A stretch of DNA of 64,000 nt from NCBI RefSeq assembly GCF_020524355.2, contig NZ_CP129019.1, positions 2,976,001-3,040,000 on the forward strand, in the 5' to 3' direction. Both the position numbers and the translations under genes were made by a program. The DNA is from Mesobacillus subterraneus (GTDB lineage Bacteria > Bacillota > Bacilli > Bacillales > Cytobacillaceae). Within the stretch, counting starts at the first letter, position 1. Each line of letters opens with the position of its first letter. Positions 1 through 64,000 of the stretch are shown piece after piece. The notes under the pieces are model-generated. The model made no database searches and was not told where the DNA came from. It was given only the letters and a program-made list of their open reading frames with translations.

Positions 1-1529
1 TTAGTGATCATTTCATCCCAGCCAGCGGCGACACTTGCTGTACCGGCAGCCAGGACAGGTGCACTTGCTGCTAATGTTCCTACACCCTGATCGATTGAAG
101 TTTGACCTGTTACTAATTGATTGATACCGTCAGCAAGGGAATCTGCTTTAGGTTCTTTAATATTTTCAGTGAATGTTTTTTCAAGCTTGTCAGCACCCGC
201 TTGTAAATCCAGTAGGTCAGCAGCTTTTTTTGTATCTGAAACTGCTGCAGTAATAGCTTGACTTGTACCTAAAATGATTAAAAGGTCAGAATCTTTACGA
301 GATTCTGGAGGTGTAGAAATATAAGCGCCAATCAATGCATTTAATCCTTTAATATTCTCGCTAAGTGCTTGTGAATTTTTTACTACCTCATCCACACCAT
401 TAGAAATCAGAACAGTTCCAGGACCAATATCATTCCTAACTGCTAATTGTACTTTCTTTAAACCTTCTAAAACCCCAGCAGTTCCATCTTTCAAAACTGG
501 CACATTTTCACCAATTAATTTACCGCCTGCAGCCAATTGACTGATACCCGGCTGTCCGTCATTAAGCTTTTGCAGAAGCAATCCAGTCCCTGCATTTACA
601 TCTGCTGACCCGTCCGCCAGCTTGGTTATGTCTGCGGATTTTTCATTAAGTGAGCTTAATAGCAGACCAGTACCATCTTTCAAATCTTTTGATCCGTTAG
701 CAAGTTTTGTAATATCGCTTTGTTTTGTTTTCAAGCTGCCTGCTAACTGAGCAGTACCTGCTGCTAGTTCCTTTGAACCAATTGCCAGCTTGGTTATGTC
801 TCCTTGTTTTCCAGCTAATGAACCCGCCAATTGACCAGTACCACTCTTTAGTTCTAAAGTTCCAGCAGCAAGCTTTGAAATATCTGCTGACTTCTCGTTA
901 AGAGAAGTTAAAAGGAGTTCAGTACCATCATGAAGTTCAGCGGTCCCCTCTTGAAGTTTCTCTGATCCATCTGCAGCTGATTTGAATCCATTTGACACGT
1001 CTCCAAGATTGGTGAAAATATTACTCGCATACTTTTCTGTAATCTTGTTCGCAAGCTTTTCTCTCAGTTTTTCAGTTGCACTTCTTGTCACCTGAGCAGC
1101 CATAAAATTAAGACCCTCATTCTGAGTATAATTGAGTTCTAATTTTTTCGGATCAGGTTCTAGAACTGTAGTCACTCTTTCAGAGAAGTCTTCTGGAATT
1201 TCAATGACCATGTAATATTTAAAACTTCTCAATCCTTTTTCAGCTTCCTCTGAATCTACAAACTTCCACCCTAAGTCTTTGCTTTTCTTCAAGTCTGCCA
1301 CCAAGTCTTCTCCTACATTTAGCGGCTCGTCCCCGGACATGGCACCTTGGTCATTGTTTACAACCGCAACTGGCAGATTGGAGAGATTATCATACGGTCC
1401 CCAATCTGGAGACAGCATGATTCCACCATAAACGATTGGCACCAACAAAGCTGCCATAACTGAATAGAGTACCCCTTTACTCGATGCAAGATGGGACATT
1501 TGGACCTTAAACAAGCTAAACCAATTCAT
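1..1529 (-). CDS. YhgE/Pip-family membrane protein, N-terminal part (runs off the window)
   Basis: About 509 codons are present and the frame is open at the window edge, so the C-terminal membrane domain lies outside. The ATG at 1529 follows a GGGGGAG ribosome-binding site. A hydrophobic segment at roughly residues 17-36 (SVMAALLVPIVYGGIML region) is followed by an extracellular-type domain and then about 4.5 copies of a 28-residue repeat with the pattern SL..K..DI.KLA.GS..L..GT. This is the architecture of YhgE/Pip proteins (phage infection protein, ESX/type VII-related exporter accessory family): an N-terminal TM helix, a long coiled repeat and C-terminal TM helices. The window holds a second paralogue at 50792-53008. 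The natural role of the family is unclear; it is usually controlled by an adjacent TetR regulator. Confidence 0.85.
   Translation of the reverse strand, partial: MNWFSLFKVQMSHLASSKGVLYSVMAALLVPIVYGGIMLSPDWGPYDNLSNLPVAVVNNDQGAMSGDEPLNVGEDLVADLKKSKDLGWKFVDSEEAEKGLRSFKYYMVIEIPEDFSERVTTVLEPDPKKLELNYTQNEGLNFMAAQVTRSATEKLREKLANKITEKYASNIFTNLGDVSNGFKSAADGSEKLQEGTAELHDGTELLLTSLNEKSADISKLAAGTLELKSGTGQLAGSLAGKQGDITKLAIGSKELAAGTAQLAGSLKTKQSDITKLANGSKDLKDGTGLLLSSLNEKSADITKLADGSADVNAGTGLLLQKLNDGQPGISQLAAGGKLIGENVPVLKDGTAGVLEGLKKVQLAVRNDIGPGTVLISNGVDEVVKNSQALSENIKGLNALIGAYISTPPESRKDSDLLIILGTSQAITAAVSDTKKAADLLDLQAGADKLEKTFTENIKEPKADSLADGINQLVTGQTSIDQGVGTLAASAPVLAAGTASVAAGWDEMIT
560..920 (-). repeat. 84-bp (28-codon) tandem repeat inside the YhgE-like gene
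   Basis: Four to five diverged copies of a 28-residue unit lie head to tail, with recurrent phrases such as DITKLA and GTGLLL. Each unit equals four heptads, consistent with a long coiled coil or helical stalk. Copies are similar enough at the DNA level to allow recombination-driven changes in length. Confidence 0.7.
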
Positions 1530-1570
1530 TCGTACTCCCCCATGAGAATTATATATATGTTAAAGCGACT

Positions 1571-1584
1571 GAATGAGTATTCAA
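1571..1584. promoter_or_regulatory. Possible TetR-type operator upstream of the YhgE-like gene
   Basis: The palindrome TGAATGAGTATTCA lies about 40 bases upstream of the start codon at 1529. Its left part with flank (GAC..AATGAGTA) resembles the left half of the palindrome in front of yhgD at 53672. Assignment to a TetR regulator is inference. Confidence 0.35.
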
Positions 1585-1682
1585 CCACTGCCACAATTAG
1601 TATTCTCATCTATAGGTAAAAACTCCTGCATAAATTACTGAAAATAAAAAATATTTTTAATATTATAATAATATAATAAAAA

Positions 1683-1710
1683 GATTCTCCATTCATCTAA
1701 AAGGAGAATC
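1683..1710 (-). terminator. Intrinsic terminator of yisK
   Basis: The 8-bp arms GATTCTCC (1683-1690) and GGAGAATC (1703-1710) are followed on the minus strand by TTTTT. The hairpin lies just past the yisK stop codon. Confidence 0.8.
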
Positions 1711-1721
1711 ATTTCTATTCA

Positions 1722-2633
1722 TTATTCACTTGTCACTTTATTCCTTAACGTCCCGATACTTTCAACAGTAATTTCAATAGTATCTCCAGCCTTTAGAAAC
1801 CTTTGGGGGTTGTAGCCTTTCCCTACGCCTGCTGGGGTTCCGGTAGCAATGATATCTCCTGGCTCAAGTGTCATTCCCTGGGAGAGCACCGCAATCACCT
1901 CTTCTACCGGGAAAATGAAGTTTTCCGTATTGGAATCCTGTCTCACTTCTCCATTTACTGTGGTCTTGATATCCAGGTTGTTCGGATTTGCAATGGCTGA
2001 TTTATGAACAATCCATGGACCCATCGGACAAGTGGTATCAAGGCTTTTACCAATGAAAAACTGCTTGTGTTTTGCCTGGAGGTCGCGGGCTGTCACATCG
2101 TTAATGATTGTATAGCCAAACACGTAATCTAAAGCCTCTTCCCTTTTGATTCCTTTACCCTTTTTTCCGATGACGACTGCTAGCTCACCTTCATAGTCTA
2201 GTTGCTCTGTTAGTCCCCCATGCTCATGGATGTCCTGATTATGGCTAATGACTGAAGTAGGTGCCTTCGTAAACACCATGACATGCTCAGGAATATCATC
2301 CTTGCTCCCCATTTCAATCGCATGCTCTGCATAATTTTTGCCAACACAGAAAATATTCTTGGCCGGGCGCGGAATTGGAGCGAGCAATTCAACTGATTCA
2401 AGCTGGATGTATAGGTCGCTGTCGAGATTGTTCTTGCTTACCCAAGCAACTGTTTTTTCCGCTTCCTGGTAAAATATTTCTCCCATTGAGATAGCTTCAA
2501 GCATGTCAGCTGGCAGCGCTGTTTCCCCACCCATTTTTTCATGGACTTCACGAAGCGGCAAAACGTTGGTCCCTCCTGTATCAACAACTCCGATATATTG
2601 ACCGGAGCTATTTTTATAAGTGACAAATTTCAA
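1722..2633 (-). CDS. yisK: YisK, fumarylacetoacetate-hydrolase-family enzyme (oxaloacetate decarboxylase type)
   Basis: 303 residues, the same length as B. subtilis YisK, which also lies near gerP. An N-terminal ~85-residue cap is followed by the FAH fold. The divalent-metal ligands expected for the family are visible: E148 and E150 in DYEGELAVVIGK and D179 in INDVTARDLQ. Members act on small 2-oxo acids; YisK has been described as an oxaloacetate decarboxylase that also interacts with the cell-shape protein Mbl (family knowledge). The start is TTG, supported by AAAGGAGGT eight bases upstream. It overlaps the stop of the upstream kinase gene by four bases, so the two are translationally coupled. 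Confidence 0.9.
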   Translation of the reverse strand: MKFVTYKNSSGQYIGVVDTGGTNVLPLREVHEKMGGETALPADMLEAISMGEIFYQEAEKTVAWVSKNNLDSDLYIQLESVELLAPIPRPAKNIFCVGKNYAEHAIEMGSKDDIPEHVMVFTKAPTSVISHNQDIHEHGGLTEQLDYEGELAVVIGKKGKGIKREEALDYVFGYTIINDVTARDLQAKHKQFFIGKSLDTTCPMGPWIVHKSAIANPNNLDIKTTVNGEVRQDSNTENFIFPVEEVIAVLSQGMTLEPGDIIATGTPAGVGKGYNPQRFLKAGDTIEITVESIGTLRNKVTSE

Positions 2634-3160
2634 TTGATTGACCTCCTTTTATTTATCAATTCCTTCAAAAACTCATCTGTTTCACGAGGATTTGTAAAAT
2701 GGAAGATTTCTTTTCCCTGAAGCTTCAACTCTTCTAATTTCGTAATGATGTCGGGAGCTTTTTCACGCTTGTATCTTGCAACCCATTTGATAAATTCCCA
2801 ATCAAGTCTCTCCGGACAGCCTTCATTCATATCCGTCCTTGTCCTTCTGTGGTACATGATTCTCCTTTTGAAAACTCCATACAGGCACCTAGGAGTAGAA
2901 TAGCCGAGGAAGATGATTGTGCCAGCTGCTTGTGCCCTCATGTCCATCGTACTGCCGTAGTTGCCATCCATGATCCATGAATCTTCTTCTATTACTTGAT
3001 TAATTAGTTTTTCCCACTCATCCTTCGCAGTCATTTCCCAGCCTGGTTTCCAGTACATTGCATCCAGATGATACACCTTTAGGTTAAGTATTTTACTGAG
3101 CTTCCTGGCCAGTGTCGATTTACCTGCGCCTCCGCAGCCGATGATGATGACCTTCTCCAT
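2630..3160 (-). CDS. Small P-loop kinase, adenylate-kinase-like (topology modulation / FlaR type)
   Basis: 176 residues starting with a Walker A motif IIGCGGAGKST at residues 6-16. The following sequence, including YHLDAMYWKPGWE, is typical of proteins annotated as DNA topology modulation protein FlaR-like or adenylate-kinase-related. The annotated name is historical; the substrate is unknown and probably a nucleotide or small phosphorylated compound. The gene is sandwiched with overlaps: its ATG shares a base with the stop of the DUF418 gene and its stop overlaps yisK. The three genes therefore look like one transcription unit. Confidence 0.75.
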   Translation of the reverse strand: MEKVIIIGCGGAGKSTLARKLSKILNLKVYHLDAMYWKPGWEMTAKDEWEKLINQVIEEDSWIMDGNYGSTMDMRAQAAGTIIFLGYSTPRCLYGVFKRRIMYHRRTRTDMNEGCPERLDWEFIKWVARYKREKAPDIITKLEELKLQGKEIFHFTNPRETDEFLKELINKRRSIN

Positions 3161-4365
3161 CAGGCTTCTCCCTTTTTAAAACGCTGTTTCTTCATGTATG
3201 TGCCACTGCGCCACAGCCATTCGACAGGCCCATAGTAAAACCTTTTGACCCACCAACTGCTAAATGCCAACTGAATCACATAAATTCCAAGCGCAAGCAT
3301 TGTTCCTGAAAAAATGGACATTTCCCCATAATAACCTAGTCCATAACTGTAAAAAATCAATGTCGACACAACGGACTGGAACAGGTAATTGCTGATTGAT
3401 ATCCTGCCGGCAGCTTCCAGTGGGTAGAACAGTCTGTCAAATCGCTTAAGCTCAGAAATCAGCGCAATGATCAGTGCATACGCCATCGCGACCATCGCAC
3501 CGCCAAAAACATCCTGCGCATAATCCGTCATCAATGTTTTGCCATACAGGTATGGAATTGCTTTTATCAGAAGGCCAAGGGTTGCGAGTACAGCGGCTGC
3601 AATAGCAATCCCCCTCATTTTGTCCTGTATGTTCTCGAACAGTCTGAGTTTTGCAGCTCCTGCTCCAATCATGAATAAAGGTAGGATCGTGATCAGATAA
3701 AAGAACAATCCCACCAGATTATTGTTTTTATACCATTCAGATATTCTATGATTCGTAATTTCTGCATAGCTTCCAGTCTGATATATTGTTATCGACTGTT
3801 CCGCAGCTTGTCCATCATACATTGAAAATCCCGCTCCACCGTCTATCGCAGATGCTGCACCGAGCATCAATAACAGGAGGATATTAGGAACTATGTATAA
3901 GCCCAATCCGACAATGAGAAGCCTCTTTGCACTCCAGCTGATGAATAGCAGGAAAGCAAAACCGCATACCGCATATGTGATCAGGATATCCCCTTCCCAG
4001 ATCAAGAATGCATGGATGATCCCTATCAACAACAGAATCGAAAGTCTCCTTAATGCAAGAGGATAGAACCTAAGCCCTTTATCTAGCGTCCGTTCTCTCA
4101 GGATTACGAGCCCGTACCCGAACAGCATTGAAAACAGAGGGTAAAAGCTTGCCTGGATAAATAAATCAATGAACTGGTATGTAAATAAATTTGTGTTTCC
4201 ATCCCACCATGTTTCTGGATCAATATAAAAATAGGGCGAATGGAATGAAATCATATTTACAAGAAATATCCCCAATAATGAAAAGCCTCGCATCCGGTCA
4301 ATTGAAACGACTCTATTTCCGGATACCTGTGTATTAATCCCCATCTTCCCCCTCATTCCATTCAA
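3160..4365 (-). CDS. DUF418-family integral membrane protein
   Basis: 401 residues, strongly hydrophobic with about ten predicted membrane helices. It opens with SIDRMRGFSLLGIFLVNMISF near residues 22-42, the N-terminal signature of the DUF418/YeiB-like family. C-terminal phrases (RISISNYLFQS, GPVEWLWR) also fit. No enzymatic function is established for the family; relatives have been discussed as acyltransferase-like membrane proteins. Start is uncertain: ATGs occur at codons 1, 4 and 8. A GAGGGGG sequence lies just before codon 8, so the protein may begin at MGINTQ. Confidence 0.75.
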   Translation of the reverse strand: MNGMRGKMGINTQVSGNRVVSIDRMRGFSLLGIFLVNMISFHSPYFYIDPETWWDGNTNLFTYQFIDLFIQASFYPLFSMLFGYGLVILRERTLDKGLRFYPLALRRLSILLLIGIIHAFLIWEGDILITYAVCGFAFLLFISWSAKRLLIVGLGLYIVPNILLLLMLGAASAIDGGAGFSMYDGQAAEQSITIYQTGSYAEITNHRISEWYKNNNLVGLFFYLITILPLFMIGAGAAKLRLFENIQDKMRGIAIAAAVLATLGLLIKAIPYLYGKTLMTDYAQDVFGGAMVAMAYALIIALISELKRFDRLFYPLEAAGRISISNYLFQSVVSTLIFYSYGLGYYGEMSIFSGTMLALGIYVIQLAFSSWWVKRFYYGPVEWLWRSGTYMKKQRFKKGEA

Positions 4366-4444
4366 TAATTAACATATAATCTATGTATATCACACAATTT
4401 ATTATCATGCCAAAAGTTACTGATGAACAGCTTTGAAAGAGAAA

Positions 4445-4470
4445 GGGGACACCACAAACAAGGCATCCCC
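4445..4470 (-). terminator. Intrinsic terminator of the acyl-CoA ligase gene
   Basis: A 9-bp stem including two G-U pairs (GGGGATGCC / GGTGTCCCC, read on the minus strand) has an 8-base loop and a T-rich tail directly downstream of the stop codon. Confidence 0.7.
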
Positions 4471-4479
4471 CTCAGGCTA

Positions 4480-6072
4480 TTAATTTACAAATCTGCCAGT
4501 CTTGCCATTAGCTTCCCAGTATTCATTCCGCAAATGGACCTTCTGAATTTTGCCTGAAGCCGTTTTCGGCAGTTCTTTTACAAAAGTGACTCCAGTAATT
4601 GCCTTAAAATGGGCAAGTTTTTCTCTCGAAAAAGCAATTAGCTCCTGTTCTGAGACTTGCTCATTTTCACGAAGCACAATATATGCATGCGGAGTCTCGC
4701 CCCATTTTTCATGAGGAACGGCAATGACTGCTGCTTCAAGGACCTCCGGATGGTCGTATAAAACACCCTCAACTTCTATGGACGAAATATTTTCACCTCC
4801 GCTAATGATGACGTCTTTCTTGCGGTCGACGATATCAATGTTGCCATATTCATCGACTGTCGCCATATCACCGGTATGGAGCCATCCATTACGGATTGTT
4901 TCCATCGTCGCCTCTTCATTTTTCCAATAGCCCTTCATAACTCCATTGCTTCGGGTGATGACTTCCCCTATTTCTTTGCCATCATGGGCAACCTCATCGC
5001 CATGATCATTTACTACCTTTACTTGACTGCCAATCATGGATATACCTGCTTTTGCTTTCATTCGGTATTGTTCACTCAGAGGAAGATGCTTCAAATGTGA
5101 CCTTACAGTTGAAATCGTGCTCAACGGGGAAGATTCTGTCATGCCGTATACCTGGATAAACTCCCAGCCCAGTTCCTTTTCCACCCGGGTAACGAATGCT
5201 GGAGGCGGTGCAGAGCCGGCAATGACTACCCTTACCTGCTGTTCAATGCTCGGGACATTTTTTTCATAAAACTGAAGAAGCGCATTCAACACAGTTGGTG
5301 CCATGTGCATGACGCTGACTTTATGTTTTTCCAAAGCGTTAAAAATTGTCTCAGGAGTCGTTTTTCGCAGGCATACCTGCGAAGCGCCATTTGCTGTGTA
5401 ATAGAATGGCGATCCCCATCCGTTAACATGGAACATCGGCAGGACATGCAGGAGGACATCCTCATCGCTGACGCGTAAATGGTGCATTGTGCTTAACGCG
5501 TGGATGTAATTATTCCGGTGCGTGAGCATGACTCCTTTTGGGTTCCCAGTAGTCCCACTTGTATAAAGCAAACTGCATACATCATTTTCATCAAGCTCTT
5601 CACGTTTGAACGTTTCAGCAGAATGTTGCGAAAGCCATTCATCATAACTAATTTCATCCAGGCTCTCTTCCTTGTAGTGGACAATAATGTGCTGAACACT
5701 TTCGAGCTGATCCTTGATCGGCTGGATTAAATGGTATAAGTCCTGATCAACGAATAAAACCTTTGATTCACTGTGGTTAAGGATGAACAAATAATCATCC
5801 GGCTTCAGCCGAATATTCAAGGGGACCATGACTCCGCCAACCTGGAATACACCATAGAAACCTTCCAGCATCTCGATTGAATTCGGGGCAAGATAGGCAA
5901 TACGGTCACCCTTGTTTACCCCTAGCTTTCTTAAACCATCTGAAAGCCTGTTCACCCTAGCGTTCAACTCAGAATATGTAAGTTCTCTGTCCTCAGAAAA
6001 GATGGCTTTCTTACTTCCGTAAAGCGACACTGCACGATCTAAAAACTGGTTCAACAGCAATGGGACATTCAT
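4480..6072 (-). CDS. Fatty-acyl-CoA ligase (AMP-forming)
   Basis: 530 residues, full length for class I adenylate-forming enzymes. The phosphate loop [13 protein letters not shown] sits at residues 168-180, an YGMTES adenine motif near 312, GWLHTGD near 395 and the catalytic lysine in the LPKTASGK segment near 507. The product would activate medium- or long-chain fatty acids to acyl-CoA for beta-oxidation or lipid synthesis; chain length cannot be told from sequence. An AGAGGAGG site precedes the ATG. It is monocistronic between two terminators and divergent from gerPA. It is one of three acyl-CoA ligases in this window. Confidence 0.9.
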   Translation of the reverse strand: MNVPLLLNQFLDRAVSLYGSKKAIFSEDRELTYSELNARVNRLSDGLRKLGVNKGDRIAYLAPNSIEMLEGFYGVFQVGGVMVPLNIRLKPDDYLFILNHSESKVLFVDQDLYHLIQPIKDQLESVQHIIVHYKEESLDEISYDEWLSQHSAETFKREELDENDVCSLLYTSGTTGNPKGVMLTHRNNYIHALSTMHHLRVSDEDVLLHVLPMFHVNGWGSPFYYTANGASQVCLRKTTPETIFNALEKHKVSVMHMAPTVLNALLQFYEKNVPSIEQQVRVVIAGSAPPPAFVTRVEKELGWEFIQVYGMTESSPLSTISTVRSHLKHLPLSEQYRMKAKAGISMIGSQVKVVNDHGDEVAHDGKEIGEVITRSNGVMKGYWKNEEATMETIRNGWLHTGDMATVDEYGNIDIVDRKKDVIISGGENISSIEVEGVLYDHPEVLEAAVIAVPHEKWGETPHAYIVLRENEQVSEQELIAFSREKLAHFKAITGVTFVKELPKTASGKIQKVHLRNEYWEANGKTGRFVN

Positions 6073-6085
6073 AATATGCCTCCTC

Positions 6086-6106
6086 TAGAATAATTTTATA
6101 ATTCTA
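6086..6106. promoter_or_regulatory. Palindrome at the acyl-CoA ligase translation start
   Basis: TAGAAT and ATTCTA arms with an AT-rich centre form a near-perfect 21-bp palindrome just upstream of the ligase ribosome-binding site. It could be an operator for a fatty-acid-responsive repressor, but it does not match a FadR or FapR consensus I recognise and AT-rich DNA produces such repeats easily. Confidence 0.25.
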
Positions 6107-6290
6107 AATATATAAATATATTAACATACCACAATCTCTGTTATATAACTTTTTAACTGTTGTATAACATGTTTTTTGCAGGCCTGCGAAACCTTTTCTA
6201 AGATGGCCGTTTGCAACTTGTATCAAGTCACGACCCGGCTAGTATAGTTTTTCAAATAAAGGCCGTTATAAGCACAATGGGCATTTTAAT

Positions 6291-6318
6291 CACATTCTTC
6301 ATTTGGGCACATAAGATA
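6291..6318 (+). promoter_or_regulatory. Sigma-K-type promoter of the gerP operon
   Basis: CATAAGATA at 6310-6318 matches the sigma-K -10 pattern CATA-N3-TA, with CACA at 6291-6294 fifteen bases upstream as a -35. The gerP operon of B. subtilis is transcribed late in the mother cell from a sigma-K promoter, so position and motif agree. Confidence 0.65.
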
Positions 6319-6348
6319 ATAAAGAAATCTAAATAAAGGGTGTTGCAA

Positions 6349-6570
6349 ATGCCAGCAATCGTTGGAGTCGCACAGGTCATATCCCTGGGGAACAGCGCTG
6401 TCTTCCACATTGGCGATGTTTATAGAATCAGCCCGATTTCCAATGCTAAAACCTTTTCTGGAGCCGGTTCATTCAATACCGGTGACGGGTTGACCGTTTA
6501 CAATAACCAAAGCTCAACGAATACCTATGATCCAGATGCCGTCGATCAAGGAAATTATCTGAATGTTTAA
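6349..6570 (+). CDS. gerPA: Spore germination protein GerPA
   Basis: 73 residues beginning MPAIVGVAQVISLG, with GDVYRISP and the NTGD turn characteristic of the short GerPA/GerPF paralogues. The in-frame upstream codons at 6340-6348 lie in the ribosome-binding region (AAAGGGTG), so ATG 6349 is the start. GerP proteins are made in the mother cell and are needed for nutrient germinants to cross the spore coat to their receptors. It is the first gene of a six-gene operon whose order equals that of B. subtilis, although the mechanistic role of each subunit is unknown. Confidence 0.93.
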   Translation: MPAIVGVAQVISLGNSAVFHIGDVYRISPISNAKTFSGAGSFNTGDGLTVYNNQSSTNTYDPDAVDQGNYLNV

Positions 6571-6584
6571 TGTGGGTGAGTCTG

Positions 6585-6845
6585 ATGAATTTTTATATAC
6601 AACAATCAATCAATATCAACCTTCTGAAGATAGATGGAATCACGAACTCTTCTGTTCTGCAAATTGGCAGTGCAGGAATGATCAAGCCCGTTTCCCACCT
6701 CTATAATACCGGTGGTTTTACAGCTCCTGCACCAGAGGCTTTGCATCCTTCGCAAATCTATACAGGCATGTCAGGTCCAGTTCCTTCGCAAAACTTACTT
6801 GAGACACCAGCCGTCCCTTTAACTTCAGGTCGTGCTCGTTCTTGA
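6585..6845 (+). CDS. gerPB: Spore germination protein GerPB
   Basis: 86 residues starting MNFYIQQSINI, containing the conserved SSVLQIGSAG and the YNTGGF segment of GerPB, then a proline-rich tail. An upstream in-frame ATG at 6570 overlaps the gerPA stop, but GGTGAG before 6585 and the family start favour the shorter form. Only 14 bases separate it from gerPA. Part of the coat-permeability gerP operon. Confidence 0.9.
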   Translation: MNFYIQQSININLLKIDGITNSSVLQIGSAGMIKPVSHLYNTGGFTAPAPEALHPSQIYTGMSGPVPSQNLLETPAVPLTSGRARS

Positions 6846-6879
6846 CATACAAAACTGGTTCGAATCGAGGTGATTCAAT

Positions 6880-7494
6880 TTGAATGCTGAATTTTATGAA
6901 TACGTAAAAAAGATGCATTTATATGTAGAGCACCAGAGCCAAAAGATTGCCAAACTAGAGAAGATGGTTCTGGATATGAAGCAAGAAATTGCGGTATTGA
7001 AGGAACGTCCCCCAGTTCAAATTGGAAATATAGAGTACAAATTCGACCAGTTGAAAGTTGAAACCCTTGAAGGGACTTTGAATATTGGCCTGAACCCGAC
7101 TGACTTGGAAGGAATCGATGATTTCTCAGTTGATCAAAAAACCGTCAATGTACCCAATCCAGGGAAGCAGTTGTTTAAAAGAACAATCGAAATTGAAACT
7201 GCACTTCACCACTATCTCGAAACAGATCTAGAAAGTATTTATCGTGAGGCACAAGAGAAGCTCGGAATCAGTGTCGATGATTCTTATTTCACATTTATAA
7301 AAGAAGATATTAAAAAACAGATATCTGGCAGAGTTTCAACGCATTTACAAGAGAGATCATCAAATCACAATAGTACTGAAATCAGTTCTGAGATGACTGA
7401 ACAGGTGATCGATGTCCTCAAGCAGGAGATCCAGAATGGGGTGTTCCTGTTCCTTAAAAATCTGCCCGATAACGTAAAGGAAGGTAATTCATAA
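6880..7494 (+). CDS. gerPC: Spore germination protein GerPC
   Basis: 204 residues, matching the ~205-residue family length. The N-terminal third (residues ~1-45) is a helical, coiled-coil-like segment (YVEHQSQKIAKLEKMVLDMKQ region), followed by QIGNIEYKFDQLKVETLEGTLNIG, a hallmark of GerPC. The start is TTG at 6880, placed seven bases after GAGGTG. Its stop codon overlaps the gerPD start by one base, indicating translational coupling. It is the largest GerP protein and the only one without the short GerPA/PB/PD/PE/PF-like fold signature. Confidence 0.9.
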   Translation: MNAEFYEYVKKMHLYVEHQSQKIAKLEKMVLDMKQEIAVLKERPPVQIGNIEYKFDQLKVETLEGTLNIGLNPTDLEGIDDFSVDQKTVNVPNPGKQLFKRTIEIETALHHYLETDLESIYREAQEKLGISVDDSYFTFIKEDIKKQISGRVSTHLQERSSNHNSTEISSEMTEQVIDVLKQEIQNGVFLFLKNLPDNVKEGNS

Positions 7495-7673
7495 TGAATT
7501 TTCAAGTCTATAACCGGGATATTTGTGTAGGGGACATCAGGATCATCGGTGTATCAAGTTCCTCGCTGTTAATGGTCGGGGATGCAGATAGCATCAATCT
7601 GGCATCTACTTTCGATACTCCGGCTGAGTCACTTATTGTCGGGCCATTTGTCCCGCTTTCACCGGAAGTTTGA
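7494..7673 (+). CDS. gerPD: Spore germination protein GerPD
   Basis: 59 residues: MNFQVYNRDICVGDIRIIG followed by SSSSLLMVGDADSI. The VGD..I.GVSSSS pattern and length fit GerPD. It is coupled at both ends: ATG shares a base with the gerPC stop, and its TGA overlaps the start of gerPE. Easily missed because of its size, but operon position leaves little doubt. Confidence 0.88.
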   Translation: MNFQVYNRDICVGDIRIIGVSSSSLLMVGDADSINLASTFDTPAESLIVGPFVPLSPEV

Positions 7674-8065
7674 TGATGATGCTTAACAGAGTCGCAAGCG
7701 TTGATCAAATAAAGATTGACTCCGTTATCTTCTCTTCGGTTTTCCAGATTGGAGATTCTCAGCAAATCCAGGGACTTTCAAGAGCCCTGGCAGTGCAGAG
7801 AGAAGCGGAAGTTTTTTATGATAATGAAGGTGAGTTTACTGCCTACCCAATTTTTTCAGAGCCAATTCCATTCCAACTAGAAGAAACAACCGTTAATAAT
7901 TCTATAGTGCATAATATAAACCCATTCATTAAGGTTAGGAGTATCGATATACTCGGTGTATCCTCATCCTCAGTGGTACATCTTGGAAATAGCTGTGATA
8001 TTTCTTTGGAGGCTAGGGTAAAGCATATCCGACAGCTTCTGCCGCGGCCAGAGCAAAATAAGTAA
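7673..8065 (+). CDS. gerPE: Spore germination protein GerPE
   Basis: About 130 residues with two copies of the gerP-type core: IDSVIFSSVFQIGDS near residue 14 and VRSIDILGVSSSSVVHLGNS near residue 85, plus the RALAVQREAEVF segment seen in GerPE. The C-terminus ends RVKHIRQLLP. Three consecutive ATG codons at 7673-7681 leave the exact start open; GGAAG at 7664-7668 gives the best spacing to the second. It lies directly after gerPD. Confidence 0.9.
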   Translation: MMMLNRVASVDQIKIDSVIFSSVFQIGDSQQIQGLSRALAVQREAEVFYDNEGEFTAYPIFSEPIPFQLEETTVNNSIVHNINPFIKVRSIDILGVSSSSVVHLGNSCDISLEARVKHIRQLLPRPEQNK

Positions 8066-8116
8066 GTTCTTTGTTCGCCCGATGGAATGTACCTAGTTTC
8101 TATTGTCTATAACTCA

Positions 8117-8133
8117 TGGGCTTATTTAGCCCA
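8117..8133. other. Short hairpin in the gerPE-gerPF gap
   Basis: TGGGCT and AGCCCA flank a 5-base loop within the 135-base gap between gerPE and gerPF. No T-run follows, so it is not a normal terminator; it may be an mRNA processing or stabilising hairpin, or chance. Confidence 0.3.
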
Positions 8134-8200
8134 GAACGCGCTTCATAACTTCACCGGTTGTGAATATCACCAAATAGATTAACAGAAAAGGATGTTTTCA

Positions 8201-8419
8201 ATGCCAGCAATAATAGGTCCTGTGCAAATATTGAATGTTGGCGGCGGGACGGTGCAGTTTGGCGACACGCTGTTCATCTCGCCAAAAAGCAGTGCAAAAA
8301 CTGTCGCTGGTCAGGGAGGATTCAACACTGGTGGTTTCATTGTTACAAATAACGGATTAAGTGCCAGCAATGTTCTTGATGCCAACTTGATTGACCAGCC
8401 GATAGCAGGTAATAACTAG
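8201..8419 (+). CDS. gerPF: Spore germination protein GerPF
   Basis: 72 residues starting MPAIIGPVQILNV, with FGDTLFISPKSSAKTVAGQGG and NTGGF; a clear paralogue of GerPA and the usual last gene of the operon. ATG 8201 is preferred over the in-frame ATG at 8192, because AAAGGATG at 8187-8194 is the ribosome-binding site. It is separated from gerPE by 135 bases, an unusually large gap within this operon. The final codons overlap the convergent yisB stop by four bases (shared CTAG). Confidence 0.9.
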   Translation: MPAIIGPVQILNVGGGTVQFGDTLFISPKSSAKTVAGQGGFNTGGFIVTNNGLSASNVLDANLIDQPIAGNN

Positions 8420-8724
8420 CGTTTATTTCGTTTACGCGCATTAGATTTAGTAATTTTCGGCAGCCTTGTAGAAGGCTGCTTTTTTATCCATTTCAAAAAC
8501 TTCTGCAATTCAGGATGGGAACGAAGCAGTTCAATGGTGTTCAATCCCGATGCTAGCTCCTCATTCGTGAACAGAGCATGAATCTGTTTATGGCAAGGAA
8601 TGCACAGATTGGCTGTTGCCAAGAAAGTGCCTCCCATTTCTTTAGGAACCAAATGGTGAATGGTCACCTCCACCTCTTCCCTGCCGCATAACTCACATGT
8701 GCCAGATTGCTTTTTCTTCGCCAC
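8416..8724 (-). CDS. yisB: HNH-family protein YisB
   Basis: 102 residues. CELC near the N-terminus, VTIHHLVPKEMGG (HH of the HNH core) and NLCIPCHKQIHALF form a zinc-binding HNH fold with two CxxC pairs. B. subtilis has yisB at the same place beside gerPF. Enzymatic role is unproven; HNH proteins are usually nucleases. GTG 8724 is chosen because AGGAGGG sits seven bases before it, whereas the ATG further upstream lacks a site. It converges on gerPF with a four-base overlap and no separate terminator. Confidence 0.85.
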   Translation of the reverse strand: MAKKKQSGTCELCGREEVEVTIHHLVPKEMGGTFLATANLCIPCHKQIHALFTNEELASGLNTIELLRSHPELQKFLKWIKKQPSTRLPKITKSNARKRNKR

Positions 8725-8888
8725 GGTGATCCCTCCTGCCATTTGTCATTTGGTTCTGGTCCTCAAACTGGGATGCTATCATTCCCTTTATCAGATATAG
8801 CCTTCCTGTCGGACACTTTCCTCTTTCTTCGCCTTCCGTATGGCTGACACAGCCCTACAATCGAAAGTTCTACAATACAAACTAAAAA

Positions 8889-8920
8889 ACCGGCAGGATT
8901 ATTATTCACATCCCGCCGGT
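8889..8920 (-). terminator. Intrinsic terminator of addBA
   Basis: An 11-bp stem containing one G-U pair (ACCGGCGGGAT / ATCCTGCCGGT on the minus strand) is followed by TTTTTT, 20 bases past the addA stop. Confidence 0.85.
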
Positions 8921-8939
8921 TTTTAACATTTCTTTATAG

Positions 8940-11900
8940 TTAATCCAGTTCAAGCAGATGCCCGCCGTCGAAGAAATATAAGTATTTCTCCGCAACTGGC
9001 TGCTTCCACACCTGTTCAATTGCTTTGGCATACAAGCTGATCTGGATTCGATATCGTTCCTCCAGAATAGGCTTTGCCTGCTCGAACCCGCCTTTATAGC
9101 GGTCATGGATGCCATCCGTTTTAAAGTCCAGCAGGACGGTTCCTTTTTCATCCTGGAAAATACAGTCGACTACCCCCTGGATAAAGGTTGGTTCGTTTTC
9201 TCCCTGCCAATCAGGATAAACTTCCTTTGACGGCAATGACAGATAAAACGGTACCTCGCGGCTGACTTTTTCTGCCGATACCAGTCGCTTGCCGATGTCC
9301 GTTTCAAAAAAGGCAAGGATCCATTTTTTATCAATAGCATCACGCTGCTCAGGGAAAAGCAGCTCCTTCACTACCATCTCCTCCAGTTGCAGATCGAGAG
9401 TGGCTTCGGTCACTGGCTGGTTCAGATTAATATGCTGCATGACCATATGCATCGCGGTTCCGCGTTCTGCAGGTGTGAGTTTCTTTTCCTGCATGAATCT
9501 TGACCTGTTGAGGATTGGTTTTGAAAACCTTCTGACAATCTGTGTTCCGCTTTCTTCATCCCTTGTTTCGTGGTTGCGTTTCAGCTCGGTAACTGACTGC
9601 TTGGAGCGGTGGTTTGCTGCTTCCTTGAAATGATAATTCCATGAAAGCTGCCTGTTCACTGTCTCTGCCAATTCTGAGTCTCTGTTTACCGGCTTCCCTG
9701 CTGCAACAAGGTCCATCAAGCTTTCGTGCTCTTCGGATTGTTCATCAGAATATGAAGCGATTTCCTCTGCTTTAATGCTTTCAATTTTCCAGCGGGAAGG
9801 ATGGTTAATAATATCCTCACCCAGTGCCGGATGAAGGTTATCTCCACTTTCCCGGATATAGTCACAATCCCGGTGGCGCATCACCGCTGGACCGATCCAG
9901 TCGATGTAACCTGAAGCTGAAGCTCTTGAATATTCATCCAGCAGCCACTCAGGATAGCTTGCTTCGTCCTGCCACTTGCTGATCGTCTTTTCTGCATCCT
10001 TGACCGACCCAATCAAGTAGAGCTTCTCCTTTGCCCGTGTCAAGGCAACATATAATACTCGCATTTCCTCTGCCAGCATTTCCATCTTCTTCTTGCGCTT
10101 GAATGCCAACTGCGGCAAGGATGGGAAGGAAATCCTCTTCTCCGGATTGATATATTTAGCTGCAAAGCCAAACTCTTTATCGAGCATATAGAATTTTTTC
10201 AGATCCATCGTATTGAAATTCCGGGCAGGCCGGCAACGAAGACAACCGGGAACTCCAACCCCTTGCTGCTGTGGATTGTCATGATCCGGACCACATCTTC
10301 CTGCTCTCCAAGAGCTCTTGCAGCACCGAGATCATCCCCGCGTTCCCTTCATCCGCTCAATGAAGCGCAAAAAGCGGAACAGGCCGCGGAAGCTAGTGGC
10401 TTCATACTGTCTGGCGCGATCATAGAGCGCTCGCAGATTTGCCTGGCGCTGCTTGCCTCCTGGCATCCCGCCGGCAAAATCGAAGAAACGGGTTTCCCTG
10501 TACAATTGCGAGATTAAATCGGATACAGACCCCTGCCTTGCTGAGGTTCTCCATTTTTTCAAGCTTTCGAAAAAGCGACTTGTGTTCTCATGCAAGTGCT
10601 CATTTTCCGGCAATGGCCGTTCAAGACAGAAAGCAGTCAATGCCTCATAGAAGGAACCGCGTTTCTGGCTGACCCTGATGATGGCTAGCTCTTCTTCATC
10701 CAGCCCTACTATCGGGGATCTCAAGACAGCGGCAAGCGGGATATCCTGATAAGGATTGTCGATCACTTTCAACAGTGAAAGCATGATTGCTACTTCTGTT
10801 GCCTGGAAATATCCAGTCGACAAATTCGCATAAATCGGAATGCCCTGCTGCTTGAACTCCTCCATGATTTGAGGCGCCCATGTCATCGAGCGGAGGAGAA
10901 TGACGATATCACGGTAATTGACGGGCTTAGAAGTCTTTGTCTTCGGATTGTATACACCCCGTCGTTCCTCTACCATACCCTTAATATGCTTGGCCATCAG
11001 CCTTGCTTCGAGCTGAGATTGTTCAAGATCATCGGCGTCGAATTCACCTTCTGCCGTTTCATCCCCAGACTCTGTTTCTGCGGATTCAGCCTCGCTTTTA
11101 TCAATCAAGAGCAGCTCTACAGGGAACTCGTCATCCTCAGGATAAGGCGCTCCTATTTTCAGCTCGGCATTTTCATCGTAATCAATTTCGCCTACCTTGA
11201 TCCCCATGATTTGCTTGAATAAATAATTCGTACCGTCAAGAACCTCTTTGCGGCTCCGGAAGTTCTTGGCCAAGTCTATTTTCAACCCAGTTCCTTCTCC
11301 GCTGGATGTGAACCTGTTGTACTTTCCAAGAAACAGATTAGGCTCAGCAAGACGAAACTTGTAGATTGATTGCTTTACATCGCCAACCATGAACAGATTG
11401 CCTGCTTCTTCTCCTTCAGCAGTCACAAGCTGGAGGATTGCTTCCTGGACCATATTCGTGTCCTGGTATTCATCCACAAGGACTTCTTTGAATTTCTGGC
11501 GATAAGCAAGTGCTGCCTCTGAAGGTTCAGGTTGTCCTGGATGCGCCACTCCCTCCACATCCGTATTAACAGTCAGAATATCAAGTGTATAATGCTCCAA
11601 ATCAGAGAAATCGACGAGGCCACGCTCCTGCTTCACTTCTCCAAACCGGCGCGAGAATTCTTTTACAAGATCAATCAAGACAGCGATCAACGGCTTCATT
11701 TCCTGCATATCCTTCAGGAAGCTTTCAGGTCTGCGTGAGAATAATTCCCCTCTCAGATCCTGGACGATTTTCTTTGCCCTGTCCCTTAGCTTTGCTGCCT
11801 TGTCTACAAGATCCTTGTTGAAATCATCCCCTCGACAAGTTTTCGCCCTGCCGAAATTGGCGAGCTGGATCGCCTCATAAAGCTCTGCCCATGATCTGTC

Positions 11901-12728
11901 TTTTGCAGCAAGCAAAGTATCAATTACATGCAGGTCCTCTGTGAAATTAACCACCCTTGGAGCAGGTCCCCCTGGCATTTTGGCAATCTCCATCCCTTTT
12001 ACCAGAAGCTGTTTAGCTCCCTGAAGCTGCAGCTCAATATCCGCAATGAGGACCTTCATGAAGGGCAGATCTTCCATAGCTGAACTGCCTGCTGCGTCAT
12101 ACATTGAAACGATGGAATCAAGATAGGCATCAGGTGAAGGATTGGATCTGGCGAAATCAAACAGGTCAGCAATGATATCCTTCAACCCTTCATCGCTGCG
12201 GTCATTCGTGAACGCATCTACCAGGTTGAAAAAGTGCTGGTTGTCTGCCTTTCCGTATTCTTCCTCGAACAGTTCCTCCATCACTTCATCCCTAAGCAGC
12301 TGCCCTTCGGTTTGATCAGCAATCCTGAAACCAGGATCTACATCGATCAAGTAATAATACTTTCTGATTACATCAAGGCAGAAGGAGTGAAGGGTTGAAA
12401 TGGAAGCCCTGTTCAACAGGCTAAGCTGCTTTTTTAAATGTGTTGAAACCGGGTTGCTGTCGATCGCTTTTTCCAGCGCTTCCCCTATCCTGTGACGCAT
12501 TTCAGCCGCGGAGGCATTGGTGAATGTCACAACAAGCAATTCATCCACATCCATCGGATTGTTTTCTGATGTGATTTTCTTGATGATCCGCTCGACAAGA
12601 ACGGCAGTTTTTCCCGACCCTGCTGCCGCTGCGACAAGAATATCCTGCCCTGACGCCATGATTGCTTTCCATTGATCTTCCGTCCATGTTGCCCCTTCCG
12701 GCACTGGCGGTATATTCGTTTTAGCCAA
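8940..12728 (-). CDS. addA: ATP-dependent helicase-nuclease subunit AddA (frame interrupted by two compensating indels)
   Basis: Large subunit of the AddAB double-strand-break resection complex. Corrected length is about 1262 residues, normal for the family. Walker A ([10 protein letters not shown]) lies near residue 35, LVDEYQDTN is Walker B/motif II, and the C-terminal RecB-type nuclease carries the [11 protein letters not shown] and LLDFKTDG motifs. The sequence leaves frame after the FIERMKG segment through one extra G at 10345-10347, runs ~40 codons out of frame while still encoding [19 protein letters not shown] in the shifted frame, and returns through a missing C at 10223-10225. Start is TTG 12728, overlapping the addB stop and preceded by AGGAGG. 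Confidence 0.9.
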
Positions 12729-15700
12729 GATCCTCTTCCTCCTCTCCCATTGATGCAAGAATATCCAGTTTCCTGATTTCTTCTAATACATCATTTGTTC
12801 CAGGCAAGCTATCTTTTGCCTTCATAAGTTGATCCTGACGGAGTGATGCCAGCAAGTCTTCCTTTTTAATGACCGGAAGTTTCCTGAATTCATTTGATTC
12901 CACGGCTTGATCAAACTGGCAGACCGGCTTGAAAGAACAGAATGTACATGGAGCCCTGTCCTTGAGTTTATACGGCGCGACATCGACAGTTCCGCTTACA
13001 ATCCTGTTTCCTGTCTCTACATATTTGTGGCGGACGAATTGCCGCAAGTGATCAAAATCCTCCTTGCTGGCCACCTTCGAACTTTTCAGCAGGCTTCCGT
13101 CCTTTTTAAAACCTGCGGAAATAATCTGCGAGCTTCCTGTATCAAGCCCTTTGTCCATCATTCTGATGACATTTTCATCACCAAGCAGCAATCCATTCAT
13201 TTTGAAGCGTTTGAGGATTTCCTCTTCGATTTCATCCAGAGTCAGCATTTTCGATGCGTTGACAATAGGGTTATGGACATGGAAATAAAGGACTCCCGCT
13301 GGGTCAGCAGGCTTGCCGACCAACAACGGGGAATGAGTAATGATAATGTCCAGGTAGGTGAGCATTTGAGGGCCACACCATAATATACTTCCGTCAAGTT
13401 AACATCCTTCACGCTGGATTTATAATCGACAACCCTAAGGTACATCCCCTTTTCGTCCTCTGCTTTATCTACGCGGTCAATCCGGCCCATCAGTTCCATC
13501 CTGGTGCCATTTTTGAGCGAAAAGGCTAGCGGAGGAAGTTTTGCCTGGCGGCCGAACCCTAGCTCCCAGGCCTATTGGTGAAAATCCGCTGACCTTGGCA
13601 TGATCACTTAAAACAAGTGACGCCCGGCTGATGATATTCTGCAGCTTCTGCCTGATATAATGATGTCTGTTCGAACTCATCAAGATCTCATTTTGCAATT
13701 TAGGAGCAAGCTTTTGGACTGCATCCCTTGCCAGTCCTTCAGCCTGCGCTCTTGTAAGCTGGGCCCAGCTGAGATTCTGCTCCATTACGGTCTCGGCAAT
13801 TTCCTTCAGTGCAGCATGGAACAGATCGCCAATATCCGGAGCCTCAAGACGGAAAATCTGGCGGTCGCGCAGCTTCAAACCGTGCTGGACATAATGAGAG
13901 AATGGGCAGCTGTTGAAGAGCTCCATCCTTGAGACACTCGCCTGGATTTCATCACCATAAAGCTCCTTCGTGACTGTTTCGGACAACTGCTTCGTCTTGT
14001 TTTCGTAAAATAGGCTTGAAAGAACCTTGCTTGCTGTATCAGCCCATTGATGATTCTTTAGATAATAATCGTACACATCCCACCAAAAATCATAGACAGG
14101 ATAGTTGCGCTTCTTCAACTGAAGCTGTGAAGTCAGATAAGATAAGGCGACATTTTCACCAGCAGCGTACTCTAATTGTTCCTCTTCCGGCAATTCGGAT
14201 GGATCAGGCAGATAGAAATGCGTTTGATGTTCCGGGAAGAGCTCAGAGATCCGCTTGATGAATGAAGATGGCATCAAAGCTTTCCCTTCTTCATTGGCGA
14301 TTGGATAACTGATATATAATTGTTCTGACGGTGTCACAAATGCTTTATAAGCAATGAAGTTTTCGTCCAGAAGTTTCGTACGGCTGTTTGGGGCAAGCTT
14401 CATTCCTTTTGACTGCAGAAGCTCCCTGTCATCATCCGCAAAAATCCCTTCCTCTGTCATCTTCGCTGGAAGGACACCTTCATTGACGCCGATGACAAAT
14501 GCGACCTTCACATCGGCAAGCCTTGTCTTTTCAAGGTCGGCAACCAATATCTGGTCAATTGCCGGTGGAATGAGAGAGAACCTTAAAGACTCAAAGCCAG
14601 CATCAAGAATCGTCACGAACTTTTTTGGCGGAACTTTTGCGTCACCAAGCATCTCGACGAACTGATCAAGAAGGTTGATCACTGCATTCCAGGCTTGCTC
14701 ATGCTCCCTCGCCTCTACCAGTCTGCCTTCCTGTTCGGCACCCATTCGCCATGCCTCGAGCTTAGCTGGGATATCAAGCTCTTCCATGAATAGATAGACT
14801 GCTTCCGAAAGTTTTCTTCCCGTGTCAGCCCTCTTCAGGCGGCGAGCCATCCGCAGCAGCGGAGAAGTAATCAACAGACGCAGATCATTCAGTTCTTGTT
14901 CTGTCTGTTTTTCTGCATCCGTCTGGGCCAATCCGTCATACTCCAGACCACGGATCCTACGGTATTTCCATCGTTCCTTTTTCGTCCATTTATCCCCCTG
15001 GATGCCATATGCGAGTACATAGTTTTCCAGCACATCCATTTGTTCGCGCATCTTGTTCAGATTCACTCCGACCGGGAATAGTAAATCCGTTTTGACAGCA
15101 CGAAAAATTGGCTCATACCTCCAGTTCCCCAACACTGTTTCAAGACTGGAACGGACCAGCTCAATCAATGGATGATGAAGCATATTCCGTTTCTGGTCGA
15201 TAAAGTAAGGAAGTCCATGGTCATCAAAAATCGTTTCAAGCACTTCGCGGTATTCGCTGCCTCTCATCAAAACCGCCATATCACGGTAGCGGTACCCATA
15301 ATCCCTGGCAAGTCCAAGAATCTTGCGCGCAACACCTTCAAGTTCCGCCCTTCTGTTGGCAGCCTGGGCGATATGGATCGCTGACTCACCGTTGTATTTG
15401 ACCGCCGACCTTGTATCGAACTCTCTTTCCAGATGCTTCAGGGATTCATCCTGCCAGCGTTTCTGCTCTGTCAGCAAGACGTCTTCTTCCAGTTCATAGC
15501 CTTTTGTCTTAATCATGTCATACAAGGTTGAGCAGGTTTCTCCAGTTATCCTGAATAAATGCAGTTCGTCAGGCTGAGCATCTTTGAAACCCTGATCGAC
15601 GGGCAGCGCAATCGTCACCCTTTTACAACTGCCGATCAACTGGTCGATGATCATCAATTCAAGGGGAGTGAAACTGTAAAAATCATCAATGTATACTTCT

Positions 15701-16296
15701 GCATTTTTCAAATATTGCGAGGCAGGAATCTTCTCTGCCAGCAATTTAAAATAATCCTCTGAATCGATATATTTGCCGAATAATTCATCTTCGAATTGAC
15801 GATAGACTAACTCAAGATCATGGATTTTGTCCTTCAGCGCTTTATTGCCCGCAGAGCTTTCCTCCATTTTTCCAGCGAGCTCGTCCGGGTTTATCGCATA
15901 TCGTTTGAACTCAATCAGCATCTGCTCCATCTGCTGGACAAAACCATTCTTATCCGCAGCCTTTTGGAAGATTTTCAAGTCATCTTTTTTATCCTCAATA
16001 ATTTTACGAATCATCATGCTGATCCCGACACTGTCCAAATGCTGGCGAGTAAATCCGCCTGTTTCCTGCAGGATTCTCCATGCAAGGCGCGGAAAGCTGA
16101 ATACCTGCGCCCTGATCATTCCCCCAAGCTCAGGGTCAGTGGACAATCTGTATTCGGAAAGGAATGACATTTGTTCAGGAACAAGATAAACGACCGGATC
16201 CCCCTGCGGGTCGGTAATGAGCCTGTCCTTGATTTCATTTATGATCATCTCGGTCTTGCCGCTTCCAGAGCGCCCGAGCAATAAACGTACAGACAT
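12721..16296 (-). CDS. addB: ATP-dependent nuclease subunit AddB (frame interrupted by two compensating indels)
   Basis: Partner of AddA. Corrected length about 1191 residues. Walker [14 protein letters not shown] is at residues 5-17. The iron-sulfur cysteines of AddB are present: one in [13 protein letters not shown] and three in [15 protein letters not shown] nuclease segment [15 protein letters not shown] links them. Frame is lost by one extra G at 13565-13567 (after SPIGL) and regained by a missing C at 13368 (VAL then MLTYLDIII). It precedes and overlaps addA. The long leader contains a terminator-like hairpin (16352-16379). Confidence 0.9.
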
Positions 16297-16351
16297 CTAA
16301 CTTCCCCCTTCTCTCTTAAAATATCTATCTCTGTATCCCATTTATAATTGA

Positions 16352-16379
16352 AAAAGGCGCTTTATTTCCTGCGCCTTTT
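16352..16379. terminator. Terminator-like hairpin between addB and the MFS gene
   Basis: AAAAGGCGC (16352-16360) and GCGCCTTTT (16371-16379) form a 9-bp stem with a 10-base loop. T-runs flank it on both strands. The flanking genes diverge, so it lies in a 5' region rather than after a gene. A TATAAT (minus strand, 16410-16415) upstream would place it within the addB leader. Confidence 0.5.
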
Positions 16380-16520
16380 CATACCAAACGATTGTTCTAT
16401 ATACCTTTCATTATACCTTTTTTGGAGGCAATTTTGGAAGCAGGAAGCCCGTTAATTTTTCCCAAAACAACCTGCAAAATCCGTTCTGGCTGCATATGGT
16501 AGTGATGGCAGGTGATATCC

Positions 16521-17676
16521 ATGAAATCCATGTCCTTTTTTCACAAGGCTTCCATCCTTCTGACACTCTGCGCCATCATGGTCGCAAGCAATATCTACAC
16601 ATTGATTCCAATCTATTCCGATCTTGCGGAAGACCTATTAATCGCCGAATCTCACGTTGTTCTCGCTGGGGGGGCTTTTTACCTTTTTCTATGCCTGCGG
16701 ACTGCTGTCATTCGGACCTGTATCCGATTTTACAGGCCGGAGGAAAATCCTCGTGTTCGGACTTTTGGCTTCCGCACTGACAACATTGGCCGTCGGCTTT
16801 TCTGCCGGATCTCTCAGTTTGTGGATTGCCCGTTCCCTGCAGGGGATCACTCTTGCCACTTTCGCTTCAGTTGCTTTCGCCTACTCTTATGATGTCTTTA
16901 ATTTTCGGCAGAGGACGATCCTTGTTGTATTGATTAATACTGGATTTTTAATCGCCGGCATCTTTGGGCAGGTTGCCAGTGACTTTCTTGCCGAGGTTTC
17001 ATCCTGGAACAGCGTCTTCTTTTTCTTTTCAGCTGTCTATTTTATTCTGTTTGCTGCTGCTTTTTTCCTGCTGAATGAATCACCACCACAGATGGTAGAA
17101 AGCAAGCCTTTATGGAGTCTCTTTTTTCAATTGTTAAAAGATTCTCGGTTGATGAAATGCTATAGTATTTCATTCTCACTTTTGTTTGCAATTATCGCAT
17201 TCTATGATGCAATTGGCCGCTATTTTAACGGTCCTGAATCAGACTTGCTGATAATCCGTCTTGTCGGATTGTTAGGTGCTTCTCTCTCCCTTTTCACAGG
17301 TAAACTGATCGATCGATGGGGCGAGCTGCGAACAATGATGTTCGGTTTGGCCATCGGGTCAACTAGCGCGTTCCTGCTACTTTTCTTCCAAAGCACCGCA
17401 GCCTTAATATTCTTCTCTATCTTTTTTGTTTCATCGATTTCACTCACCATCCCGACAGTCATTACCCTGATTGGCGGCTACGGCAGCAGCCAGCGTGCCA
17501 AAGCATTGTCGCTGTATTCATTCATCCTGCTGACAGGCGCAAGTCTCGCACCGCCGGTCGCAGCCCTGTTGCCATTCAGCGGAGTGATGCTTTTACTGTC
17601 TTCACTTTTCGCATTTAATATCTTAATCTGCCTATTGCTTCAAAAAAAGGCATTCCAGTCAGCAAACGCTGGCTGA
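16521..17676 (+). CDS. MFS transporter (frame interrupted by one extra G)
   Basis: About 385 residues with roughly twelve hydrophobic segments. The N-terminal part (MKSMSFFHKASILLTLC) runs in one frame to ESHVVLAGG, and the rest (LFTFFYACGLLSFGPVSDFTGRRK) in the next. The G7 run at 16668-16674 should be G6. The GPVSDFTGRRKIL segment is the MFS loop 2-3 signature (motif A). Likely a proton-driven efflux or metabolite carrier; the substrate cannot be inferred. AGGTG precedes ATG 16521. It is transcribed divergently from addBA and is not part of that unit. Confidence 0.8.
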
Positions 17677-17687
17677 AATGCCTTTTT
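17648..17687 (+). terminator. Intrinsic terminator overlapping the MFS stop codon
   Basis: AGGCATT (17648-17654) pairs with AATGCCT (17677-17683), with an inner CAGC/GCTG stem and a following TTTT. The stem contains the last codons of the gene. Confidence 0.8.
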
Positions 17688-17710
17688 AATTGTTTCAGGC
17701 TGCAGATTGA

Positions 17711-17870
17711 ATCCCTGACAAGTAAACTTGGTCCTGAACTTCGGATTTACTCCTATCAATCTTGATATATTCCTGAATCATGGTCACTTATTCCTTAAAA
17801 TCTTAATATATTCCTGACTCTTCGCTGCTTATTCCTTAAAATCCCGATATATTCCTAAATCCCATTTTTT
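17711..17870. repeat. Intergenic repeat tract, ~20.5-bp period (ATTCCT phrase)
   Basis: ATTCCT or a close variant recurs at about 17730, 17749, 17769, 17790, 17810, 17831 and 17851, i.e. spacings of 20, 20, 21, 20, 21 and 20 bases. A 41-bp higher-order repeat is visible (CTTATTCCTTAAAATC at 17787 and 17828). The tract fills the gap between two convergent genes and has no coding potential. Confidence 0.8.
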
Positions 17871-17873
17871 AAC

Positions 17874-19388
17874 TTACCGGTCGCTGATCTCACCTGACAT
17901 TTCCTTCAACAGTTTCTTATCTATTTTCCCGACATGTGTTTTCGGCATCTGACTAATAAAGTAAATGTTTTTAGGGACTTTATAGCTGCCCAGTTTTTGC
18001 CTGCAGTATTGCTTGACTTCACCTTCAGACAAAGCTGCTCCTTCATCAACGACAATATAGGCCGTTACTACTTCACCCCATTTATCGTCTGCTACCCCGA
18101 CAACAGCCGCCTCCTGGATGGATGGGTGCGAGCAGAGCCAGTGTTCGATTTCGAGCGGAAATACATTTTCCCCTCCGGTGATGATCATCTCTTTTTTCCT
18201 GCCGACAATGTAGTAGTATCCATCTCTATCTCTTTTCGCCAGGTCACCTGTATAGAGCCAGCCGTCCTTCAAGGTGCTATCGGTCGCGTTCTTATTTTTC
18301 CAGTAATAAGAAAAAGCATGATTCCCCTGAATGGCAAGTTCACCAACTTCATCTGCACCTGTCTCGTTTCTGTCTTCATCCAGGATCCTGACATTGTGAA
18401 ATAGCATCGGTTTTCCGACTGAGCCTCTTTTTACATTTGTCTCTGCAGGGTCAATGTAAAAATTATTCGGGCCTGCTTCCGTCAATCCATATCCTTCCTT
18501 GAAAGGGATACCCTTCTGTTTGTATGCTTCATATATTTCGAGCGGACACGGCGCTCCTCCAGATAAAAATAATTTCATATCCTGAAATTCCGAACCATGG
18601 AACTGCTCAGATTTCACAAGCATATGATGCATCGTCGGCACAAAAAGGACAATTGTGCATTTATACCTTATTAAATTCCCGATCGCTTTTTCCGGGCTAA
18701 AATCGTTTGCCAGCACGATTTTACCTCCTGCCATCAGGATAGGAATTGAAAGAGCGTTCAAACCGCCGGTATGGAATAAAGGTAAATACGTCACCGTCTT
18801 GTCCTCATTCGTCAGATTCCAGCTGGCGATGGTGGAAATACTGTTCCAGATGATTGCCCGATGCGATAGAACCGCTCCTTTTGGCTTGCCAGTGGTTCCG
18901 CCTGTATAAATCATCGCCAGAGGGTCTTCCTCATCCACTTTAGGATTTTCAGCATCAAGTTTACCAACCTTCACCTCAAACAGCTGGTCGTAGCGTGAGC
19001 CATTGATTTGGATGCAACGATCTTCGTGTTCCCAAATCAACGTCACTTCTTTTGTAAAATTCGAATGGAATCCCAGCAGCCTGGGCTCACAGTCTTTTAT
19101 GATATATGCCAGCTCATCGAGGGATAGCCGCCAGTTCAGCGGCACAAAAATTGCGCCAATTTTCCCGCAGGAGAACAGCAAATCAAAGTAACTGATTCCG
19201 TTCGGCGCAAGCAGCGCAACCCTGTCGCCTTTTTTGACACCCTTTTCACCAAGCCACACCGCAATTGCTTTCGCCCGATCATTGACTTCCCTGTATGACC
19301 ATTCCTGACCCGTCTCTGCATCAGCAATCGCAGTTGCATCTGGTGTCAATCCCGCTCTAGATTCAAGCCAGTCGAGCTCCCACCTCAC
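17874..19388 (-). CDS. AMP-forming acyl-CoA ligase
   Basis: 504 residues. The phosphate loop reads [14 protein letters not shown] (residues ~163-176), with G replacing the more common S. YGLTEAG, GWLYTGD and the PKTHVGKIDKK lysine segment complete the fold. It likely activates a carboxylic acid to its CoA thioester; because it lies next to the SDR/hydrolase/KAS III/ABC cluster it may supply that pathway, but a gap, a repeat tract and its own terminators separate them. Start is GTG 19388, eight bases after AAGGAGAG. Fatty, aryl and short-chain substrates all remain possible. Confidence 0.88.
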   Translation of the reverse strand: MRWELDWLESRAGLTPDATAIADAETGQEWSYREVNDRAKAIAVWLGEKGVKKGDRVALLAPNGISYFDLLFSCGKIGAIFVPLNWRLSLDELAYIIKDCEPRLLGFHSNFTKEVTLIWEHEDRCIQINGSRYDQLFEVKVGKLDAENPKVDEEDPLAMIYTGGTTGKPKGAVLSHRAIIWNSISTIASWNLTNEDKTVTYLPLFHTGGLNALSIPILMAGGKIVLANDFSPEKAIGNLIRYKCTIVLFVPTMHHMLVKSEQFHGSEFQDMKLFLSGGAPCPLEIYEAYKQKGIPFKEGYGLTEAGPNNFYIDPAETNVKRGSVGKPMLFHNVRILDEDRNETGADEVGELAIQGNHAFSYYWKNKNATDSTLKDGWLYTGDLAKRDRDGYYYIVGRKKEMIITGGENVFPLEIEHWLCSHPSIQEAAVVGVADDKWGEVVTAYIVVDEGAALSEGEVKQYCRQKLGSYKVPKNIYFISQMPKTHVGKIDKKLLKEMSGEISDR

Positions 19389-19540
19389 CGCAATCTCTCC
19401 TTCACTCGTCTTGATGGATTCATTTTAGGCGAAGGGAGTTACAGGATAGTTACAGACCAAAAGCGAGATTGCCTTGGACAGCACTGTTGCTGGATTAGGC
19501 AAACTACTTATAGTTTTCTCATACTAAAAACACAGCAAAA

Positions 19541-19564
19541 ACACCACAGCATCAGCTATGGTGT
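19541..19564 (-). terminator. Intrinsic terminator of the gene at 19572
   Basis: A 10-bp stem with one G-U pair (ACACCATAGC / GCTGTGGTGT on the minus strand), a 4-base loop and TTTTT, eight bases past the stop codon. Confidence 0.85.
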
Positions 19565-19571
19565 CAATAGT

Positions 19572-19907
19572 TTATATACCGGTTAACTCGTCTTCTGAAA
19601 ATATCCCCATGCTTTTTACGTGATTCCTCGCTTCGGCATCACCCAGTTTGTAGACCATTGCGTAAATTTCCTTCATCGCAAAGTCATATTCAGCATGTTC
19701 ACGGTCTGGCTCTGTAAAAGGGCGAAAGTTGGAGTTGGCTAAGGTTGCCAAGTCCGCTTTATAGTTTTCCATAAGATACTCCCGCAAATCCTTAATTTCC
19801 TCACCTGTTGCAATCAGCGTGAATAAATGGACCTCCGGCTCAGCAGGCGTGTCCAGCACTTCGCCGCTTTCTATATTAAAGTAGTACTTCTGCTTTGTTT
19901 CTTCCAT
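19572..19907 (-). CDS. Conserved hypothetical protein, 111 residues
   Basis: I do not recognise a named family. The protein begins MEETKQKYYFNIESGEVL, is acidic and soluble with mixed helix/strand propensity, and has no signal peptide or cysteine motif. A conserved-looking core EHAEYDFAMKEIYAMVYKLGD sits near residues 70-90. ATG 19907 follows GAGGTG with six-base spacing; the GTG nine bases upstream overlaps that site and is unlikely. It has its own terminator and appears monocistronic. Confidence 0.7.
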   Translation of the reverse strand: MEETKQKYYFNIESGEVLDTPAEPEVHLFTLIATGEEIKDLREYLMENYKADLATLANSNFRPFTEPDREHAEYDFAMKEIYAMVYKLGDAEARNHVKSMGIFSEDELTGI

Positions 19908-20018
19908 GTACAGCACCTCATCCTTTTTTTATACCATTTACCACTTTTGAAGGGGAGTTAACCCTAAAGTGAGATTCGGCGGAATCAAAATTGAGGTGGG
20001 CAATGGATTAGCTGGTAA

Positions 20019-20460
20019 TTTAATGGCCGGTTTGTCCTCCTTTATTGGGAGAGCTAGTTTTAAAACCAGTTGGCTGAAATTTAATACTTGTTGAAGCAAT
20101 TTTAATATCAGTTAAGAGGTTTTTTCGAGGTTTGGTGAGTTTGATACGAATTTATCTACATTCATCTCGAATATTTCTGCAGTTGAAAGAGAGTTATTTC
20201 CAGTTGAAACAAATTTATCTCCAGTTGAGAACATTTTATCACCGCTTGGCCCAAATATATATACAGTCGAATCAAATGCTTAGGCTGTTAACGAAGTTTT
20301 TACAAGTTCGTCATTTTTCCCCCTTATTGAAGGGGCTTTAATCACCGTTGGAACAAGTTTAATCCCCGTTGAAGGAGATTTAATCCCTCTTGAGACAAAT
20401 TTAATCCCCGTTGAAGGAGATTTAATCCCTCTTGAGACAAATTTAATCCCCGTTGGAAAC
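20019..20460. repeat. Intergenic repeat tract, 21-bp period (TTTAAT...GTTGAA phrase)
   Basis: The gap 19908-20522 holds no gene. From 20337 the phrase TTTAATC starts exactly every 21 bases (20337, 20358, 20379, 20400, 20421, 20442), including a perfect 42-bp duplication. Earlier, GTTGAA recurs at 20182, 20203 and 20224, and TTTAAT at 20059, 20080 and 20101, all 21 apart. About twenty degenerate units can be traced. Confidence 0.85.
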
Positions 20461-20496
20461 TTTCACTCCCTTATCACCCACCAATTGCAAAATAAA

Positions 20497-20517
20497 AAAG
20501 CGCAACGAGTGCGCTTT
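20497..20517 (-). terminator. Intrinsic terminator of the SDR/KAS III operon
   Basis: AAAGCGCA and TGCGCTTT arms with a 5-base loop, followed on the minus strand by TTTTTT; it lies six bases from the SDR stop codon. Confidence 0.85.
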
Positions 20518-20522
20518 CCATC

Positions 20523-21263
20523 TTACATCATAATCCCGCCATCTACATGGAGGGTGGTGCCGTTTACATATTTTGATTCGTCTGAAGCAAGGAACAAATA
20601 GGCGTCGGCAATGTCTTCTGGCAAACCGAGCCTGCCAAGCGGGACAAGCATCTTCATTTGTTCAATGACTTTGTCTGGCACTGCGGCTGTCATACCTGTT
20701 TCAATGAACCCCGGGGCAACTGCATTAACATTGATGCCTTTGCGGCCAAGTTCCTTTGCCCAAGTTTTCGTCATGCCGACGACCCCGGCTTTGGTTGCTG
20801 CGTAGTTTGTCTGTCCCACATTGCCGTATATGCCGGAAACTGAGGATGTATTGATGATTCTCCCTGATCCTTGCTGGACCATTGCTGGCACAACCGCCTG
20901 GGCACAATTGAATACTCCGGTCAGATTGACATCAACGACCTTTTGAAAATCCTCGCCTGAAAGCTTATGAAGCATCCCATCCCTAGTGATGCCTGCATTA
21001 TTTATTAAAACATCAATTTTGCCAAAGCTGCCAAGAACGTTTTGAATCAACGAGTCAACACTTATTCTGTCGGCAACATTCACCTGAAAAAATCCTACGT
21101 CATAGCCTTCTGCAGACAGCTCAGCTGCGCGCTTCGTTCCTGTTTCCTCATCAAAGTCCGCCATGGCAACACTGGCGCCTTCACGGGCAAAAGTCTTTGC
21201 AGCAGCAAGACCGATCCCGTTCGCTGCACCAGTAATAATCGCTACTTTATCTTTCAATCTCAT
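20523..21263 (-). CDS. SDR-family 3-oxoacyl reductase (FabG-like)
   Basis: 246 residues, classical short-chain dehydrogenase. The cofactor motif TGAANGIG is at residues 11-18, NNAG at 88-91, and the catalytic set S141, Y154 and K158 (YAATK) is intact. VNGTTLHVDGG closes the fold. It probably reduces a 3-oxoacyl thioester with NAD(P)H; acetoacetyl-CoA reductase or FabG-like roles cannot be separated. It is the last gene of a minus-strand run that includes the hydrolase, KAS III-like enzyme and ABC transporter, 12 bases after the hydrolase stop. Confidence 0.9.
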   Translation of the reverse strand: MRLKDKVAIITGAANGIGLAAAKTFAREGASVAMADFDEETGTKRAAELSAEGYDVGFFQVNVADRISVDSLIQNVLGSFGKIDVLINNAGITRDGMLHKLSGEDFQKVVDVNLTGVFNCAQAVVPAMVQQGSGRIINTSSVSGIYGNVGQTNYAATKAGVVGMTKTWAKELGRKGINVNAVAPGFIETGMTAAVPDKVIEQMKMLVPLGRLGLPEDIADAYLFLASDESKYVNGTTLHVDGGIMM

Positions 21264-21275
21264 AAAAACACCTTC

Positions 21276-22178
21276 CTACTCTGCTAAAAATCCTTCAACA
21301 TGCTGCAATAGCTGATCCAGGTCATCCACTAAGGGCGAGTGTCCGCAATCCTTCAGTTCCACAAACCTTGCCCGCCCCTCGAAATCTTCAACAATCTCCT
21401 CTGCCATCCTGCCAGTAACAACGAAATCCCGGTCCCCCCGGAGCACAAGCACAGGTATCTGAATATCCTTTACCTGATCTGTACCATCCTTCAATCCATT
21501 GCTGAATGCACTAAGGTTAAAAGTATTAAGAGAATGGTAGACTTCAGCCAAGTTACGCTGGGTCAGCATATCATCAACATATTCGTCATAATGCCGTTCT
21601 TCCGGCTGACGATCGGTATAAATCAACATATTCCACATGGCTTTTAAAAATCCTCTATTCTGCTGGTCATAGGCTGTCTGGACAGCAACCGTTTTACCGG
21701 CATCCGCCTTTACATCCTCATAAGTAACCAGTCGGTTGTTACTATCCGGCAGTCCTTCCTCACTCGTGCCGAAGAACGGATATCCTCTCGTTGATGCAGA
21801 GGCGAGCAGCACAAGCTTTTCACAATAACCCGGGTAATCAGCAGCGAACTGCATCCCTACCGCTCCTCCAGTCGACCAGCCGACAAGGGCAAAATCCTTC
21901 AGCCCAATTTCATCCACAAACATTTTTACATCATCAGAAAAATCCTTGATCGACATGATCGGCTTATGATAGCTGGATTCACCGAACCCCCGCAGGTCCA
22001 CTGCAAAAATTTTATATTCAGGATCAATCGCGTCAATCAACAAGTCCCAATGCTTGGATGAGGTCATATTGCCATGGATCAATAGTACATTTTTGTTTCC
22101 ACCATCCCGTTCTCTATACGATATTGTTTCACCATTCTGCAAATCAACTTTCTTCAATTCCACTGCCGTTTTTTCCAT
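21276..22178 (-). CDS. Alpha/beta hydrolase, similar to intracellular short-chain PHA depolymerases
   Basis: 300 residues. The oxyanion region is LIHGNMTSSKHWD, the nucleophile elbow GWSTGG places Ser at 102, the acid is probably in LRGDRDFVV (~residue 250) and the base in LKDCGHSPLVDD (~280). The start QNGETISYRERDGGN and Ser102 position recall the Bacillus intracellular short-chain polyhydroxyalkanoate depolymerase PhaZ; this comparison is from memory. An esterase or thioesterase acting on acyl intermediates of the cluster is the alternative. The ATG shares a base with the KAS III-like gene stop, so they are translationally coupled. Confidence 0.8.
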   Translation of the reverse strand: MEKTAVELKKVDLQNGETISYRERDGGNKNVLLIHGNMTSSKHWDLLIDAIDPEYKIFAVDLRGFGESSYHKPIMSIKDFSDDVKMFVDEIGLKDFALVGWSTGGAVGMQFAADYPGYCEKLVLLASASTRGYPFFGTSEEGLPDSNNRLVTYEDVKADAGKTVAVQTAYDQQNRGFLKAMWNMLIYTDRQPEERHYDEYVDDMLTQRNLAEVYHSLNTFNLSAFSNGLKDGTDQVKDIQIPVLVLRGDRDFVVTGRMAEEIVEDFEGRARFVELKDCGHSPLVDDLDQLLQHVEGFLAE

Positions 22179-23194
22179 TACAGCTCACCCTTTCCCCAAC
22201 GAATGGTTGTTGCCCCCCATGCATAGCCTATCCCGGCACTTACCAGAACAGCTACATCACCGTCCTTCAATTTCCCGACCTTTTCTGCCAGTTCCAGCGA
22301 CAGGATCTGGTCAATCTGTCCAATATGCCCATAGTCTTCGAGGTAGATAGAGTTTTCTTCTCCAAGCCCCAGCTTCCGCAATACAAAATCATGAGCTGAC
22401 CGCTTCATGTGTAACATCCCGACATAGGAAATATCCTTTTCGGTAAACCCGCTTTTTTCAACGGACCGAGAGATGACCTTCAGGAAATTGGCCATGGACT
22501 TTTGCTCCAGCCGCTCTTTCATTCCCAGAGGGTCGAGAACATCCAGCTTGTAGAGGCCGCGCTCCAGATTCTCCGCTGAAATCGGGTTTTTTGTTCCGCC
22601 GGAAACGACGACGACATCCTCGGAAAAAGATCCATCCGTAATCACTTCTGTTTCCATCACCAAGTTCTCCTGATGGCCCTTTTGCAGTAATATCGCACCG
22701 CCGCCGGCCCCGAGATTGTACATGAACCGCGTTCTTGGATTCTGGTAATCTATGAAATCACCATTCCGATAGCCTCCAGCAAGGAGGACGGTATTGATCG
22801 CCGAATCAGAGAGCATCATTCCTTTCGCAAGCTTCAGAGCCATGACAGTTGTTCCGCATCTTAATGCTGTATCGAATGCCCAGGCATTTCTTGCACCGAT
22901 TTCCTCCTGCAGCTTGATTCCGGCTGTCCATAATGGATACTCCTTGTATTCCTCACCAATATAGATGACAAGGTCGATGTCCATTGGATCCATTTTTGCT
23001 TTTTCCAACGCAATTCTTGCAGCACTGATCCCCATCTCACATGTATGGTCATCCGGGCCTGGCACCGGCTTTTTCCTGATTCCCATTTTTTCTTCCACAA
23101 CTTGTTCGGGAATTCCTGCCAACTTGGCAATTTCCTTTCCTGTGACGTAGTTTTCAGGAAGGTAGATTCCCGTACTGACAATGCCAATCTGCAA
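22178..23194 (-). CDS. KAS III-like ketoacyl synthase with an atypical active site
   Basis: About 338 residues with the FabH/thiolase fold. The nucleophile is in FDTALRCGTTVMAL (Cys113) and the first base in MLHMKRSAHDF (His262). Where FabH has Asn in YGNTSAAS, this protein reads YGHIGQID, so the third catalytic residue is a His (about 290). Condensing enzymes of this branch join an acyl-CoA to malonyl-ACP or another acyl-CoA. TTG 23194 has AGGAG eight bases upstream; two GTG codons just before it sit too close. The neighbouring reductase and hydrolase suggest a short beta-ketoacyl pathway. Confidence 0.82.
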   Translation of the reverse strand: MQIGIVSTGIYLPENYVTGKEIAKLAGIPEQVVEEKMGIRKKPVPGPDDHTCEMGISAARIALEKAKMDPMDIDLVIYIGEEYKEYPLWTAGIKLQEEIGARNAWAFDTALRCGTTVMALKLAKGMMLSDSAINTVLLAGGYRNGDFIDYQNPRTRFMYNLGAGGGAILLQKGHQENLVMETEVITDGSFSEDVVVVSGGTKNPISAENLERGLYKLDVLDPLGMKERLEQKSMANFLKVISRSVEKSGFTEKDISYVGMLHMKRSAHDFVLRKLGLGEENSIYLEDYGHIGQIDQILSLELAEKVGKLKDGDVAVLVSAGIGYAWGATTIRWGKGEL

Positions 23195-23220
23195 TTTCAC
23201 CACTCCTATAAAAATCGAAC

Positions 23221-23400
23221 CTATGATTCTCCAACTATTTCTTTAATAAATGCCATTGCCGACTCTACGGAATCAAACACCGCTTCCTTTTCTGCCTGAA
23301 CATATGTCACTTTGACTCTCCAGTATTTTCTGCCGCTGTCCATCTCGATGTCCGCGAGCTGAAAACGCAGGACGAATGAAGTCACTTGCTTTGTTTCCAT
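23221..23400 (-). CDS. Small protein in the KAS III / ABC operon, 59 residues
   Basis: I do not recognise it. Sequence begins METKQVTSFVLRFQLADIEM and continues with a WRVKVTYVQ strand-like stretch and a C-terminal helix (ESAMAFIKEIVG). No signal, membrane segment or cysteines. ATG 23400 overlaps the livM-like stop (TGATG) and has GGGAG at seven-base spacing, and the next gene follows within 26 bases. The tight packing argues that it is a real gene and a small partner or regulator of the operon products. Confidence 0.65.
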   Translation of the reverse strand: METKQVTSFVLRFQLADIEMDSGRKYWRVKVTYVQAEKEAVFDSVESAMAFIKEIVGES

Positions 23401-24410
23401 CACGAATCTCCCTGGCTTACGGCCTCTGATTCAACCGGAACCGAAGCTTTCTTTTTCTTTTTGAATTTGAGTTTTTGCAAGGAACCAACGATGCCCATTG
23501 GGAAGAACATGACAGCAAGGATATAAATGATCCCGAAAAAGATGATCCATCTTTCGAATATCCAGTGAACCTTCGCCAGCTCTGTCAGCCAGTGATGCGA
23601 AAACTCAATGATTCCCGCTCCAATAATCGCCCCGACAAGCGTCCCGACACCGCCAATGATCGTCATCAGCAAGGCATCAAGTGTGATATCCATTGTAAAA
23701 ACACTGGTATTAACGAACCTTAGAGAAACGGCATATAAAATTCCCGCAATACCAGCGATGACACCTGAGACAACACTGGCAATGACTTTATATTGAAGTA
23801 CGCTGTATCCGAGCGATTCAGTCCTCTGTTCATTTTCCCTGATCGCCTGAAGGACTCTTCCAAGCGGTGAATTGGTGAATCTTTTTAATAAAATGAAGAC
23901 AATGACCATCGAACCAAGACAGATTAGGTAAAAGTCTGTCCTGTCCTTCAGGAAGTCCGGCACCCTGAAAGTGAAGCCATCATTTCCATAAGTAACTGTA
24001 CGCCATTTTTCAGCGAGTACTAAAAACAATCCGGCGAATGCCATCGTCAGCATCGCGTAAAAATGGCTTTTCAGCCGCAGTGTCAGCAGCCCGACGAAAT
24101 AACTGACAACAGCAGTCAACAAAATCGTCACCAGGACCGCCAGCAGAAAGTAGCTTGTTTCGGGTTCAAACCTTTTCATGAAGACACCTACTGTATACGC
24201 ACCGATTCCGAAGAACATCGCATGGCCGAACGAGACAATCCCAGTGTATCCGAGCAGGATGTCATAGCTCATGGCCAGTACGGCAAAAATAAACACTTGG
24301 GAGAGAAGGATGAGCATGCTCCTTGAATCGTAGACAAACGGAAGTACTGCCAGGAATCCAGCGACAATCAAATATAAGATGTTCAAGCGATTTGAAAACA
24401 TTCTTGTCAT
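23400..24410 (-). CDS. LivM-type ABC transporter permease
   Basis: About 336 residues with 9-10 hydrophobic segments and the conserved YDILLGYTGIVSFGHAMFFGIGAY and GGVGTLVGAIIGA motifs of HAAT-family permeases. It ends in a lysine-rich cytoplasmic tail (LKFKKKKK). It forms the membrane channel with the LivH-type subunit. GAGGAG immediately precedes two ATGs; the second (24410) has better spacing. HAAT transporters move branched-chain amino acids, amides, urea or aromatic acids, and the lipid-type enzymes in this operon point away from plain leucine uptake. Confidence 0.87.
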   Translation of the reverse strand: MTRMFSNRLNILYLIVAGFLAVLPFVYDSRSMLILLSQVFIFAVLAMSYDILLGYTGIVSFGHAMFFGIGAYTVGVFMKRFEPETSYFLLAVLVTILLTAVVSYFVGLLTLRLKSHFYAMLTMAFAGLFLVLAEKWRTVTYGNDGFTFRVPDFLKDRTDFYLICLGSMVIVFILLKRFTNSPLGRVLQAIRENEQRTESLGYSVLQYKVIASVVSGVIAGIAGILYAVSLRFVNTSVFTMDITLDALLMTIIGGVGTLVGAIIGAGIIEFSHHWLTELAKVHWIFERWIIFFGIIYILAVMFFPMGIVGSLQKLKFKKKKKASVPVESEAVSQGDS

Positions 24411-24417
24411 CATCTCC

Positions 24418-25278
24418 TCACCCCTTTGCCCCGAATAAACCCTGCGGCCTGAAAATTAATACCACTGCCATCAGAAGCATGTTAGCTGCAAGCGCAAGGT
24501 CAGGCACATAATAGGCCATGAATGAACCTGACAATCCAACCAAAATTGCGGCCATTACAGAACCTGTAAAGCTGCCCATTCCTCCAATAACCACTACGAT
24601 GAATGCGAGGATCGCGAATTCCATCCCCATATCTGCATAAATCACGCCAGAATATGGTCCCAGCAACATACCGCCAAGAGCAGCCATTCCAGCTCCAATC
24701 ATGAAAACGAACATGAACACTTTCTGGATGTTGATCCCTAGCGATTGGACCATTTCCTTGTTCATTACGCCCGCGCGAACAACCAGGCCAATTTTCGTCT
24801 TTTTAAGCAAGTACTGTACTGCCAGGAATACCGCGAACCCGACAGCTATGATAAAAACACGGTATTTAATGATGATGATCCCGCCAAACTCCCAGCTGCC
24901 AGAAAGGTAATCAGGGGTTGTCGCCGAAATCTGGTTAGGTCCCCAGACCACTTTTAACATCTCTGATAAAACAAGCATCAAGCCGAGCGTAATCAATATT
25001 TGCTGCACATGATTGCCGTAAACAGGTTTAATGATCCAACGCTCAGTGACAATTCCGAGAATCATGCCAGTAAGGATGGCACCGATGATCCCGATAACAA
25101 AGCTTCCTGTCGAGCTATATATCCAAACGCCACTGTACGCGCCCCAGGCAAACAAACCACCATGGGCAAAGTTCAGTACATCCATCAACCCGAAAATCAA
25201 TGTAAGACCCGCAGCCAGAAGGAAGATCAGCATTCCCGTGGCAAGACCGTTAAGACTCAAGTTAATCAGTACATCCAC
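24418..25278 (-). CDS. LivH-type ABC transporter permease
   Basis: 286 residues, about eight hydrophobic helices, with LTLIFGLMDVLNFAHGGLFAWGAY near residue 25 and GGMGSFTGSVMAAILVG near 230, both typical of LivH. It is separated from livM-like by only a few bases and from livF-like by 17 bases. It pairs with the LivM-type protein in an importer of the hydrophobic amino-acid/carboxylate (HAAT) family. Confidence 0.87.
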   Translation of the reverse strand: MDVLINLSLNGLATGMLIFLLAAGLTLIFGLMDVLNFAHGGLFAWGAYSGVWIYSSTGSFVIGIIGAILTGMILGIVTERWIIKPVYGNHVQQILITLGLMLVLSEMLKVVWGPNQISATTPDYLSGSWEFGGIIIIKYRVFIIAVGFAVFLAVQYLLKKTKIGLVVRAGVMNKEMVQSLGINIQKVFMFVFMIGAGMAALGGMLLGPYSGVIYADMGMEFAILAFIVVVIGGMGSFTGSVMAAILVGLSGSFMAYYVPDLALAANMLLMAVVLIFRPQGLFGAKG

Positions 25279-25295
25279 TCTTTCTTCCCCCTTTC

Positions 25296-26006
25296 TTATG
25301 CAATACCGAGATATTTACGTCTCATTTCTTCGTCCTCACGAAGGAGGTTCATCGAGCCGTTCGAAACTGTCCTGCCATCATCGATAATATAAAAGCTGTC
25401 GCCAATACTGCTGGCCATCATAAAGTTTTGTTCTACAAGGATAATTGTCGTTTTATCCTTCATTTGCTGGATCGATTCCATAACCTTCTCGACGACGATC
25501 GGTGCAGGCCTTTGCTCGGTTCATCAATCAAGAGAAGTTCATTGTCATTGACATATGCTCTTGCGATTGAAAGCATTTGCTTCTGGCCGCCGCTCAAAAG
25601 CCCGCCTGGTTTTTTCCAGAACTTTTTCAAATCAGGAAATAAATCAAGAATCCAATCCAGTCGCTGTTGGGTCTCATCGTTCTCCTCCTTTTTGACTGCT
25701 ACCTTGATATTTTCCTCGACGCTCAGGCCGGCAAAAATCCCCTGGTCTTCAGGCACGTAGCCGATGCCTTTATTTGCAATCGTGAAAGTCGGCAGGCTCT
25801 TGATTTCTTCACCTTTAAAAGTGACCGAACCTTTCGCAGCCGGATTCAGTCCCATGATCGTTCTGAGTGTCGTTGTTTTGCCGGCACCATTCCGCCCCAG
25901 CAGTACGGTAACCTCCCCCCTTTGGCACTTCAAAAGAAATGCCTTGTAGGATATGATACTGACCTATGAATGTCTCAACCTGGTCAAGCTTCAGCAGCGT
26001 GCTCAC
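25296..26006 (-). CDS. LivF-type ABC transporter ATPase (frame interrupted by two compensating indels)
   Basis: About 236 residues when corrected. VSTLLKLDQVETFIGQYHIL opens the protein, then Walker A GRNGAGKTTTLR, signature LSGGQKQMLS and Walker B LLLIDEPSKGL. The frame breaks at an extra G in the run at 25915-25920 (EVPKG then EVTVLLG) and is restored by a missing base at 25505 (SKGL then APIVVEKVM). GTG 26006 has GGAGG eight bases upstream and overlaps the livG-like 3' end by 23 bases. Without the corrections neither Walker motif would be joined to its ends. Confidence 0.85.
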
Positions 26007-26757
26007 TATGCAAACCTCCCAAATAGGCAGACTGGACCGTTTCATTTTTCATGATTTCTGCTGGCGTCCCATCGGCGAGCAGGGCACCATTGAACAAGAC
26101 CATGATGGAATCAGAAAGATCCATGATCATATCCATTTTGTGTTCAATCAAAATGATCGTCCGGTCTCCGCGCTCCTTGATTTTCCTGATTACCTCCAGG
26201 ATTGCCGGAACCTCTTCCAGTGACATCCCAGCTGTAGGTTCATCCAGAAGCAGCACCTCTGTGTTCAAAGCAAGCAGCATCGCGATCTCCAGCTTCCTTT
26301 TTTCACCATGAGCAAGATTCCTTGCCAGTGCATCCTTCTTGTCATTCAGCAATACAAGCTTCAGCCACTCTTCTGCCTGCTCCTCAAAATTTTTAAAGAA
26401 ACGAAAATGCCTGAGCATCTGATAGCGGACTCCCTCATGTGATTGAACTGCAAGACGGACATTTTCCATTACCGTCAAGCTTGGGAACACATTGGTGATT
26501 TGGAAGGACCGTCCGATTCCGGTCCTCGTTCTTTTTGTCGGAGAGAGCTTTGTAATTTCACTGCCTTTATAGAAGACCTGTCCTTTCGTCGGCGTGAGCT
26601 GCCCGCTCAATAAGTTGAAGAAAGTCGTTTTTCCAGCACCATTCGGACCGATAATTGATTTGAAATGATTATGCGGAACTGAGATGCTGACAGAATCTAC
26701 CGCGGTATGACCGCCAAATGTAATGCTGAGGTCTTTCGTCTCGATAATCGCCGTCAT
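25984..26757 (-). CDS. LivG-type ABC transporter ATPase
   Basis: 257 residues. Walker A GPNGAGKTTFFNLL near residue 37, GRSFQITNVFPSLTVMENVRLA, LAHGEKRKLEIAMLL as signature, and LLLDEPTAGM as Walker B. ATG 26757 (MTAIIETKDLSI) is preceded by AAGGTGG; an upstream in-frame ATG would add 28 residues absent from the family. It is the first cytoplasmic gene of the liv-like set, following the dispersed repeat copy at 26855-26968. Confidence 0.9.
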   Translation of the reverse strand: MTAIIETKDLSITFGGHTAVDSVSISVPHNHFKSIIGPNGAGKTTFFNLLSGQLTPTKGQVFYKGSEITKLSPTKRTRTGIGRSFQITNVFPSLTVMENVRLAVQSHEGVRYQMLRHFRFFKNFEEQAEEWLKLVLLNDKKDALARNLAHGEKRKLEIAMLLALNTEVLLLDEPTAGMSLEEVPAILEVIRKIKERGDRTIILIEHKMDMIMDLSDSIMVLFNGALLADGTPAEIMKNETVQSAYLGGLHSEHAAEA

Positions 26758-26854
26758 ATGCTTCACCACCTTAATCGATTGATACCTAAGTAAGAATTCA
26801 GTAAAAGCATAATGAACTCCGGCTGAGTTACCGAAGTTCATTATGATATTTGGA

Positions 26855-26968
26855 GCGCAAGCGCCTTGGTCAGCCCCGACAAGCGCTGGAGGGCCTGACA
26901 GTGAAGTCGTTCTTTGACTTCATTGGCAGGACCGAAGCGCCTCGAGGGGCTAGGCGCTGGAGCTGGAC
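26855..26968 (+). repeat. Dispersed structured repeat element, copy A (short form)
   Basis: About 114 bases, beginning GCGCAAGCGCC and ending GGCGCTGGAGCTGGAC. It is nearly identical to copies at 37721, 48425 and 63816. A central hairpin (TGAAGTC/GACTTCA extended by CCTG/CAGG) and a terminal AGCGCCT/AGGCGCT hairpin are clear. It sits between the livK-like gene (ending 27008) and the livG-like gene (starting 26757), antisense to their transcription. Confidence 0.85.
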
Positions 26969-27007
26969 AGCTCTCGAGGTGATTTTATACTTTCTTATTT
27001 TTCTTTG

Positions 27008-28252
27008 TTAATTACGGATCGGTGGTGCTGTTTCTTCTGGTGAGAGCTCGCGGATCAGGACAGGGACTGGATAGTCGACTCCATCTTTCTTCTCAAGCTT
27101 GATTGCGTATAGGGACTGGAGTGCCTGATGGTCTTCTTCCCGGAAGGTCATTTGTCCTTTTGGAGTATCAAAGCTCATTCCTTCCATTGTCTCGATCAAT
27201 TTTTTGGAATCGGTGTCACCTTCTGTTTTCTTCAAAGCTTCGACGATCGCCATCGCGGCTGTCATCCCTCCTGGAGTAAATAAATCTGGAAGCTCACCGT
27301 TAAAACGCTTCTTATGTTCATCAACAAGCCATTTATTGATGTCATTTTGTGGCAGGTCATGATAATAAACGGTGAAGCCTTCCATACCGACAAGCGGCTC
27401 CATCGTTGCAAGCGCAGCGATATCAGGTGCACCTGTGGATATTTTGATTCCTTTTTCCTGGACCTTCATATCAGAAATCTGGTTCCATGGTGAATTCGCA
27501 CCAGCCCAGACGACGAACAAGTAATCTGGCTTCTGGTCGATGATCTTCTGGATGTTGGAAGTGAAATCAGTTGCAGCTGGGTCTGCATATTCTTCATGGA
27601 CGACTTCTGCGCCAAGTTTTTCAGCTGCTTCTTTGAACGCTGCGACACCATCACGCCCAAATGAATAATCTGGAGCAAGGGTCGCGATTTTCACCCCATC
27701 CTTCGCGATTGCCGCGGCACCCGCAACAGCATCCTGAGAAGAGTTGCGCGCCGTGCGGAAAATAAATTCATTGAATTCAGAGCCAGTGATGCTGTCTGCT
27801 ACAGCTGGCTCGACAATCATGATTTTTTCATATTCCTCAGCCAGCGGCAGGACTGCCAGCGTGTCACCTGAACTGGAAGAACCGACCAGGAAGTCTACTT
27901 CATCCTCTTCAAGCAGCTTCGTCGCTTTCTGGACGGCTACTTCAGGTTTGGTTTCCGTATCTTCAACAATAAATTCAATTTTACGTCCCGCCACTTCATT
28001 TGTTCCGTCAGTAGCGTATTCAAGTCCCAGCTCGAATCCGCGAAGTGTCTGTTTTCCATAAGCCTCAAGTCCGCCTGTTTGCGAAGCCAGCACACCAATC
28101 TTGATTGGTTCCGAGTTCTTCGGTTCATCTTTTCCGTCTTTCCCTTCAGTGCCGCCTGACTTCTCTGTTCCCGATCCACTGCAGGCACTTGTAAACAACA
28201 GGACCAAAATGAGCATCAATGATAAAACAAAATTCCGTTGACCAGCTTTCAT
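27008..28252 (-). CDS. LivK-type substrate-binding lipoprotein
   Basis: 414 residues. A signal peptide with lipobox LFTSAC (Cys24) is followed by a low-complexity Gly/Lys/Glu linker and the periplasmic-binding fold IKIGVLASQTGGLEAYG. Segments VDFLVGSSSSGDTLAV and ATLAPDYSFGRDG match ligand-cleft regions of branched-chain-amino-acid/aromatic-acid binding proteins. It is the first gene of the transport operon but is parted from livG-like by a 250-base gap holding repeat copy A. The ligand is unknown; linked acyl-CoA-type enzymes suggest an acyl or aryl carboxylate. Confidence 0.88.
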   Translation of the reverse strand: MKAGQRNFVLSLMLILVLLFTSACSGSGTEKSGGTEGKDGKDEPKNSEPIKIGVLASQTGGLEAYGKQTLRGFELGLEYATDGTNEVAGRKIEFIVEDTETKPEVAVQKATKLLEEDEVDFLVGSSSSGDTLAVLPLAEEYEKIMIVEPAVADSITGSEFNEFIFRTARNSSQDAVAGAAAIAKDGVKIATLAPDYSFGRDGVAAFKEAAEKLGAEVVHEEYADPAATDFTSNIQKIIDQKPDYLFVVWAGANSPWNQISDMKVQEKGIKISTGAPDIAALATMEPLVGMEGFTVYYHDLPQNDINKWLVDEHKKRFNGELPDLFTPGGMTAAMAIVEALKKTEGDTDSKKLIETMEGMSFDTPKGQMTFREEDHQALQSLYAIKLEKKDGVDYPVPVLIRELSPEETAPPIRN

Positions 28253-28449
28253 TTCCTTTCCCCCTTTAAAATGGTGATTCCAAAGCCCACAAGCTTTGAC
28301 ATCATCTTAAAGAATTCCAGTTACAAATGAGTTACATCATGCTGAATTGTATTAGCAATGAATGGTTGAAGTTCTAAAATACAGTTAAAAGTGAAACCAA
28401 AAAGAGGCTTATTCCGTATAGACAGATACATAAAAGGGGGACAACTTCG

Positions 28450-28707
28450 ATGGATTCCGTATTTTTATTAATCATGATCATCTTCATATTGCCATGGATC
28501 ATTACCACCGTCATCATGACGCCAATCCAGTACAGATATATCAAAAAAATCGAAGAAATAAAGAAAAAGAAGCAGCTTTCACAAAGTCAAATGTACGAGG
28601 AAATGCCTGTCCAGGAAGAAATCCTTCATATGAACCTGCAATCGAATATTTTGTTCATTCCCGCTAATGTCATCGCAGGATTGATTTATAAATACCGTCA
28701 TCGATAA
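28450..28707 (+). CDS. Small membrane-anchored protein, 85 residues
   Basis: No recognised family. Residues 5-27 form one hydrophobic helix (VFLLIMIIFILPWIITTVI), followed by a basic, charged linker (KKIEEIKKKKQLSQSQ) and a weaker hydrophobic patch near residues 65-77. Ribosome-binding site GGGGG precedes ATG with nine-base spacing. It is divergent from the livK-like gene, so the 200 bases between should hold both promoters. Cytoplasmic tail with one or two membrane helices is the only structural statement possible. Confidence 0.6.
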   Translation: MDSVFLLIMIIFILPWIITTVIMTPIQYRYIKKIEEIKKKKQLSQSQMYEEMPVQEEILHMNLQSNILFIPANVIAGLIYKYRHR

Positions 28708-28743
28708 ATCGACTACCATCACAAAACTTCCTAAAAAAAGAGT

Positions 28744-28801
28744 ATCCCCTCCTATTTTTATGGCAATAACGGTACTACATTGCCTAAAACATGGAGGGGA
28801 T
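28744..28801 (+). promoter_or_regulatory. Leader hairpin that buries the ribosome-binding site of the gene at 28806
   Basis: ATCCCCTCC (28744-28752) is the exact complement of GGAGGGGAT (28793-28801), which contains the Shine-Dalgarno sequence. Between them TTTTA/TAAAA (28756-28760/28785-28789) and GGCAAT/ATTGCC (28762-28767/28779-28784) continue the stem, giving about 20 base pairs with an 11-base loop. The start codon follows five bases later, and there is no T-run, so this is not a terminator. Confidence 0.6.
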
Positions 28802-28805
28802 TTCT

Positions 28806-29123
28806 ATGATGGGAATCTATTTGATCAATGAAAAGATTCATATAAACGGACAATCACAAAATGAGAGTGTTGACATCCAGCAAGCAGCCCTGCTTGATTT
28901 TATGAATAAAGAAAGGGTAGCTCCTGTAAAATTAAATCCTTATCAATTAAACGAGCATTATACGATTCCACACGCTCTGCTCTATGATTTAAAACTCCAT
29001 AAAAAGCAGATTGACTGCCTGTTCATCTACTCCAATGAGTCTATCGAAGATTTCGCTTTATCCTATCCTGCAAGATGGCTGATCATAAAGAGTTATTTCG
29101 ACCGGATCTTGACTGTGACATAA
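28806..29123 (+). CDS. Conserved hypothetical protein, 105 residues
   Basis: No family recognised. Begins MMGIYLINEKIHINGQSQ and contains a helix-rich middle (LLDFMNKERVAPVKLNPYQLNE) and a C-terminal strand/helix stretch ending KSYFDRILTV. No signal or membrane segment. GGAGGGG lies about six bases before ATG 28806, and that site is the 3' arm of a strong hairpin, so translation is probably controlled. It stands alone between the 85-residue membrane protein and a convergent gene remnant. Confidence 0.6.
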   Translation: MMGIYLINEKIHINGQSQNESVDIQQAALLDFMNKERVAPVKLNPYQLNEHYTIPHALLYDLKLHKKQIDCLFIYSNESIEDFALSYPARWLIIKSYFDRILTVT

Positions 29124-29152
29124 ACTAGTAAAAAGGATGCTGCAGGTTCAAG

Positions 29153-29245
29153 TCAATAGCCTTCTGTCCCGCCAAATGCGATACAGTAGCCATCAAGGCC
29201 CTTGATGGCAAAGTCCTTCCAGGGTCCATTCTTTTCATCAACCAA
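29153..29245 (-). pseudogene. Remnant of a VOC/glyoxalase-family gene
   Basis: Thirty codons ending in TGA encode GPWKDFAIKGLDGYCIAFGG, which resembles the last strand of vicinal-oxygen-chelate (glyoxalase/bleomycin-resistance) proteins. The remainder of such a gene is missing: the STAND regulator gene ends 13 bases upstream. This suggests a deletion that removed most of the old gene. A competing short reading frame (ATG 29238) with AGGAGG exists, but its sequence is featureless. Confidence 0.5.
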
Positions 29246-29257
29246 CCTCCTGTAAGT

Positions 29258-32200
29258 CTACTGATTTTGTCCTTCAATAATCATCTCATACATATGCTTT
29301 GTTGGTTCCAGCGGGGTGACTCCCAGTTCTTCCTCCAGTACTTCACTGCATTTTTTATACCACCGGATAGCTTGCGGACGATTGTTCTTCCGATAATAGC
29401 AGAACATCAGCAATCGGTAGGCCTCCTCCCATGTTCTGTCCCTGTGGAGGATTTTTTGGCACCAATGAATGGCAGAATCATAGTTTTCACGCCTTACATT
29501 CAGCTGCGCCAGCTTCTCCGCACTTCGCAAAAAATAAACAAGCAGCTGTTCTCGCTCATTGAGGCACCAGTCCTCATACCGTCGTTCGGGAAGATAATCC
29601 CCATTATATAAATTCAGGGCACCCTCTAGTTCTTCCATTGATTTTTCCGTGTTCTTCTCTTCAAGTCCGGATTCTGCCCATTCTTCGAATATTCGCGAGT
29701 CCAGTTCAATTGCTGCATGAGGGTTTATTCCGTATCCCGATCCTTCCCTGATAATGAAAAATGGGGTGGATCTCGCTTTGCGCGCAGGCTCAAGAACATT
29801 ATTCAAGGCATTCAGGGCAACTTTAAAGTCTCTGTCTGCATTCTTTTCCTCATGAGTTGGCCAAAGAATCTGGAAAATATCTTCCTTCATCAGGAACTGG
29901 CTCCTCTTTGTCAAGAATAGCTGGAAAAGCTCTTTCGCCTTTCCTCTCTGCCAATCCCTTTCCTCCACTTCCCTGTCTCCAAGCCAGAGCCGGAATTGGC
30001 CAAGCGTTTGGACCCTTAATGAATAGCCGGGATGGGCACTCAGGCTCGGAATCTTCAAATCCTCCAACAACTTCTCAGCGTATCCAGGGGCTATTGATTG
30101 CTTTACCGCTTCAATGAGCATAGGTGCGAACACCTGCAAGTCCCGCGGCCCAAATGTCGTCCGCTTTTTCAGGAAAAATTCATATCCGCCTGTTTTCATC
30201 AATTTTAAAAAGCTTGAAAATGCTAATTTGAATTCTTCATCTTCATTTAATGAAAAATAAAAATAGGACTTCCAAAACGACAGCAGCATTCGCCCATATT
30301 CATCACCACACTGGTTGATCAGCCCCTCTGCTTTATGAAGGTTCTCGCTCGCCTCCCTGTGCCTGCCATTATAAATTGACGCAATCGCGAGGCAAAGCGT
30401 TATCAGTGCTGAAAGCCAGATATCCTTCACCTGTTCTGTTTCAAGCAGTGCCTTTCTCCCCGCCTCAGCAGCCCTCTCATATTCACGCCTTGAGCCATAA
30501 AGAATGCACAGTCCCATCAGCGGTTCAGCCTTCCCGCGTTCGATGCTCAAACGTCCCATGATATCAAGTGCCGTTTCATAGCATTTTTCAGCAAGTGTGA
30601 GATTATATTGTTCTATCAGCTGGACTGCATGGACCATCCTGATCCATCCGCAAGCTTCCACAAATGGAGCCTGGATATCAATCCCATACTGGATGCCTGA
30701 TTGAGATAAAGTCTTTGCTTTCATTCCATTGCCTGTAAAAGCTTCAATCAGTGCCAGCAGCAGATCTGTCTCTCTGTGTGATTGCGGCAAATGCAGTTTG
30801 TCATCCAGATGACCAATCGCCTTTGCATCTGTTAAAATTCTTCTCGTTTCTTGGAATCGGCCGGTCCTCAAATATAGCCGGGCTTCCAGGTTTCCATCCT
30901 CAATATGGACCCCCATCGACCTTGCCCGTTCAATCCACCTTTCTGCTTTTAATGCCTGCCCGGAATTGATCAGGTTTTCAGCAAGAAGGCGATAAAGCCT
31001 TCCTGTTTCCTCCGCGGGAGCATCAAGCATCGCCGCTTCCCGAAGCTCTATTGCCTGAGCTAAAATGCGTTCAGCTTTAAGCGGCTGGATCGTATCAAGA
31101 TAAATTTTCGCTTTGCCTTCTAGAGCCTTGCTTTTCCATTCTGCATTCCCAATCCTGTCAGCTGTCTGTATTGCCTGCTCATAACACGATTCCGCTTGCT
31201 TGTACAATGAGCGGTAACGGTAAACCTCACCTTCTAGAAACAAAAGTGAACAATAGCGGCTTTTATCTTCCAGCGGGATTTTCGCAAGCCGCTCCTGCAA
31301 ATTCTCGAGCTTGCCCATTTCGAGAAGCTCCATCCCCTGTTCGTCCATAATCGCTGCAGCAGCGGTGAATTGGCCAATTTTCTCATAGCAGTATAATGCC
31401 TCTTCCCACTGCCCCCTTTTTTCAAAATAATGGGCACTACTCATCATTAATACTCTGTATTGACCAGGCTGGCTCGTGATCAGTCTGGTCTCGAGGAATT
31501 CGCGAAAAAGGGCATGATACCTGAACTGGCTTTCTCCTATCTGCTGGATGAACAAATTTTTCGCGGTCAGCTGCTGCAGCATCTGGATGGAACCGTTCAT
31601 ACCGAGGATATGATCGCATATATCCGTACTTAGTTCTTCAAAGATGCTTGTCTGTTCAAGGAATTGCTGAATCATGAGAGGCTGTTTCGAAAACACTTCA
31701 TAAACCAGGTATTGAAACAAATCCTCAAGCGACTTTGCCGGCTCTGCCAGAAGATCATCCAGACTTTTCAAGTGAGGGAGCTGCTGAGCGATCATTCCAA
31801 TTGCAATGACCCACCCTTCTGTAATTTGATACAACTGGTCGAGCTGTTCGTCACTGATAGCAAGCTGATAATAATCAGAAAGAAGCAGTTCAATCTCTTC
31901 TTTGCCAAAAATCAAATCTGCCTTTGAAATCTCATTCAATTCATTCCTGGCATTCAACTTCGCAAGGACTTTCCAACCAGGCTTCGTCCTGGTTGAAATG
32001 ACAAGATGGAGATGTCCGGGCATATGCTCCAGCAGTTTTTCCAACCAGACATTGATATGGTAGGAATGTTCGATTGCGTGAAAATCATCAAGGATGACAA
32101 TGATTTTCTCAGGTATTTGGAGGGTTTCATTGATAAAAAGCGAAGAGAGCATACTAAGTTCCTCTTCTCTTATATAACGGTCCATTTTTTTCATATAAGT

Positions 32201-32500
32201 AATTAACTCATGGCCAAAATCCGGGAACAAGGTTTGAATCGAGGCTGTCAAATAGGATAGAAACGGAAGAATATCATCATCGGAAGAAGTGATTGTGTAC
32301 CAGCAGCATGACTGGCTCTCATCCTTGACATGCAAGGCCAGTGCCGTACTCTTGCCATAACCTGCGCCAGCCTGAATAATGGTCAGCGCTTTTTCAGAAA
32401 CCGCTTTCATTTTTCTTGATAATTTTGCTCGTCTTATCCATTGCTCCTGTAAGCCAGGAACAATTAATTTTGTTTTGATCAATGGCAATGTTCCCTGCAT
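29258..32500 (-). CDS. Large STAND ATPase transcriptional activator with C-terminal BTAD/SARP-type domain
   Basis: 1080 residues. The N-terminal NTPase has Walker A AGAGYGKST at 44-52 and a Walker B-like IIVILDDFHAIEHS near 133. A long TPR-like helical region follows (~residues 350-820). The C-terminus carries an OmpR-like winged-helix segment (LGQFRLWLGDREVEERDWQRGKAKELFQLF region) and a bacterial transcriptional activation domain. This MalT/SARP-like build senses an inducer through the TPR region and activates transcription. It is the only regulator near the livK/KAS III operon, on the same strand, and is a candidate activator of it (inference). Confidence 0.82.
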   Translation of the reverse strand: MQGTLPLIKTKLIVPGLQEQWIRRAKLSRKMKAVSEKALTIIQAGAGYGKSTALALHVKDESQSCCWYTITSSDDDILPFLSYLTASIQTLFPDFGHELITYMKKMDRYIREEELSMLSSLFINETLQIPEKIIVILDDFHAIEHSYHINVWLEKLLEHMPGHLHLVISTRTKPGWKVLAKLNARNELNEISKADLIFGKEEIELLLSDYYQLAISDEQLDQLYQITEGWVIAIGMIAQQLPHLKSLDDLLAEPAKSLEDLFQYLVYEVFSKQPLMIQQFLEQTSIFEELSTDICDHILGMNGSIQMLQQLTAKNLFIQQIGESQFRYHALFREFLETRLITSQPGQYRVLMMSSAHYFEKRGQWEEALYCYEKIGQFTAAAAIMDEQGMELLEMGKLENLQERLAKIPLEDKSRYCSLLFLEGEVYRYRSLYKQAESCYEQAIQTADRIGNAEWKSKALEGKAKIYLDTIQPLKAERILAQAIELREAAMLDAPAEETGRLYRLLAENLINSGQALKAERWIERARSMGVHIEDGNLEARLYLRTGRFQETRRILTDAKAIGHLDDKLHLPQSHRETDLLLALIEAFTGNGMKAKTLSQSGIQYGIDIQAPFVEACGWIRMVHAVQLIEQYNLTLAEKCYETALDIMGRLSIERGKAEPLMGLCILYGSRREYERAAEAGRKALLETEQVKDIWLSALITLCLAIASIYNGRHREASENLHKAEGLINQCGDEYGRMLLSFWKSYFYFSLNEDEEFKLAFSSFLKLMKTGGYEFFLKKRTTFGPRDLQVFAPMLIEAVKQSIAPGYAEKLLEDLKIPSLSAHPGYSLRVQTLGQFRLWLGDREVEERDWQRGKAKELFQLFLTKRSQFLMKEDIFQILWPTHEEKNADRDFKVALNALNNVLEPARKARSTPFFIIREGSGYGINPHAAIELDSRIFEEWAESGLEEKNTEKSMEELEGALNLYNGDYLPERRYEDWCLNEREQLLVYFLRSAEKLAQLNVRRENYDSAIHWCQKILHRDRTWEEAYRLLMFCYYRKNNRPQAIRWYKKCSEVLEEELGVTPLEPTKHMYEMIIEGQNQ

Positions 32501-32558
32501 GTAATCTCCGCCCTATTTTATAATGGTCTTATTAGTTTAACATGAACGAAATAAAAAA

Positions 32559-32580
32559 AGACTCGAAAAATGACGAGCCT
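32559..32580 (-). terminator. Intrinsic terminator of the signal peptidase gene
   Basis: A 7-bp stem with one G-U pair (AGGCTCG / CGAGTCT on the minus strand) is followed by TTTTTTT, about 25 bases past the stop codon. Confidence 0.8.
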
Positions 32581-32603
32581 TTCCGCTTCTCTATATGTAT
32601 GGC

Positions 32604-33158
32604 TCAGAACGATACATCCATTTCCTCTAGCTGCCAGTATCTGAGATTAACCTTGCCAACGACCTGCTTTTCTGAAATGAAACCAAACTGTCTGCTGTCC
32701 CAGCTCCCAAGACGGTTATCACCAAGGACAAATAGTTTTCCTTCAGGCACGCTTTCAGCCCCTGTTAAGTCCTGAAGCGTAAAATCGCCAGTCAAGTAGC
32801 CCACTGGGGATTGGTTGCGGTACTGATCCAAGAATGGTTCCTCCACCTTTTTGCCATTGATGAATAGCCTATCCTCTCGATATTCAACTTTATCGCCTGG
32901 CAGGCCGATGACCCTCTTCACAAAGTCCTCATCCTCATTGGCATGGAAGACAATCACGTCAAATCTTTCGAGATTTTCTGTCTCATATCCAAGCTTATTG
33001 ACAACGACTTTATTCCCATCTTCCAGTGTAGGAAGCATAGATTCCCCTTCAACTACATAATTGGAAAAAAAGAAGATCCTTATAAAGATAAAAATGATCA
33101 TTCCGAGAGCAAAAGCCTTGATCCATTCGAGCCCTTCCCTTTTCACGATTTCTTTCAT
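32604..33158 (-). CDS. sipV: Type I signal peptidase (SipV-like)
   Basis: 184 residues with one N-terminal membrane anchor (residues ~14-33). The catalytic Ser40 is in VEGESMLPTL and Lys81 in DFVKRVIGLPGD; boxes VLGDNRLGSWDSRQFG and GKVNLRYWQL complete the family signature. It removes signal peptides from secreted proteins at the outer face of the membrane. B. subtilis has sipV next to yhjE exactly as here, hence the symbol, although paralogue assignment rests on synteny. Confidence 0.85.
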   Translation of the reverse strand: MKEIVKREGLEWIKAFALGMIIFIFIRIFFFSNYVVEGESMLPTLEDGNKVVVNKLGYETENLERFDVIVFHANEDEDFVKRVIGLPGDKVEYREDRLFINGKKVEEPFLDQYRNQSPVGYLTGDFTLQDLTGAESVPEGKLFVLGDNRLGSWDSRQFGFISEKQVVGKVNLRYWQLEEMDVSF

Positions 33159-33185
33159 CGACTTCCTTCACCACCTGTTATCCTG

Positions 33186-33805
33186 CTATCTGTCATTATC
33201 GTCTTTTCCTACACTCATATTCATTTTTACTTCAATTCTTTTGCCGATATACCACAGAATGGCAATTACTGCGAGAACGATCGCAGTCCGCGCCGGATTG
33301 GTGATCAATGAACGAATATCATAACCTACGAAACTGATGGTAAAGATCATCACCATTTTCCCTGTTATCATGCGAGCGATGCATGTATTACCATACTTAT
33401 TTTTGAAAGCCCTGCAACAATATTGACGAGGGCAGATGGAGTAAAGGGAAAGCACAGCAACAGGAATATCGGGCCAAACCCGTGGCGTTCTATCCAATTC
33501 ATCCCCTTCTGGACTTTGGGGTGACGCTGTAAAAACCTTAGGATCCGTCCCTGGCCATACGTGCGAAAAATCAAGAAAACGAGCAGAGCACCGAGAACTG
33601 CTCCAGTCCAGGAAAATAGAAACCCAAGCCACAGCCCAAATGCGTTCGCATTTGCCATAACAAATAGAAACAATGGCAGGAAAGGCAAAAAAGCTTCCAG
33701 CATCGGCAGCAAAATTCCTGGAATTGGGCCAAACGATCGGTATTGGTTGAGCAAATCCATAATGTTTTCGATTGTAAACCATTCTTTCAATAATTCTACA
33801 TCCAT
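33186..33805 (-). CDS. yhjE: TVP38/TMEM64-family membrane protein YhjE (one-base deletion in this sequence)
   Basis: About 206 residues after correction. MDVELLKEWFTIENIMDLL opens the protein; the SNARE-associated/DedA-like core includes GILLPMLEAFLPFLPL and FGPIFLLLCFPFTPSALVNIVAGLSKISM. The frame then hits a stop after a few codons; restoring one G at 33391-33392 gives SMGNTCIARMITGKMVMIF and continues to the stop at 33186. AAGGAGA precedes ATG 33805 by six bases. It lies upstream of sipV. Such proteins are implicated in lipid movement or membrane homeostasis, but the specific role is unknown. Confidence 0.78.
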
Positions 33806-33896
33806 TGAAATCTCCTTGTCCAAAGCACTCGGTAATCAGGACTGGGCAGAGTTCTGATTACCTTATCGTATTTACCTCTTAGAAATAATTGTACAC

Positions 33897-33915
33897 CCCA
33901 AATTCTTAATTTGGG
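33897..33915. other. Hairpin downstream of the LCP gene
   Basis: CCCAAATT and AATTTGGG with a 3-base loop. The T-rich tail is on the plus strand, where no gene ends; on the minus strand the stem follows the LCP gene without a T-run. May be a weak or inverted terminator. Confidence 0.35.
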
Positions 33916-33933
33916 TAATTTTTTACAAGTTAT

Positions 33934-34872
33934 CTATTTTGTTAAAAATTCCTGCAGCGCGGCCCTGTTTTCTTCAAAGTTTATCGCCAATACTAGTCCT
34001 GCACCGCTCACCCGCTGGTTCTCAAACGAGCCTTCAACAGGAATCCTCAGTGTTTCGATATTCCGATTATCCTTCGAAATCAGCCCTTTTCCCATAAATA
34101 AAATATCGCCTGTATCCATATTGGTATTGATAAACGGCGTAAGTACCCCCACTAATTTAGGCAGCTTTGGCAGTGTCTGAATGCTCGCGAACTGCTTGCC
34201 GACTTCCTTTATGACATTTTGCTGGCGTTCTACACGGCCAAAATCACCGACTGCATCCTGGCGGAACCGGACATATCCAAGCAAATGTTTTCCATCCAGT
34301 CTTTGCACACCTGGTTCCAGTGTGACACCAATTCCCTCTGACATCTTCTTTTCAACATTGACTTCAACCCCCTCTGGGAATGCTTCATCAACCAGATGGA
34401 CAAACCCTTCAAAATCGACGATTGAATAATATTGCAGGCTTACATCAAAGTTTTCCTTTATTGTCTCCCTCAATAGTTCCGGGCCGCCAAGCGAAAACGC
34501 AGCATTGATTTTATTCATCCCGTGTCCCGGAATCTCCACATAAGTATCCCTCATGATTGAGGTTAATTTATATGACTCTGTATCTGGATGATAACTGGCG
34601 ATCATGATTGTGTCTGAACGCGATGTTTCCTTTTCTCTAGCATCGCTGCCAATCAACAGGATATTCGTGAGACCATTCCGGTCGCTCTCACCATTAAATT
34701 TGTACACCTGTTTATTCTCATTTGCTGTCTTCTCAGATTGATTTACCCCCGAACGGTACTGCATATAGGAATATAGCGCAACCGCTCCTACAATAAGGAG
34801 TAGCAGGAAAAAAATGCTCGACCATCTGATCCTCTTTTTACTTTTTGTATGTTGATGCCTATCAGATCTCAT
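33934..34872 (-). CDS. LytR-CpsA-Psr (LCP) family cell-wall glycopolymer ligase
   Basis: 312 residues. Basic N-terminus, single membrane helix at ~16-38, then the extracellular LCP domain: NILLIGSDAREKETSRSDTIMIASY (the Asp/Arg set that grips the polyprenyl pyrophosphate), MRDTYVEIPGHGMNKINAAF, and YVRFRQDAVGDFGRVERQQ. Enzymes of this family attach teichoic acids or other glycopolymers to peptidoglycan. Resembles the LytR/TagU group, but which paralogue it is cannot be settled. GGAAGGG precedes the ATG. Unlike its neighbours it is not part of the conserved yhjD-yhjE-sip order and is inserted within it. Confidence 0.88.
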   Translation of the reverse strand: MRSDRHQHTKSKKRIRWSSIFFLLLLIVGAVALYSYMQYRSGVNQSEKTANENKQVYKFNGESDRNGLTNILLIGSDAREKETSRSDTIMIASYHPDTESYKLTSIMRDTYVEIPGHGMNKINAAFSLGGPELLRETIKENFDVSLQYYSIVDFEGFVHLVDEAFPEGVEVNVEKKMSEGIGVTLEPGVQRLDGKHLLGYVRFRQDAVGDFGRVERQQNVIKEVGKQFASIQTLPKLPKLVGVLTPFINTNMDTGDILFMGKGLISKDNRNIETLRIPVEGSFENQRVSGAGLVLAINFEENRAALQEFLTK

Positions 34873-35079
34873 TCGAAAAACCCTTCCGATTTATAAGTAT
34901 TGATGAAAATTAAAATTTATTAAGTCATTATTGTTAACTTGTTGCTTTTGCGATGTTTTGATTCATGTCGGTCTGGTTGATTAACAATATGGATAGTAAA
35001 GCAGCACATTATTACTATTTTCCTTCTTTACCTATAACCTTAAACTTAAACTTATCTGGAGAAATTTTCAAAAATAAAA

Positions 35080-35102
35080 CCGCGGCATAGCTCATGCCGC
35101 GG
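35080..35102 (-). terminator. Intrinsic terminator of the S9 peptidase gene
   Basis: Perfect 9-bp stem CCGCGGCAT/ATGCCGCGG with a 5-base loop and TTTTATTTTT downstream on the minus strand. Confidence 0.85.
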
Positions 35103-35120
35103 GTATTAGTTTGATTTTTT

Positions 35121-37103
35121 TTACAAATGGCTATTGAACCAATCGACGATTGATGCCAAGCGGGCTAGACGGAGATTAGGCTTTCCGCTTCTTGAGAGCT
35201 CATGGTTGGATTCTGGGAATCGGATAAACTTCGTTTCTTTTCCCTGTCTCTTCAAGGCGATGAATAGCTGTTCTGCCTGTTCGATTGGGCAGCGATAGTC
35301 CTTTTCGCTGTGAAGAATCAATAATGGTGTATTGATCTTATCCACATAGGCGATAGGTGAATGCTTCCACAATGTTTCAAGATCGCTTAGGTCAGCCTGA
35401 ATCTGCCATTCTGTAAAATAATACCCGATGTCACTGACGCCATAAAAACTGATCCAGTTTGATATAGAACGCTGAGTGACGGCTGCCTTGAATTTGTCAG
35501 TGTGTCCGACTATCCAGTTTGTCATGAATCCGCCATAGCTGCCGCCGGTCACTCCTAACCGATCCTTATCAATGAAATCGTATTTCTCCAGCGCGTACTC
35601 GACCGCGTCCATCACATCCTGGTAATCTCCGCCGCCATAATCACCTCTCACAGCATTGACGAAGTGCTGCCCGTAGCCATGGCTGCCGCGTGGATTAATG
35701 AAGAGGACTCCGTACCCTTCTGCCGCCAGGACCTGGAACTCATTGAAATACGAGTTAGCATACATGGCATGCGGTCCCCCATGAATCTCGAGAATGAGCG
35801 GATACTTCTTACCTTCTTCATATCCGGCCGGCTTTATGATCCAGCCATTTAATTGTGTGCTGTCACTGGCCTCGAAAGATATTTGCTCTGGCCGCGATAA
35901 AGTGACCGACTCCATAACCTTTTCATTTACAGAGGTCAGTTGTTTTATTTCTCCAGTGGTCACCTCAAGCTGGAACAGTTCCCCCGGGAGAACTGGATTG
36001 CTGATCGCTGCGACAATTCTCTGGTTTTTACGGTCCAGTGTGTACCCATATACATGCTGCTCATCAAGAAGTGCTGGATACACTTCCCCAGCAAGGTTTG
36101 CAAAGTATAAAGCAGTATTTCCCTGGTCGGTCGCAAGGAAATAGAAGCTCTCACTATCTTCCCCCCAGATCAATCCAGGGCTGTGAGCTCCCTGATGGAA
36201 ATCTGCAGCAACAGCGTCTCCAACAAGGATATCCATATTCTCTGTGACACATTGGATATTTCCAGTCTCGAGCTCCTGTATCCAAACCTGGGTTAACGTT
36301 GCATTCTCAAACTCTCTCTCATGCCCAGTATAGCCAAGGTATTTTCCGTCAGGTGAGAAAACTGCATTGCCGAAGTACCCATTACCGTTTGTGAGCTTAG
36401 TTTTGTGCCCTGTTCCGATATCCATCAGCCATAAATCACTTTTGAACGAAAAGTCGCGTTCAGGTGACTCATCAGCCGCCAAAACGAGACTTTTGCCGTC
36501 AGGAGACCAGCACTGCAGAAGGTAGTCTGATTCGCCTTTTGCCACTAATTCAGCCTTGCCATCTGTAAGATTCACGATGTCTGTCTGCTTGTATTTTCCG
36601 TCCCAGAACCCAGCTGCATCTGATTTATATTTCATTTCCTGTGCTACGAACGGTTCAAGCTTCCCTTCATCCTTCTTTTCCTCCTCTTTTGCAAGCAAAT
36701 CTTCATTAGGTTTCAAGGATACGGAGCAGGCGATCCTTTCTCCATCCGGAGACCAGACGGGACCATTCGCACCATTCCTGAAATCAGTAGCTTGCCTTGC
36801 TTCGCCGCCAGCAGCATCCAGCACAAATATCTGGTTCTTGCCGCTGCGGTTCGAAACGAAAGCCAGCTTCGTTCCATCCGGTGACCATCTTGGGGAATGG
36901 TTGCGACCTTCACCGTAAGTCCATTGCTTCGGCTCGCCGCCTTCTCCAATGTCAATTATGTATAAATTAGAGGCATAATCATTCTTTATCCCCAGCATCT
37001 CTGTCTGGACAAATACACACTTCTTTCCATCTGGTGATAACTGAGGGTCCGTAACGGACTTTAATTCAAATAAATCTTCAGCTTTAATAAATCGTTTTTC
37101 CAT
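35121..37103 (-). CDS. S9-family serine peptidase (acylaminoacyl/oligopeptidase type)
   Basis: About 660 residues: an N-terminal seven-bladed beta-propeller with repeated SPDG..LA/LGY phrases (residues ~20-400) and a C-terminal alpha/beta hydrolase. The catalytic Ser is near residue 522 in GGSYGGFMTNW, the Asp in LHSEKDYRCP and the His in FPESNHELSRSG. It should release residues from short peptides in the cytoplasm; no signal peptide. ATG 37103 (MEKRFIKAEDLF) is preferred, since AAGGATGG lies nine bases before it, over the ATG four codons upstream. Confidence 0.9.
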   Translation of the reverse strand: MEKRFIKAEDLFELKSVTDPQLSPDGKKCVFVQTEMLGIKNDYASNLYIIDIGEGGEPKQWTYGEGRNHSPRWSPDGTKLAFVSNRSGKNQIFVLDAAGGEARQATDFRNGANGPVWSPDGERIACSVSLKPNEDLLAKEEEKKDEGKLEPFVAQEMKYKSDAAGFWDGKYKQTDIVNLTDGKAELVAKGESDYLLQCWSPDGKSLVLAADESPERDFSFKSDLWLMDIGTGHKTKLTNGNGYFGNAVFSPDGKYLGYTGHEREFENATLTQVWIQELETGNIQCVTENMDILVGDAVAADFHQGAHSPGLIWGEDSESFYFLATDQGNTALYFANLAGEVYPALLDEQHVYGYTLDRKNQRIVAAISNPVLPGELFQLEVTTGEIKQLTSVNEKVMESVTLSRPEQISFEASDSTQLNGWIIKPAGYEEGKKYPLILEIHGGPHAMYANSYFNEFQVLAAEGYGVLFINPRGSHGYGQHFVNAVRGDYGGGDYQDVMDAVEYALEKYDFIDKDRLGVTGGSYGGFMTNWIVGHTDKFKAAVTQRSISNWISFYGVSDIGYYFTEWQIQADLSDLETLWKHSPIAYVDKINTPLLILHSEKDYRCPIEQAEQLFIALKRQGKETKFIRFPESNHELSRSGKPNLRLARLASIVDWFNSHL

Positions 37104-37274
37104 TTCGAGAGCCATCCTTCCAAAGTAAATTGTTTCCTTTATATTTCGATAACAGAAATAAATCTCCTGCTTTTACTTCAATGTTTTTCTGAAGAAAGCC
37201 AACAACCCACCAGCACTGCAAGTTTCCTTTTTTTTTGGAGAAGATGATAGTGGGAGGAAAATTTTTTACCCCTC

Positions 37275-37303
37275 TTGAAATTCTCCTCAAAATCCAGTAC
37301 GAT
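37275..37303 (+). promoter_or_regulatory. Sigma-A-type promoter of yhjD
   Basis: TTGAAA (37275-37280) and TACGAT (37298-37303) with exactly 17 bases between them, about 45 bases before the yhjD start. Confidence 0.55.
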
Positions 37304-37349
37304 AATTACGAACAAGTGTTCTTATTTTATTTTGAAGGGATAGAGCAAA

Positions 37350-37781
37350 ATGACAAGGATTCCTGACAAAGACCGCGATATTATGGAGCAGGCCATCTAT
37401 TTGCCGATGGTACTGGTCGTGCTCAATCGGGACCTTTCTGTCGTTGAAAATAGTCCATTTAAACTGAAGAAGCCTTATTTGGAGCTAATTGAAGAAACAA
37501 TGAAAGCAGTCCAGAAAGAACTCGCCATAGTGAAAAGCTACCTCAAAAAGAATAACCTTAAGGTTGAAGAAGTAAAACGAGATGACGCCTTCACCATGTT
37601 CCTCTTCATCTATAAAGGCTACGAAGAACAGCATAACTACTTCAATCCCCGCATCCGCAACAAAGTCCAGGAATTGATGATCCACTACCTATTCAAGCGG
37701 TTTAAGACAGCACAAAAAACGCAAGCGCCTCGTTCTGCCCCGACAAGCGCTGGAGGGCCTGACAGTGAAGTCGCTTTTTGA
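37350..37781 (+). CDS. yhjD: YhjD-like protein with a C-terminus encoded by the dispersed repeat
   Basis: 143 residues. The first ~120 (IPDKDRDIMEQAIYLPMVL, PFKLKKPYLELIEETMKAV, FLFIYKGYEEQHNYFNPRIRNK) resemble B. subtilis YhjD, a sporulation-associated protein of about that length. From codon ~124 the frame runs into repeat copy B and the last ~20 residues (QAPRSAPTSAGGPDSEVAF) are repeat-encoded. The element has therefore replaced the original stop codon. Function unknown. AAGGGAT lies before the ATG. Confidence 0.75.
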   Translation: MTRIPDKDRDIMEQAIYLPMVLVVLNRDLSVVENSPFKLKKPYLELIEETMKAVQKELAIVKSYLKKNNLKVEEVKRDDAFTMFLFIYKGYEEQHNYFNPRIRNKVQELMIHYLFKRFKTAQKTQAPRSAPTSAGGPDSEVAF

Positions 37782-38046
37782 CTTCATTGGCAGGACCGTA
37801 ACCGAAATGTATAGCCGACTGCCCAGAAACGGAGAAACTGGAGACTCCGACAAAGAAGCGCTTTTTGCTTCTGCCGGCGGAGTTGAAGTTTCGGAGTTTC
37901 TAGGAGGCGACACTAGACAAGCGTCTCGAGGAGTTAGGAGCCGCAGCTAGACAAACGACTCGAGCTGCTCAAAGCTAACGATTCTCGCAAGATACTCCGG
38001 GAAGCAATTTCAGGGATGAAAACTGGATAGACGCTGGAGCTGGATT
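37721..38046 (+). repeat. Dispersed structured repeat element, copy B (long form)
   Basis: About 326 bases. The first ~85 bases match the short-form copies; then a long-form insert (from ~37800: ATAGCCGACTGCCCAG, GAAACTGGAGACTCCG, GAAGCGCTTTTTGCTTC, CGGAGTTGAAGTTTCGG) is shared with copy D at the window end, and the copy closes with GACGCTGGAGCTGGA. Several nested inverted repeats are visible. Its 5' end overlaps the yhjD reading frame. The region to comK (37782-38125) holds no gene. Confidence 0.8.
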
Positions 38047-38096
38047 TAGAAAACTTTATATAAAATCATTTAATAATTCTGGACAGCCATTGAAAA

Positions 38097-38121
38097 GGAA
38101 TCCGGATAAGAACCGGATTCC
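38097..38121 (-). terminator. Intrinsic terminator of comK
   Basis: Perfect 9-bp stem GGAATCCGG/CCGGATTCC with a 7-base loop and TTTT following on the minus strand, five bases past the comK stop. Confidence 0.85.
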
Positions 38122-38125
38122 TTGA

Positions 38126-38794
38126 TTAATCCCTATATACCTCACTGACGAGACTGGCATGAGGATATCCTTGTGAATCATTGAACCTTGGACCATGAAG
38201 AAGGTATAGTGCTTTTCGTTCGGTTTCTTTCATCCGCTGCATGAATTTGGTGCGCAGCAGGGATGTCCTTAGCAGTTGGTTTTCAAATGAATGATGGGAT
38301 ACTGGCAGAATCATGGATTTCTTATTCCTGAAGGTAACCTGTGTACTGTGGGAGTCCACCTTCTTATGGAATAATACATGCTCATGTGAAACCCATATGC
38401 AGTCCGGTTTTGTAGGCGAGCTTGTAGGCATGAAATATATGGAGCTTATAGGGTCGACAATGATGGGGGTTTTATGGGTGATCCCGGTAAGCTGTTTCGT
38501 TCCTTCCTTTCTGCCTTCGTAGCTGCTTCCAAAATACTTGCAGCTTTTTTTGATAATATCTATTGGTCTGAATGGGGATAAATACTCCTCCTCCAGCTCG
38601 ATCACCCTGGAGTAAACCCTGCTGCCGTATTCTTCAGGAATAATTATCATGGTAAAAGGATTTATTTCGTACTCTTCGACTAAGTTCCTTGTGTTTCCTG
38701 TGTTTCCTGTGTTTCCTGTGTTTCCTGTGTTTCCTGTGTTTCCTGTGTTTCCTGTGTTTCCTGTGTTTCCTGTGTTTCCTGTGTTTCCTGTCAT
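38126..38794 (-). CDS. comK: Competence transcription factor ComK with an N-terminal GNT minisatellite
   Basis: 222 residues. The body is clearly ComK: YFGSSYEGRKEGTKQLTGITHKTPIIVDP, FMPTSSPTKPDCIWVSH, VTFRNKKSMILPVSHHSFENQLLRTSLLRTKF. ComK binds AT-rich K-boxes and switches on DNA-uptake genes. Residues 3-35 are eleven perfect Gly-Asn-Thr repeats, replacing the normal short N-terminus. ATG 38794 has AGGAGG at seven-base spacing, so the repeat is translated. The FMLYP MecA-docking segment of B. subtilis is not conserved (here ALYLLHGPRF). The divergent partner yhzC and AT-rich upstream DNA with A4/T4 runs fit autoregulation, though no exact K-box pair is claimed. Confidence 0.92.
   Translation of the reverse strand: MTGNTGNTGNTGNTGNTGNTGNTGNTGNTGNTGNTRNLVEEYEINPFTMIIIPEEYGSRVYSRVIELEEEYLSPFRPIDIIKKSCKYFGSSYEGRKEGTKQLTGITHKTPIIVDPISSIYFMPTSSPTKPDCIWVSHEHVLFHKKVDSHSTQVTFRNKKSMILPVSHHSFENQLLRTSLLRTKFMQRMKETERKALYLLHGPRFNDSQGYPHASLVSEVYRD
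38690..38791 (-). repeat. 9-bp minisatellite in comK, 11 units
   Basis: Eleven perfect tandem copies of a 9-bp unit (plus strand TTTCCTGTG; coding strand ACAGGAAAC) encode Thr-Gly-Asn. No substitutions are seen between units, implying recent expansion. Because nine is a multiple of three, copy-number change lengthens or shortens the protein without breaking it. Confidence 0.95.
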
Positions 38795-38984
38795 TCCTTC
38801 ACCTCCTATAATACCTTATACCCTATTTTACCATAAGTGTTGAAATTTTCTTTACTTACAGAAAAAGTTTTATTTTTAGCCACAATTTGTGTCCGAATAT
38901 AAATTTTCTAAAAATTATAAAAATTTAGTTGATTATCTTTTCAATAATCCATATAATATAAAAAAGGTCTAAGAGGTGAGGTCA

Positions 38985-39221
38985 GTGAAAGAAAAACCGT
39001 ATTCTGAAATCATGAAGGCCAGTGTGATGAAACGCATTAAAGCCAAGGAATCTTTTGTTCTGGACCTGTATGTTGACATGCTTATTTCCGAAATTCAGCT
39101 GAATACCAGGAAAGAAAAATTGATGACGAAAATTGATAAAGCAATCGATGAAAAAGACAAAATCCTGTTTTTAACTCTGACGGAAGAATTGAAAGATCTC
39201 AACAAACAATTCGGCACTTAG
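38985..39221 (+). CDS. yhzC: IDEAL-domain protein YhzC
   Basis: 78 residues. The C-terminal half FVLDLYVDMLISEIQLNTRKEKLMTKIDKAIDEKD carries the IDEAL domain found in short Firmicute proteins, several of which bind partner regulators. B. subtilis also has this gene beside comK and divergent from it. GTG 38985 is placed after AGAGGTGA; an in-frame GTG three codons earlier overlaps that site. Function is not established; a role in controlling ComK is conceivable from position only. Confidence 0.82.
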   Translation: MKEKPYSEIMKASVMKRIKAKESFVLDLYVDMLISEIQLNTRKEKLMTKIDKAIDEKDKILFLTLTEELKDLNKQFGT

Positions 39222-39228
39222 ATGAGTG

Positions 39229-39254
39229 ATATCCCCTATATAGGGGATATTTTA
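39229..39254 (+). terminator. Intrinsic terminator of yhzC
   Basis: Palindrome ATATCCCC...GGGGATAT (39229-39250) followed by TTTT, eight bases after the yhzC stop. Confidence 0.8.
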
Positions 39255-39390
39255 TTATTTTCAAATAAAGACAGCTTTCGAAAAAATTAATTGAGATATT
39301 TTTATATAAGCTCGAATTGCATTGACTTGAATGCTCGATTTTGCACTCAGGTGCTGGAAGGTCATTGGACTCTTTAAAAATTCCAAAAAA

Positions 39391-39415
39391 GAAAGCCCTC
39401 ATTTTGAGGGCTTTC
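39391..39415 (-). terminator. Intrinsic terminator of yhfN
   Basis: Perfect 10-bp stem GAAAGCCCTC/GAGGGCTTTC, loop of five, and TTTTTT on the minus strand, immediately past the yhfN stop. Confidence 0.88.
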
Positions 39416-39419
39416 TTCC

Positions 39420-40706
39420 TTAATATTCGTCTTCCTGTGCATTTCTTTTCTCTACTTCATAATCCTCGAGTCTTGAAATCCGTTCCAGCATCGTTGGATG
39501 TCCGTATCGGAAAACTTTCACCAGCCATGGAGGATTTACCTGGCTAAGGCCCGATTTCGTCAATTCCTGGAAAGCAGAAATCGCCGCATCACTGTTGTCC
39601 GTCATTTCAATCGCATATCGGTCAGCCCTTGTTTCCTGATAGCGGGACACAAGATTGGAAACCGGGCTTGCAGCAAACATGATCATCGAAAGGAACATCA
39701 GGAACAACGGAAGCGACCTTAAATCACCAGGGTGCTCTAGCTTAAATTCCTTTCCCCACCGCTTGATTGCCAAATTCATCAATCTTGAAACAAAGTACAG
39801 ACCGAACAAAGAAAGGACCAGATAACCGGCGATTCCGATATATAAATGTTTCTCCACATAGTGGGCCATTTCATGGGCTATTATGAACAGAATTTGGTCA
39901 TCGTTCAACCTGTTCAGAGTCGTATCCCATAGAACAATCCTTGAATTCGAACCAATTCCCGCCACATAGGCATTCAGAGCATTTGTCTTTTCAGCCATAT
40001 CCACTTCGAATACATGATCAGCCGGTATATTAGCCTGCCCCGCAATCTCAAGGATTTTTGCCTCCAGCTCTTTATTTTTCAGCGGGGAAAAATCATTGTA
40101 CAGCGGGTCGATCACAACAGGCTGAAGGAACATGATAAACAAAGTGAACGGTACAGACAGCATCCAGGCAAACAGCCACCAGAACCTTTTAAACTTGTTC
40201 ATCAGCCAGTAAAGGACTATGACAATCACGAACATCATGGCATAATTGACCCAGAAATCAATCAACTCATCCTTCATCCATGAGGCAAATGACTGTGTGG
40301 ATATATTATAGGTCTTAGAGAGCGTATAACTGATGTAACTTAGAGGGAAAGTCGCGATGTAAGCAAAAAATGAAAGCCAAATTAAATAAATTGCTGTTTG
40401 ACCATACTTATTCTTCGCCGTCTCTTCTCCCCATTTCTTAAAAGCTTTTGAAAGTCCCAGGAGTAAAATCAAAAAGTAAAACAGCCATTCAAAGGGTGTC
40501 GACAGGAAGAATAATAAATTTCTAACTTTTGAGTATTCCTCGCTCAGCATTAATTCCCTTCCGTTCAAAAATGTTGCCGGATCAGCCCTCGAACCTTCAA
40601 ACTCAAATGGAAGATTCGTATCTGCAAAATAAAATAAGTACCAGTAAACCGCGAAACCATAGAGCACATAGGCGATCACACCATAAAAACCCATCTTCCT
40701 CGCCAT
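39420..40706 (-). CDS. yhfN: M48 (Ste24-type) membrane metallopeptidase YhfN
   Basis: 428 residues with about seven hydrophobic helices. The zinc site is FIIAHEMAHYVEKH near residues 272-285, with the third ligand in SRYQETRADRYAIEM. The N-terminal half is multi-spanning, as in CAAX prenyl protease 1 homologues. In bacteria such enzymes degrade damaged membrane proteins or trim peptides; bacteria lack prenylated CAAX substrates, so the exact target is unknown. ATG 40706 (MARKMGFYG) follows GGGGGAG. The 52-bp satellite lies immediately upstream of this gene, within what should be its promoter region. Confidence 0.87.
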   Translation of the reverse strand: MARKMGFYGVIAYVLYGFAVYWYLFYFADTNLPFEFEGSRADPATFLNGRELMLSEEYSKVRNLLFFLSTPFEWLFYFLILLLGLSKAFKKWGEETAKNKYGQTAIYLIWLSFFAYIATFPLSYISYTLSKTYNISTQSFASWMKDELIDFWVNYAMMFVIVIVLYWLMNKFKRFWWLFAWMLSVPFTLFIMFLQPVVIDPLYNDFSPLKNKELEAKILEIAGQANIPADHVFEVDMAEKTNALNAYVAGIGSNSRIVLWDTTLNRLNDDQILFIIAHEMAHYVEKHLYIGIAGYLVLSLFGLYFVSRLMNLAIKRWGKEFKLEHPGDLRSLPLFLMFLSMIMFAASPVSNLVSRYQETRADRYAIEMTDNSDAAISAFQELTKSGLSQVNPPWLVKVFRYGHPTMLERISRLEDYEVEKRNAQEDEY

Positions 40707-40810
40707 AGCTTCTCCCCCTTTACGTACAACCATGTCTATAACTATTTTAATCCTTTGTCCTAAAAATAGAACAAGTTATTGAGGGCAGGTGAAAATGCTC
40801 TTCTTACATA

Positions 40811-41486
40811 TTACCGAAATCTTCTGTTCCTCCGCTTCTCGGGCACAAGTTCCCTCAACATGTTACCGAAATCTTCTGTTCCTCCACTTTTCGGGCACAA
40901 GTTCCTCCAACATGTTACCGAAATCTTCTGTTCCTCCGCTTCTCGGGCACAAGTTCCCTCAACATGTTACCGAAATCTTCTGTTCCTCCACTTTTCGGGC
41001 ACAAGTTCCTCCAACATGTTACCGAAATCTTCTGCTCCTCCGCTTCTCGGGCACAAGTTCCCTCAACATGTTACCGAAATCTTCTGTTCCTCCGCTTCTC
41101 GGGCACTTATTCCTCCAACATGTTACCGAAATCTTCTGCTCCTCCGCTTCTCGGGCACAAGTTCCCTCAACATGTTACCGAAATCTTCTGTTCCTCCACT
41201 TTTCGGGCACAAGTTCCTCCAACATGTTACCGAAATCTTCTGCTCCTCCGCTTCTCGGGCACAAGTTCCCTCAACATGTTACCGAAATCTTCTGCTCCTT
41301 CGCTTCTCGGGCACAAGTTCCTCCAACAAGTTACCGAAATCTTCTGCTCCTCCGCTTTTCGGGCACAAGTTCCCTCAACATGTTACCGAAATCTTCTGTT
41401 CCTCCACTTTTCGGGCACAAGTTCCTCCAACATGTTACCGAAATCTTCTGCTCCTCCGCTTCTCGGGCAGATGTTCCTTGTTTGAA
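40811..41486. repeat. 52-bp satellite, 13 tandem units
   Basis: TTACCGAAATCTTCTG begins a unit at 40811, 40863, 40915 and every 52 bases thereafter to 41435, with no indel in thirteen units. Units come in variants (CCGCTTCTCGGGC versus CCACTTTTCGGGC; TTCCCTCAAC versus TTCCTCCAAC) that largely alternate, giving a 104-bp dimer pattern. Because 52 is not divisible by three, long open frames in all three plus frames are artefacts. It fills most of the 907-base gap 40707-41613. Confidence 0.95.
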
Positions 41487-41580
41487 TGACCTAAATCACC
41501 TTTAACTGCGATTTGGTTGCCGTAATTCATAAATTCCACTTGAATCCGCTTATTCAGCAATTTGCTTTTAACAGCAAAAA

Positions 41581-41606
41581 GGGTACCAGGAAAATTCCTG
41601 ATACCC
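41581..41606 (-). terminator. Intrinsic terminator of the sulfonate-type ABC operon
   Basis: A 10-bp stem with one G-U pair (GGGTATCAGG / CCTGGTACCC on the minus strand), 6-base loop and TTTTT, eight bases past the binding-protein stop. Confidence 0.85.
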
Positions 41607-41613
41607 TTTTGTT

Positions 41614-42612
41614 TTAATCTAGAAAGCTGCGGTCAATCAAGGTTTTGAAGTCTGGCTTATCCTTAAGGAACTTCAATGCGTAAGATGAATCTGAGAATTC
41701 CTGGATTGCCTGTGCATCGACTTCATGGGTAAAACCAATTCGCCCCCATGCCAGTTCGACTACATCCTTTTCAAGCTCTTGCCCTGTTGTTTCTTTTATG
41801 TCTTTAATCGTGATTTCCTGTGCTTCAGCTGGGTTTTCGTTAATGAATTTCACAGCATCTTTATGTGCGTCAATAATCTTCTGGACAGTTTCTGGTTTTT
41901 CCTCGATCAATTTTCCGGAAGTGACCATTACGGATGCAGGAAGTGTTTCGCCGAAGGAAACTTCATCCCATCCGATGACGACTTCTGCTCCTGTTTCTTT
42001 TTCAATTACCGCAGCCCATGGTTCAGGTGCTACTGCGATATCCACCTTGCCTGACTTCAGCATTGCTGCGTATTGTGCCGGCTGGCCAGTAAGATGTTTC
42101 ATTGTTCCGCCGATTCGTTGTGATGTGATTCCCTCTGCTTCAAGGTATGTTTCATATTGAACATCATGTGTGCAGCCTACTCCTGGTGTAATGAATGTCT
42201 TGCCTGCGAAGTCTTCAACTGAGTTGATCTCGACTCCTTTTCTAGCCAATACCACTGTACCGCCAGTGGATGCGCCAGCGATGATTTTCACATCAGCACC
42301 AGTTGAGAAATTGTTCATCGCCGGTCCTGGTCCTACAAGGCCAGCATCAATTTCACCCGTTTTCAGGGCAGTCATGAAAGAACCGCCTTCAGCGAATGTT
42401 TTATACTCAATCGTAGTTCCATCGCCAAGCTGCTGCTCAAAGTATCCTTTTTCTTTTGCTATCATTGCGGGTACGTGGTTGATGTTCGGGAAGTAGCCGA
42501 TGACGATTTTTTCCTTGCCTGCTGACGTTGTCGATGAACCGCTTGAACCGCACCCGGCGAGTACCATCGCAGCTGTAAACAACATTGTTAAAATTAAGAT
42601 AGCCTTTTTCAT
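41614..42612 (-). CDS. NitT/TauT-family substrate-binding lipoprotein
   Basis: 332 residues. Signal peptide and lipobox VLAGCG (Cys21), then IVIGYFPNINHVPAMIAKEKGYFEQ, the opening of SsuA/TauA/NrtA binding proteins. AGLVGPGPAMNN and VAPEPWAAVIEKETG line the cleft. The three-gene set (ATPase, permease, binding protein) resembles B. subtilis ssu and ytl systems; aliphatic sulfonates or another organosulfur compound are the most likely cargo, with thiamine precursors as alternative. It is last in the operon, 18 bases after the permease. Confidence 0.85.
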   Translation of the reverse strand: MKKAILILTMLFTAAMVLAGCGSSGSSTTSAGKEKIVIGYFPNINHVPAMIAKEKGYFEQQLGDGTTIEYKTFAEGGSFMTALKTGEIDAGLVGPGPAMNNFSTGADVKIIAGASTGGTVVLARKGVEINSVEDFAGKTFITPGVGCTHDVQYETYLEAEGITSQRIGGTMKHLTGQPAQYAAMLKSGKVDIAVAPEPWAAVIEKETGAEVVIGWDEVSFGETLPASVMVTSGKLIEEKPETVQKIIDAHKDAVKFINENPAEAQEITIKDIKETTGQELEKDVVELAWGRIGFTHEVDAQAIQEFSDSSYALKFLKDKPDFKTLIDRSFLD

Positions 42613-42630
42613 TAATTTTTCCTCCTTATT

Positions 42631-43386
42631 TTAAGAATCAAGTCCCCAGCGATTAAGCACCGATTTTTCGATACGCTGGAAAATTAACTGGTCTACAATT
42701 GTTCCAATGACAGCAATAATAATCATGACACCAATCACGAGCCCCATATTGCCAAAATCCGAGGCGTAACGGAGCGTATAGCCGAGTCCTGGTCCCGTGC
42801 TTAAAAGTTCCCCTGCCATCAGGGCCCTCCAGGCAAATGCCCATGCCAGCCTTGAGCCGGTTACCACATAAGGGATCGCTGCTGGAAAAATAACTCTTTT
42901 GTATAAGTTCCAGCCGGTCACTCCCATCGTTTTTGCCGCCTTTATAAATAAAGGTGAAACATTTTTAATGCCCACTCTGATATTAAGTGTCATCACAAAT
43001 GTTCCTCCGAGAACCACCACGAAAATAACAGCCTTCTCGTTCATGCCAAACCACATAATTGCGAGCGGCAGCCATACAATGCTCGGTACACTTTGAAACG
43101 CAAGGACGACCGTTCCCAGTGTTTCATCCGCCGTTTTCGATTTGGCAAGCAAGACCCCAAGTCCAGTTCCGATTACCAGGGAGAGACCGAGACCAATCGC
43201 GAGCCGTTTGAAGCTGGCGATCAGATCATAAATCAAGGTTTTATCCTCGAATCCCGTGACCAGTGCCTCCAGGACTTTTTCCGGAGACGGGAGAATGATT
43301 GGCATCCACCATTCCAGCTTGCTTCCGGTATACCAAAAAGCAATGACTGCTGTGAAAAATATGATTCTCTTAAGGTGTGGATTCAT
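42631..43386 (-). CDS. NitT/TauT-family ABC permease
   Basis: 251 residues, six hydrophobic segments. The cytoplasmic EAA loop that docks the ATPase reads AAKTMGVTGWNLYKRVIFPAAIPYVVTG. ATG 43386 (MNPHLKRIIFF) has GGAGG nine bases upstream; it overlaps the ATPase gene by 17 bases, so both are coupled. Forms the translocation channel of the sulfonate-type importer. Confidence 0.88.
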   Translation of the reverse strand: MNPHLKRIIFFTAVIAFWYTGSKLEWWMPIILPSPEKVLEALVTGFEDKTLIYDLIASFKRLAIGLGLSLVIGTGLGVLLAKSKTADETLGTVVLAFQSVPSIVWLPLAIMWFGMNEKAVIFVVVLGGTFVMTLNIRVGIKNVSPLFIKAAKTMGVTGWNLYKRVIFPAAIPYVVTGSRLAWAFAWRALMAGELLSTGPGLGYTLRYASDFGNMGLVIGVMIIIAVIGTIVDQLIFQRIEKSVLNRWGLDS

Positions 43387-44158
43387 CTGCAAGCTCCTCC
43401 CTGATGACTTTGTCGATCTCCTTCTTCAGATAACTCATAATATATTCTTCCAGTTCCACCATCTCTTTTTTATGCTCATGGCGCGGCCTTGGAATCTCTA
43501 CTTTAATATCTTTAAGAATCACCCCTGGCTTCGTTCCCATCACTATGATCCGGTCTGATAGCTTAATGGATTCAGAGATGCTGTGAGTGACGAACAAGAT
43601 TGTTTTCTGTGTTTCCGCCCAAATGGTCTCAAGCTGCTCATGGAGCCGTGAACGCGTTTGTTCATCCAGAGCACCGAATGGTTCATCCATCAAAAGGATC
43701 TCCGGATTCATCGCAAGCGCCCTTGCTATCGCCACCCGCTGCTGCATTCCTCCTGATAGCTCGTGAGGATAGTGGGAAAGGTATTTGCTAAGCTGAACCT
43801 TTTGCAATTGCTTTCTTGCTTCCTCTTCTGCCTGTTTCTTCGGCATTTCCTGTTTAAGCGGAAACAGGACATTCTCGAGGACGTTAAGCCATGGAAACAG
43901 CGCTGCCTGCTGGAAAACCATCCCTCTGTCCTTGCCTGGTTTATCTATTTTTTTGCCAGAGACAATAATTTCTCCGCTGCTTGCCGGTGTCAGTCCAGCC
44001 ACGATTGAAAGAAGCGTCGATTTACCGCATCCGGATGGACCCAGAATCGAGACAAATTCACCTTTATTCACTCCTAGATTAATATTTTTTAAAATATCAA
44101 CCTGGTGATTATTTTTGTCTCCATACTGTTTGTGTACATTAATGATGTCTATAAACAA
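43370..44158 (-). CDS. NitT/TauT-family ABC ATPase (SsuB/TauB-like)
   Basis: 262 residues. Walker A GPSGCGKSTLL near residue 42, Q-loop VFQQAALFPWLNV, signature LSGGMQQRVAIARAL, Walker B LLMDEPFGALDEQTR, switch VTHSISESIKLSDR. TTG 44158 is placed after AGGGTGG with five-base spacing; an upstream ATG would add nine residues. First gene of the operon, behind a strong sigma-A promoter at 44214-44241. Confidence 0.88.
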   Translation of the reverse strand: MFIDIINVHKQYGDKNNHQVDILKNINLGVNKGEFVSILGPSGCGKSTLLSIVAGLTPASSGEIIVSGKKIDKPGKDRGMVFQQAALFPWLNVLENVLFPLKQEMPKKQAEEEARKQLQKVQLSKYLSHYPHELSGGMQQRVAIARALAMNPEILLMDEPFGALDEQTRSRLHEQLETIWAETQKTILFVTHSISESIKLSDRIIVMGTKPGVILKDIKVEIPRPRHEHKKEMVELEEYIMSYLKKEIDKVIREELADESTP

Positions 44159-44193
44159 TTTAACCACCCTATTCTCATAAAACACATTAGTTT

Positions 44194-44241
44194 AGTCGGA
44201 ATTAATAAAGTTAATTATAATGTATTCCGTCATCTTGTCAA
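44194..44241 (-). promoter_or_regulatory. Sigma-A promoter of the sulfonate-type operon with a possible CymR-like site
   Basis: Perfect TTGACA (minus strand, 44236-44241) and TATAAT (44214-44219), 16 bases apart. Just downstream, plus-strand TTTAGTCGGAATTAAT (from ~44191) resembles the GGAATTWW end of CymR cysteine-repressor sites, which would place a repressor over the transcription start. The promoter is convincing; the operator is inference. Confidence 0.65.
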
Positions 44242-44338
44242 TATTTCATTCTTTTATATCATCTGGCCAGCCCGTTTATCCTCAGTTGCATTTCGCGATG
44301 ACTAATTTTCCGGCCCAACCTCCCGTGCAAAAAGAAAA

Positions 44339-44360
44339 AGACCCGCATGGACGCAGGTCT
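44339..44360 (-). terminator. Intrinsic terminator of azlCD
   Basis: AGACCTGC/GCGGGTCT stem (one G-U pair) with a 6-base loop and TTTTTCTTTTT on the minus strand. It ends right at the azlD stop codon. Confidence 0.75.
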
Positions 44361-44664
44361 AGAAAAAGTAAGAATATAAAGTCAAAACGGAGATGGAGCC
44401 AATGACGACAACAATGACATTCGCCCCCATAAAAGCAACAATAAATGCTGCGGCAGCCCCAATGAGCCCATACCAGATATCTTCCTGAATAAACAGGATT
44501 GCAGGGAAGATCAGCGCACCGAGAGTGGCATAAGGAACATTTTTCAGGACGCCCTGCAAGAATGGCGGCAGTTCTTTTCCACGGAACATCACAAACGGAA
44601 GCATTCTCGGTATGTAGGTTACAACGGCCATACCTATGATCATGATGACGATTTCTTTACTCAT
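44359..44664 (-). CDS. azlD: Branched-chain amino acid exporter small subunit AzlD
   Basis: 101 residues, four hydrophobic helices. The opening IIGMAVVTYIPRMLPFVMF and the LPPFLQGVLKNVPYATLGALIFPAIL segment are the AzlD signature. It pairs with AzlC to export branched-chain amino acids (resistance to 4-azaleucine in B. subtilis). It overlaps azlC by eight bases. Confidence 0.92.
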   Translation of the reverse strand: MSKEIVIMIIGMAVVTYIPRMLPFVMFRGKELPPFLQGVLKNVPYATLGALIFPAILFIQEDIWYGLIGAAAAFIVAFMGANVIVVVIGSISVLTLYSYFF

Positions 44665-45385
44665 CTGTTTCTGTCCCCCTGCCCTTCTTGAATGTTTCTA
44701 CTGCCTCTACAATAATTGCTGACAGCAATGTTGCCAAGACGATAGCCCAGCCTTGAGACATGAGTTCAGCCATCGTAAAAATCGAATTGAACGCCGCTGC
44801 GAGTACGGCAAGATATACAACTTTTACATTGCCTTTCATCGACGGTACCAGTAATCCCACGAACATGGCATATAATGCTACTGACATGCTTTCCTGAAGA
44901 GTCTGCGGCAATCCGGCTCCAATGATGAACCCTATCCCCGAGAAAACGACCCAGCTAGAGTAAGCAGTAAGATTCAAGCCGAACATATAACGGGCATTGA
45001 TTGTACCCTCGCGTGTCGCTGCAACTGAAAATGTCTCATCCGTGATTCCGAATGAATAGCCTATCCTTGCTCCCACGCTATCCTCTTCAGCTTTTTCATT
45101 CAAGGACGCAGACATGAGAAAATGGCGGATATTCACGATAAAGGTGGTGAGAATGACCTCAAAGATTCCGATCCCCTGGGCAAGGAGGCTTAAGGATATA
45201 TATTGTGCCGCTCCTGCAAACACCAGTAAGCTCATCATGACCGTCTCGCTAAGTGCAAGCCCCGTTGTCTTGGCAATCAGGCTAAAGGTAAGCGCAACCG
45301 GCATATAGCCTATAGCAATACTGATACCCGATTGAATCCCTCTTTTAAAATCTGTTGCCTGCTTAACAACCAATGTGCTTTCCAT
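44657..45385 (-). CDS. azlC: Branched-chain amino acid exporter large subunit AzlC
   Basis: 242 residues with about six membrane helices. GIQSGISIAIGYMPVALTFSLIAK near residue 15 and AAQYISLSLLAQG, FIVNIRHFLMSASL, FGITDETFSVA are family hallmarks. AGGTGGG precedes the ATG. The pair stands alone with its own promoter candidate and terminator, without the azlB regulator found in B. subtilis. Confidence 0.92.
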   Translation of the reverse strand: MESTLVVKQATDFKRGIQSGISIAIGYMPVALTFSLIAKTTGLALSETVMMSLLVFAGAAQYISLSLLAQGIGIFEVILTTFIVNIRHFLMSASLNEKAEEDSVGARIGYSFGITDETFSVAATREGTINARYMFGLNLTAYSSWVVFSGIGFIIGAGLPQTLQESMSVALYAMFVGLLVPSMKGNVKVVYLAVLAAAFNSIFTMAELMSQGWAIVLATLLSAIIVEAVETFKKGRGTETDE

Positions 45386-45444
45386 TCGCTTCCCACCTTT
45401 CTACCACTATGTAAAAATCAAATCCCTTTAATCAATTAAAATAT

Positions 45445-45472
45445 ATTATACATACTTCCAGCACCTTGGAAA
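45445..45472 (-). promoter_or_regulatory. Candidate sigma-A promoter of azlCD
   Basis: Minus-strand TATAAT (45445-45450) with TTTCCA (45467-45472) 16 bases upstream; about 60 bases before the azlC start. Confidence 0.4.
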
Positions 45473-45541
45473 AGTATTTCTTTTATCGAAATAATCAGTT
45501 CCTATAAATCTTATGGCTGTCAGGATGTCAATAAAGCAGTT

Positions 45542-45725
45542 GGTCGAAATATTCGTATATGCGGGCGAAATTTTTATAGGCGCGGGAGTATTATTGATTA
45601 TAGTGGTTGAATTATTTTAAACAAGGGGGAGAATCTTTTAAAAATGTGGTTGAATTATTTAAACATGTGGGCGAATTATTGATTATGTGGTTGAAATATT
45701 TAAAAATGCGGGTGAATTATTGATT
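45542..45725. repeat. Intergenic repeat tract, ~21-bp period (GTGGTTGAATTATT phrase)
   Basis: GG(T/G)(T/C)GAA followed by an AT stretch recurs at 45542, 45564, 45585, 45605, 45628, 45648, 45669, 45689 and 45710, mean spacing 21.0. The last four units are the most regular, alternating GTGGTTGAA and GTGGGCGAA types. The gap 45386-45849 otherwise holds the azlCD promoter candidate and a small hairpin (GTTGAG/CTCAAC, 45778-45793). Confidence 0.8.
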
Positions 45726-45825
45726 AAACCATTAATCGCAACGCAAAATTGATAGATAACATGAAATATATGCGGCAGTTGAGGTCCCTCAACTCCGGTG
45801 GAAAAACGAATGGAATTACGCAAAA

Positions 45826-45845
45826 AACACGTCCTCTGCCGTGTT
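45826..45845 (-). terminator. Intrinsic terminator of the crotonase gene
   Basis: AACACG/CGTGTT stem with an 8-base loop and TTTT on the minus strand, starting five bases after the stop codon. Confidence 0.7.
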
Positions 45846-45849
45846 CTAA

Positions 45850-46626
45850 TTACTTTCCTTTAAAATTTGGCTTCCGTTTCTCACTGAAGGCTGCCAGCGC
45901 TTCAAGACGGTCTTCTGTCGGGATTGTGACTTCGTATGCTTTGCGCTCAATTTGCAGTCCTGTCTGCAAGTCTGCGTTCATCCCCTGCTTGACGGCGTAC
46001 TTTGCCTGCTGAAGGGCAACCGGACCATTTGCCAGCATCATGTCAGCAAATTTCATGCACTCATCAAGCAAGCTTTCTTTTTTTACGACAGCTGTGACAA
46101 GTCCATAGTCAAGCGCTTCCTCAGCTTTCAGCCGGCGTGCTGTCAAAATCAGTTCAAGTGCTTTTGCTTGTCCGATCAACCTTGGCAGCCGCTGTGTGCC
46201 GCCAGCTCCCGGGATAATCGCCAGGCTTGTTTCGGTCAATCCCATCTTTGTTCCTGATGCAGCAACTCGGAAATCACATGCAAGGGCGAGCTCCATGCCG
46301 CCTCCAAAGGCAAATCCATTGATGGCAGCGATCGTAGGCTGTGGAAGCTGGTCAACCATTGTGAAGACCTCGCCGATTTTGTATATGTTCCGCTTTACGT
46401 CCGCTTCAGACAAAGTTCGCCGCTCCTTTAAATCAGCCCCGACACTGAATGCCTTTTCACCAGCTCCAATAAAAATAACGACCCTGGCTTCACGGTTTGA
46501 CCTGAGTTCTTCAATGACTTGCTGTAATTCTCCCAGCGTTTCATAATTAAAAGCATTTAATGAGTCGGGACGATTCAGCGTGATAATGACCATATGTCCC
46601 TCTAGTTGTAAATTGATGTTCCCCAT
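45850..46626 (-). CDS. Enoyl-CoA hydratase (crotonase family)
   Basis: 258 residues. The oxyanion-hole segments AFSVGADLKE and NGFAFGGGMELALACD, and both catalytic glutamates, E112 (GGGME) and E132 (LTETSLAIIPGAGGTQRLPR), are present, so a hydratase rather than an isomerase or decarboxylase is likely. It hydrates trans-2-enoyl-CoA in fatty-acid or branched-chain acid breakdown. ATG 46626 (MGNINLQ) follows AAGGAG at nine bases; the longer form lacks a site. Sits 97 bases after lcfB but behind a terminator, so it has separate transcription. Confidence 0.9.
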   Translation of the reverse strand: MGNINLQLEGHMVIITLNRPDSLNAFNYETLGELQQVIEELRSNREARVVIFIGAGEKAFSVGADLKERRTLSEADVKRNIYKIGEVFTMVDQLPQPTIAAINGFAFGGGMELALACDFRVAASGTKMGLTETSLAIIPGAGGTQRLPRLIGQAKALELILTARRLKAEEALDYGLVTAVVKKESLLDECMKFADMMLANGPVALQQAKYAVKQGMNADLQTGLQIERKAYEVTIPTEDRLEALAAFSEKRKPNFKGK

Positions 46627-46692
46627 ACTGATCAACTCCTTCTTCAATCACATTCTAGTCAAATGGGTAAAAATCCTTCCATTTACAGAAAA

Positions 46693-46718
46693 AGAGGCAG
46701 GCACGGGCGCCTGCCTCT
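46693..46718 (-). terminator. Intrinsic terminator of lcfB
   Basis: Perfect 10-bp stem AGAGGCAGGC/GCCTGCCTCT with a 6-base loop and TTTTT on the minus strand. Confidence 0.9.
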
Positions 46719-46723
46719 CTTCA

Positions 46724-48286
46724 TTAAGATGATTGTCCTTGTAACACCTGATTCTTCAACGCTCTTCTTAAAATTTTTCCAGTTGTATTTTTCGGAAGTT
46801 CTTCGAGAAACTCAATCGCGCTTGGCACCTTGTATTTTGCCATGTGTTCCCGGCAATAGTCGAGCAGCTGCTCTTCCGTCAGTTCTGGATTCTTGCTGAC
46901 GACATAGCATCTTACTGCTTCACCGAAGTTCGGATCTGGAACTCCGAGGACGGCCACCTCTACTACATCAGGGTGGTTATATAATACTTCTTCGACTTCA
47001 CGAGGATAAACATTGTATCCACCTACCAGGATCAGGTCCTTTTTGCGGTCTACAATATAGAAATAGCCTTCATCATCCATGCGTGCTAGATCTCCCGTAT
47101 ACAGCCACCCATCCTTGATTGTGGCAGCTGTTTCTTCCGGCATCTTATAATAGCCTGCCATAACATTCGGACCGCGGACGATCAATTCGCCAACTTCACC
47201 AGGAGCTACTTCATCTCCCAATTCATTGACAACCTTGTTTTCAACATTCACGATTGAAGACCCGATTGAACCAGCCTTGCGTGGACGGTCAAGTGGATTG
47301 AAGCATGTGACTGGTGAAGCCTCCGACAAACCGTATCCCTCTGAGACCATAACATTGAACTTACGCTCAAAATTTTGAAGCAGCGCAACCGGAAGCGATG
47401 CACCGCCAGAAATGCATAGACGCAATGATTTCAGGTCTTCAGGGTTTCCATCTGGATATTGGAAAAGGAAATTGTACATTGTCGGCACCCCTGCAAATAC
47501 AGTAGCTTCGTACTCCCTGGCAATCCGAAATACTTCCGCCGGGCTGAATTTAGGAACAATCAGCAGTGTTCCGCCATTCATCAACGGCGCATTGAGGGCA
47601 ACTGTCAAACAGAAGACATGGAACATCGGCAAGGCCGTGATTACCTTATCATCTTCATTCATTTTAAGGTAATCGCTTACATCTTTTGCATTGCTGTAGA
47701 GATTTTTGTGTGTAAGCATCGCCCCTTTAGGCTTGCCTGTTGTTCCAGACGTATAAAGAATGATCGCTACATCATCATCGTTCAGCTCAGGATCCTTGAA
47801 TCCAAGATCTCCGGAACCAACCACATGTGTAAACGGTTTCAACTTTGAACCTAAAGAAAGCTGGGACATTGCCTCTTCAGACATCTGGCTCTGGCCTGTC
47901 TCGGCGATGACGAAATGTTCGACCTTTGGCAGATGGTGATGCATTTTTTCTGCGAGCGGCAGCATGAGATCAAGCCCAACGACAAGCTTTACATCGCCGT
48001 TATTCAGGATATATCCGATTTCATCTGCTGTGTAAATTGGATTGATGGGAATGACTGTTGCACCGAGTCTAAGCGCTCCGTACAAACCGATGACAAAATG
48101 TGGAGAGTTTCCAAGCAACAATGCGACATGATCGCCTTTTTTTACCCCTAATTTCTCAAGTCCAGAAGCAAACTTTGTTACTGTAGCATCTAGCTCTGCA
48201 TAAGTGCTTGCTTTGTCCATGAAAAAATATGCCGGCTTATCGCCCAGCATTGAGGCAGTGTGATGAAGCTGTGATGAAAGATTCAT
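46724..48286 (-). CDS. lcfB: Long-chain fatty-acid-CoA ligase LcfB (YhfL)
   Basis: 520 residues from [20 protein letters not shown]. Phosphate loop [49 protein letters not shown] and [11 protein letters not shown] are intact. It matches B. subtilis YhfL/LcfB in sequence feel and in location near lplJ and yhfI. Converts free long-chain fatty acids to acyl-CoA for beta-oxidation. A longer in-frame ATG at 48493 would add 69 residues translated from repeat copy C and is rejected; ATG 48286 follows a GGGGGAAGGGAG stretch. Confidence 0.92.
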
Positions 48287-48424
48287 TAACTCCCTTCCCC
48301 CTTTGCGGTGACAAGAATCACCAAACTTTGTAAAAAGTTTTCTAAATATATTATATTGAAAGAAAATTATGGATTCAAGGAAAATATGTCGAAATGTTAA
48401 CAATTTTACTTTCGATATAAGAAA

Positions 48425-48544
48425 AGCGCAAGCGCCTCGTTCAGCCCGACAAGCGCTGCAGGGTCTGACAGTGAAGTCGTTCTTTGACTTCATTGGCAGG
48501 ACCGAAGCGAGGCGAGGCGAGGGGCGAGGCGCTGGAGCTGGACA
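48425..48544 (+). repeat. Dispersed structured repeat element, copy C (short form)
   Basis: About 120 bases with the same opening (GCGCAAGCGCCTCG), central TGAAGTC/GACTTCA hairpin and closing GGCGCTGGAGCTGGACA as copies A, B and D. The 3' part carries a local GCGAGGCGAGG expansion. It lies between lplJ and lcfB; the 335-base gap holds no gene. Confidence 0.85.
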
Positions 48545-48589
48545 CTAATCTAAGTACAAAAATTTTATGCTTTTTTATTCATAAATAAA

Positions 48590-48614
48590 AACGCGGTGTC
48601 ATCAACACCGCGTT
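48590..48614 (-). terminator. Intrinsic terminator of lplJ
   Basis: Perfect 10-bp stem AACGCGGTGT/ACACCGCGTT with a 5-base loop and TTTTT on the minus strand, eight bases past the stop. Confidence 0.9.
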
Positions 48615-48621
48615 CGGTAAG

Positions 48622-49611
48622 TTAGTAGATTAAATTAATGAAATCTTCTTTAGAAATATTTCCAAAATAATGTTTGATCTCCACATCTTCTAATGCACCG
48701 GCAATCTGGGACTTCTCATATTTGATGCCTGTCAGCTTGTCCTCGATTTCGGTGACATCGCCTACTCCGAAGAAATCCCCATAGATTTTGCAGTTTTCGA
48801 TGATTCCCTTATTGACCTCAAAGCGAACATCAATTTGCCCGACTGGGAACCGGTGTGAGTGTTGCAGATTGAATTTAGGCGACTTTCCATAGTTCCAGTC
48901 CCAATTCTGGTATCTTTCCTTTGAAAGCTCATGGATTTTTTCCCAGTCCTGCTCTGTTAAGACATACTCAGGAATATCTTCGAGTCCCTCAAAGATATTT
49001 TTCAACAACAGCGAACGGAATTGCTCGATTGTCACTTTTTCTGAGAGAAACTCGGAGATATTCGCCACTCGACTGCGGATTGATTTAATGCCTTTAGATT
49101 CTATCTTGTCTTTTTTAACATTAAGCGCAGAAACAACGCTCTCGATTTCTGAATCAAACAATAAGGTACCATGGCTGAACATCCGCCCTCTTGTCGAAAA
49201 TTGAGCGTTTCCGGATATCTTCCTGCCTTCTGCAAGCAGGTCATTCCTGCCGCTTAACTCCGCATTGACTCCGAGCTTCCTTAAGGCGTTTACGACTGGC
49301 TCGGTAAATTTCCTGAAATTATGGAAGCTTTCTCCGTCGTCCTTCGTGATGAAGCTGAAATTCAAATTACCAAGGTCATGATATACTGCTCCGCCACCTG
49401 ATAATCGTCGGACGACATGGATGCCATTGTTTTCGACATATTCAGTATTGATTTCTTCAATTGTATTCTGGTTTTTGCCAATGATGATGGATGGTTCGTT
49501 TATATAAAAAAGCAAGTATGTTTCATTAATATCCAGGTTCTTCAAGGCATATTCTTCGATTGCCAGATTAATCCTAGGGTCAGTGATTCCTTTGTTGTCA
49601 ATAAATAACAT
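48622..49611 (-). CDS. lplJ: Lipoate-protein ligase LplJ
   Basis: 329 residues. RRLSGGGAVYHDLGNLNFSF at 68-87 is the lipoyl-AMP-binding signature; GRNDLLAEGRKISGNAQ with its catalytic lysine follows near 123-139. The C-terminal ~80 residues form the accessory domain of LplA-type ligases. It attaches free lipoic acid to the E2 subunits of 2-oxo acid dehydrogenases and to GcvH. Located next to yhfI and lcfB as in B. subtilis. It follows yhfI by 14 bases, so the two are probably co-transcribed. Confidence 0.95.
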   Translation of the reverse strand: MLFIDNKGITDPRINLAIEEYALKNLDINETYLLFYINEPSIIIGKNQNTIEEINTEYVENNGIHVVRRLSGGGAVYHDLGNLNFSFITKDDGESFHNFRKFTEPVVNALRKLGVNAELSGRNDLLAEGRKISGNAQFSTRGRMFSHGTLLFDSEIESVVSALNVKKDKIESKGIKSIRSRVANISEFLSEKVTIEQFRSLLLKNIFEGLEDIPEYVLTEQDWEKIHELSKERYQNWDWNYGKSPKFNLQHSHRFPVGQIDVRFEVNKGIIENCKIYGDFFGVGDVTEIEDKLTGIKYEKSQIAGALEDVEIKHYFGNISKEDFINLIY

Positions 49612-49625
49612 GATTGACTCTCCTT

Positions 49626-50366
49626 TTATAGGGTTATTTCGAGGCCTAGGCCTTCCCTCGCAAGGGTAATACGGCCATTGAATACTGTTGAAGCTTCCGA
49701 AACAAGCTGATCAATCTCCCCGTAATGCGGCAGATGGGTCAAGACTAGCTGTTTCACTCCCGCGCCGTCAGCAAGCCTCCCGTTATCGAAGCTATTCATA
49801 TGTCCTGCACCTTTGCCATCCTGGTTACCATAAAAGTTGCATTCTGAAAGCAATAGGTCAACTTCTGAGGCAAAAGAGATGTACTCTTCCTTAAAAGAAG
49901 TATCGGCAGTATACACCAGTGACTTGCCGCCTGCTTCAATTCGCATTGCATAGCAAGGAACTGGATGAACCGCAGGGAGGAATGAGATCGTGAATGGCCC
50001 CACCTTTAGCTCTTTAGCCGGATCATAGGCGACTCCTTTTGTAATGTTTTTATATGTAAGCTTTGCAAACTCCTGTTTGTCCTCTGCATGTCCGTAAATC
50101 GGAAGCTGGGACGACTTTTTGCCCAAAAATCCCTGTATTAGCCTGGCATGTTGTAATACTCCAATATCCGCGACATGGTCAGGATGGTAATGTGACAGCA
50201 CCAGGGCATCCAGCTCTTCTGGCTGGACGAAATTTTGGAGTTTCGCAAGTACCCCGCTGCCAAAATCTATCATTAGCTTAAATCCTTCATGTTCTAATAA
50301 ATATCCTGTGCTGGCCTCGTTGACTTTCGGGTAGCCGCCCCAGAATCCTACTACTCTCAGCTTCAA
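49626..50366 (-). CDS. yhfI: Metallo-beta-lactamase-fold hydrolase YhfI
   Basis: 246 residues. The zinc-binding motif LSHYHPDH supplies H59, H61, D63 and H64; further ligands are in AVHPVPCYAMR (~143), VYTADTSFKEE and LTHLPHYGE. Fold and length match RNase Z-like YhfI proteins. Substrate not known; probably a phosphodiester or lactone. TTG 50366 (MKLRVVGFWGGYP) is preceded by GGAGGGG, and the family begins MKL; the upstream ATG would add 18 unrelated residues. First gene of a probable yhfI-lplJ pair. Confidence 0.88.
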   Translation of the reverse strand: MKLRVVGFWGGYPKVNEASTGYLLEHEGFKLMIDFGSGVLAKLQNFVQPEELDALVLSHYHPDHVADIGVLQHARLIQGFLGKKSSQLPIYGHAEDKQEFAKLTYKNITKGVAYDPAKELKVGPFTISFLPAVHPVPCYAMRIEAGGKSLVYTADTSFKEEYISFASEVDLLLSECNFYGNQDGKGAGHMNSFDNGRLADGAGVKQLVLTHLPHYGEIDQLVSEASTVFNGRITLAREGLGLEITL

Positions 50367-50471
50367 GGTTCCCCCTCCTATTATCACACTTTTTCTTTCA
50401 CTATACTTCATTTTGCCCATTTTTTCACTTGAACAACATTTTCAGAAAATTATGATTGACGCTGCTCACTC

Positions 50472-50480
50472 TGTTATAAT
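50472..50480 (+). promoter_or_regulatory. Extended -10 promoter of yhfH
   Basis: TGTTATAAT combines a perfect -10 (50475-50480) with the TGn extension. The best -35-like hexamer at 17-base spacing is weak; TTGACG at 50456 is too close to serve. Confidence 0.5.
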
Positions 50481-50537
50481 ACAATAAATTAAATACTATA
50501 ACTGTATCAAAACAAGAACTGAATTGGAGGGAACAGC

Positions 50538-50672
50538 ATGATTGAAAATGTCGTAGAATTCTTTCGCAATTTACCATCAAAGCAATGCTCAGAGTGTGGA
50601 GAAGTAATTAATGAACAACATGAGTGCTATGGAAATAAGTGCGATGGATGCATGGACCCTGGTAAACTATAA
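50538..50672 (+). CDS. yhfH: YhfH-like mini zinc-ribbon protein
   Basis: 44 residues starting MIENVVEFFRNLPSKQCSEC, with two Cys pairs (CSEC and CDGC) separated by ~20 residues, which should bind one zinc. The family of ~45-residue YhfH proteins occurs beside yhfI in Bacillus, and here too it is divergent from yhfI. TTGGAGGG precedes the ATG with good spacing. Function unknown. Confidence 0.82.
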   Translation: MIENVVEFFRNLPSKQCSECGEVINEQHECYGNKCDGCMDPGKL

Positions 50673-50749
50673 AGCTTGTATCGTTTCCTTCCCCGGTTTT
50701 CCGGGTGTAATATCAATCCCTTTCCCGCAGTGATAAAACTGCACGTAAA

Positions 50750-50788
50750 AAGCCAGCTCGTTTTATATAAACGGCTGGCTTCTTTTTT
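50750..50788. terminator. Bidirectional terminator between yhfH and yhgE
   Basis: AGCCAGC (50751-50757) pairs with GCTGGCT (50774-50780); CGTTT/AAACG extends the stem inward. TTTTTTT follows on the plus strand and TTTTT on the minus strand, serving two convergent genes. Confidence 0.82.
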
Positions 50789-50791
50789 TGC

Positions 50792-53008
50792 TTATTTAAC
50801 TAACATTGCGAATTTCCTTTTAAACATCCAGTGGAAGTATACGCCTGTACCTGCTGCGAGCAGTAAGAAATAAATGGCAAGTATTCCTGCATTTTGCCAC
50901 ATAAAACCAAAATCCCCGCTCGAGATGACAGCCTTGAATCCATGCACTGTATATGTCATTGGCAATAATGCATTGAACTTTTGCAAAAATCCTGGAATCA
51001 ATTCCAATGGGAAAGTTCCTGCGCTTGTCGTAAGCTGAAGGATCAAGATGACGATAGCAACAAACCGTCCCGGATCTCCCATCAATGTAACTAGGAACTG
51101 AATCAATACAATAAATGTCAGACTTGTGATAATGGAGAAAGTCAGGAATAGCGGAATGCTTTCCACGTTTAAACCTAACCCGAAAAGTAAGATGACATCC
51201 GCTGCAAGTGCCTGCAGTACCCCGATTCCTGCCAATATGCCGAATTTGCTGAAGAACCAGCTTGCCCCGCTCGAAGGAACACCTGCTGGTTCCCTTAACG
51301 GGAAGACAATTGAAAGCAGCAAAGCGCCTACAAACAAGCCTAAAGATAAAAAGTATGGCGCAAAACCTGTTCCATAGTTTGGTACCGATTTGATTGTTTC
51401 ACTTTCTAGCTTCACAGGTGCCGCCACCATGTTATAGGTATCCTGGCTAGGGTTGATTTTTGCTTCTTCCGCTCCATCCTTAAGCTTTACAGTAAGCTCT
51501 GATGTCCCATCTGCTACCTTGGAGTTGCCTTCAGACAATTCTCCGGCACCAGATGCCAGTTTGTCAGTTCCGTCCTTCATGGCTGCAGAACCAGCTGCCA
51601 GCTGATCCATTCCTCCCACAAGTTTAGAACTGCCATTCGCCAACTCAACAGAACCCGCTTTTGCCTCACTCAGCTTGTCACCGAACAGCTGGAGACCCGA
51701 ATGGAACTCTTCTTGTCCTGCTGCCAGCTTTGCAGCACCTGTTTCAAGTTGTCCGCTGCCAGATGCGATTTGAGACATTCCCGCTTGCAGCTGACCTTGA
51801 CCGGCTATGACTTCATTTAAGCCGGCTGATATTTTCTCTGATCCTGCAGCCAGTTCACCTGCTGAGCTTGAGAGCCGAGCAGTTCCCTGTTCAAGAGTGG
51901 CACTGCCTTCTTCCAATTGTTTAAGCGCATCGGCTAGCTTTTGAAAAGAAGCAAGCTCATTTTGTTTAGAAGAATCTGCTGATAGTGCAGGCGCCATCGC
52001 CTCCATTTGTCTTTGCAGCTCTTGAATGCCAGCATGAAGTTGAGATGCTCCACCGGCCGCATTATCAGCCCCATTTTTCCAAACTTTCAGGTTCTGGCTG
52101 AGATTTTCAGATCCTTGTTCAAGTTGTTTTGTACCATCAATCATTGCTGGAATCTTGCTGTTCGCTTGATCTATACCTGCTTTTATTTCCGAAGCTCCTG
52201 AAAGTAAATCTTCCTGGCCTGTCAAAAGTTGACCCGAAGCATCTTCCAGCTTGGTTTCTCCTTCCTCCAATTGGCCCATTCCGCTGGCTAACTTTCCTGC
52301 TCCATTTGCAAGCTCTTTTGTTCCGTAATTAGCAGAATTCATCCCCTGGTTGAATTCAATCGATTTGCTCGCGAGAACGGACAGGTTATCATAAAGCTGC
52401 TGGCTTCCATCTTTTAGCTTAACCGCACCATCATTCAGATCCGCCGCTCCGTCACTCGCTTTGCCAAGGCCATCTGCCAATTCACCGATCTTCTCAAACA
52501 TGGTTTCAGCATAAGTTTCAGAAACCTTCTCAGAGACGGAAGCTTTTATTCTTTCAGCTGCTGTTTCACCAATCTGAGCTGATAAGAAATTGAAACTTTC
52601 ATTAGGCATATAAACAAGTTCAAGCTTTTTTGGATGCTCATCCATTAAGGTTGTTGCATTCTCAGAAAAGTCTTTCGGAATTTTGATCAGCATATAATAT
52701 TTTTGCTGTTGCAGACCTTTTATCCCTTTTTCTTCGGACACAAATTCAAAACCGAAGTCCTGGTTCTCTTTTAATTTTCCAACTAAATCATCCCCGAGCT
52801 CCAGCTTCTTTCCGTCAATCGTTGAACCTGAATCTCCATTGACAACTGCTACAGGCAAATCTGTCAGATGTTCATATGGATCCCAGAATGCCCACAAAAA
52901 CATCCCACTGTACAGGACTGGGATAAACAGGACGGCGATGATTGGTATAAGAAGCTTTTTATTTCGGAAAATAGCAAGCAATTCTTGAGTAAATAATCTA
53001 TTTTTCAT
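50792..53008 (-). CDS. yhgE: YhgE/Pip-family membrane protein
   Basis: 738 residues. One membrane helix near residues 21-43 (LIPIIAVLFIPVLYSGMFLWAF), then a soluble N-terminal domain, a long stalk (residues ~180-500) of short repeats of the form L..G...L..G...L, and five or so C-terminal helices from ~540. This matches the YhgE/phage-infection-protein family and its position beside yhgD. Members are related to ABC-2-type membrane domains; the natural function is uncertain. ATG 53008 follows AGGAGG at five bases. A 23-bp palindrome lies just upstream (53032-53054) and is shared with yhgD. Confidence 0.88.
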   Translation of the reverse strand: MKNRLFTQELLAIFRNKKLLIPIIAVLFIPVLYSGMFLWAFWDPYEHLTDLPVAVVNGDSGSTIDGKKLELGDDLVGKLKENQDFGFEFVSEEKGIKGLQQQKYYMLIKIPKDFSENATTLMDEHPKKLELVYMPNESFNFLSAQIGETAAERIKASVSEKVSETYAETMFEKIGELADGLGKASDGAADLNDGAVKLKDGSQQLYDNLSVLASKSIEFNQGMNSANYGTKELANGAGKLASGMGQLEEGETKLEDASGQLLTGQEDLLSGASEIKAGIDQANSKIPAMIDGTKQLEQGSENLSQNLKVWKNGADNAAGGASQLHAGIQELQRQMEAMAPALSADSSKQNELASFQKLADALKQLEEGSATLEQGTARLSSSAGELAAGSEKISAGLNEVIAGQGQLQAGMSQIASGSGQLETGAAKLAAGQEEFHSGLQLFGDKLSEAKAGSVELANGSSKLVGGMDQLAAGSAAMKDGTDKLASGAGELSEGNSKVADGTSELTVKLKDGAEEAKINPSQDTYNMVAAPVKLESETIKSVPNYGTGFAPYFLSLGLFVGALLLSIVFPLREPAGVPSSGASWFFSKFGILAGIGVLQALAADVILLFGLGLNVESIPLFLTFSIITSLTFIVLIQFLVTLMGDPGRFVAIVILILQLTTSAGTFPLELIPGFLQKFNALLPMTYTVHGFKAVISSGDFGFMWQNAGILAIYFLLLAAGTGVYFHWMFKRKFAMLVK

Positions 53009-53031
53009 GTTGTCCTCCTCGTTGTAAATAA

Positions 53032-53054
53032 TGACCATTTTGTTCATTTAGTCA
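53032..53054. promoter_or_regulatory. Probable YhgD operator in front of yhgE
   Basis: A 23-bp element; its reverse complement starts TGACTAAATGA and ends AAAATGGTCA. It differs at only four positions from the site at 53672-53694 and carries inverted TGAC/GTCA ends. It lies ~24-46 bases upstream of the yhgE start. Confidence 0.65.
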
Positions 53055-53080
53055 ATTTTAAGCTAGAAATAAGGATTATC

Positions 53081-53653
53081 TTATTGAGACAATCCTCTGA
53101 AAATATAGAACTCAAATAACTCTGAGATTTTTTCTTTTTCAAGTGGCTCGTTCTTTTTTTCCCAATCAAAGATTAGCGCAATATAAAGCTTCATCATGAT
53201 GAAAGCAGTAATCTCAGGATCACATTCCTTAATTTCACCTTTTTCGACTGCTTGGATTACTCTCTCTTTAATCGAGCTCAGGATAGCAGATTCTAATTTA
53301 TCCATAACCTCCAGAACGGCTGGTGTTCCTATATCACGTGCTTCCTGCGAAAGCTTTATGGTTAGCTGGTGTCTTTTACGAAACTCCAGCAGCCGATACA
53401 AAGCTCTATGAACATTTTCATAAAAAGAATCTGCAGGATTTACTGCCTCATTTGCGACTACTTTCATTTCTTTGATCAGACTGTTAATGATTTCATCGAA
53501 AAGCTGTTCTTTATTTTTGAAAAAGGTATAGATTGTCCCTTTACCAACGTTCGCCAGCTTTGCCACCTGATCAATCGTAGTTGCCTTATATCCATATAGC
53601 GAAAAAGAGTTGGTGGCGGCATCAATAATCTGCTGTCTTCGGTCCATTGCCAT
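53081..53653 (-). CDS. yhgD: TetR-family repressor YhgD
   Basis: 190 residues. The N-terminal helix-turn-helix reads FSLYGYKATTIDQVAKLANV, then GKGTIYTFFKNKEQLFDEI, standard for TetR proteins. The C-terminal ligand domain has no recognisable pocket. Genes yhgD-yhgE are transcribed in the same direction, as in B. subtilis; near-identical palindromes precede both genes, so YhgD probably represses itself and yhgE. ATG 53653 has AGGAGG five bases upstream. Confidence 0.88.
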   Translation of the reverse strand: MAMDRRQQIIDAATNSFSLYGYKATTIDQVAKLANVGKGTIYTFFKNKEQLFDEIINSLIKEMKVVANEAVNPADSFYENVHRALYRLLEFRKRHQLTIKLSQEARDIGTPAVLEVMDKLESAILSSIKERVIQAVEKGEIKECDPEITAFIMMKLYIALIFDWEKKNEPLEKEKISELFEFYIFRGLSQ

Positions 53654-53671
53654 AATAACCTCCTTATAAAA

Positions 53672-53694
53672 TGACCAAATGAGTAAAACGGTCA
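53672..53694. promoter_or_regulatory. Probable YhgD operator in front of yhgD
   Basis: A 23-bp palindrome with ends TGACC and GGTCA and core AAATGAGTAAAAC. It is nearly the same sequence as the reverse complement of the element at 53032-53054 and begins 19 bases upstream of the yhgD start codon. Confidence 0.7.
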
Positions 53695-53762
53695 GTATGT
53701 CAGAAAATAACTTATCACATATTTTACACTATAGCAAGCGTGTATGCTGTGAAAACCAAAAT

Positions 53763-53786
53763 AAAAAACCCTAAAAGGGTTTTTTA
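53763..53786 (-). terminator. Intrinsic terminator of the hem operon
   Basis: AACCCT/AGGGTT stem extended by A/T pairs, 3-base loop, TTTTTT on the minus strand; abuts the hemY stop codon. Confidence 0.8.
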
Positions 53787-55216
53787 TCAGTTAAGCTTCA
53801 AAAATGCCAGGATCTTTTCCACGGCGGCTTCTCCCTGGTCAATGCAGTCTGGAAGGCTGACTCCTTCATAGGAGCTTCCCCCAACGAAGACACCTGGAAG
53901 CTCACCTGCCAGGTCATTCTTCAGGTTTGCGACCCTAATCTTATGTCCGACAGTGTATTGCGGCATTGCCTCTTTCCATCGGGAAACCACTGCAAAGTCA
54001 GGCTGTGCCTGAATATCCATCGTTTTATTCAAGTCCTCAAGAGCAATTTTAATGATTTCATCGTCCGAAAGTTCAACAATTGCCTCGTCACCTGGTCTGC
54101 CAACATAAAGACGGAGCAATACTTTTCCCTCAGGAGAAGTATGTGGCCATTTTTTATGTGTCCAGGTGCAGGCAGTGATTGTATAATCACTATTCCTCGA
54201 TACAACGAATCCTGTACCATCAATATCTTCTTTTATGACACTTTCCGGGAATGCCATCGCCACTGTAGCTACGGACGTTGAAGGCATGCTGCGGAATGGA
54301 TCAAAAATATGTTCATGGTCCGAAAACATATGCAGTGCAGCTTCATGTGGCGCAGATACGAAAATGCTATCTGCGTCCAGTGTTTCCCCGCTGCTCAGCC
54401 TTAGCCCGGTAACCGTCTTCCTGCTTGCTTACTTTATCGACCCTGATCCCTTTTATCACAGAACCTGGTTCGAGCTTCGACTCAATGGCATCGACAAAAG
54501 ATTGCAAGCCTGAAGTTACCGTCAGGAACATTCCCTTTTTCTTGGCTGGCCTGCCCGGTATCAGAATGCTTCTTTTTCGCCGTGGTAGTCGTTTTCTTTG
54601 TGCCAAGAATCAGGCTCCCGTATTTCTGCTCCACCTGATAGAATTGCGGGAAAGTAGATAATAGACTCATGTTATCAATATCCCCGGCATAGATACCGGA
54701 GAGCAGGGGCTCGATAAGATTTTCAACGACTTCATCGCCAAGCCTTCGGCGGAAAAATTCCCCTAGTGACTGATCACCTTCCACCTTGGAAGGCGGCATA
54801 AAGAAGTCCCCTGCAGCGCGGAACTTACCTGGCCATGAAAACAGGCCTGTAGTAACAAAAGGGGCGATTTGTGTAGGGATCCCCATCACTGATCCGCCAG
54901 GCATTGGGTGGAGCTTGTCCTTCACTAACACATACGATTTCCCCGTACTGTTATTGACTAATTTATCACCTAATCCTACTTCCCTGGCGAGTCGTCCTGC
55001 ACTTTCTTTTCTTTCCAGGAAAGAATCCGGTCCTCTTTCAATTACAAAGCCATCTTTAACATACGTTTGCATTTTCCCGCCAACACGATGAGAGGCTTCA
55101 ACCAGTTTCACATCAAGCGAAAGCTGGTTCTCCTTCGCATGTTTTTGCAAATAGTATGCGGCTGCCAAACCAGTAATGCCGCCACCTACGATTACAACTC
55201 TCTTCTTTTCTATCAA
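53787..55216 (-). CDS. hemY: Coproporphyrinogen/protoporphyrinogen oxidase HemY (frame interrupted by two extra bases)
   Basis: About 475 residues after correction, the family length. The FAD-binding motif VVIVGGGITGLAAAYYL is at residues 7-23, followed by GFVIERGPDSFLERK. The N-terminal frame fails after QASQEKG because of one extra base at 54533-54540. The middle part (MFLTVTSGLQSFVDAIESKL) fails at an extra G at 54405-54407. The C-terminal part (VVSRNSDYTITACTWTHKKWP, GVSLPDCIDQGEAAVEKIL) is intact. In Firmicutes HemY oxidises coproporphyrinogen III to coproporphyrin III. Start is TTG 55216. Confidence 0.9.
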
Positions 55217-55395
55217 GGTAAATCGCCTTCTTTAAGTAGTTTTAGCGAGGTTCTTTTTGTAAACTTTGCTGCTATCAACATGTATGGATACTAACTTAAT
55301 TCAGAAGTCTCTTCGAAAAGAGCAAGGATTCCATTATTGATGCGGTTTTTAGAACATGTACGAAAGCCACAATCAATGCGAAAACATTCTAATCT

Positions 55396-56328
55396 TAAGT
55401 TGACAGCTTCTTTTAAAATAACATCTGCCATTGCATCAATGAATTCCGGCTCTGTATTTGGCATTGCCGGCCTGTAATAGCTGGCTCCGATCTCATCTGT
55501 TACAATCTTGCATTCGTAATCATTGTCATAAAGTACTTCCAGATGGTCGGAAACAAAACCCGCCGGCACATAAACAAACGCTTTAAATCCATTTGCCTCG
55601 AAAAGATCTCTCGTCAAGTCCTGGACGTCTGGACCTAGCCATGGCTCAGGTGTATTTCCTGCACTTTGCCAGCCCACCGCGTAATTTTGAACATTGGCCT
55701 GTTTGGCGATCAGATCAGCTGTTTCTTTTAATTGTTCAGGATATGGGTCTCCCATTTGGAGAATCTTCTCTGGAAGGCTGTGCGCTGAAACAATCAATAC
55801 TGCGTTCTCGCGCTCATCAGCAGGCATTTCAGCAAATGTTTTACTTACTCTGTCTGACCAATACTTGATGAATTTCGACTCGCCATACCACTGTTCTACC
55901 GATACAATTTCAGGTCCGCCTAATTTTGCCGCTTCTTCCTTTGCGCGTCCATTATAGGACTTCACGCTGAAGGTGGAGAAGTGCGGAGCCAGTACAATGC
56001 TGACTGCTTCTTCAATGCCGTCATCATGCATTTGCTTAACGGCATCCTCGATGAACGGCTCGATATGCTTCAGCCCAAGATACAATTTAAATTCAATTTC
56101 ATCCTGGATGCTGTTCAAATGCTGCTCAAGCTTCTCACCCTGCAGAGCGGTGATTTTCGCAAGTGGAGAAATTCCTCCAATGGCTTCATAACGCTGTTTT
56201 AAGTCCTCAAGCATTTCCGGTGACGGAGTGCGTCCGCGCCGGATATGGGTATAATATCGTTCAATATCTTCTTCTTTGTAGGGTGTGCCATATGCCATCA
56301 CAAGCAAACCCATTTTTTTCTTTGTCAT
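55396..56328 (-). CDS. hemH: Ferrochelatase HemH (coproporphyrin III iron chelatase); stop codon masked by one extra A
   Basis: About 310 residues from [48 protein letters not shown] and SAHSLPEKI carry the metal-channel His and the conserved loop; [21 protein letters not shown] and [10 protein letters not shown] follow. As read, the frame continues 36 codons past the family end (to 55291). Removing one A from the A4 run (minus strand, plus 55412-55415) gives VILKKLST and a stop at 55396, as in Bacillus HemH. RBS AGAGGTG precedes ATG 56328. Part of hemE-hemH-hemY. Confidence 0.92.
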
Positions 56329-56418
56329 GATTGCACCTCTTTTTCGTGTCTCTAAGCATCTATTCTGCCAAAAACAAGACCATTTTACCAAATGTAATGC
56401 GCTGAAGCAGAATAGAAA

Positions 56419-57465
56419 CTATTTACCTAGTTTTGAGGCAGAGTACTCATGGATAAAGGCAGTCAGCTTTTTCAATGTTTCCGGATTAACGGATGGGAAT
56501 ACTCCATGGCCAAGGTTAAAGATGTAACCTGGCTGTGCCATACCCTGATCAAGGATAGCCTTAGCCTTTTCTTCGATTACTTCCCAAGGAGCAAGCAAGA
56601 TCGCAGGGTCCAGATTACCCATGACCGTTTTCTGAATGCCAAGCTCACGAGCTTCGTTAATTTGCAGACGCCAATCCAATCCCACTACATCAAGCGGAAG
56701 ATCGTTCCACTCCATGGCAAGGTGGCTTGCACCAACACCGAACATGATCAATGGAACATTTTCATTCTTCAGTTCAGAAAAAATCCTGTTCATTACTGGC
56801 TTGATGAACGTACGGTAATCCTGGACATTCAGTGCACCTACCCATGAATCAAAAATCTGGATAGCTTTTACTCCAGCCTTGATTTGTGACTTCACATATG
56901 TAATTACCATATCGCCAAGCTTCTCCATCAGTGCGAACCAGGCTTCTGGCTGGGCGTACATGAATGCCTTTGTTTTGTTGTAATTCTTTGAAGGGCCGCC
57001 TTCGATCATATAGCTTGCAAGCGTGAATGGTGCTCCTGAGAAGCCGATCAATGGGACAGACAGCTGTTCTTCTGTAAGAAGCTTAATCGTGTCAAGCACG
57101 TAAGGAATATCTGATTCAGGTTTAATCTTACCCAGCTTTTCAACATCAGCCAATGATTTTACTGGATTGGAAATAACAGGTCCGATGCCTGTTTTAATTT
57201 CCACATCCACGCCCATAGCTGGAAGCGGAGTCATGATATCCTTATAAAGGATAGCTGCATCTACTCCATATTGCTCAACCGGCAGCCTTGTCACATAAGC
57301 ACAAAGTTCAGGCTGATGCGTAATTTCGAACAATGAATATTTTTCCTTGATTTCTCTATATTCAGGCTGGGACCTTCCAGCTTGTCTCATATACCAGACA
57401 GGAACGTGATCTGTTTTTTCTCCTCTGGCTGCTTTTAAGAATGTATCGTTAATCATCTTGCTCAT
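56419..57465 (-). CDS. hemE: Uroporphyrinogen decarboxylase HemE
   Basis: 348 residues from [37 protein letters not shown], which contains the conserved substrate-binding Arg/Asp region [29 protein letters not shown] and [13 protein letters not shown] complete the signature. It converts uroporphyrinogen III to coproporphyrinogen III. First gene of the hem operon. ATG 57465 lies about ten bases after AGGTGG; an upstream in-frame start would add 23 hydrophobic residues absent from the family. Confidence 0.95.
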
Positions 57466-57506
57466 TGGGGGAAATCCACCTTTCAATAATGTCTGTATTC
57501 CATTGT

Positions 57507-57534
57507 AATATAAAAGGAATAAAATAAAAAACAA
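57507..57534 (-). promoter_or_regulatory. Candidate sigma-A promoter of hemEHY
   Basis: Minus-strand TTGTTT (57529-57534) and TATATT (57507-57512) with 16-base spacing, about 40 bases before the hemE start. Apart from this and the hmoB promoter candidate, the 302-base gap to hmoB (57466-57767) shows nothing. Confidence 0.4.
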
Positions 57535-57724
57535 CTATTTTCCAAATCGTATCCGTGATCATCCGCTATTTCATGTAAAGTACAAACTATATACACTATA
57601 TCGTTTTTAGCAACCGATTTCATAGCATACGCTTTAAATTGTTAAAAATTTGACGAAATTTGCTTTTAGTTACTCTATAAAAGGGAAAACAGATGATAGC
57701 TTGGGTTTATCAGTATACACATTG

Positions 57725-57730
57725 TATAAT
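57725..57730 (+). promoter_or_regulatory. Candidate -10 box of hmoB
   Basis: A perfect TATAAT 38 bases before the hmoB start; the upstream TTGGGT at 57701-57706 is a poor -35 at 18-base spacing. GAGGTGAG is the ribosome-binding site. Confidence 0.4.
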
Positions 57731-57767
57731 AGAAGCTGAGTACTTTTAATAAAAATGAGGTGAGAAT

Positions 57768-58271
57768 ATGAATCTATATATTACATCGGGAACTCCAGAT
57801 TTTTTATTGAAATTGAAAGAGAAGCATTCAGGCGAAACCATGATATTGATGAACAATAATCAATCGTCGCTCCTTGTTCATGAGACTGGCAAGAAAACAG
57901 TGTTCAGTTCTCCAAGAAAGTACGAAGTGATTGATTCCTCTGGTTCACTAGACCATGAAGGGTTCGCTGTTTTCAACAATATCCCCGTAACAGATGAAGG
58001 TCGGCCTCTCTTTGAAGACCGATTCTTGAACAGGCCGAGACTGATTGAGAAGGAACCCGGTTTCGTCGCTATTCGCGTGCTGCGTCCCTTGAGTTCAAAC
58101 ACATACATCATTATGACAATCTGGGAAAATGAAGGAGCATTCGAAAACTGGCAAAAATCGAAGGCTTATGAAAATGCACATAAAAAACGCGGCACAGAGG
58201 CAGGAATAGATGCCAGACCGAATATTTTTGAGAGTGCATCCTATGTTTCGAAATACTATATAGAAAAATAG
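57768..58271 (+). CDS. hmoB: Heme-degrading monooxygenase HmoB (YhgC)
   Basis: 167 residues. N-terminal domain MNLYITSGTPDFLLKLKEKHS, then an antibiotic-biosynthesis-monooxygenase/IsdG fold: GFVAIRVLRPLSSNTYIIMTIWENEGAFENWQKS. The HKKRGTEAGID segment follows. Length and sequence match B. subtilis HmoB. It opens the heme ring and releases iron. Position beside and divergent from hemE links heme breakdown with synthesis. A clean terminator follows. Confidence 0.92.
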   Translation: MNLYITSGTPDFLLKLKEKHSGETMILMNNNQSSLLVHETGKKTVFSSPRKYEVIDSSGSLDHEGFAVFNNIPVTDEGRPLFEDRFLNRPRLIEKEPGFVAIRVLRPLSSNTYIIMTIWENEGAFENWQKSKAYENAHKKRGTEAGIDARPNIFESASYVSKYYIEK

Positions 58272-58274
58272 AAG

Positions 58275-58309
58275 ATGGGAGGGGCCGAAGGGCACCCTCC
58301 CATTTTTTA
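58275..58309 (+). terminator. Intrinsic terminator of hmoB
   Basis: ATGGGAGGG (58275-58283) and CCCTCCCAT (58295-58303) arms, 11-base loop, then TTTTT. It abuts the convergent liaR stop codon. Confidence 0.88.
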
Positions 58310-58948
58310 TGAGGTTTTTATCAAACCGTTTCGATTGGCATAAACCGCAGCCTGAGTCCTGTCGGATAAACCGAGTTTACCAAGAATGTTTGAAACATGG
58401 GTCTTGACCGTTTTTACACCTATGAATAACTCCTCGCTGATTTGTTGGTTTGTCATTCCTTCACCAATGCACTTCAGGACTTCTATCTCCCGTTCTGTCA
58501 GTTCATCGTGAGGTTTGCGCTCCTGCGGCCTTAGTCTTTTCATCATCCTATCGGCCACTTTGGGTTCAATGACAGTTTCTCCTCTGGATGCTTTTTCTAT
58601 CGCCTTGATGACTTCTGATGCGGACGCTGTTTTTAGCATATAGCTGAATGCTCCTGCCTCAATGGCCGGAAAAACCTGTTCATCGTCATAAAAGCTAGTG
58701 ATGATGATGATTTTGCATTCCGGATAAAAACTTAGGATCTCCCTGGTTGCCTCAATCCCCGAGCCATTTTCCATTAACAGGTCCATCAGGACAACCTCTG
58801 GCTTTGTATCCTTTACAAGTGAAACTGCCTTTTTTCCCCCATCTGCTTCTCCGACAATCTCGATTGCTGGCTCGGTCTCCAAATAGGAAATAATGCCTTT
58901 TCTGACCATGTCATGATCATCTACTACCACAACCCTTATTTTATCCAT
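58307..58948 (-). CDS. liaR: NarL-family response regulator LiaR
   Basis: 213 residues. Receiver domain with acidic pair DD (10-11), phosphoacceptor D56 in VVLMDLLME and K-bearing YMLKTAS; C-terminal LuxR helix-turn-helix LTEREIEVLKCIGEGMTNQQISEELFIG. Very close to LiaR/VraR in style. It responds to lipid II-targeting antibiotics and envelope stress through LiaS. The start overlaps the liaS stop (ATGA-type), giving operon order liaF-liaS-liaR. The liaIH effector genes are not in this window. Confidence 0.9.
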   Translation of the reverse strand: MDKIRVVVVDDHDMVRKGIISYLETEPAIEIVGEADGGKKAVSLVKDTKPEVVLMDLLMENGSGIEATREILSFYPECKIIIITSFYDDEQVFPAIEAGAFSYMLKTASASEVIKAIEKASRGETVIEPKVADRMMKRLRPQERKPHDELTEREIEVLKCIGEGMTNQQISEELFIGVKTVKTHVSNILGKLGLSDRTQAAVYANRNGLIKTS

Positions 58949-59982
58949 TACTCTTCCCTCCTCAAAGCCGGAATCCGTATTTCAATATATGTTCCTTCAT
59001 TCGTTTTTGAACGAATATTATATGTACCGCCAATTTGTTCACACCGTTCCCTCATCGTCTTAAGGCCGTATGATGCCATCTTTTCTTCGTGGATGTCGAA
59101 GCCTTTTCCATCGTCACCGATATACAGATGAATGTATCGGTTCTCTTCTGTAAGCATCAATTTCACCTTGGTCGCATCAGCATGGCGCAGGATATTCGAT
59201 AGAGCTTCCTGGACAATCCTGAATATATGCTCTTCCGCAGCTTGCGAAAGATGTTCGATTTCATCGACACTAGCTTCGAATGCCAGGTTCGTTTTTTGCT
59301 TCAGTTCCTTGATCAACTTAATGATTCCTTCACACAAGCTCTCCCCGCTCAATTGGACAGGCCTTAGATGAAGAAGAAGCGCCCTCATTTCCCCTTGAGC
59401 TTTGCCCGCTATCTCAGAAATTTGCTCTAACTGCTGCCTTGCCTTCTCTGGATCCTTGTCGAACCATCTTAGTGAAGCAGATGACATCATGCTGAGCGCG
59501 AATAGCTGCTGGCTGACTACGTCATGCAGATCCCTGGCGAGCCTCTGTCTTTCCTCCATGGTCGCGGCGGTCTTTGCCGTCTTTGATAGCTCTGTTTTTT
59601 CTTCTGCAAGCCGCTGCAATGAATGGACCTGGTCCTGGAGGTATTCAGATAACTGATTGAGCTCCTCGGAAATGAGCCCGATCTCATCTTTTTCATCTGT
59701 TTGGATTCTTTCGGTAAATTTGCCTCGGCGCAATGCGGCGATAAATAGCAAGATGTCGCCCAGACGACCTTTTATTACATAGCTCCCCCGGATACTGAAG
59801 TAAAATCCAGCAGCTCCCATGATGACAAAGCTATACAGCCAGAACCAGAAAGTCATTACAGTGGAAAGGCCGCTGTCTGGCACAAGGAATAAAAAGACTT
59901 GCAGGCCGATGAACAGGATGAGGGAAGTTATGAAAGCCATCATCAAGAACGTTTGGATAAACCATAATCGAATACTTTTCAT
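58948..59982 (-). CDS. liaS: Envelope-stress sensor histidine kinase LiaS
   Basis: 344 residues. Two membrane helices (~10-34 and ~43-63) with almost no extracellular loop (intramembrane-sensing kinase), HAMP/coiled coil, then HisKA_3 ERQRLARDLHDVVSQQL with the phosphorylated H153, and an ATPase domain with EALSNILRHADAT (N box) and GDDGKGFD (G box). Partner of LiaR, inhibited by LiaF. Confidence 0.9.
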   Translation of the reverse strand: MKSIRLWFIQTFLMMAFITSLILFIGLQVFLFLVPDSGLSTVMTFWFWLYSFVIMGAAGFYFSIRGSYVIKGRLGDILLFIAALRRGKFTERIQTDEKDEIGLISEELNQLSEYLQDQVHSLQRLAEEKTELSKTAKTAATMEERQRLARDLHDVVSQQLFALSMMSSASLRWFDKDPEKARQQLEQISEIAGKAQGEMRALLLHLRPVQLSGESLCEGIIKLIKELKQKTNLAFEASVDEIEHLSQAAEEHIFRIVQEALSNILRHADATKVKLMLTEENRYIHLYIGDDGKGFDIHEEKMASYGLKTMRERCEQIGGTYNIRSKTNEGTYIEIRIPALRREE

Positions 59983-59995
59983 TTACTTCTTCCCC

Positions 59996-60761
59996 CTAAA
60001 CCCGATCAATCCTTACCGAACCGATTTTTAATTCTATTGTGATGTTCAACTTTCTAACAGCATCATCATAATCATCGGATTTATATGCAATTACGTGCTT
60101 TACTTGTTCCTGGTCATAATCGAACATCTTTACTTCTCCGACGCCTATCACGGCATTAATTTTCACAGGCACATCCTCTGGAATGAGCATTTTCACTTCA
60201 CCAACCCATCCTCTCACCCTTACAGGCGTTTCCTTGTCAGGAATGAAGCCTTTGCTGAAGTCGATAAAATATTCACCGACCATATTGTATAAATCCATCG
60301 GTTCGACTGCCCAGTTTTGTTTCTTGAAGGTCACCTTTCCAACAGATACTCCTCTTATACGCTTCACTGAATGCTCTTCAGTTTCAAGTGTATCTTGTTT
60401 GATACTGGAAGCATCCGTATCAAAAATGATTTTAATTTTATTTTTTTTTAAAAATCATGGCAAACCCAAAGTAAATTAACAACAACGGCCAAAGCTTCCA
60501 CACGTCAAGAAAATCAAAAACAAACAAATCAAACCGATCCATGATCAACAATGAAGAAAAAACCAACACAAAGGCTCCCCACCCAAACTGTCGGCGGAAT
60601 AATGCCACCAATCCATACAACAACATTACAAAAGGATAGGTTACGACAAAAAGCTCTTTTATTTCCAAGGAAATGACACCTAAATTAAATAGCAGCAGAA
60701 TAACTCCTAAGCCTGATAGTATGACAGCCAAAGCTATCTGATTCATAGATCGAGTACGCAA
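59996..60761 (-). CDS. liaF: LiaF, inhibitor of LiaRS (frame interrupted in an A9 run)
   Basis: About 254 residues after correction. Four hydrophobic helices in the first ~105 residues (IALAVILSGLGVILLLFNLGVI; FVMLLYGLVALF; LWPLLLIYFGFAMIF), then a soluble DUF2154-type beta domain containing VGEYFIDFSKGFIPDKETPVRVRGWVGEVKMLIPED. The frame stops after IFKKK; reducing the nine-base A run (minus strand, plus 60441-60449) to eight joins KNKIKIIFDTD and the second part. Start is uncertain (TTG 60764, TTG 60761 or ATG 60746). In B. subtilis LiaF holds LiaRS off in the absence of stress. Confidence 0.82.
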
Positions 60762-61050
60762 CAATTTCCCCTTCTTTCTTCCTATCCTAATCTCTTATTC
60801 TTTTCTTCACATGAAAATCCCTTTTTTTCATAAATGTTTCTCTACTACCTTAAGTACTATCTTATAAGATGAAACGAAAGTGTACGCCCCTCTAAAGAAG
60901 CTTTTCCCCTCCGCCTTGAGACTGATAAAAAATTCTTCAAAACTCCTCACACCTTTCCGCAGCCATCATATCCTGTAGTACTCAATTAGGAAATTTGCCT
61001 ATATTACAGCAAAGGTAACCAGGAGGTCATTTAGAAAGGAGAAATAGGCT

Positions 61051-62442
61051 ATGTCAATAGAATTAACGGCACTTCATGGAATATATGTTTTATTCATTTT
61101 CCTGATTATCGGTTTCATGGTCATGAAAAGAGACACAACCCTTATTTCGATTGCTGGTATCTTTTTGTTGGCCATCGTCGCTACAGGATCATTAAGCGGA
61201 TCGATCAGCAGCATATTCAATAGTTTTATCTATGCGATTACCGAGCTTTTGCCTACTATTCTCGTCATTTCGATTATCGTGGCGATGAGCAGGACACTTA
61301 CGGTGACCGGTATCAACGATGCAATGATTTCCCCATTTGCGAGGTTGATCAAAACGCCAGCGCTCGCTTATTGGACGATTGGTATTGTCATGATGGTTAT
61401 ATCCTGGTTCTTCTGGCCTTCCCCTGCGGTGACCTTGATGGGGGCAGTTCTTTTACCGGTTGCAGTCAGAGTCGGACTGCCTGCGCTTGGGGTAGCAGTC
61501 GCAATGAACCTCTTTGGGCACGGAATCGCGCTTTCAGGGGACTTTGTCATCCAGGCTGCTCCAAAACTTACGGCAGATGCTGCTGGCATTCCTGTCAGTT
61601 CGGTGGTTCAGGCTAGCATCCCGCTGGTCATTGTGATGGGTGTAGTCACAACGGTCACTGCTTTCTATCTATTAAAAAGAGATATGAAAAACGGCACATT
61701 AAAAGGTGGCGGCAAACTGGAAGTTGAGTTAGATCATACAAGTGACCCAAGCTTGCTATCAGACGGTTCCAGGAAATTTTTCGCCATTCTGATTCCGGTT
61801 TTATTTGCAGCGGATGTCGCAGCCATGTCCGTTCTAAACTTGCAGGGCGGCGATGCCACAGCGCTGGTTGGAGGGACCTCGATTTTCATACTTCTGCTCA
61901 TTTCACTCGCAGCTCATAAAAACAAAGGACTTGAAAAAACAACCAGTTACCTTATCGAAGGATTCCAGTTTGGTTTCAAGGTTTTTGGTGCCGTCATCCC
62001 AATCGCCGCATTCTTCTATCTTGGGGATTCAGGCTTTACAAAAATAATTGGTGAATTTCTTCCAGAAACTTCACAGGGTATTGTAAATGACCTCGGAGTG
62101 GCCCTTGCTTCTGTCGTCCCACTCAGCGCTGAAGTTGGTGCCATAACCCTAACAACTGTAGGAGCAATTACAGGTCTTGATGGATCCGGCTTTTCTGGAA
62201 TTTCACTTGCCGGCTCGGTGGCAGGGATTTTCTCGACTGCCATAGGCGCAGGAGCTGCTACTTTGACGGCCCTTGGACAAATTGCTGCCATATGGGTCGG
62301 CGGCGGTACCCTAGTTCCATGGGCATTGATTCCAGCAGCCGCAATTTGCGGTGTGGATCCTTTCGAATTAGCGAGAAGGAATCTTCTTCCGGTCACAATC
62401 GGCCTGATCGTCACCACGATTGTGGCAATGTTCCTGATATAG
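61051..62442 (+). CDS. Multi-spanning transporter, probably an anion/carboxylate permease
   Basis: 463 residues, 11-13 hydrophobic segments, rich in Gly/Ala. A re-entrant-loop-like stretch GHGIALSGDFVIQAAPKLTADAAG near residue 150 and SLAGSVAGIFSTAIGAGAATLTALGQ near 400 recall ion-transporter (IT) superfamily members. I recall a similar ~463-residue transporter in this part of the B. subtilis chromosome (YhfA), but I cannot verify it here. AAAGGAG precedes the ATG. The M20 hydrolase gene follows after a terminator and may process the transported compound. Substrate unknown. Confidence 0.7.
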   Translation: MSIELTALHGIYVLFIFLIIGFMVMKRDTTLISIAGIFLLAIVATGSLSGSISSIFNSFIYAITELLPTILVISIIVAMSRTLTVTGINDAMISPFARLIKTPALAYWTIGIVMMVISWFFWPSPAVTLMGAVLLPVAVRVGLPALGVAVAMNLFGHGIALSGDFVIQAAPKLTADAAGIPVSSVVQASIPLVIVMGVVTTVTAFYLLKRDMKNGTLKGGGKLEVELDHTSDPSLLSDGSRKFFAILIPVLFAADVAAMSVLNLQGGDATALVGGTSIFILLLISLAAHKNKGLEKTTSYLIEGFQFGFKVFGAVIPIAAFFYLGDSGFTKIIGEFLPETSQGIVNDLGVALASVVPLSAEVGAITLTTVGAITGLDGSGFSGISLAGSVAGIFSTAIGAGAATLTALGQIAAIWVGGGTLVPWALIPAAAICGVDPFELARRNLLPVTIGLIVTTIVAMFLI

Positions 62443-62484
62443 CTTAAAACACTGGATGCCACTCAAGTGGCTCCATTTATATAC

Positions 62485-62512
62485 GAAGCTTCCTTTATTG
62501 GGAGCTTCTTTT
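62485..62512 (+). terminator. Intrinsic terminator of the transporter gene
   Basis: GAAGCTTCC (62485-62493) and GGGAGCTTC (62500-62508) with one G-U pair, 6-base loop and TTTT. Confidence 0.8.
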
Positions 62513-62596
62513 GCTATGATTCTAAAATGTCTTTAATCTATATTTGTGCTATAATTATTTAAATTATCTAACTATTTTACATAAGGAGTGAATCAA

Positions 62597-63805
62597 TTGC
62601 AGGATCAACTTTTTAAAAAGATCGAAAACCTTTATCCGGAAATGGTGGAAATCCGCCGTTATATGCACCAACATCCTGAATTGTCTTTCCAGGAAGTGAA
62701 CACAGCACAATATATTCAATCGTATTACGAAAAGCTGGGGGCGGAGGTGCGCGCTAATGTTGGCGGCAATGGAGTGGTTGCAAAAATCCGCGGTGCAAAG
62801 CCCGGAAAAACAGTCGCACTTAGAGCTGATTTTGATGCCCTGCCGATCCAGGACGAGAAGGATGTACCATATAGATCATTAGTTCCCGGTGTGATGCATG
62901 CATGCGGCCATGATGGCCACACAGCGACATTATTGGTGCTTGCAAAGGTACTGTATGAAAACAGGGAAAATTTGCAGGGAACGTATGTGATGATTCACCA
63001 GCATGCTGAGGAATACGCACCAGGCGGCGCGATTTCAATGATAAATGATGGCTGTCTTGAAGACGTGGATGTGATATTCGGTACCCATCTGTGGGCCACA
63101 GAACCTACGGGAACCATCCAATACAGGATTGGACCCATCATGGCAGCAGCGGACCGATTTGAAATAGCAATCCAGGGGAAAGGTGGACACGGCGCCCAGC
63201 CGCATAAGACAAAGGATGCCATTGTTACTGGAGCACAGCTGGTTTCGACCTTACAGCAAATTGTAAGCAGACGTGTTGACCCTGTCGATTCCGCCGTTGT
63301 GACCGTCGGTTCTTTCGTTGCGGAAAATGCCTTTAATGTAATTGCTGATAAAGCAAAGCTGATTGGCACAGTACGGACATTCAACGAATCAACGCGGGAT
63401 TTCATCGCAGTAGAAATTGAAAAAGTAGTTCATGGCACCTGTCTGGCAACAGACTGCACCTATGATTACCAGTATGAAAAAGGGTATCCAGCCGTCGTCA
63501 ACCATGCAGCAGAAACTGAGTTCCTGATTGACTGCGCTACAAAAGTACCTGAAGTGATAAAGATTGAAGAAAGTGATCTTCAAATGGGGGGCGAGGACTT
63601 TTCCTACTATCTTAAGCATGTTAAAGGGACCTTCTTTTTTACCGGAGCGAAGCCGGAAACAGACGGGTCGTACCCTCATCATCACCCTAAATTCGATTTT
63701 GACGAAAAAGCGATGGTCATTGCGGCAAAAACTCTTTGTGCAGCCGCACTGAACTATCAAAACCAGGAACAGTATAAACAAGAAAAACGTGAAACATTAG
63801 CATAA
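62597..63805 (+). CDS. M20-family amidohydrolase (N-acyl-amino-acid or hippurate hydrolase type)
   Basis: 402 residues. RADFDALPIQ and MHACGHDGHTATLL near residue 100 provide the metal-binding Cys/His set of the M20D subfamily; IHQHAEEYAPGGA carries the catalytic Glu pair and MGGEDFSYYL near 337 the last ligand region. The dimerisation lid (GGHGAQPHKTKDAI) is intact. It cleaves amide bonds of N-acylated amino acids. TTG 62597 is favoured, eight bases after AAGGAG; the GTG at 62588 overlaps that site. It may form a functional pair with the upstream transporter. Confidence 0.88.
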   Translation: MQDQLFKKIENLYPEMVEIRRYMHQHPELSFQEVNTAQYIQSYYEKLGAEVRANVGGNGVVAKIRGAKPGKTVALRADFDALPIQDEKDVPYRSLVPGVMHACGHDGHTATLLVLAKVLYENRENLQGTYVMIHQHAEEYAPGGAISMINDGCLEDVDVIFGTHLWATEPTGTIQYRIGPIMAAADRFEIAIQGKGGHGAQPHKTKDAIVTGAQLVSTLQQIVSRRVDPVDSAVVTVGSFVAENAFNVIADKAKLIGTVRTFNESTRDFIAVEIEKVVHGTCLATDCTYDYQYEKGYPAVVNHAAETEFLIDCATKVPEVIKIEESDLQMGGEDFSYYLKHVKGTFFFTGAKPETDGSYPHHHPKFDFDEKAMVIAAKTLCAAALNYQNQEQYKQEKRETLA

Positions 63806-63815
63806 GAAACAAAAA

Positions 63816-64000
63816 GCACAAGCGCCTCGTTCAGCCCCGACAAGCGCTGGAGGGCCTGACAGTGAAGTCGTTCTTTGACTTCATTGGCAGGACCGAAATC
63901 GAAAAGTATAGCCGACTGTCCAGAAACGCAGAAACTGGAGACTCCGACAAAGAAGCGCTTTTTGCTTCTGCCGGCGGAGTTGAAGTTTCGGAGTTTCTAG
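63816..64000 (+). repeat. Dispersed structured repeat element, copy D (long form, runs off the window)
   Basis: Starts GCACAAGCGCCTCG ten bases past the M20 gene and follows copy B almost base for base, including the long-form insert (ATAGCCGACTG, GAAGCGCTTTTTGCTTC, CGGAGTTGAAGTTTCGG). The window ends inside it. Confidence 0.85.

Follow-up and report, generated by a model that had tools for sequence, protein, structure and literature searches.

The window analysed here, a stretch of 64,000 nt from the Mesobacillus subterraneus genome, carries on its minus strand a comK gene that opens with a tandem repeat (Table 1). ComK proteins are characterised by activation of their own gene and of competence genes via K-boxes, and ComK is a textbook case of a bistable switch. 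The product of the gene in question matches the ComK family profile (PF06338) over residues 40–189 and profile positions 2–152 of 152 (E 2.8e-58; 196.4 bits vs a cut-off of 22.3) and is, by the family-profile criterion, a genuine ComK, as the initial annotation had proposed. Adjoining its ATG (38792–38794) are eleven perfect 9-bp copies of ACAGGAAAC that are read in frame as the codons ACA GGA AAC, yielding the N-terminus M-T-(GNT)11-R-N-L-V-E-E-Y-E. TRF reports the array with a period of 9, 11.8 copies, 98% matches and a score of 205 over ~107 bp, and the longest run of bases that equal the base nine positions further on has a length of 93 in the window, whereas none of 100 base shuffles exceeded 11. 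As an array of tandem near-perfect units within the ~6–100 bp range and inside a reading frame, it is a coding minisatellite. The sequence shows exactly the eleven perfect units that the initial annotation had described, coding, in frame and behind the start that the relatives use; the span it gave, 38690..38791, does contain the array, but at its lower end includes three bases more, the ACA that opens the next, imperfect unit.

Table 1. Features of the comK locus, in window coordinates
Feature	Position	Strand	Basis
comK, 222 aa, ATG start	38126..38794	-	open reading frame; PF06338; start found in 20 genus relatives
Conserved ComK core, residues 37-222	38126..38686	-	purifying selection; pLDDT
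Further imperfect unit ACAAGGAAC, 7/9 like ACAGGAAAC	38684..38692	-	present in close relatives
Eleven perfect ACAGGAAAC units, (GNT)11 tail	38693..38791	-	TRF; sequence; genome-wide unit search
Shine-Dalgarno AGGAGGTG of comK	38800..38807	-	sequence; 16S-tail duplex
Probable extended -10 box, TG (38832-38833) and TAAAAT (38825-38830)	38825..38833	-	TGGTAAAAT, largely conserved in genus, by reading

The array contains no stop codon in any of the six frames and, in the coding direction, no ATG, GTG or TTG. An alternative start 3' of the array could be ruled out, as the array is devoid of start codons and the upstream ATG is the start of the relatives: it is common to all 20 of them, with a Shine-Dalgarno sequence that is the same or nearly identical. 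Frame-shift phase variation, as in an ON/OFF contingency locus, was likewise ruled out, the 9-bp unit keeping the frame. The duplex with the 16S tail is worth -11.5 kcal/mol at the end of the comK leader vs -4.3 kcal/mol for two repeat units. Reading the conserved TGGTAAAAT as a -10 box makes a leader of ~22–30 nt probable. A consensus scan, which demands a full -35 element too, found no minus-strand promoter at comK, and upstream of the gene we detected no exact K-box and four sites with one mismatch, three of which overlap. Rfam gave no matches across the window at gathering scores.

We compared the start of comK across 21 genomes of the genus including our own, one genome per species, all of which have a comK orthologue. 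None of the 20 relatives carries more than one ACAGGAAAC unit. A single exact unit is present in four of them (L010, L011, L012 and L014), the first three reading ATG-ACAGGAAAC-ACAAGG, and the remaining 16 differ in the first codons; in all 20, six codons precede the conserved part of ComK. Between species, each represented by one genome, the number of exact units is therefore 1 or 0 in the 20 relatives vs 11 here, and the comparison of N-termini, a check named in the initial annotation, bears out an expansion relative to the relatives. No array was found at 21 further comK loci from named genomes either, some of which overlap with the genus set (L060, matching residues 2–54 only, was left out); among these are Mesobacillus selenatarsenatis, M. 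boroniphilus and M. subterraneus. Across 193 genomes of the family, a pattern spanning almost three units and allowing two mismatches was present in one, namely our own. Because it is absent from the 20 genus relatives and found in a single family genome, the comK array is lineage-specific.

Among more distant homologues (217 matches among a capped set of 7986 candidates scored, of which the 120 listed were examined), none of the 120 contains a short peptide in three or more copies, in a collection that displays cluster representatives, lacks our own protein as a row and may hide variants. The conserved ComK motif begins after 5–11 residues in 98 of these 120 proteins and later in 14, and the pattern was not matched in 8; the first residues of ComK thus appear to vary among homologues. 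Residues 1–60 used as the query retrieved 62 proteins from 7985 scored candidates, again a capped set with cluster representatives displayed; no expanded ComK is among the 62, the five ComK proteins in it being 190–192 aa long. Within the literature searched, at the level of titles and abstract beginnings, we found no description of a VNTR in comK.

The likely origin of the array can be read from the near relatives, in which the unit and the next nine bases differ at only two of nine positions. ATG-ACAGGAAAC-ACAAGGAAC is the probable ancestral start, an imperfect dimer (7 of 9 matching) whose ACAAGGAAC unit is the probable seed of the slippage by which one unit probably grew to eleven. The simplest history places this growth after the split from the relatives at a core dS of 0.10–0.17. 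If all eleven units already existed at the split, 1.3–2.2 synonymous changes would be expected, and the chance of seeing none is 0.11–0.28. Because the lack of any synonymous change has that chance even at the age of the split, perfect unit identity is weak evidence of present activity, and the earlier argument that it suggests active expansion is a weak one. Copying of the array from another gene of the same genome was ruled out for exact copies: in the single contig of 4,786,507 bases, comK is the sole site with at least two exact adjacent ACAGGAAAC units.

The repeat background was sampled by running TRF on 464 kb of the same genome, that is 20 stretches of 20 kb and the window. Apart from the comK array, every array in the sample has a period of at least 11 bp and, up to a period of 50 bp, none reaches its copy number. 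Common periods are 20–21, 40–42 and 52–53 bp, and eight of the ten rows with a period of 52–53 lie outside ATG-started frames of at least 100 codons. The comK array is unlike the usual repeats of this sample.

The 52/53-bp tandem arrays form a dispersed family, with the window copy at 40806–41479. In our genome (G000) they fall at approximately 0.34, 0.37, 0.43, 0.46, 0.74, 0.83, 1.53, 1.56, 2.05, 2.43, 2.68, 2.70, 2.87, 3.02, 3.06, 3.15, 3.30, 3.53, 3.58, 3.69, 3.80, 3.93, 4.06, 4.18, 4.20, 4.23, 4.29, 4.35, 4.47, 4.49 and 4.59 Mb. Genome-wide searches with two unit types give, after grouping of the rows, 11 and at least 20 sites, a few of them single-match. With the replichore switch points taken as 2.0 and 4.4 Mb, array orientation agrees with the replichore at 30 of the 31 listed sites, a count that mixes in gene direction; GC skew bounds the second switch point to 4.20–4.42 Mb, an interval with four sites inside. 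The units vary in sequence with the period kept, and in some of them there is an inverted repeat (the folding z of 20 arrays lies between -5.7 and +1.4). At 9 of the 12 Mesobacillus-type loci examined (L039–L048, L050 and L056, with L049 left out) such an array lies ~2–3 kb upstream of comK, namely at L039, L040, L041, L042, L045, L046, L047, L050 and L056; it is absent in L043 and L048 (the L048 flank is short), and in L044 an array lies downstream instead. Judged by eye, most of the upstream units differ from that of the window, and the L046 unit resembles it. Upstream of comK, period and place seem to be kept while the sequence turns over; among the titles returned by our literature search nothing looked similar. 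Further window arrays of 21, 41 and 42 bp (20176–20458, 45582–45726 and 17758–17861) have counterparts of 20–21 and 40–42 bp that recur in the sampled genome. Periods of 21, 41/42 and 52–53 bp would correspond to about two, four and five helical turns.

Copy-number errors typically arise at perfect short arrays such as this one, and the units could in principle stem from misassembly or from an allele that arose in culture only. We consider this extremely improbable: the ~107-bp array is short enough to fit within single reads, and the genome is one contig. Drift in a comK gene that has become dispensable and is being lost from the lineage would agree with an array seen in one lineage only, but is very unlikely on the sequence evidence. 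The frame is open, the start and the Shine-Dalgarno sequence are intact, and the core has a dN of 0.005–0.014 and a dS of 0.10–0.17 against the five nearest relatives, that is a dN/dS of 0.03–0.09, which points to continued purifying selection and led us to rule out comK as a pseudogene. The genome also encodes two MecA-family proteins and one of the Competence family (PF03772), the latter being weak evidence against decay because 10 of 14 control genomes, that of E. coli among them, have the family too. The same genome encodes another, distant relative of ComK (27% identical) at G000:C1:4777519-4777989 (+), and 20 of the 21 genus genomes, our own included, have a second match.

At the protein level, AlphaFold2 (60-row alignment) assigns a pLDDT of 46–48 to residues 1–30, 94–98 to each ten-residue block of residues 41–190, and 45–52 to the last 20 residues, after residue 200; the ~30 extra N-terminal residues are thus most likely disordered. 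A sequence search for a solved ComK structure found none, and its 8 matches (E up to 1) all lie within residues 2–37, the repeat tail. A disordered tail, in a genome with two MecA-family genes, might act on the protein itself by altering MecA/ClpCP-dependent turnover or the assembly of ComK on DNA, and hence the threshold. We regard such an effect as quite improbable: MecA probably binds elsewhere on ComK, and we know of no degron that resembles (GNT)11. Furthermore, an N-terminal GFP-ComK fusion is described for B. subtilis as ‘partially active’ and still binds DNA (PMC4482431), which fits a tolerant ComK N-terminus.

At the mRNA level, the array RNA alone folds at 0.0 kcal/mol for every copy number tried, from 1 to 20. 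Because it does not pair with itself, the repeat RNA is predicted to separate the initiation region from the structured mRNA of the core. For the inferred leaders of 22–30 nt we calculated how much free energy it takes to open bases -15 to +13 (the opening cost). With a 24-nt leader the cost decreases from 7.65 kcal/mol for one unit to 2.61 for eleven, by way of 6.15 (two units), 4.18 (three), 3.90 (four) and 3.4–4.2 (five to nine); the 20 genus relatives range from 4.89 to 10.59 kcal/mol. Eleven units cost 2.47 kcal/mol with a 22-nt and 3.01 with a 26-nt leader, and with a 30-nt leader the drop is smaller, from 6.94 (one unit) to 5.13 (eleven). The probability that the Shine-Dalgarno sequence is unpaired hardly moves (0.58 with one unit and 0.59 with eleven, 24-nt leader). 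The altered mRNA structure around the start that the initial annotation had suggested is therefore recovered as a computed fall in opening cost, but one that is sensitive to the assumed leader length. Folding with 40 nt of upstream sequence (-15.1 kcal/mol with one unit) was set aside, since this stretch probably includes the -10 box and the energy is probably too strong.

We compared the array with 200 control inserts of each of four kinds. None of 200 random window pieces and none of 200 base-shuffled inserts reached an opening cost as low as that of the real array, as compared to 7 of 200 inserts in which the same peptide was encoded by random codons, and to 19 of the 200 that repeat one random synonymous unit. 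A value merely below that of one unit was obtained for 15 window pieces, 172 base-shuffled inserts, 189 random-codon inserts and 161 repeated synonymous units, again out of 200 each. In these calculations most low-structure inserts ease opening, and the comK array does so more than most. As the codons of the array are those of the single unit of the relatives, its low structure is a property of the unit and no proof of selection.

Could the array be a selected rheostat, kept for frequent changes in copy number that set ComK translation through mRNA opening and ribosome loading, and thereby the share of competent cells? The stepwise fall in opening cost over one to four units and the natural codons, which open better than most same-peptide versions, are in line with such a role, as is what is described in two B. 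subtilis studies. Cells above a ComK threshold switch on the feedback loop, and basal comK transcripts number at most 1–2 per cell (PMC3297582); the loop amplifies even small effects on the comK mRNA, the levels of ComK control named are transcription, mRNA stability and proteolysis, and a reduced chance of translation is one of four ways of moderating noise (PMC4482431). From the threshold, the few basal transcripts and the amplification by the loop, it follows by analogy that changed translation per transcript could shift the share of competent cells. Yet we consider a selected rheostat rather unlikely: the codons were already those of the single unit, the opening cost is nearly flat and non-monotonic over four to nine units (3.90, 4.12, 3.38, 4.19), and the array, of which a single allele was seen, is present in only one of 193 family genomes.

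We instead consider it likely that this lineage tolerates an in-frame expansion of a comK minisatellite that has a modest upward effect on translation. Replication slippage would have multiplied the first ACAGGAAAC unit to eleven, and the expansion would be tolerated because the N-terminus of ComK is variable, the frame is kept, and the unit brings in neither a stop in any frame nor, as read in the gene, an ATG, GTG or TTG. The product would be a ComK with ~30 extra, probably disordered residues; the non-pairing repeat RNA would hold the initiation region away from the structured core mRNA, ComK translation per transcript would rise modestly, and with this rise the competence switch would become somewhat easier to trip. 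The tail might instead harm the function or stability of ComK. The array may be actively variable and may tune the switch, as put forward by the initial annotation. The full form of this idea, a heritable and reversible rheostat on the bistable switch in which slippage alters the unit number, translation shifts and the cells of a clone come to differ in their probability of competence, we hold to be unlikely; if true, competence odds would differ between cells of a clone without the frame ever breaking.

Either way, a natural allele with ten extra units beside one-unit sister species provides a ready allelic series, with which one could ask whether the strength of translation initiation tunes the competent share, and whether a repeat can achieve this in graded steps instead of ON/OFF. 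Should the array be no more than tolerated, it reveals the extent of N-terminal change that ComK withstands.

The locus shares features with several known systems. With collagen-like GXY proteins such as BclA (PF01391) the tail has in common a Gly at every third residue, and 48 of the 62 proteins matched by residues 1–60 carry a collagen domain; however, the tail is without proline and scores 23 bits vs the cut-off of 27.2, by which we rejected a collagen-like assignment, and two adjacent ACAGGAAAC units occur nowhere else in the genome. Bacterial coding minisatellites, or VNTR loci, serve in MLVA typing and are similarly built of short perfect head-to-tail units inside a reading frame, whereas the comK array directly adjoins a master regulator's start codon and is known here from one genome. 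Phase-variable contingency loci such as lic1 and modA also have tandem repeats within the coding sequence, and modA is likewise a regulatory gene (PMC3899988), but the 9-bp units of comK never shift the frame and would have at most a graded effect. Finally, as compared to ComK proteins at large, the one described here matches the full core profile and starts as in its genus relatives, and differs by the ~30 extra residues of the GNT repeat, found in none of the 20 relatives or of the 120 homologues listed out of 217.
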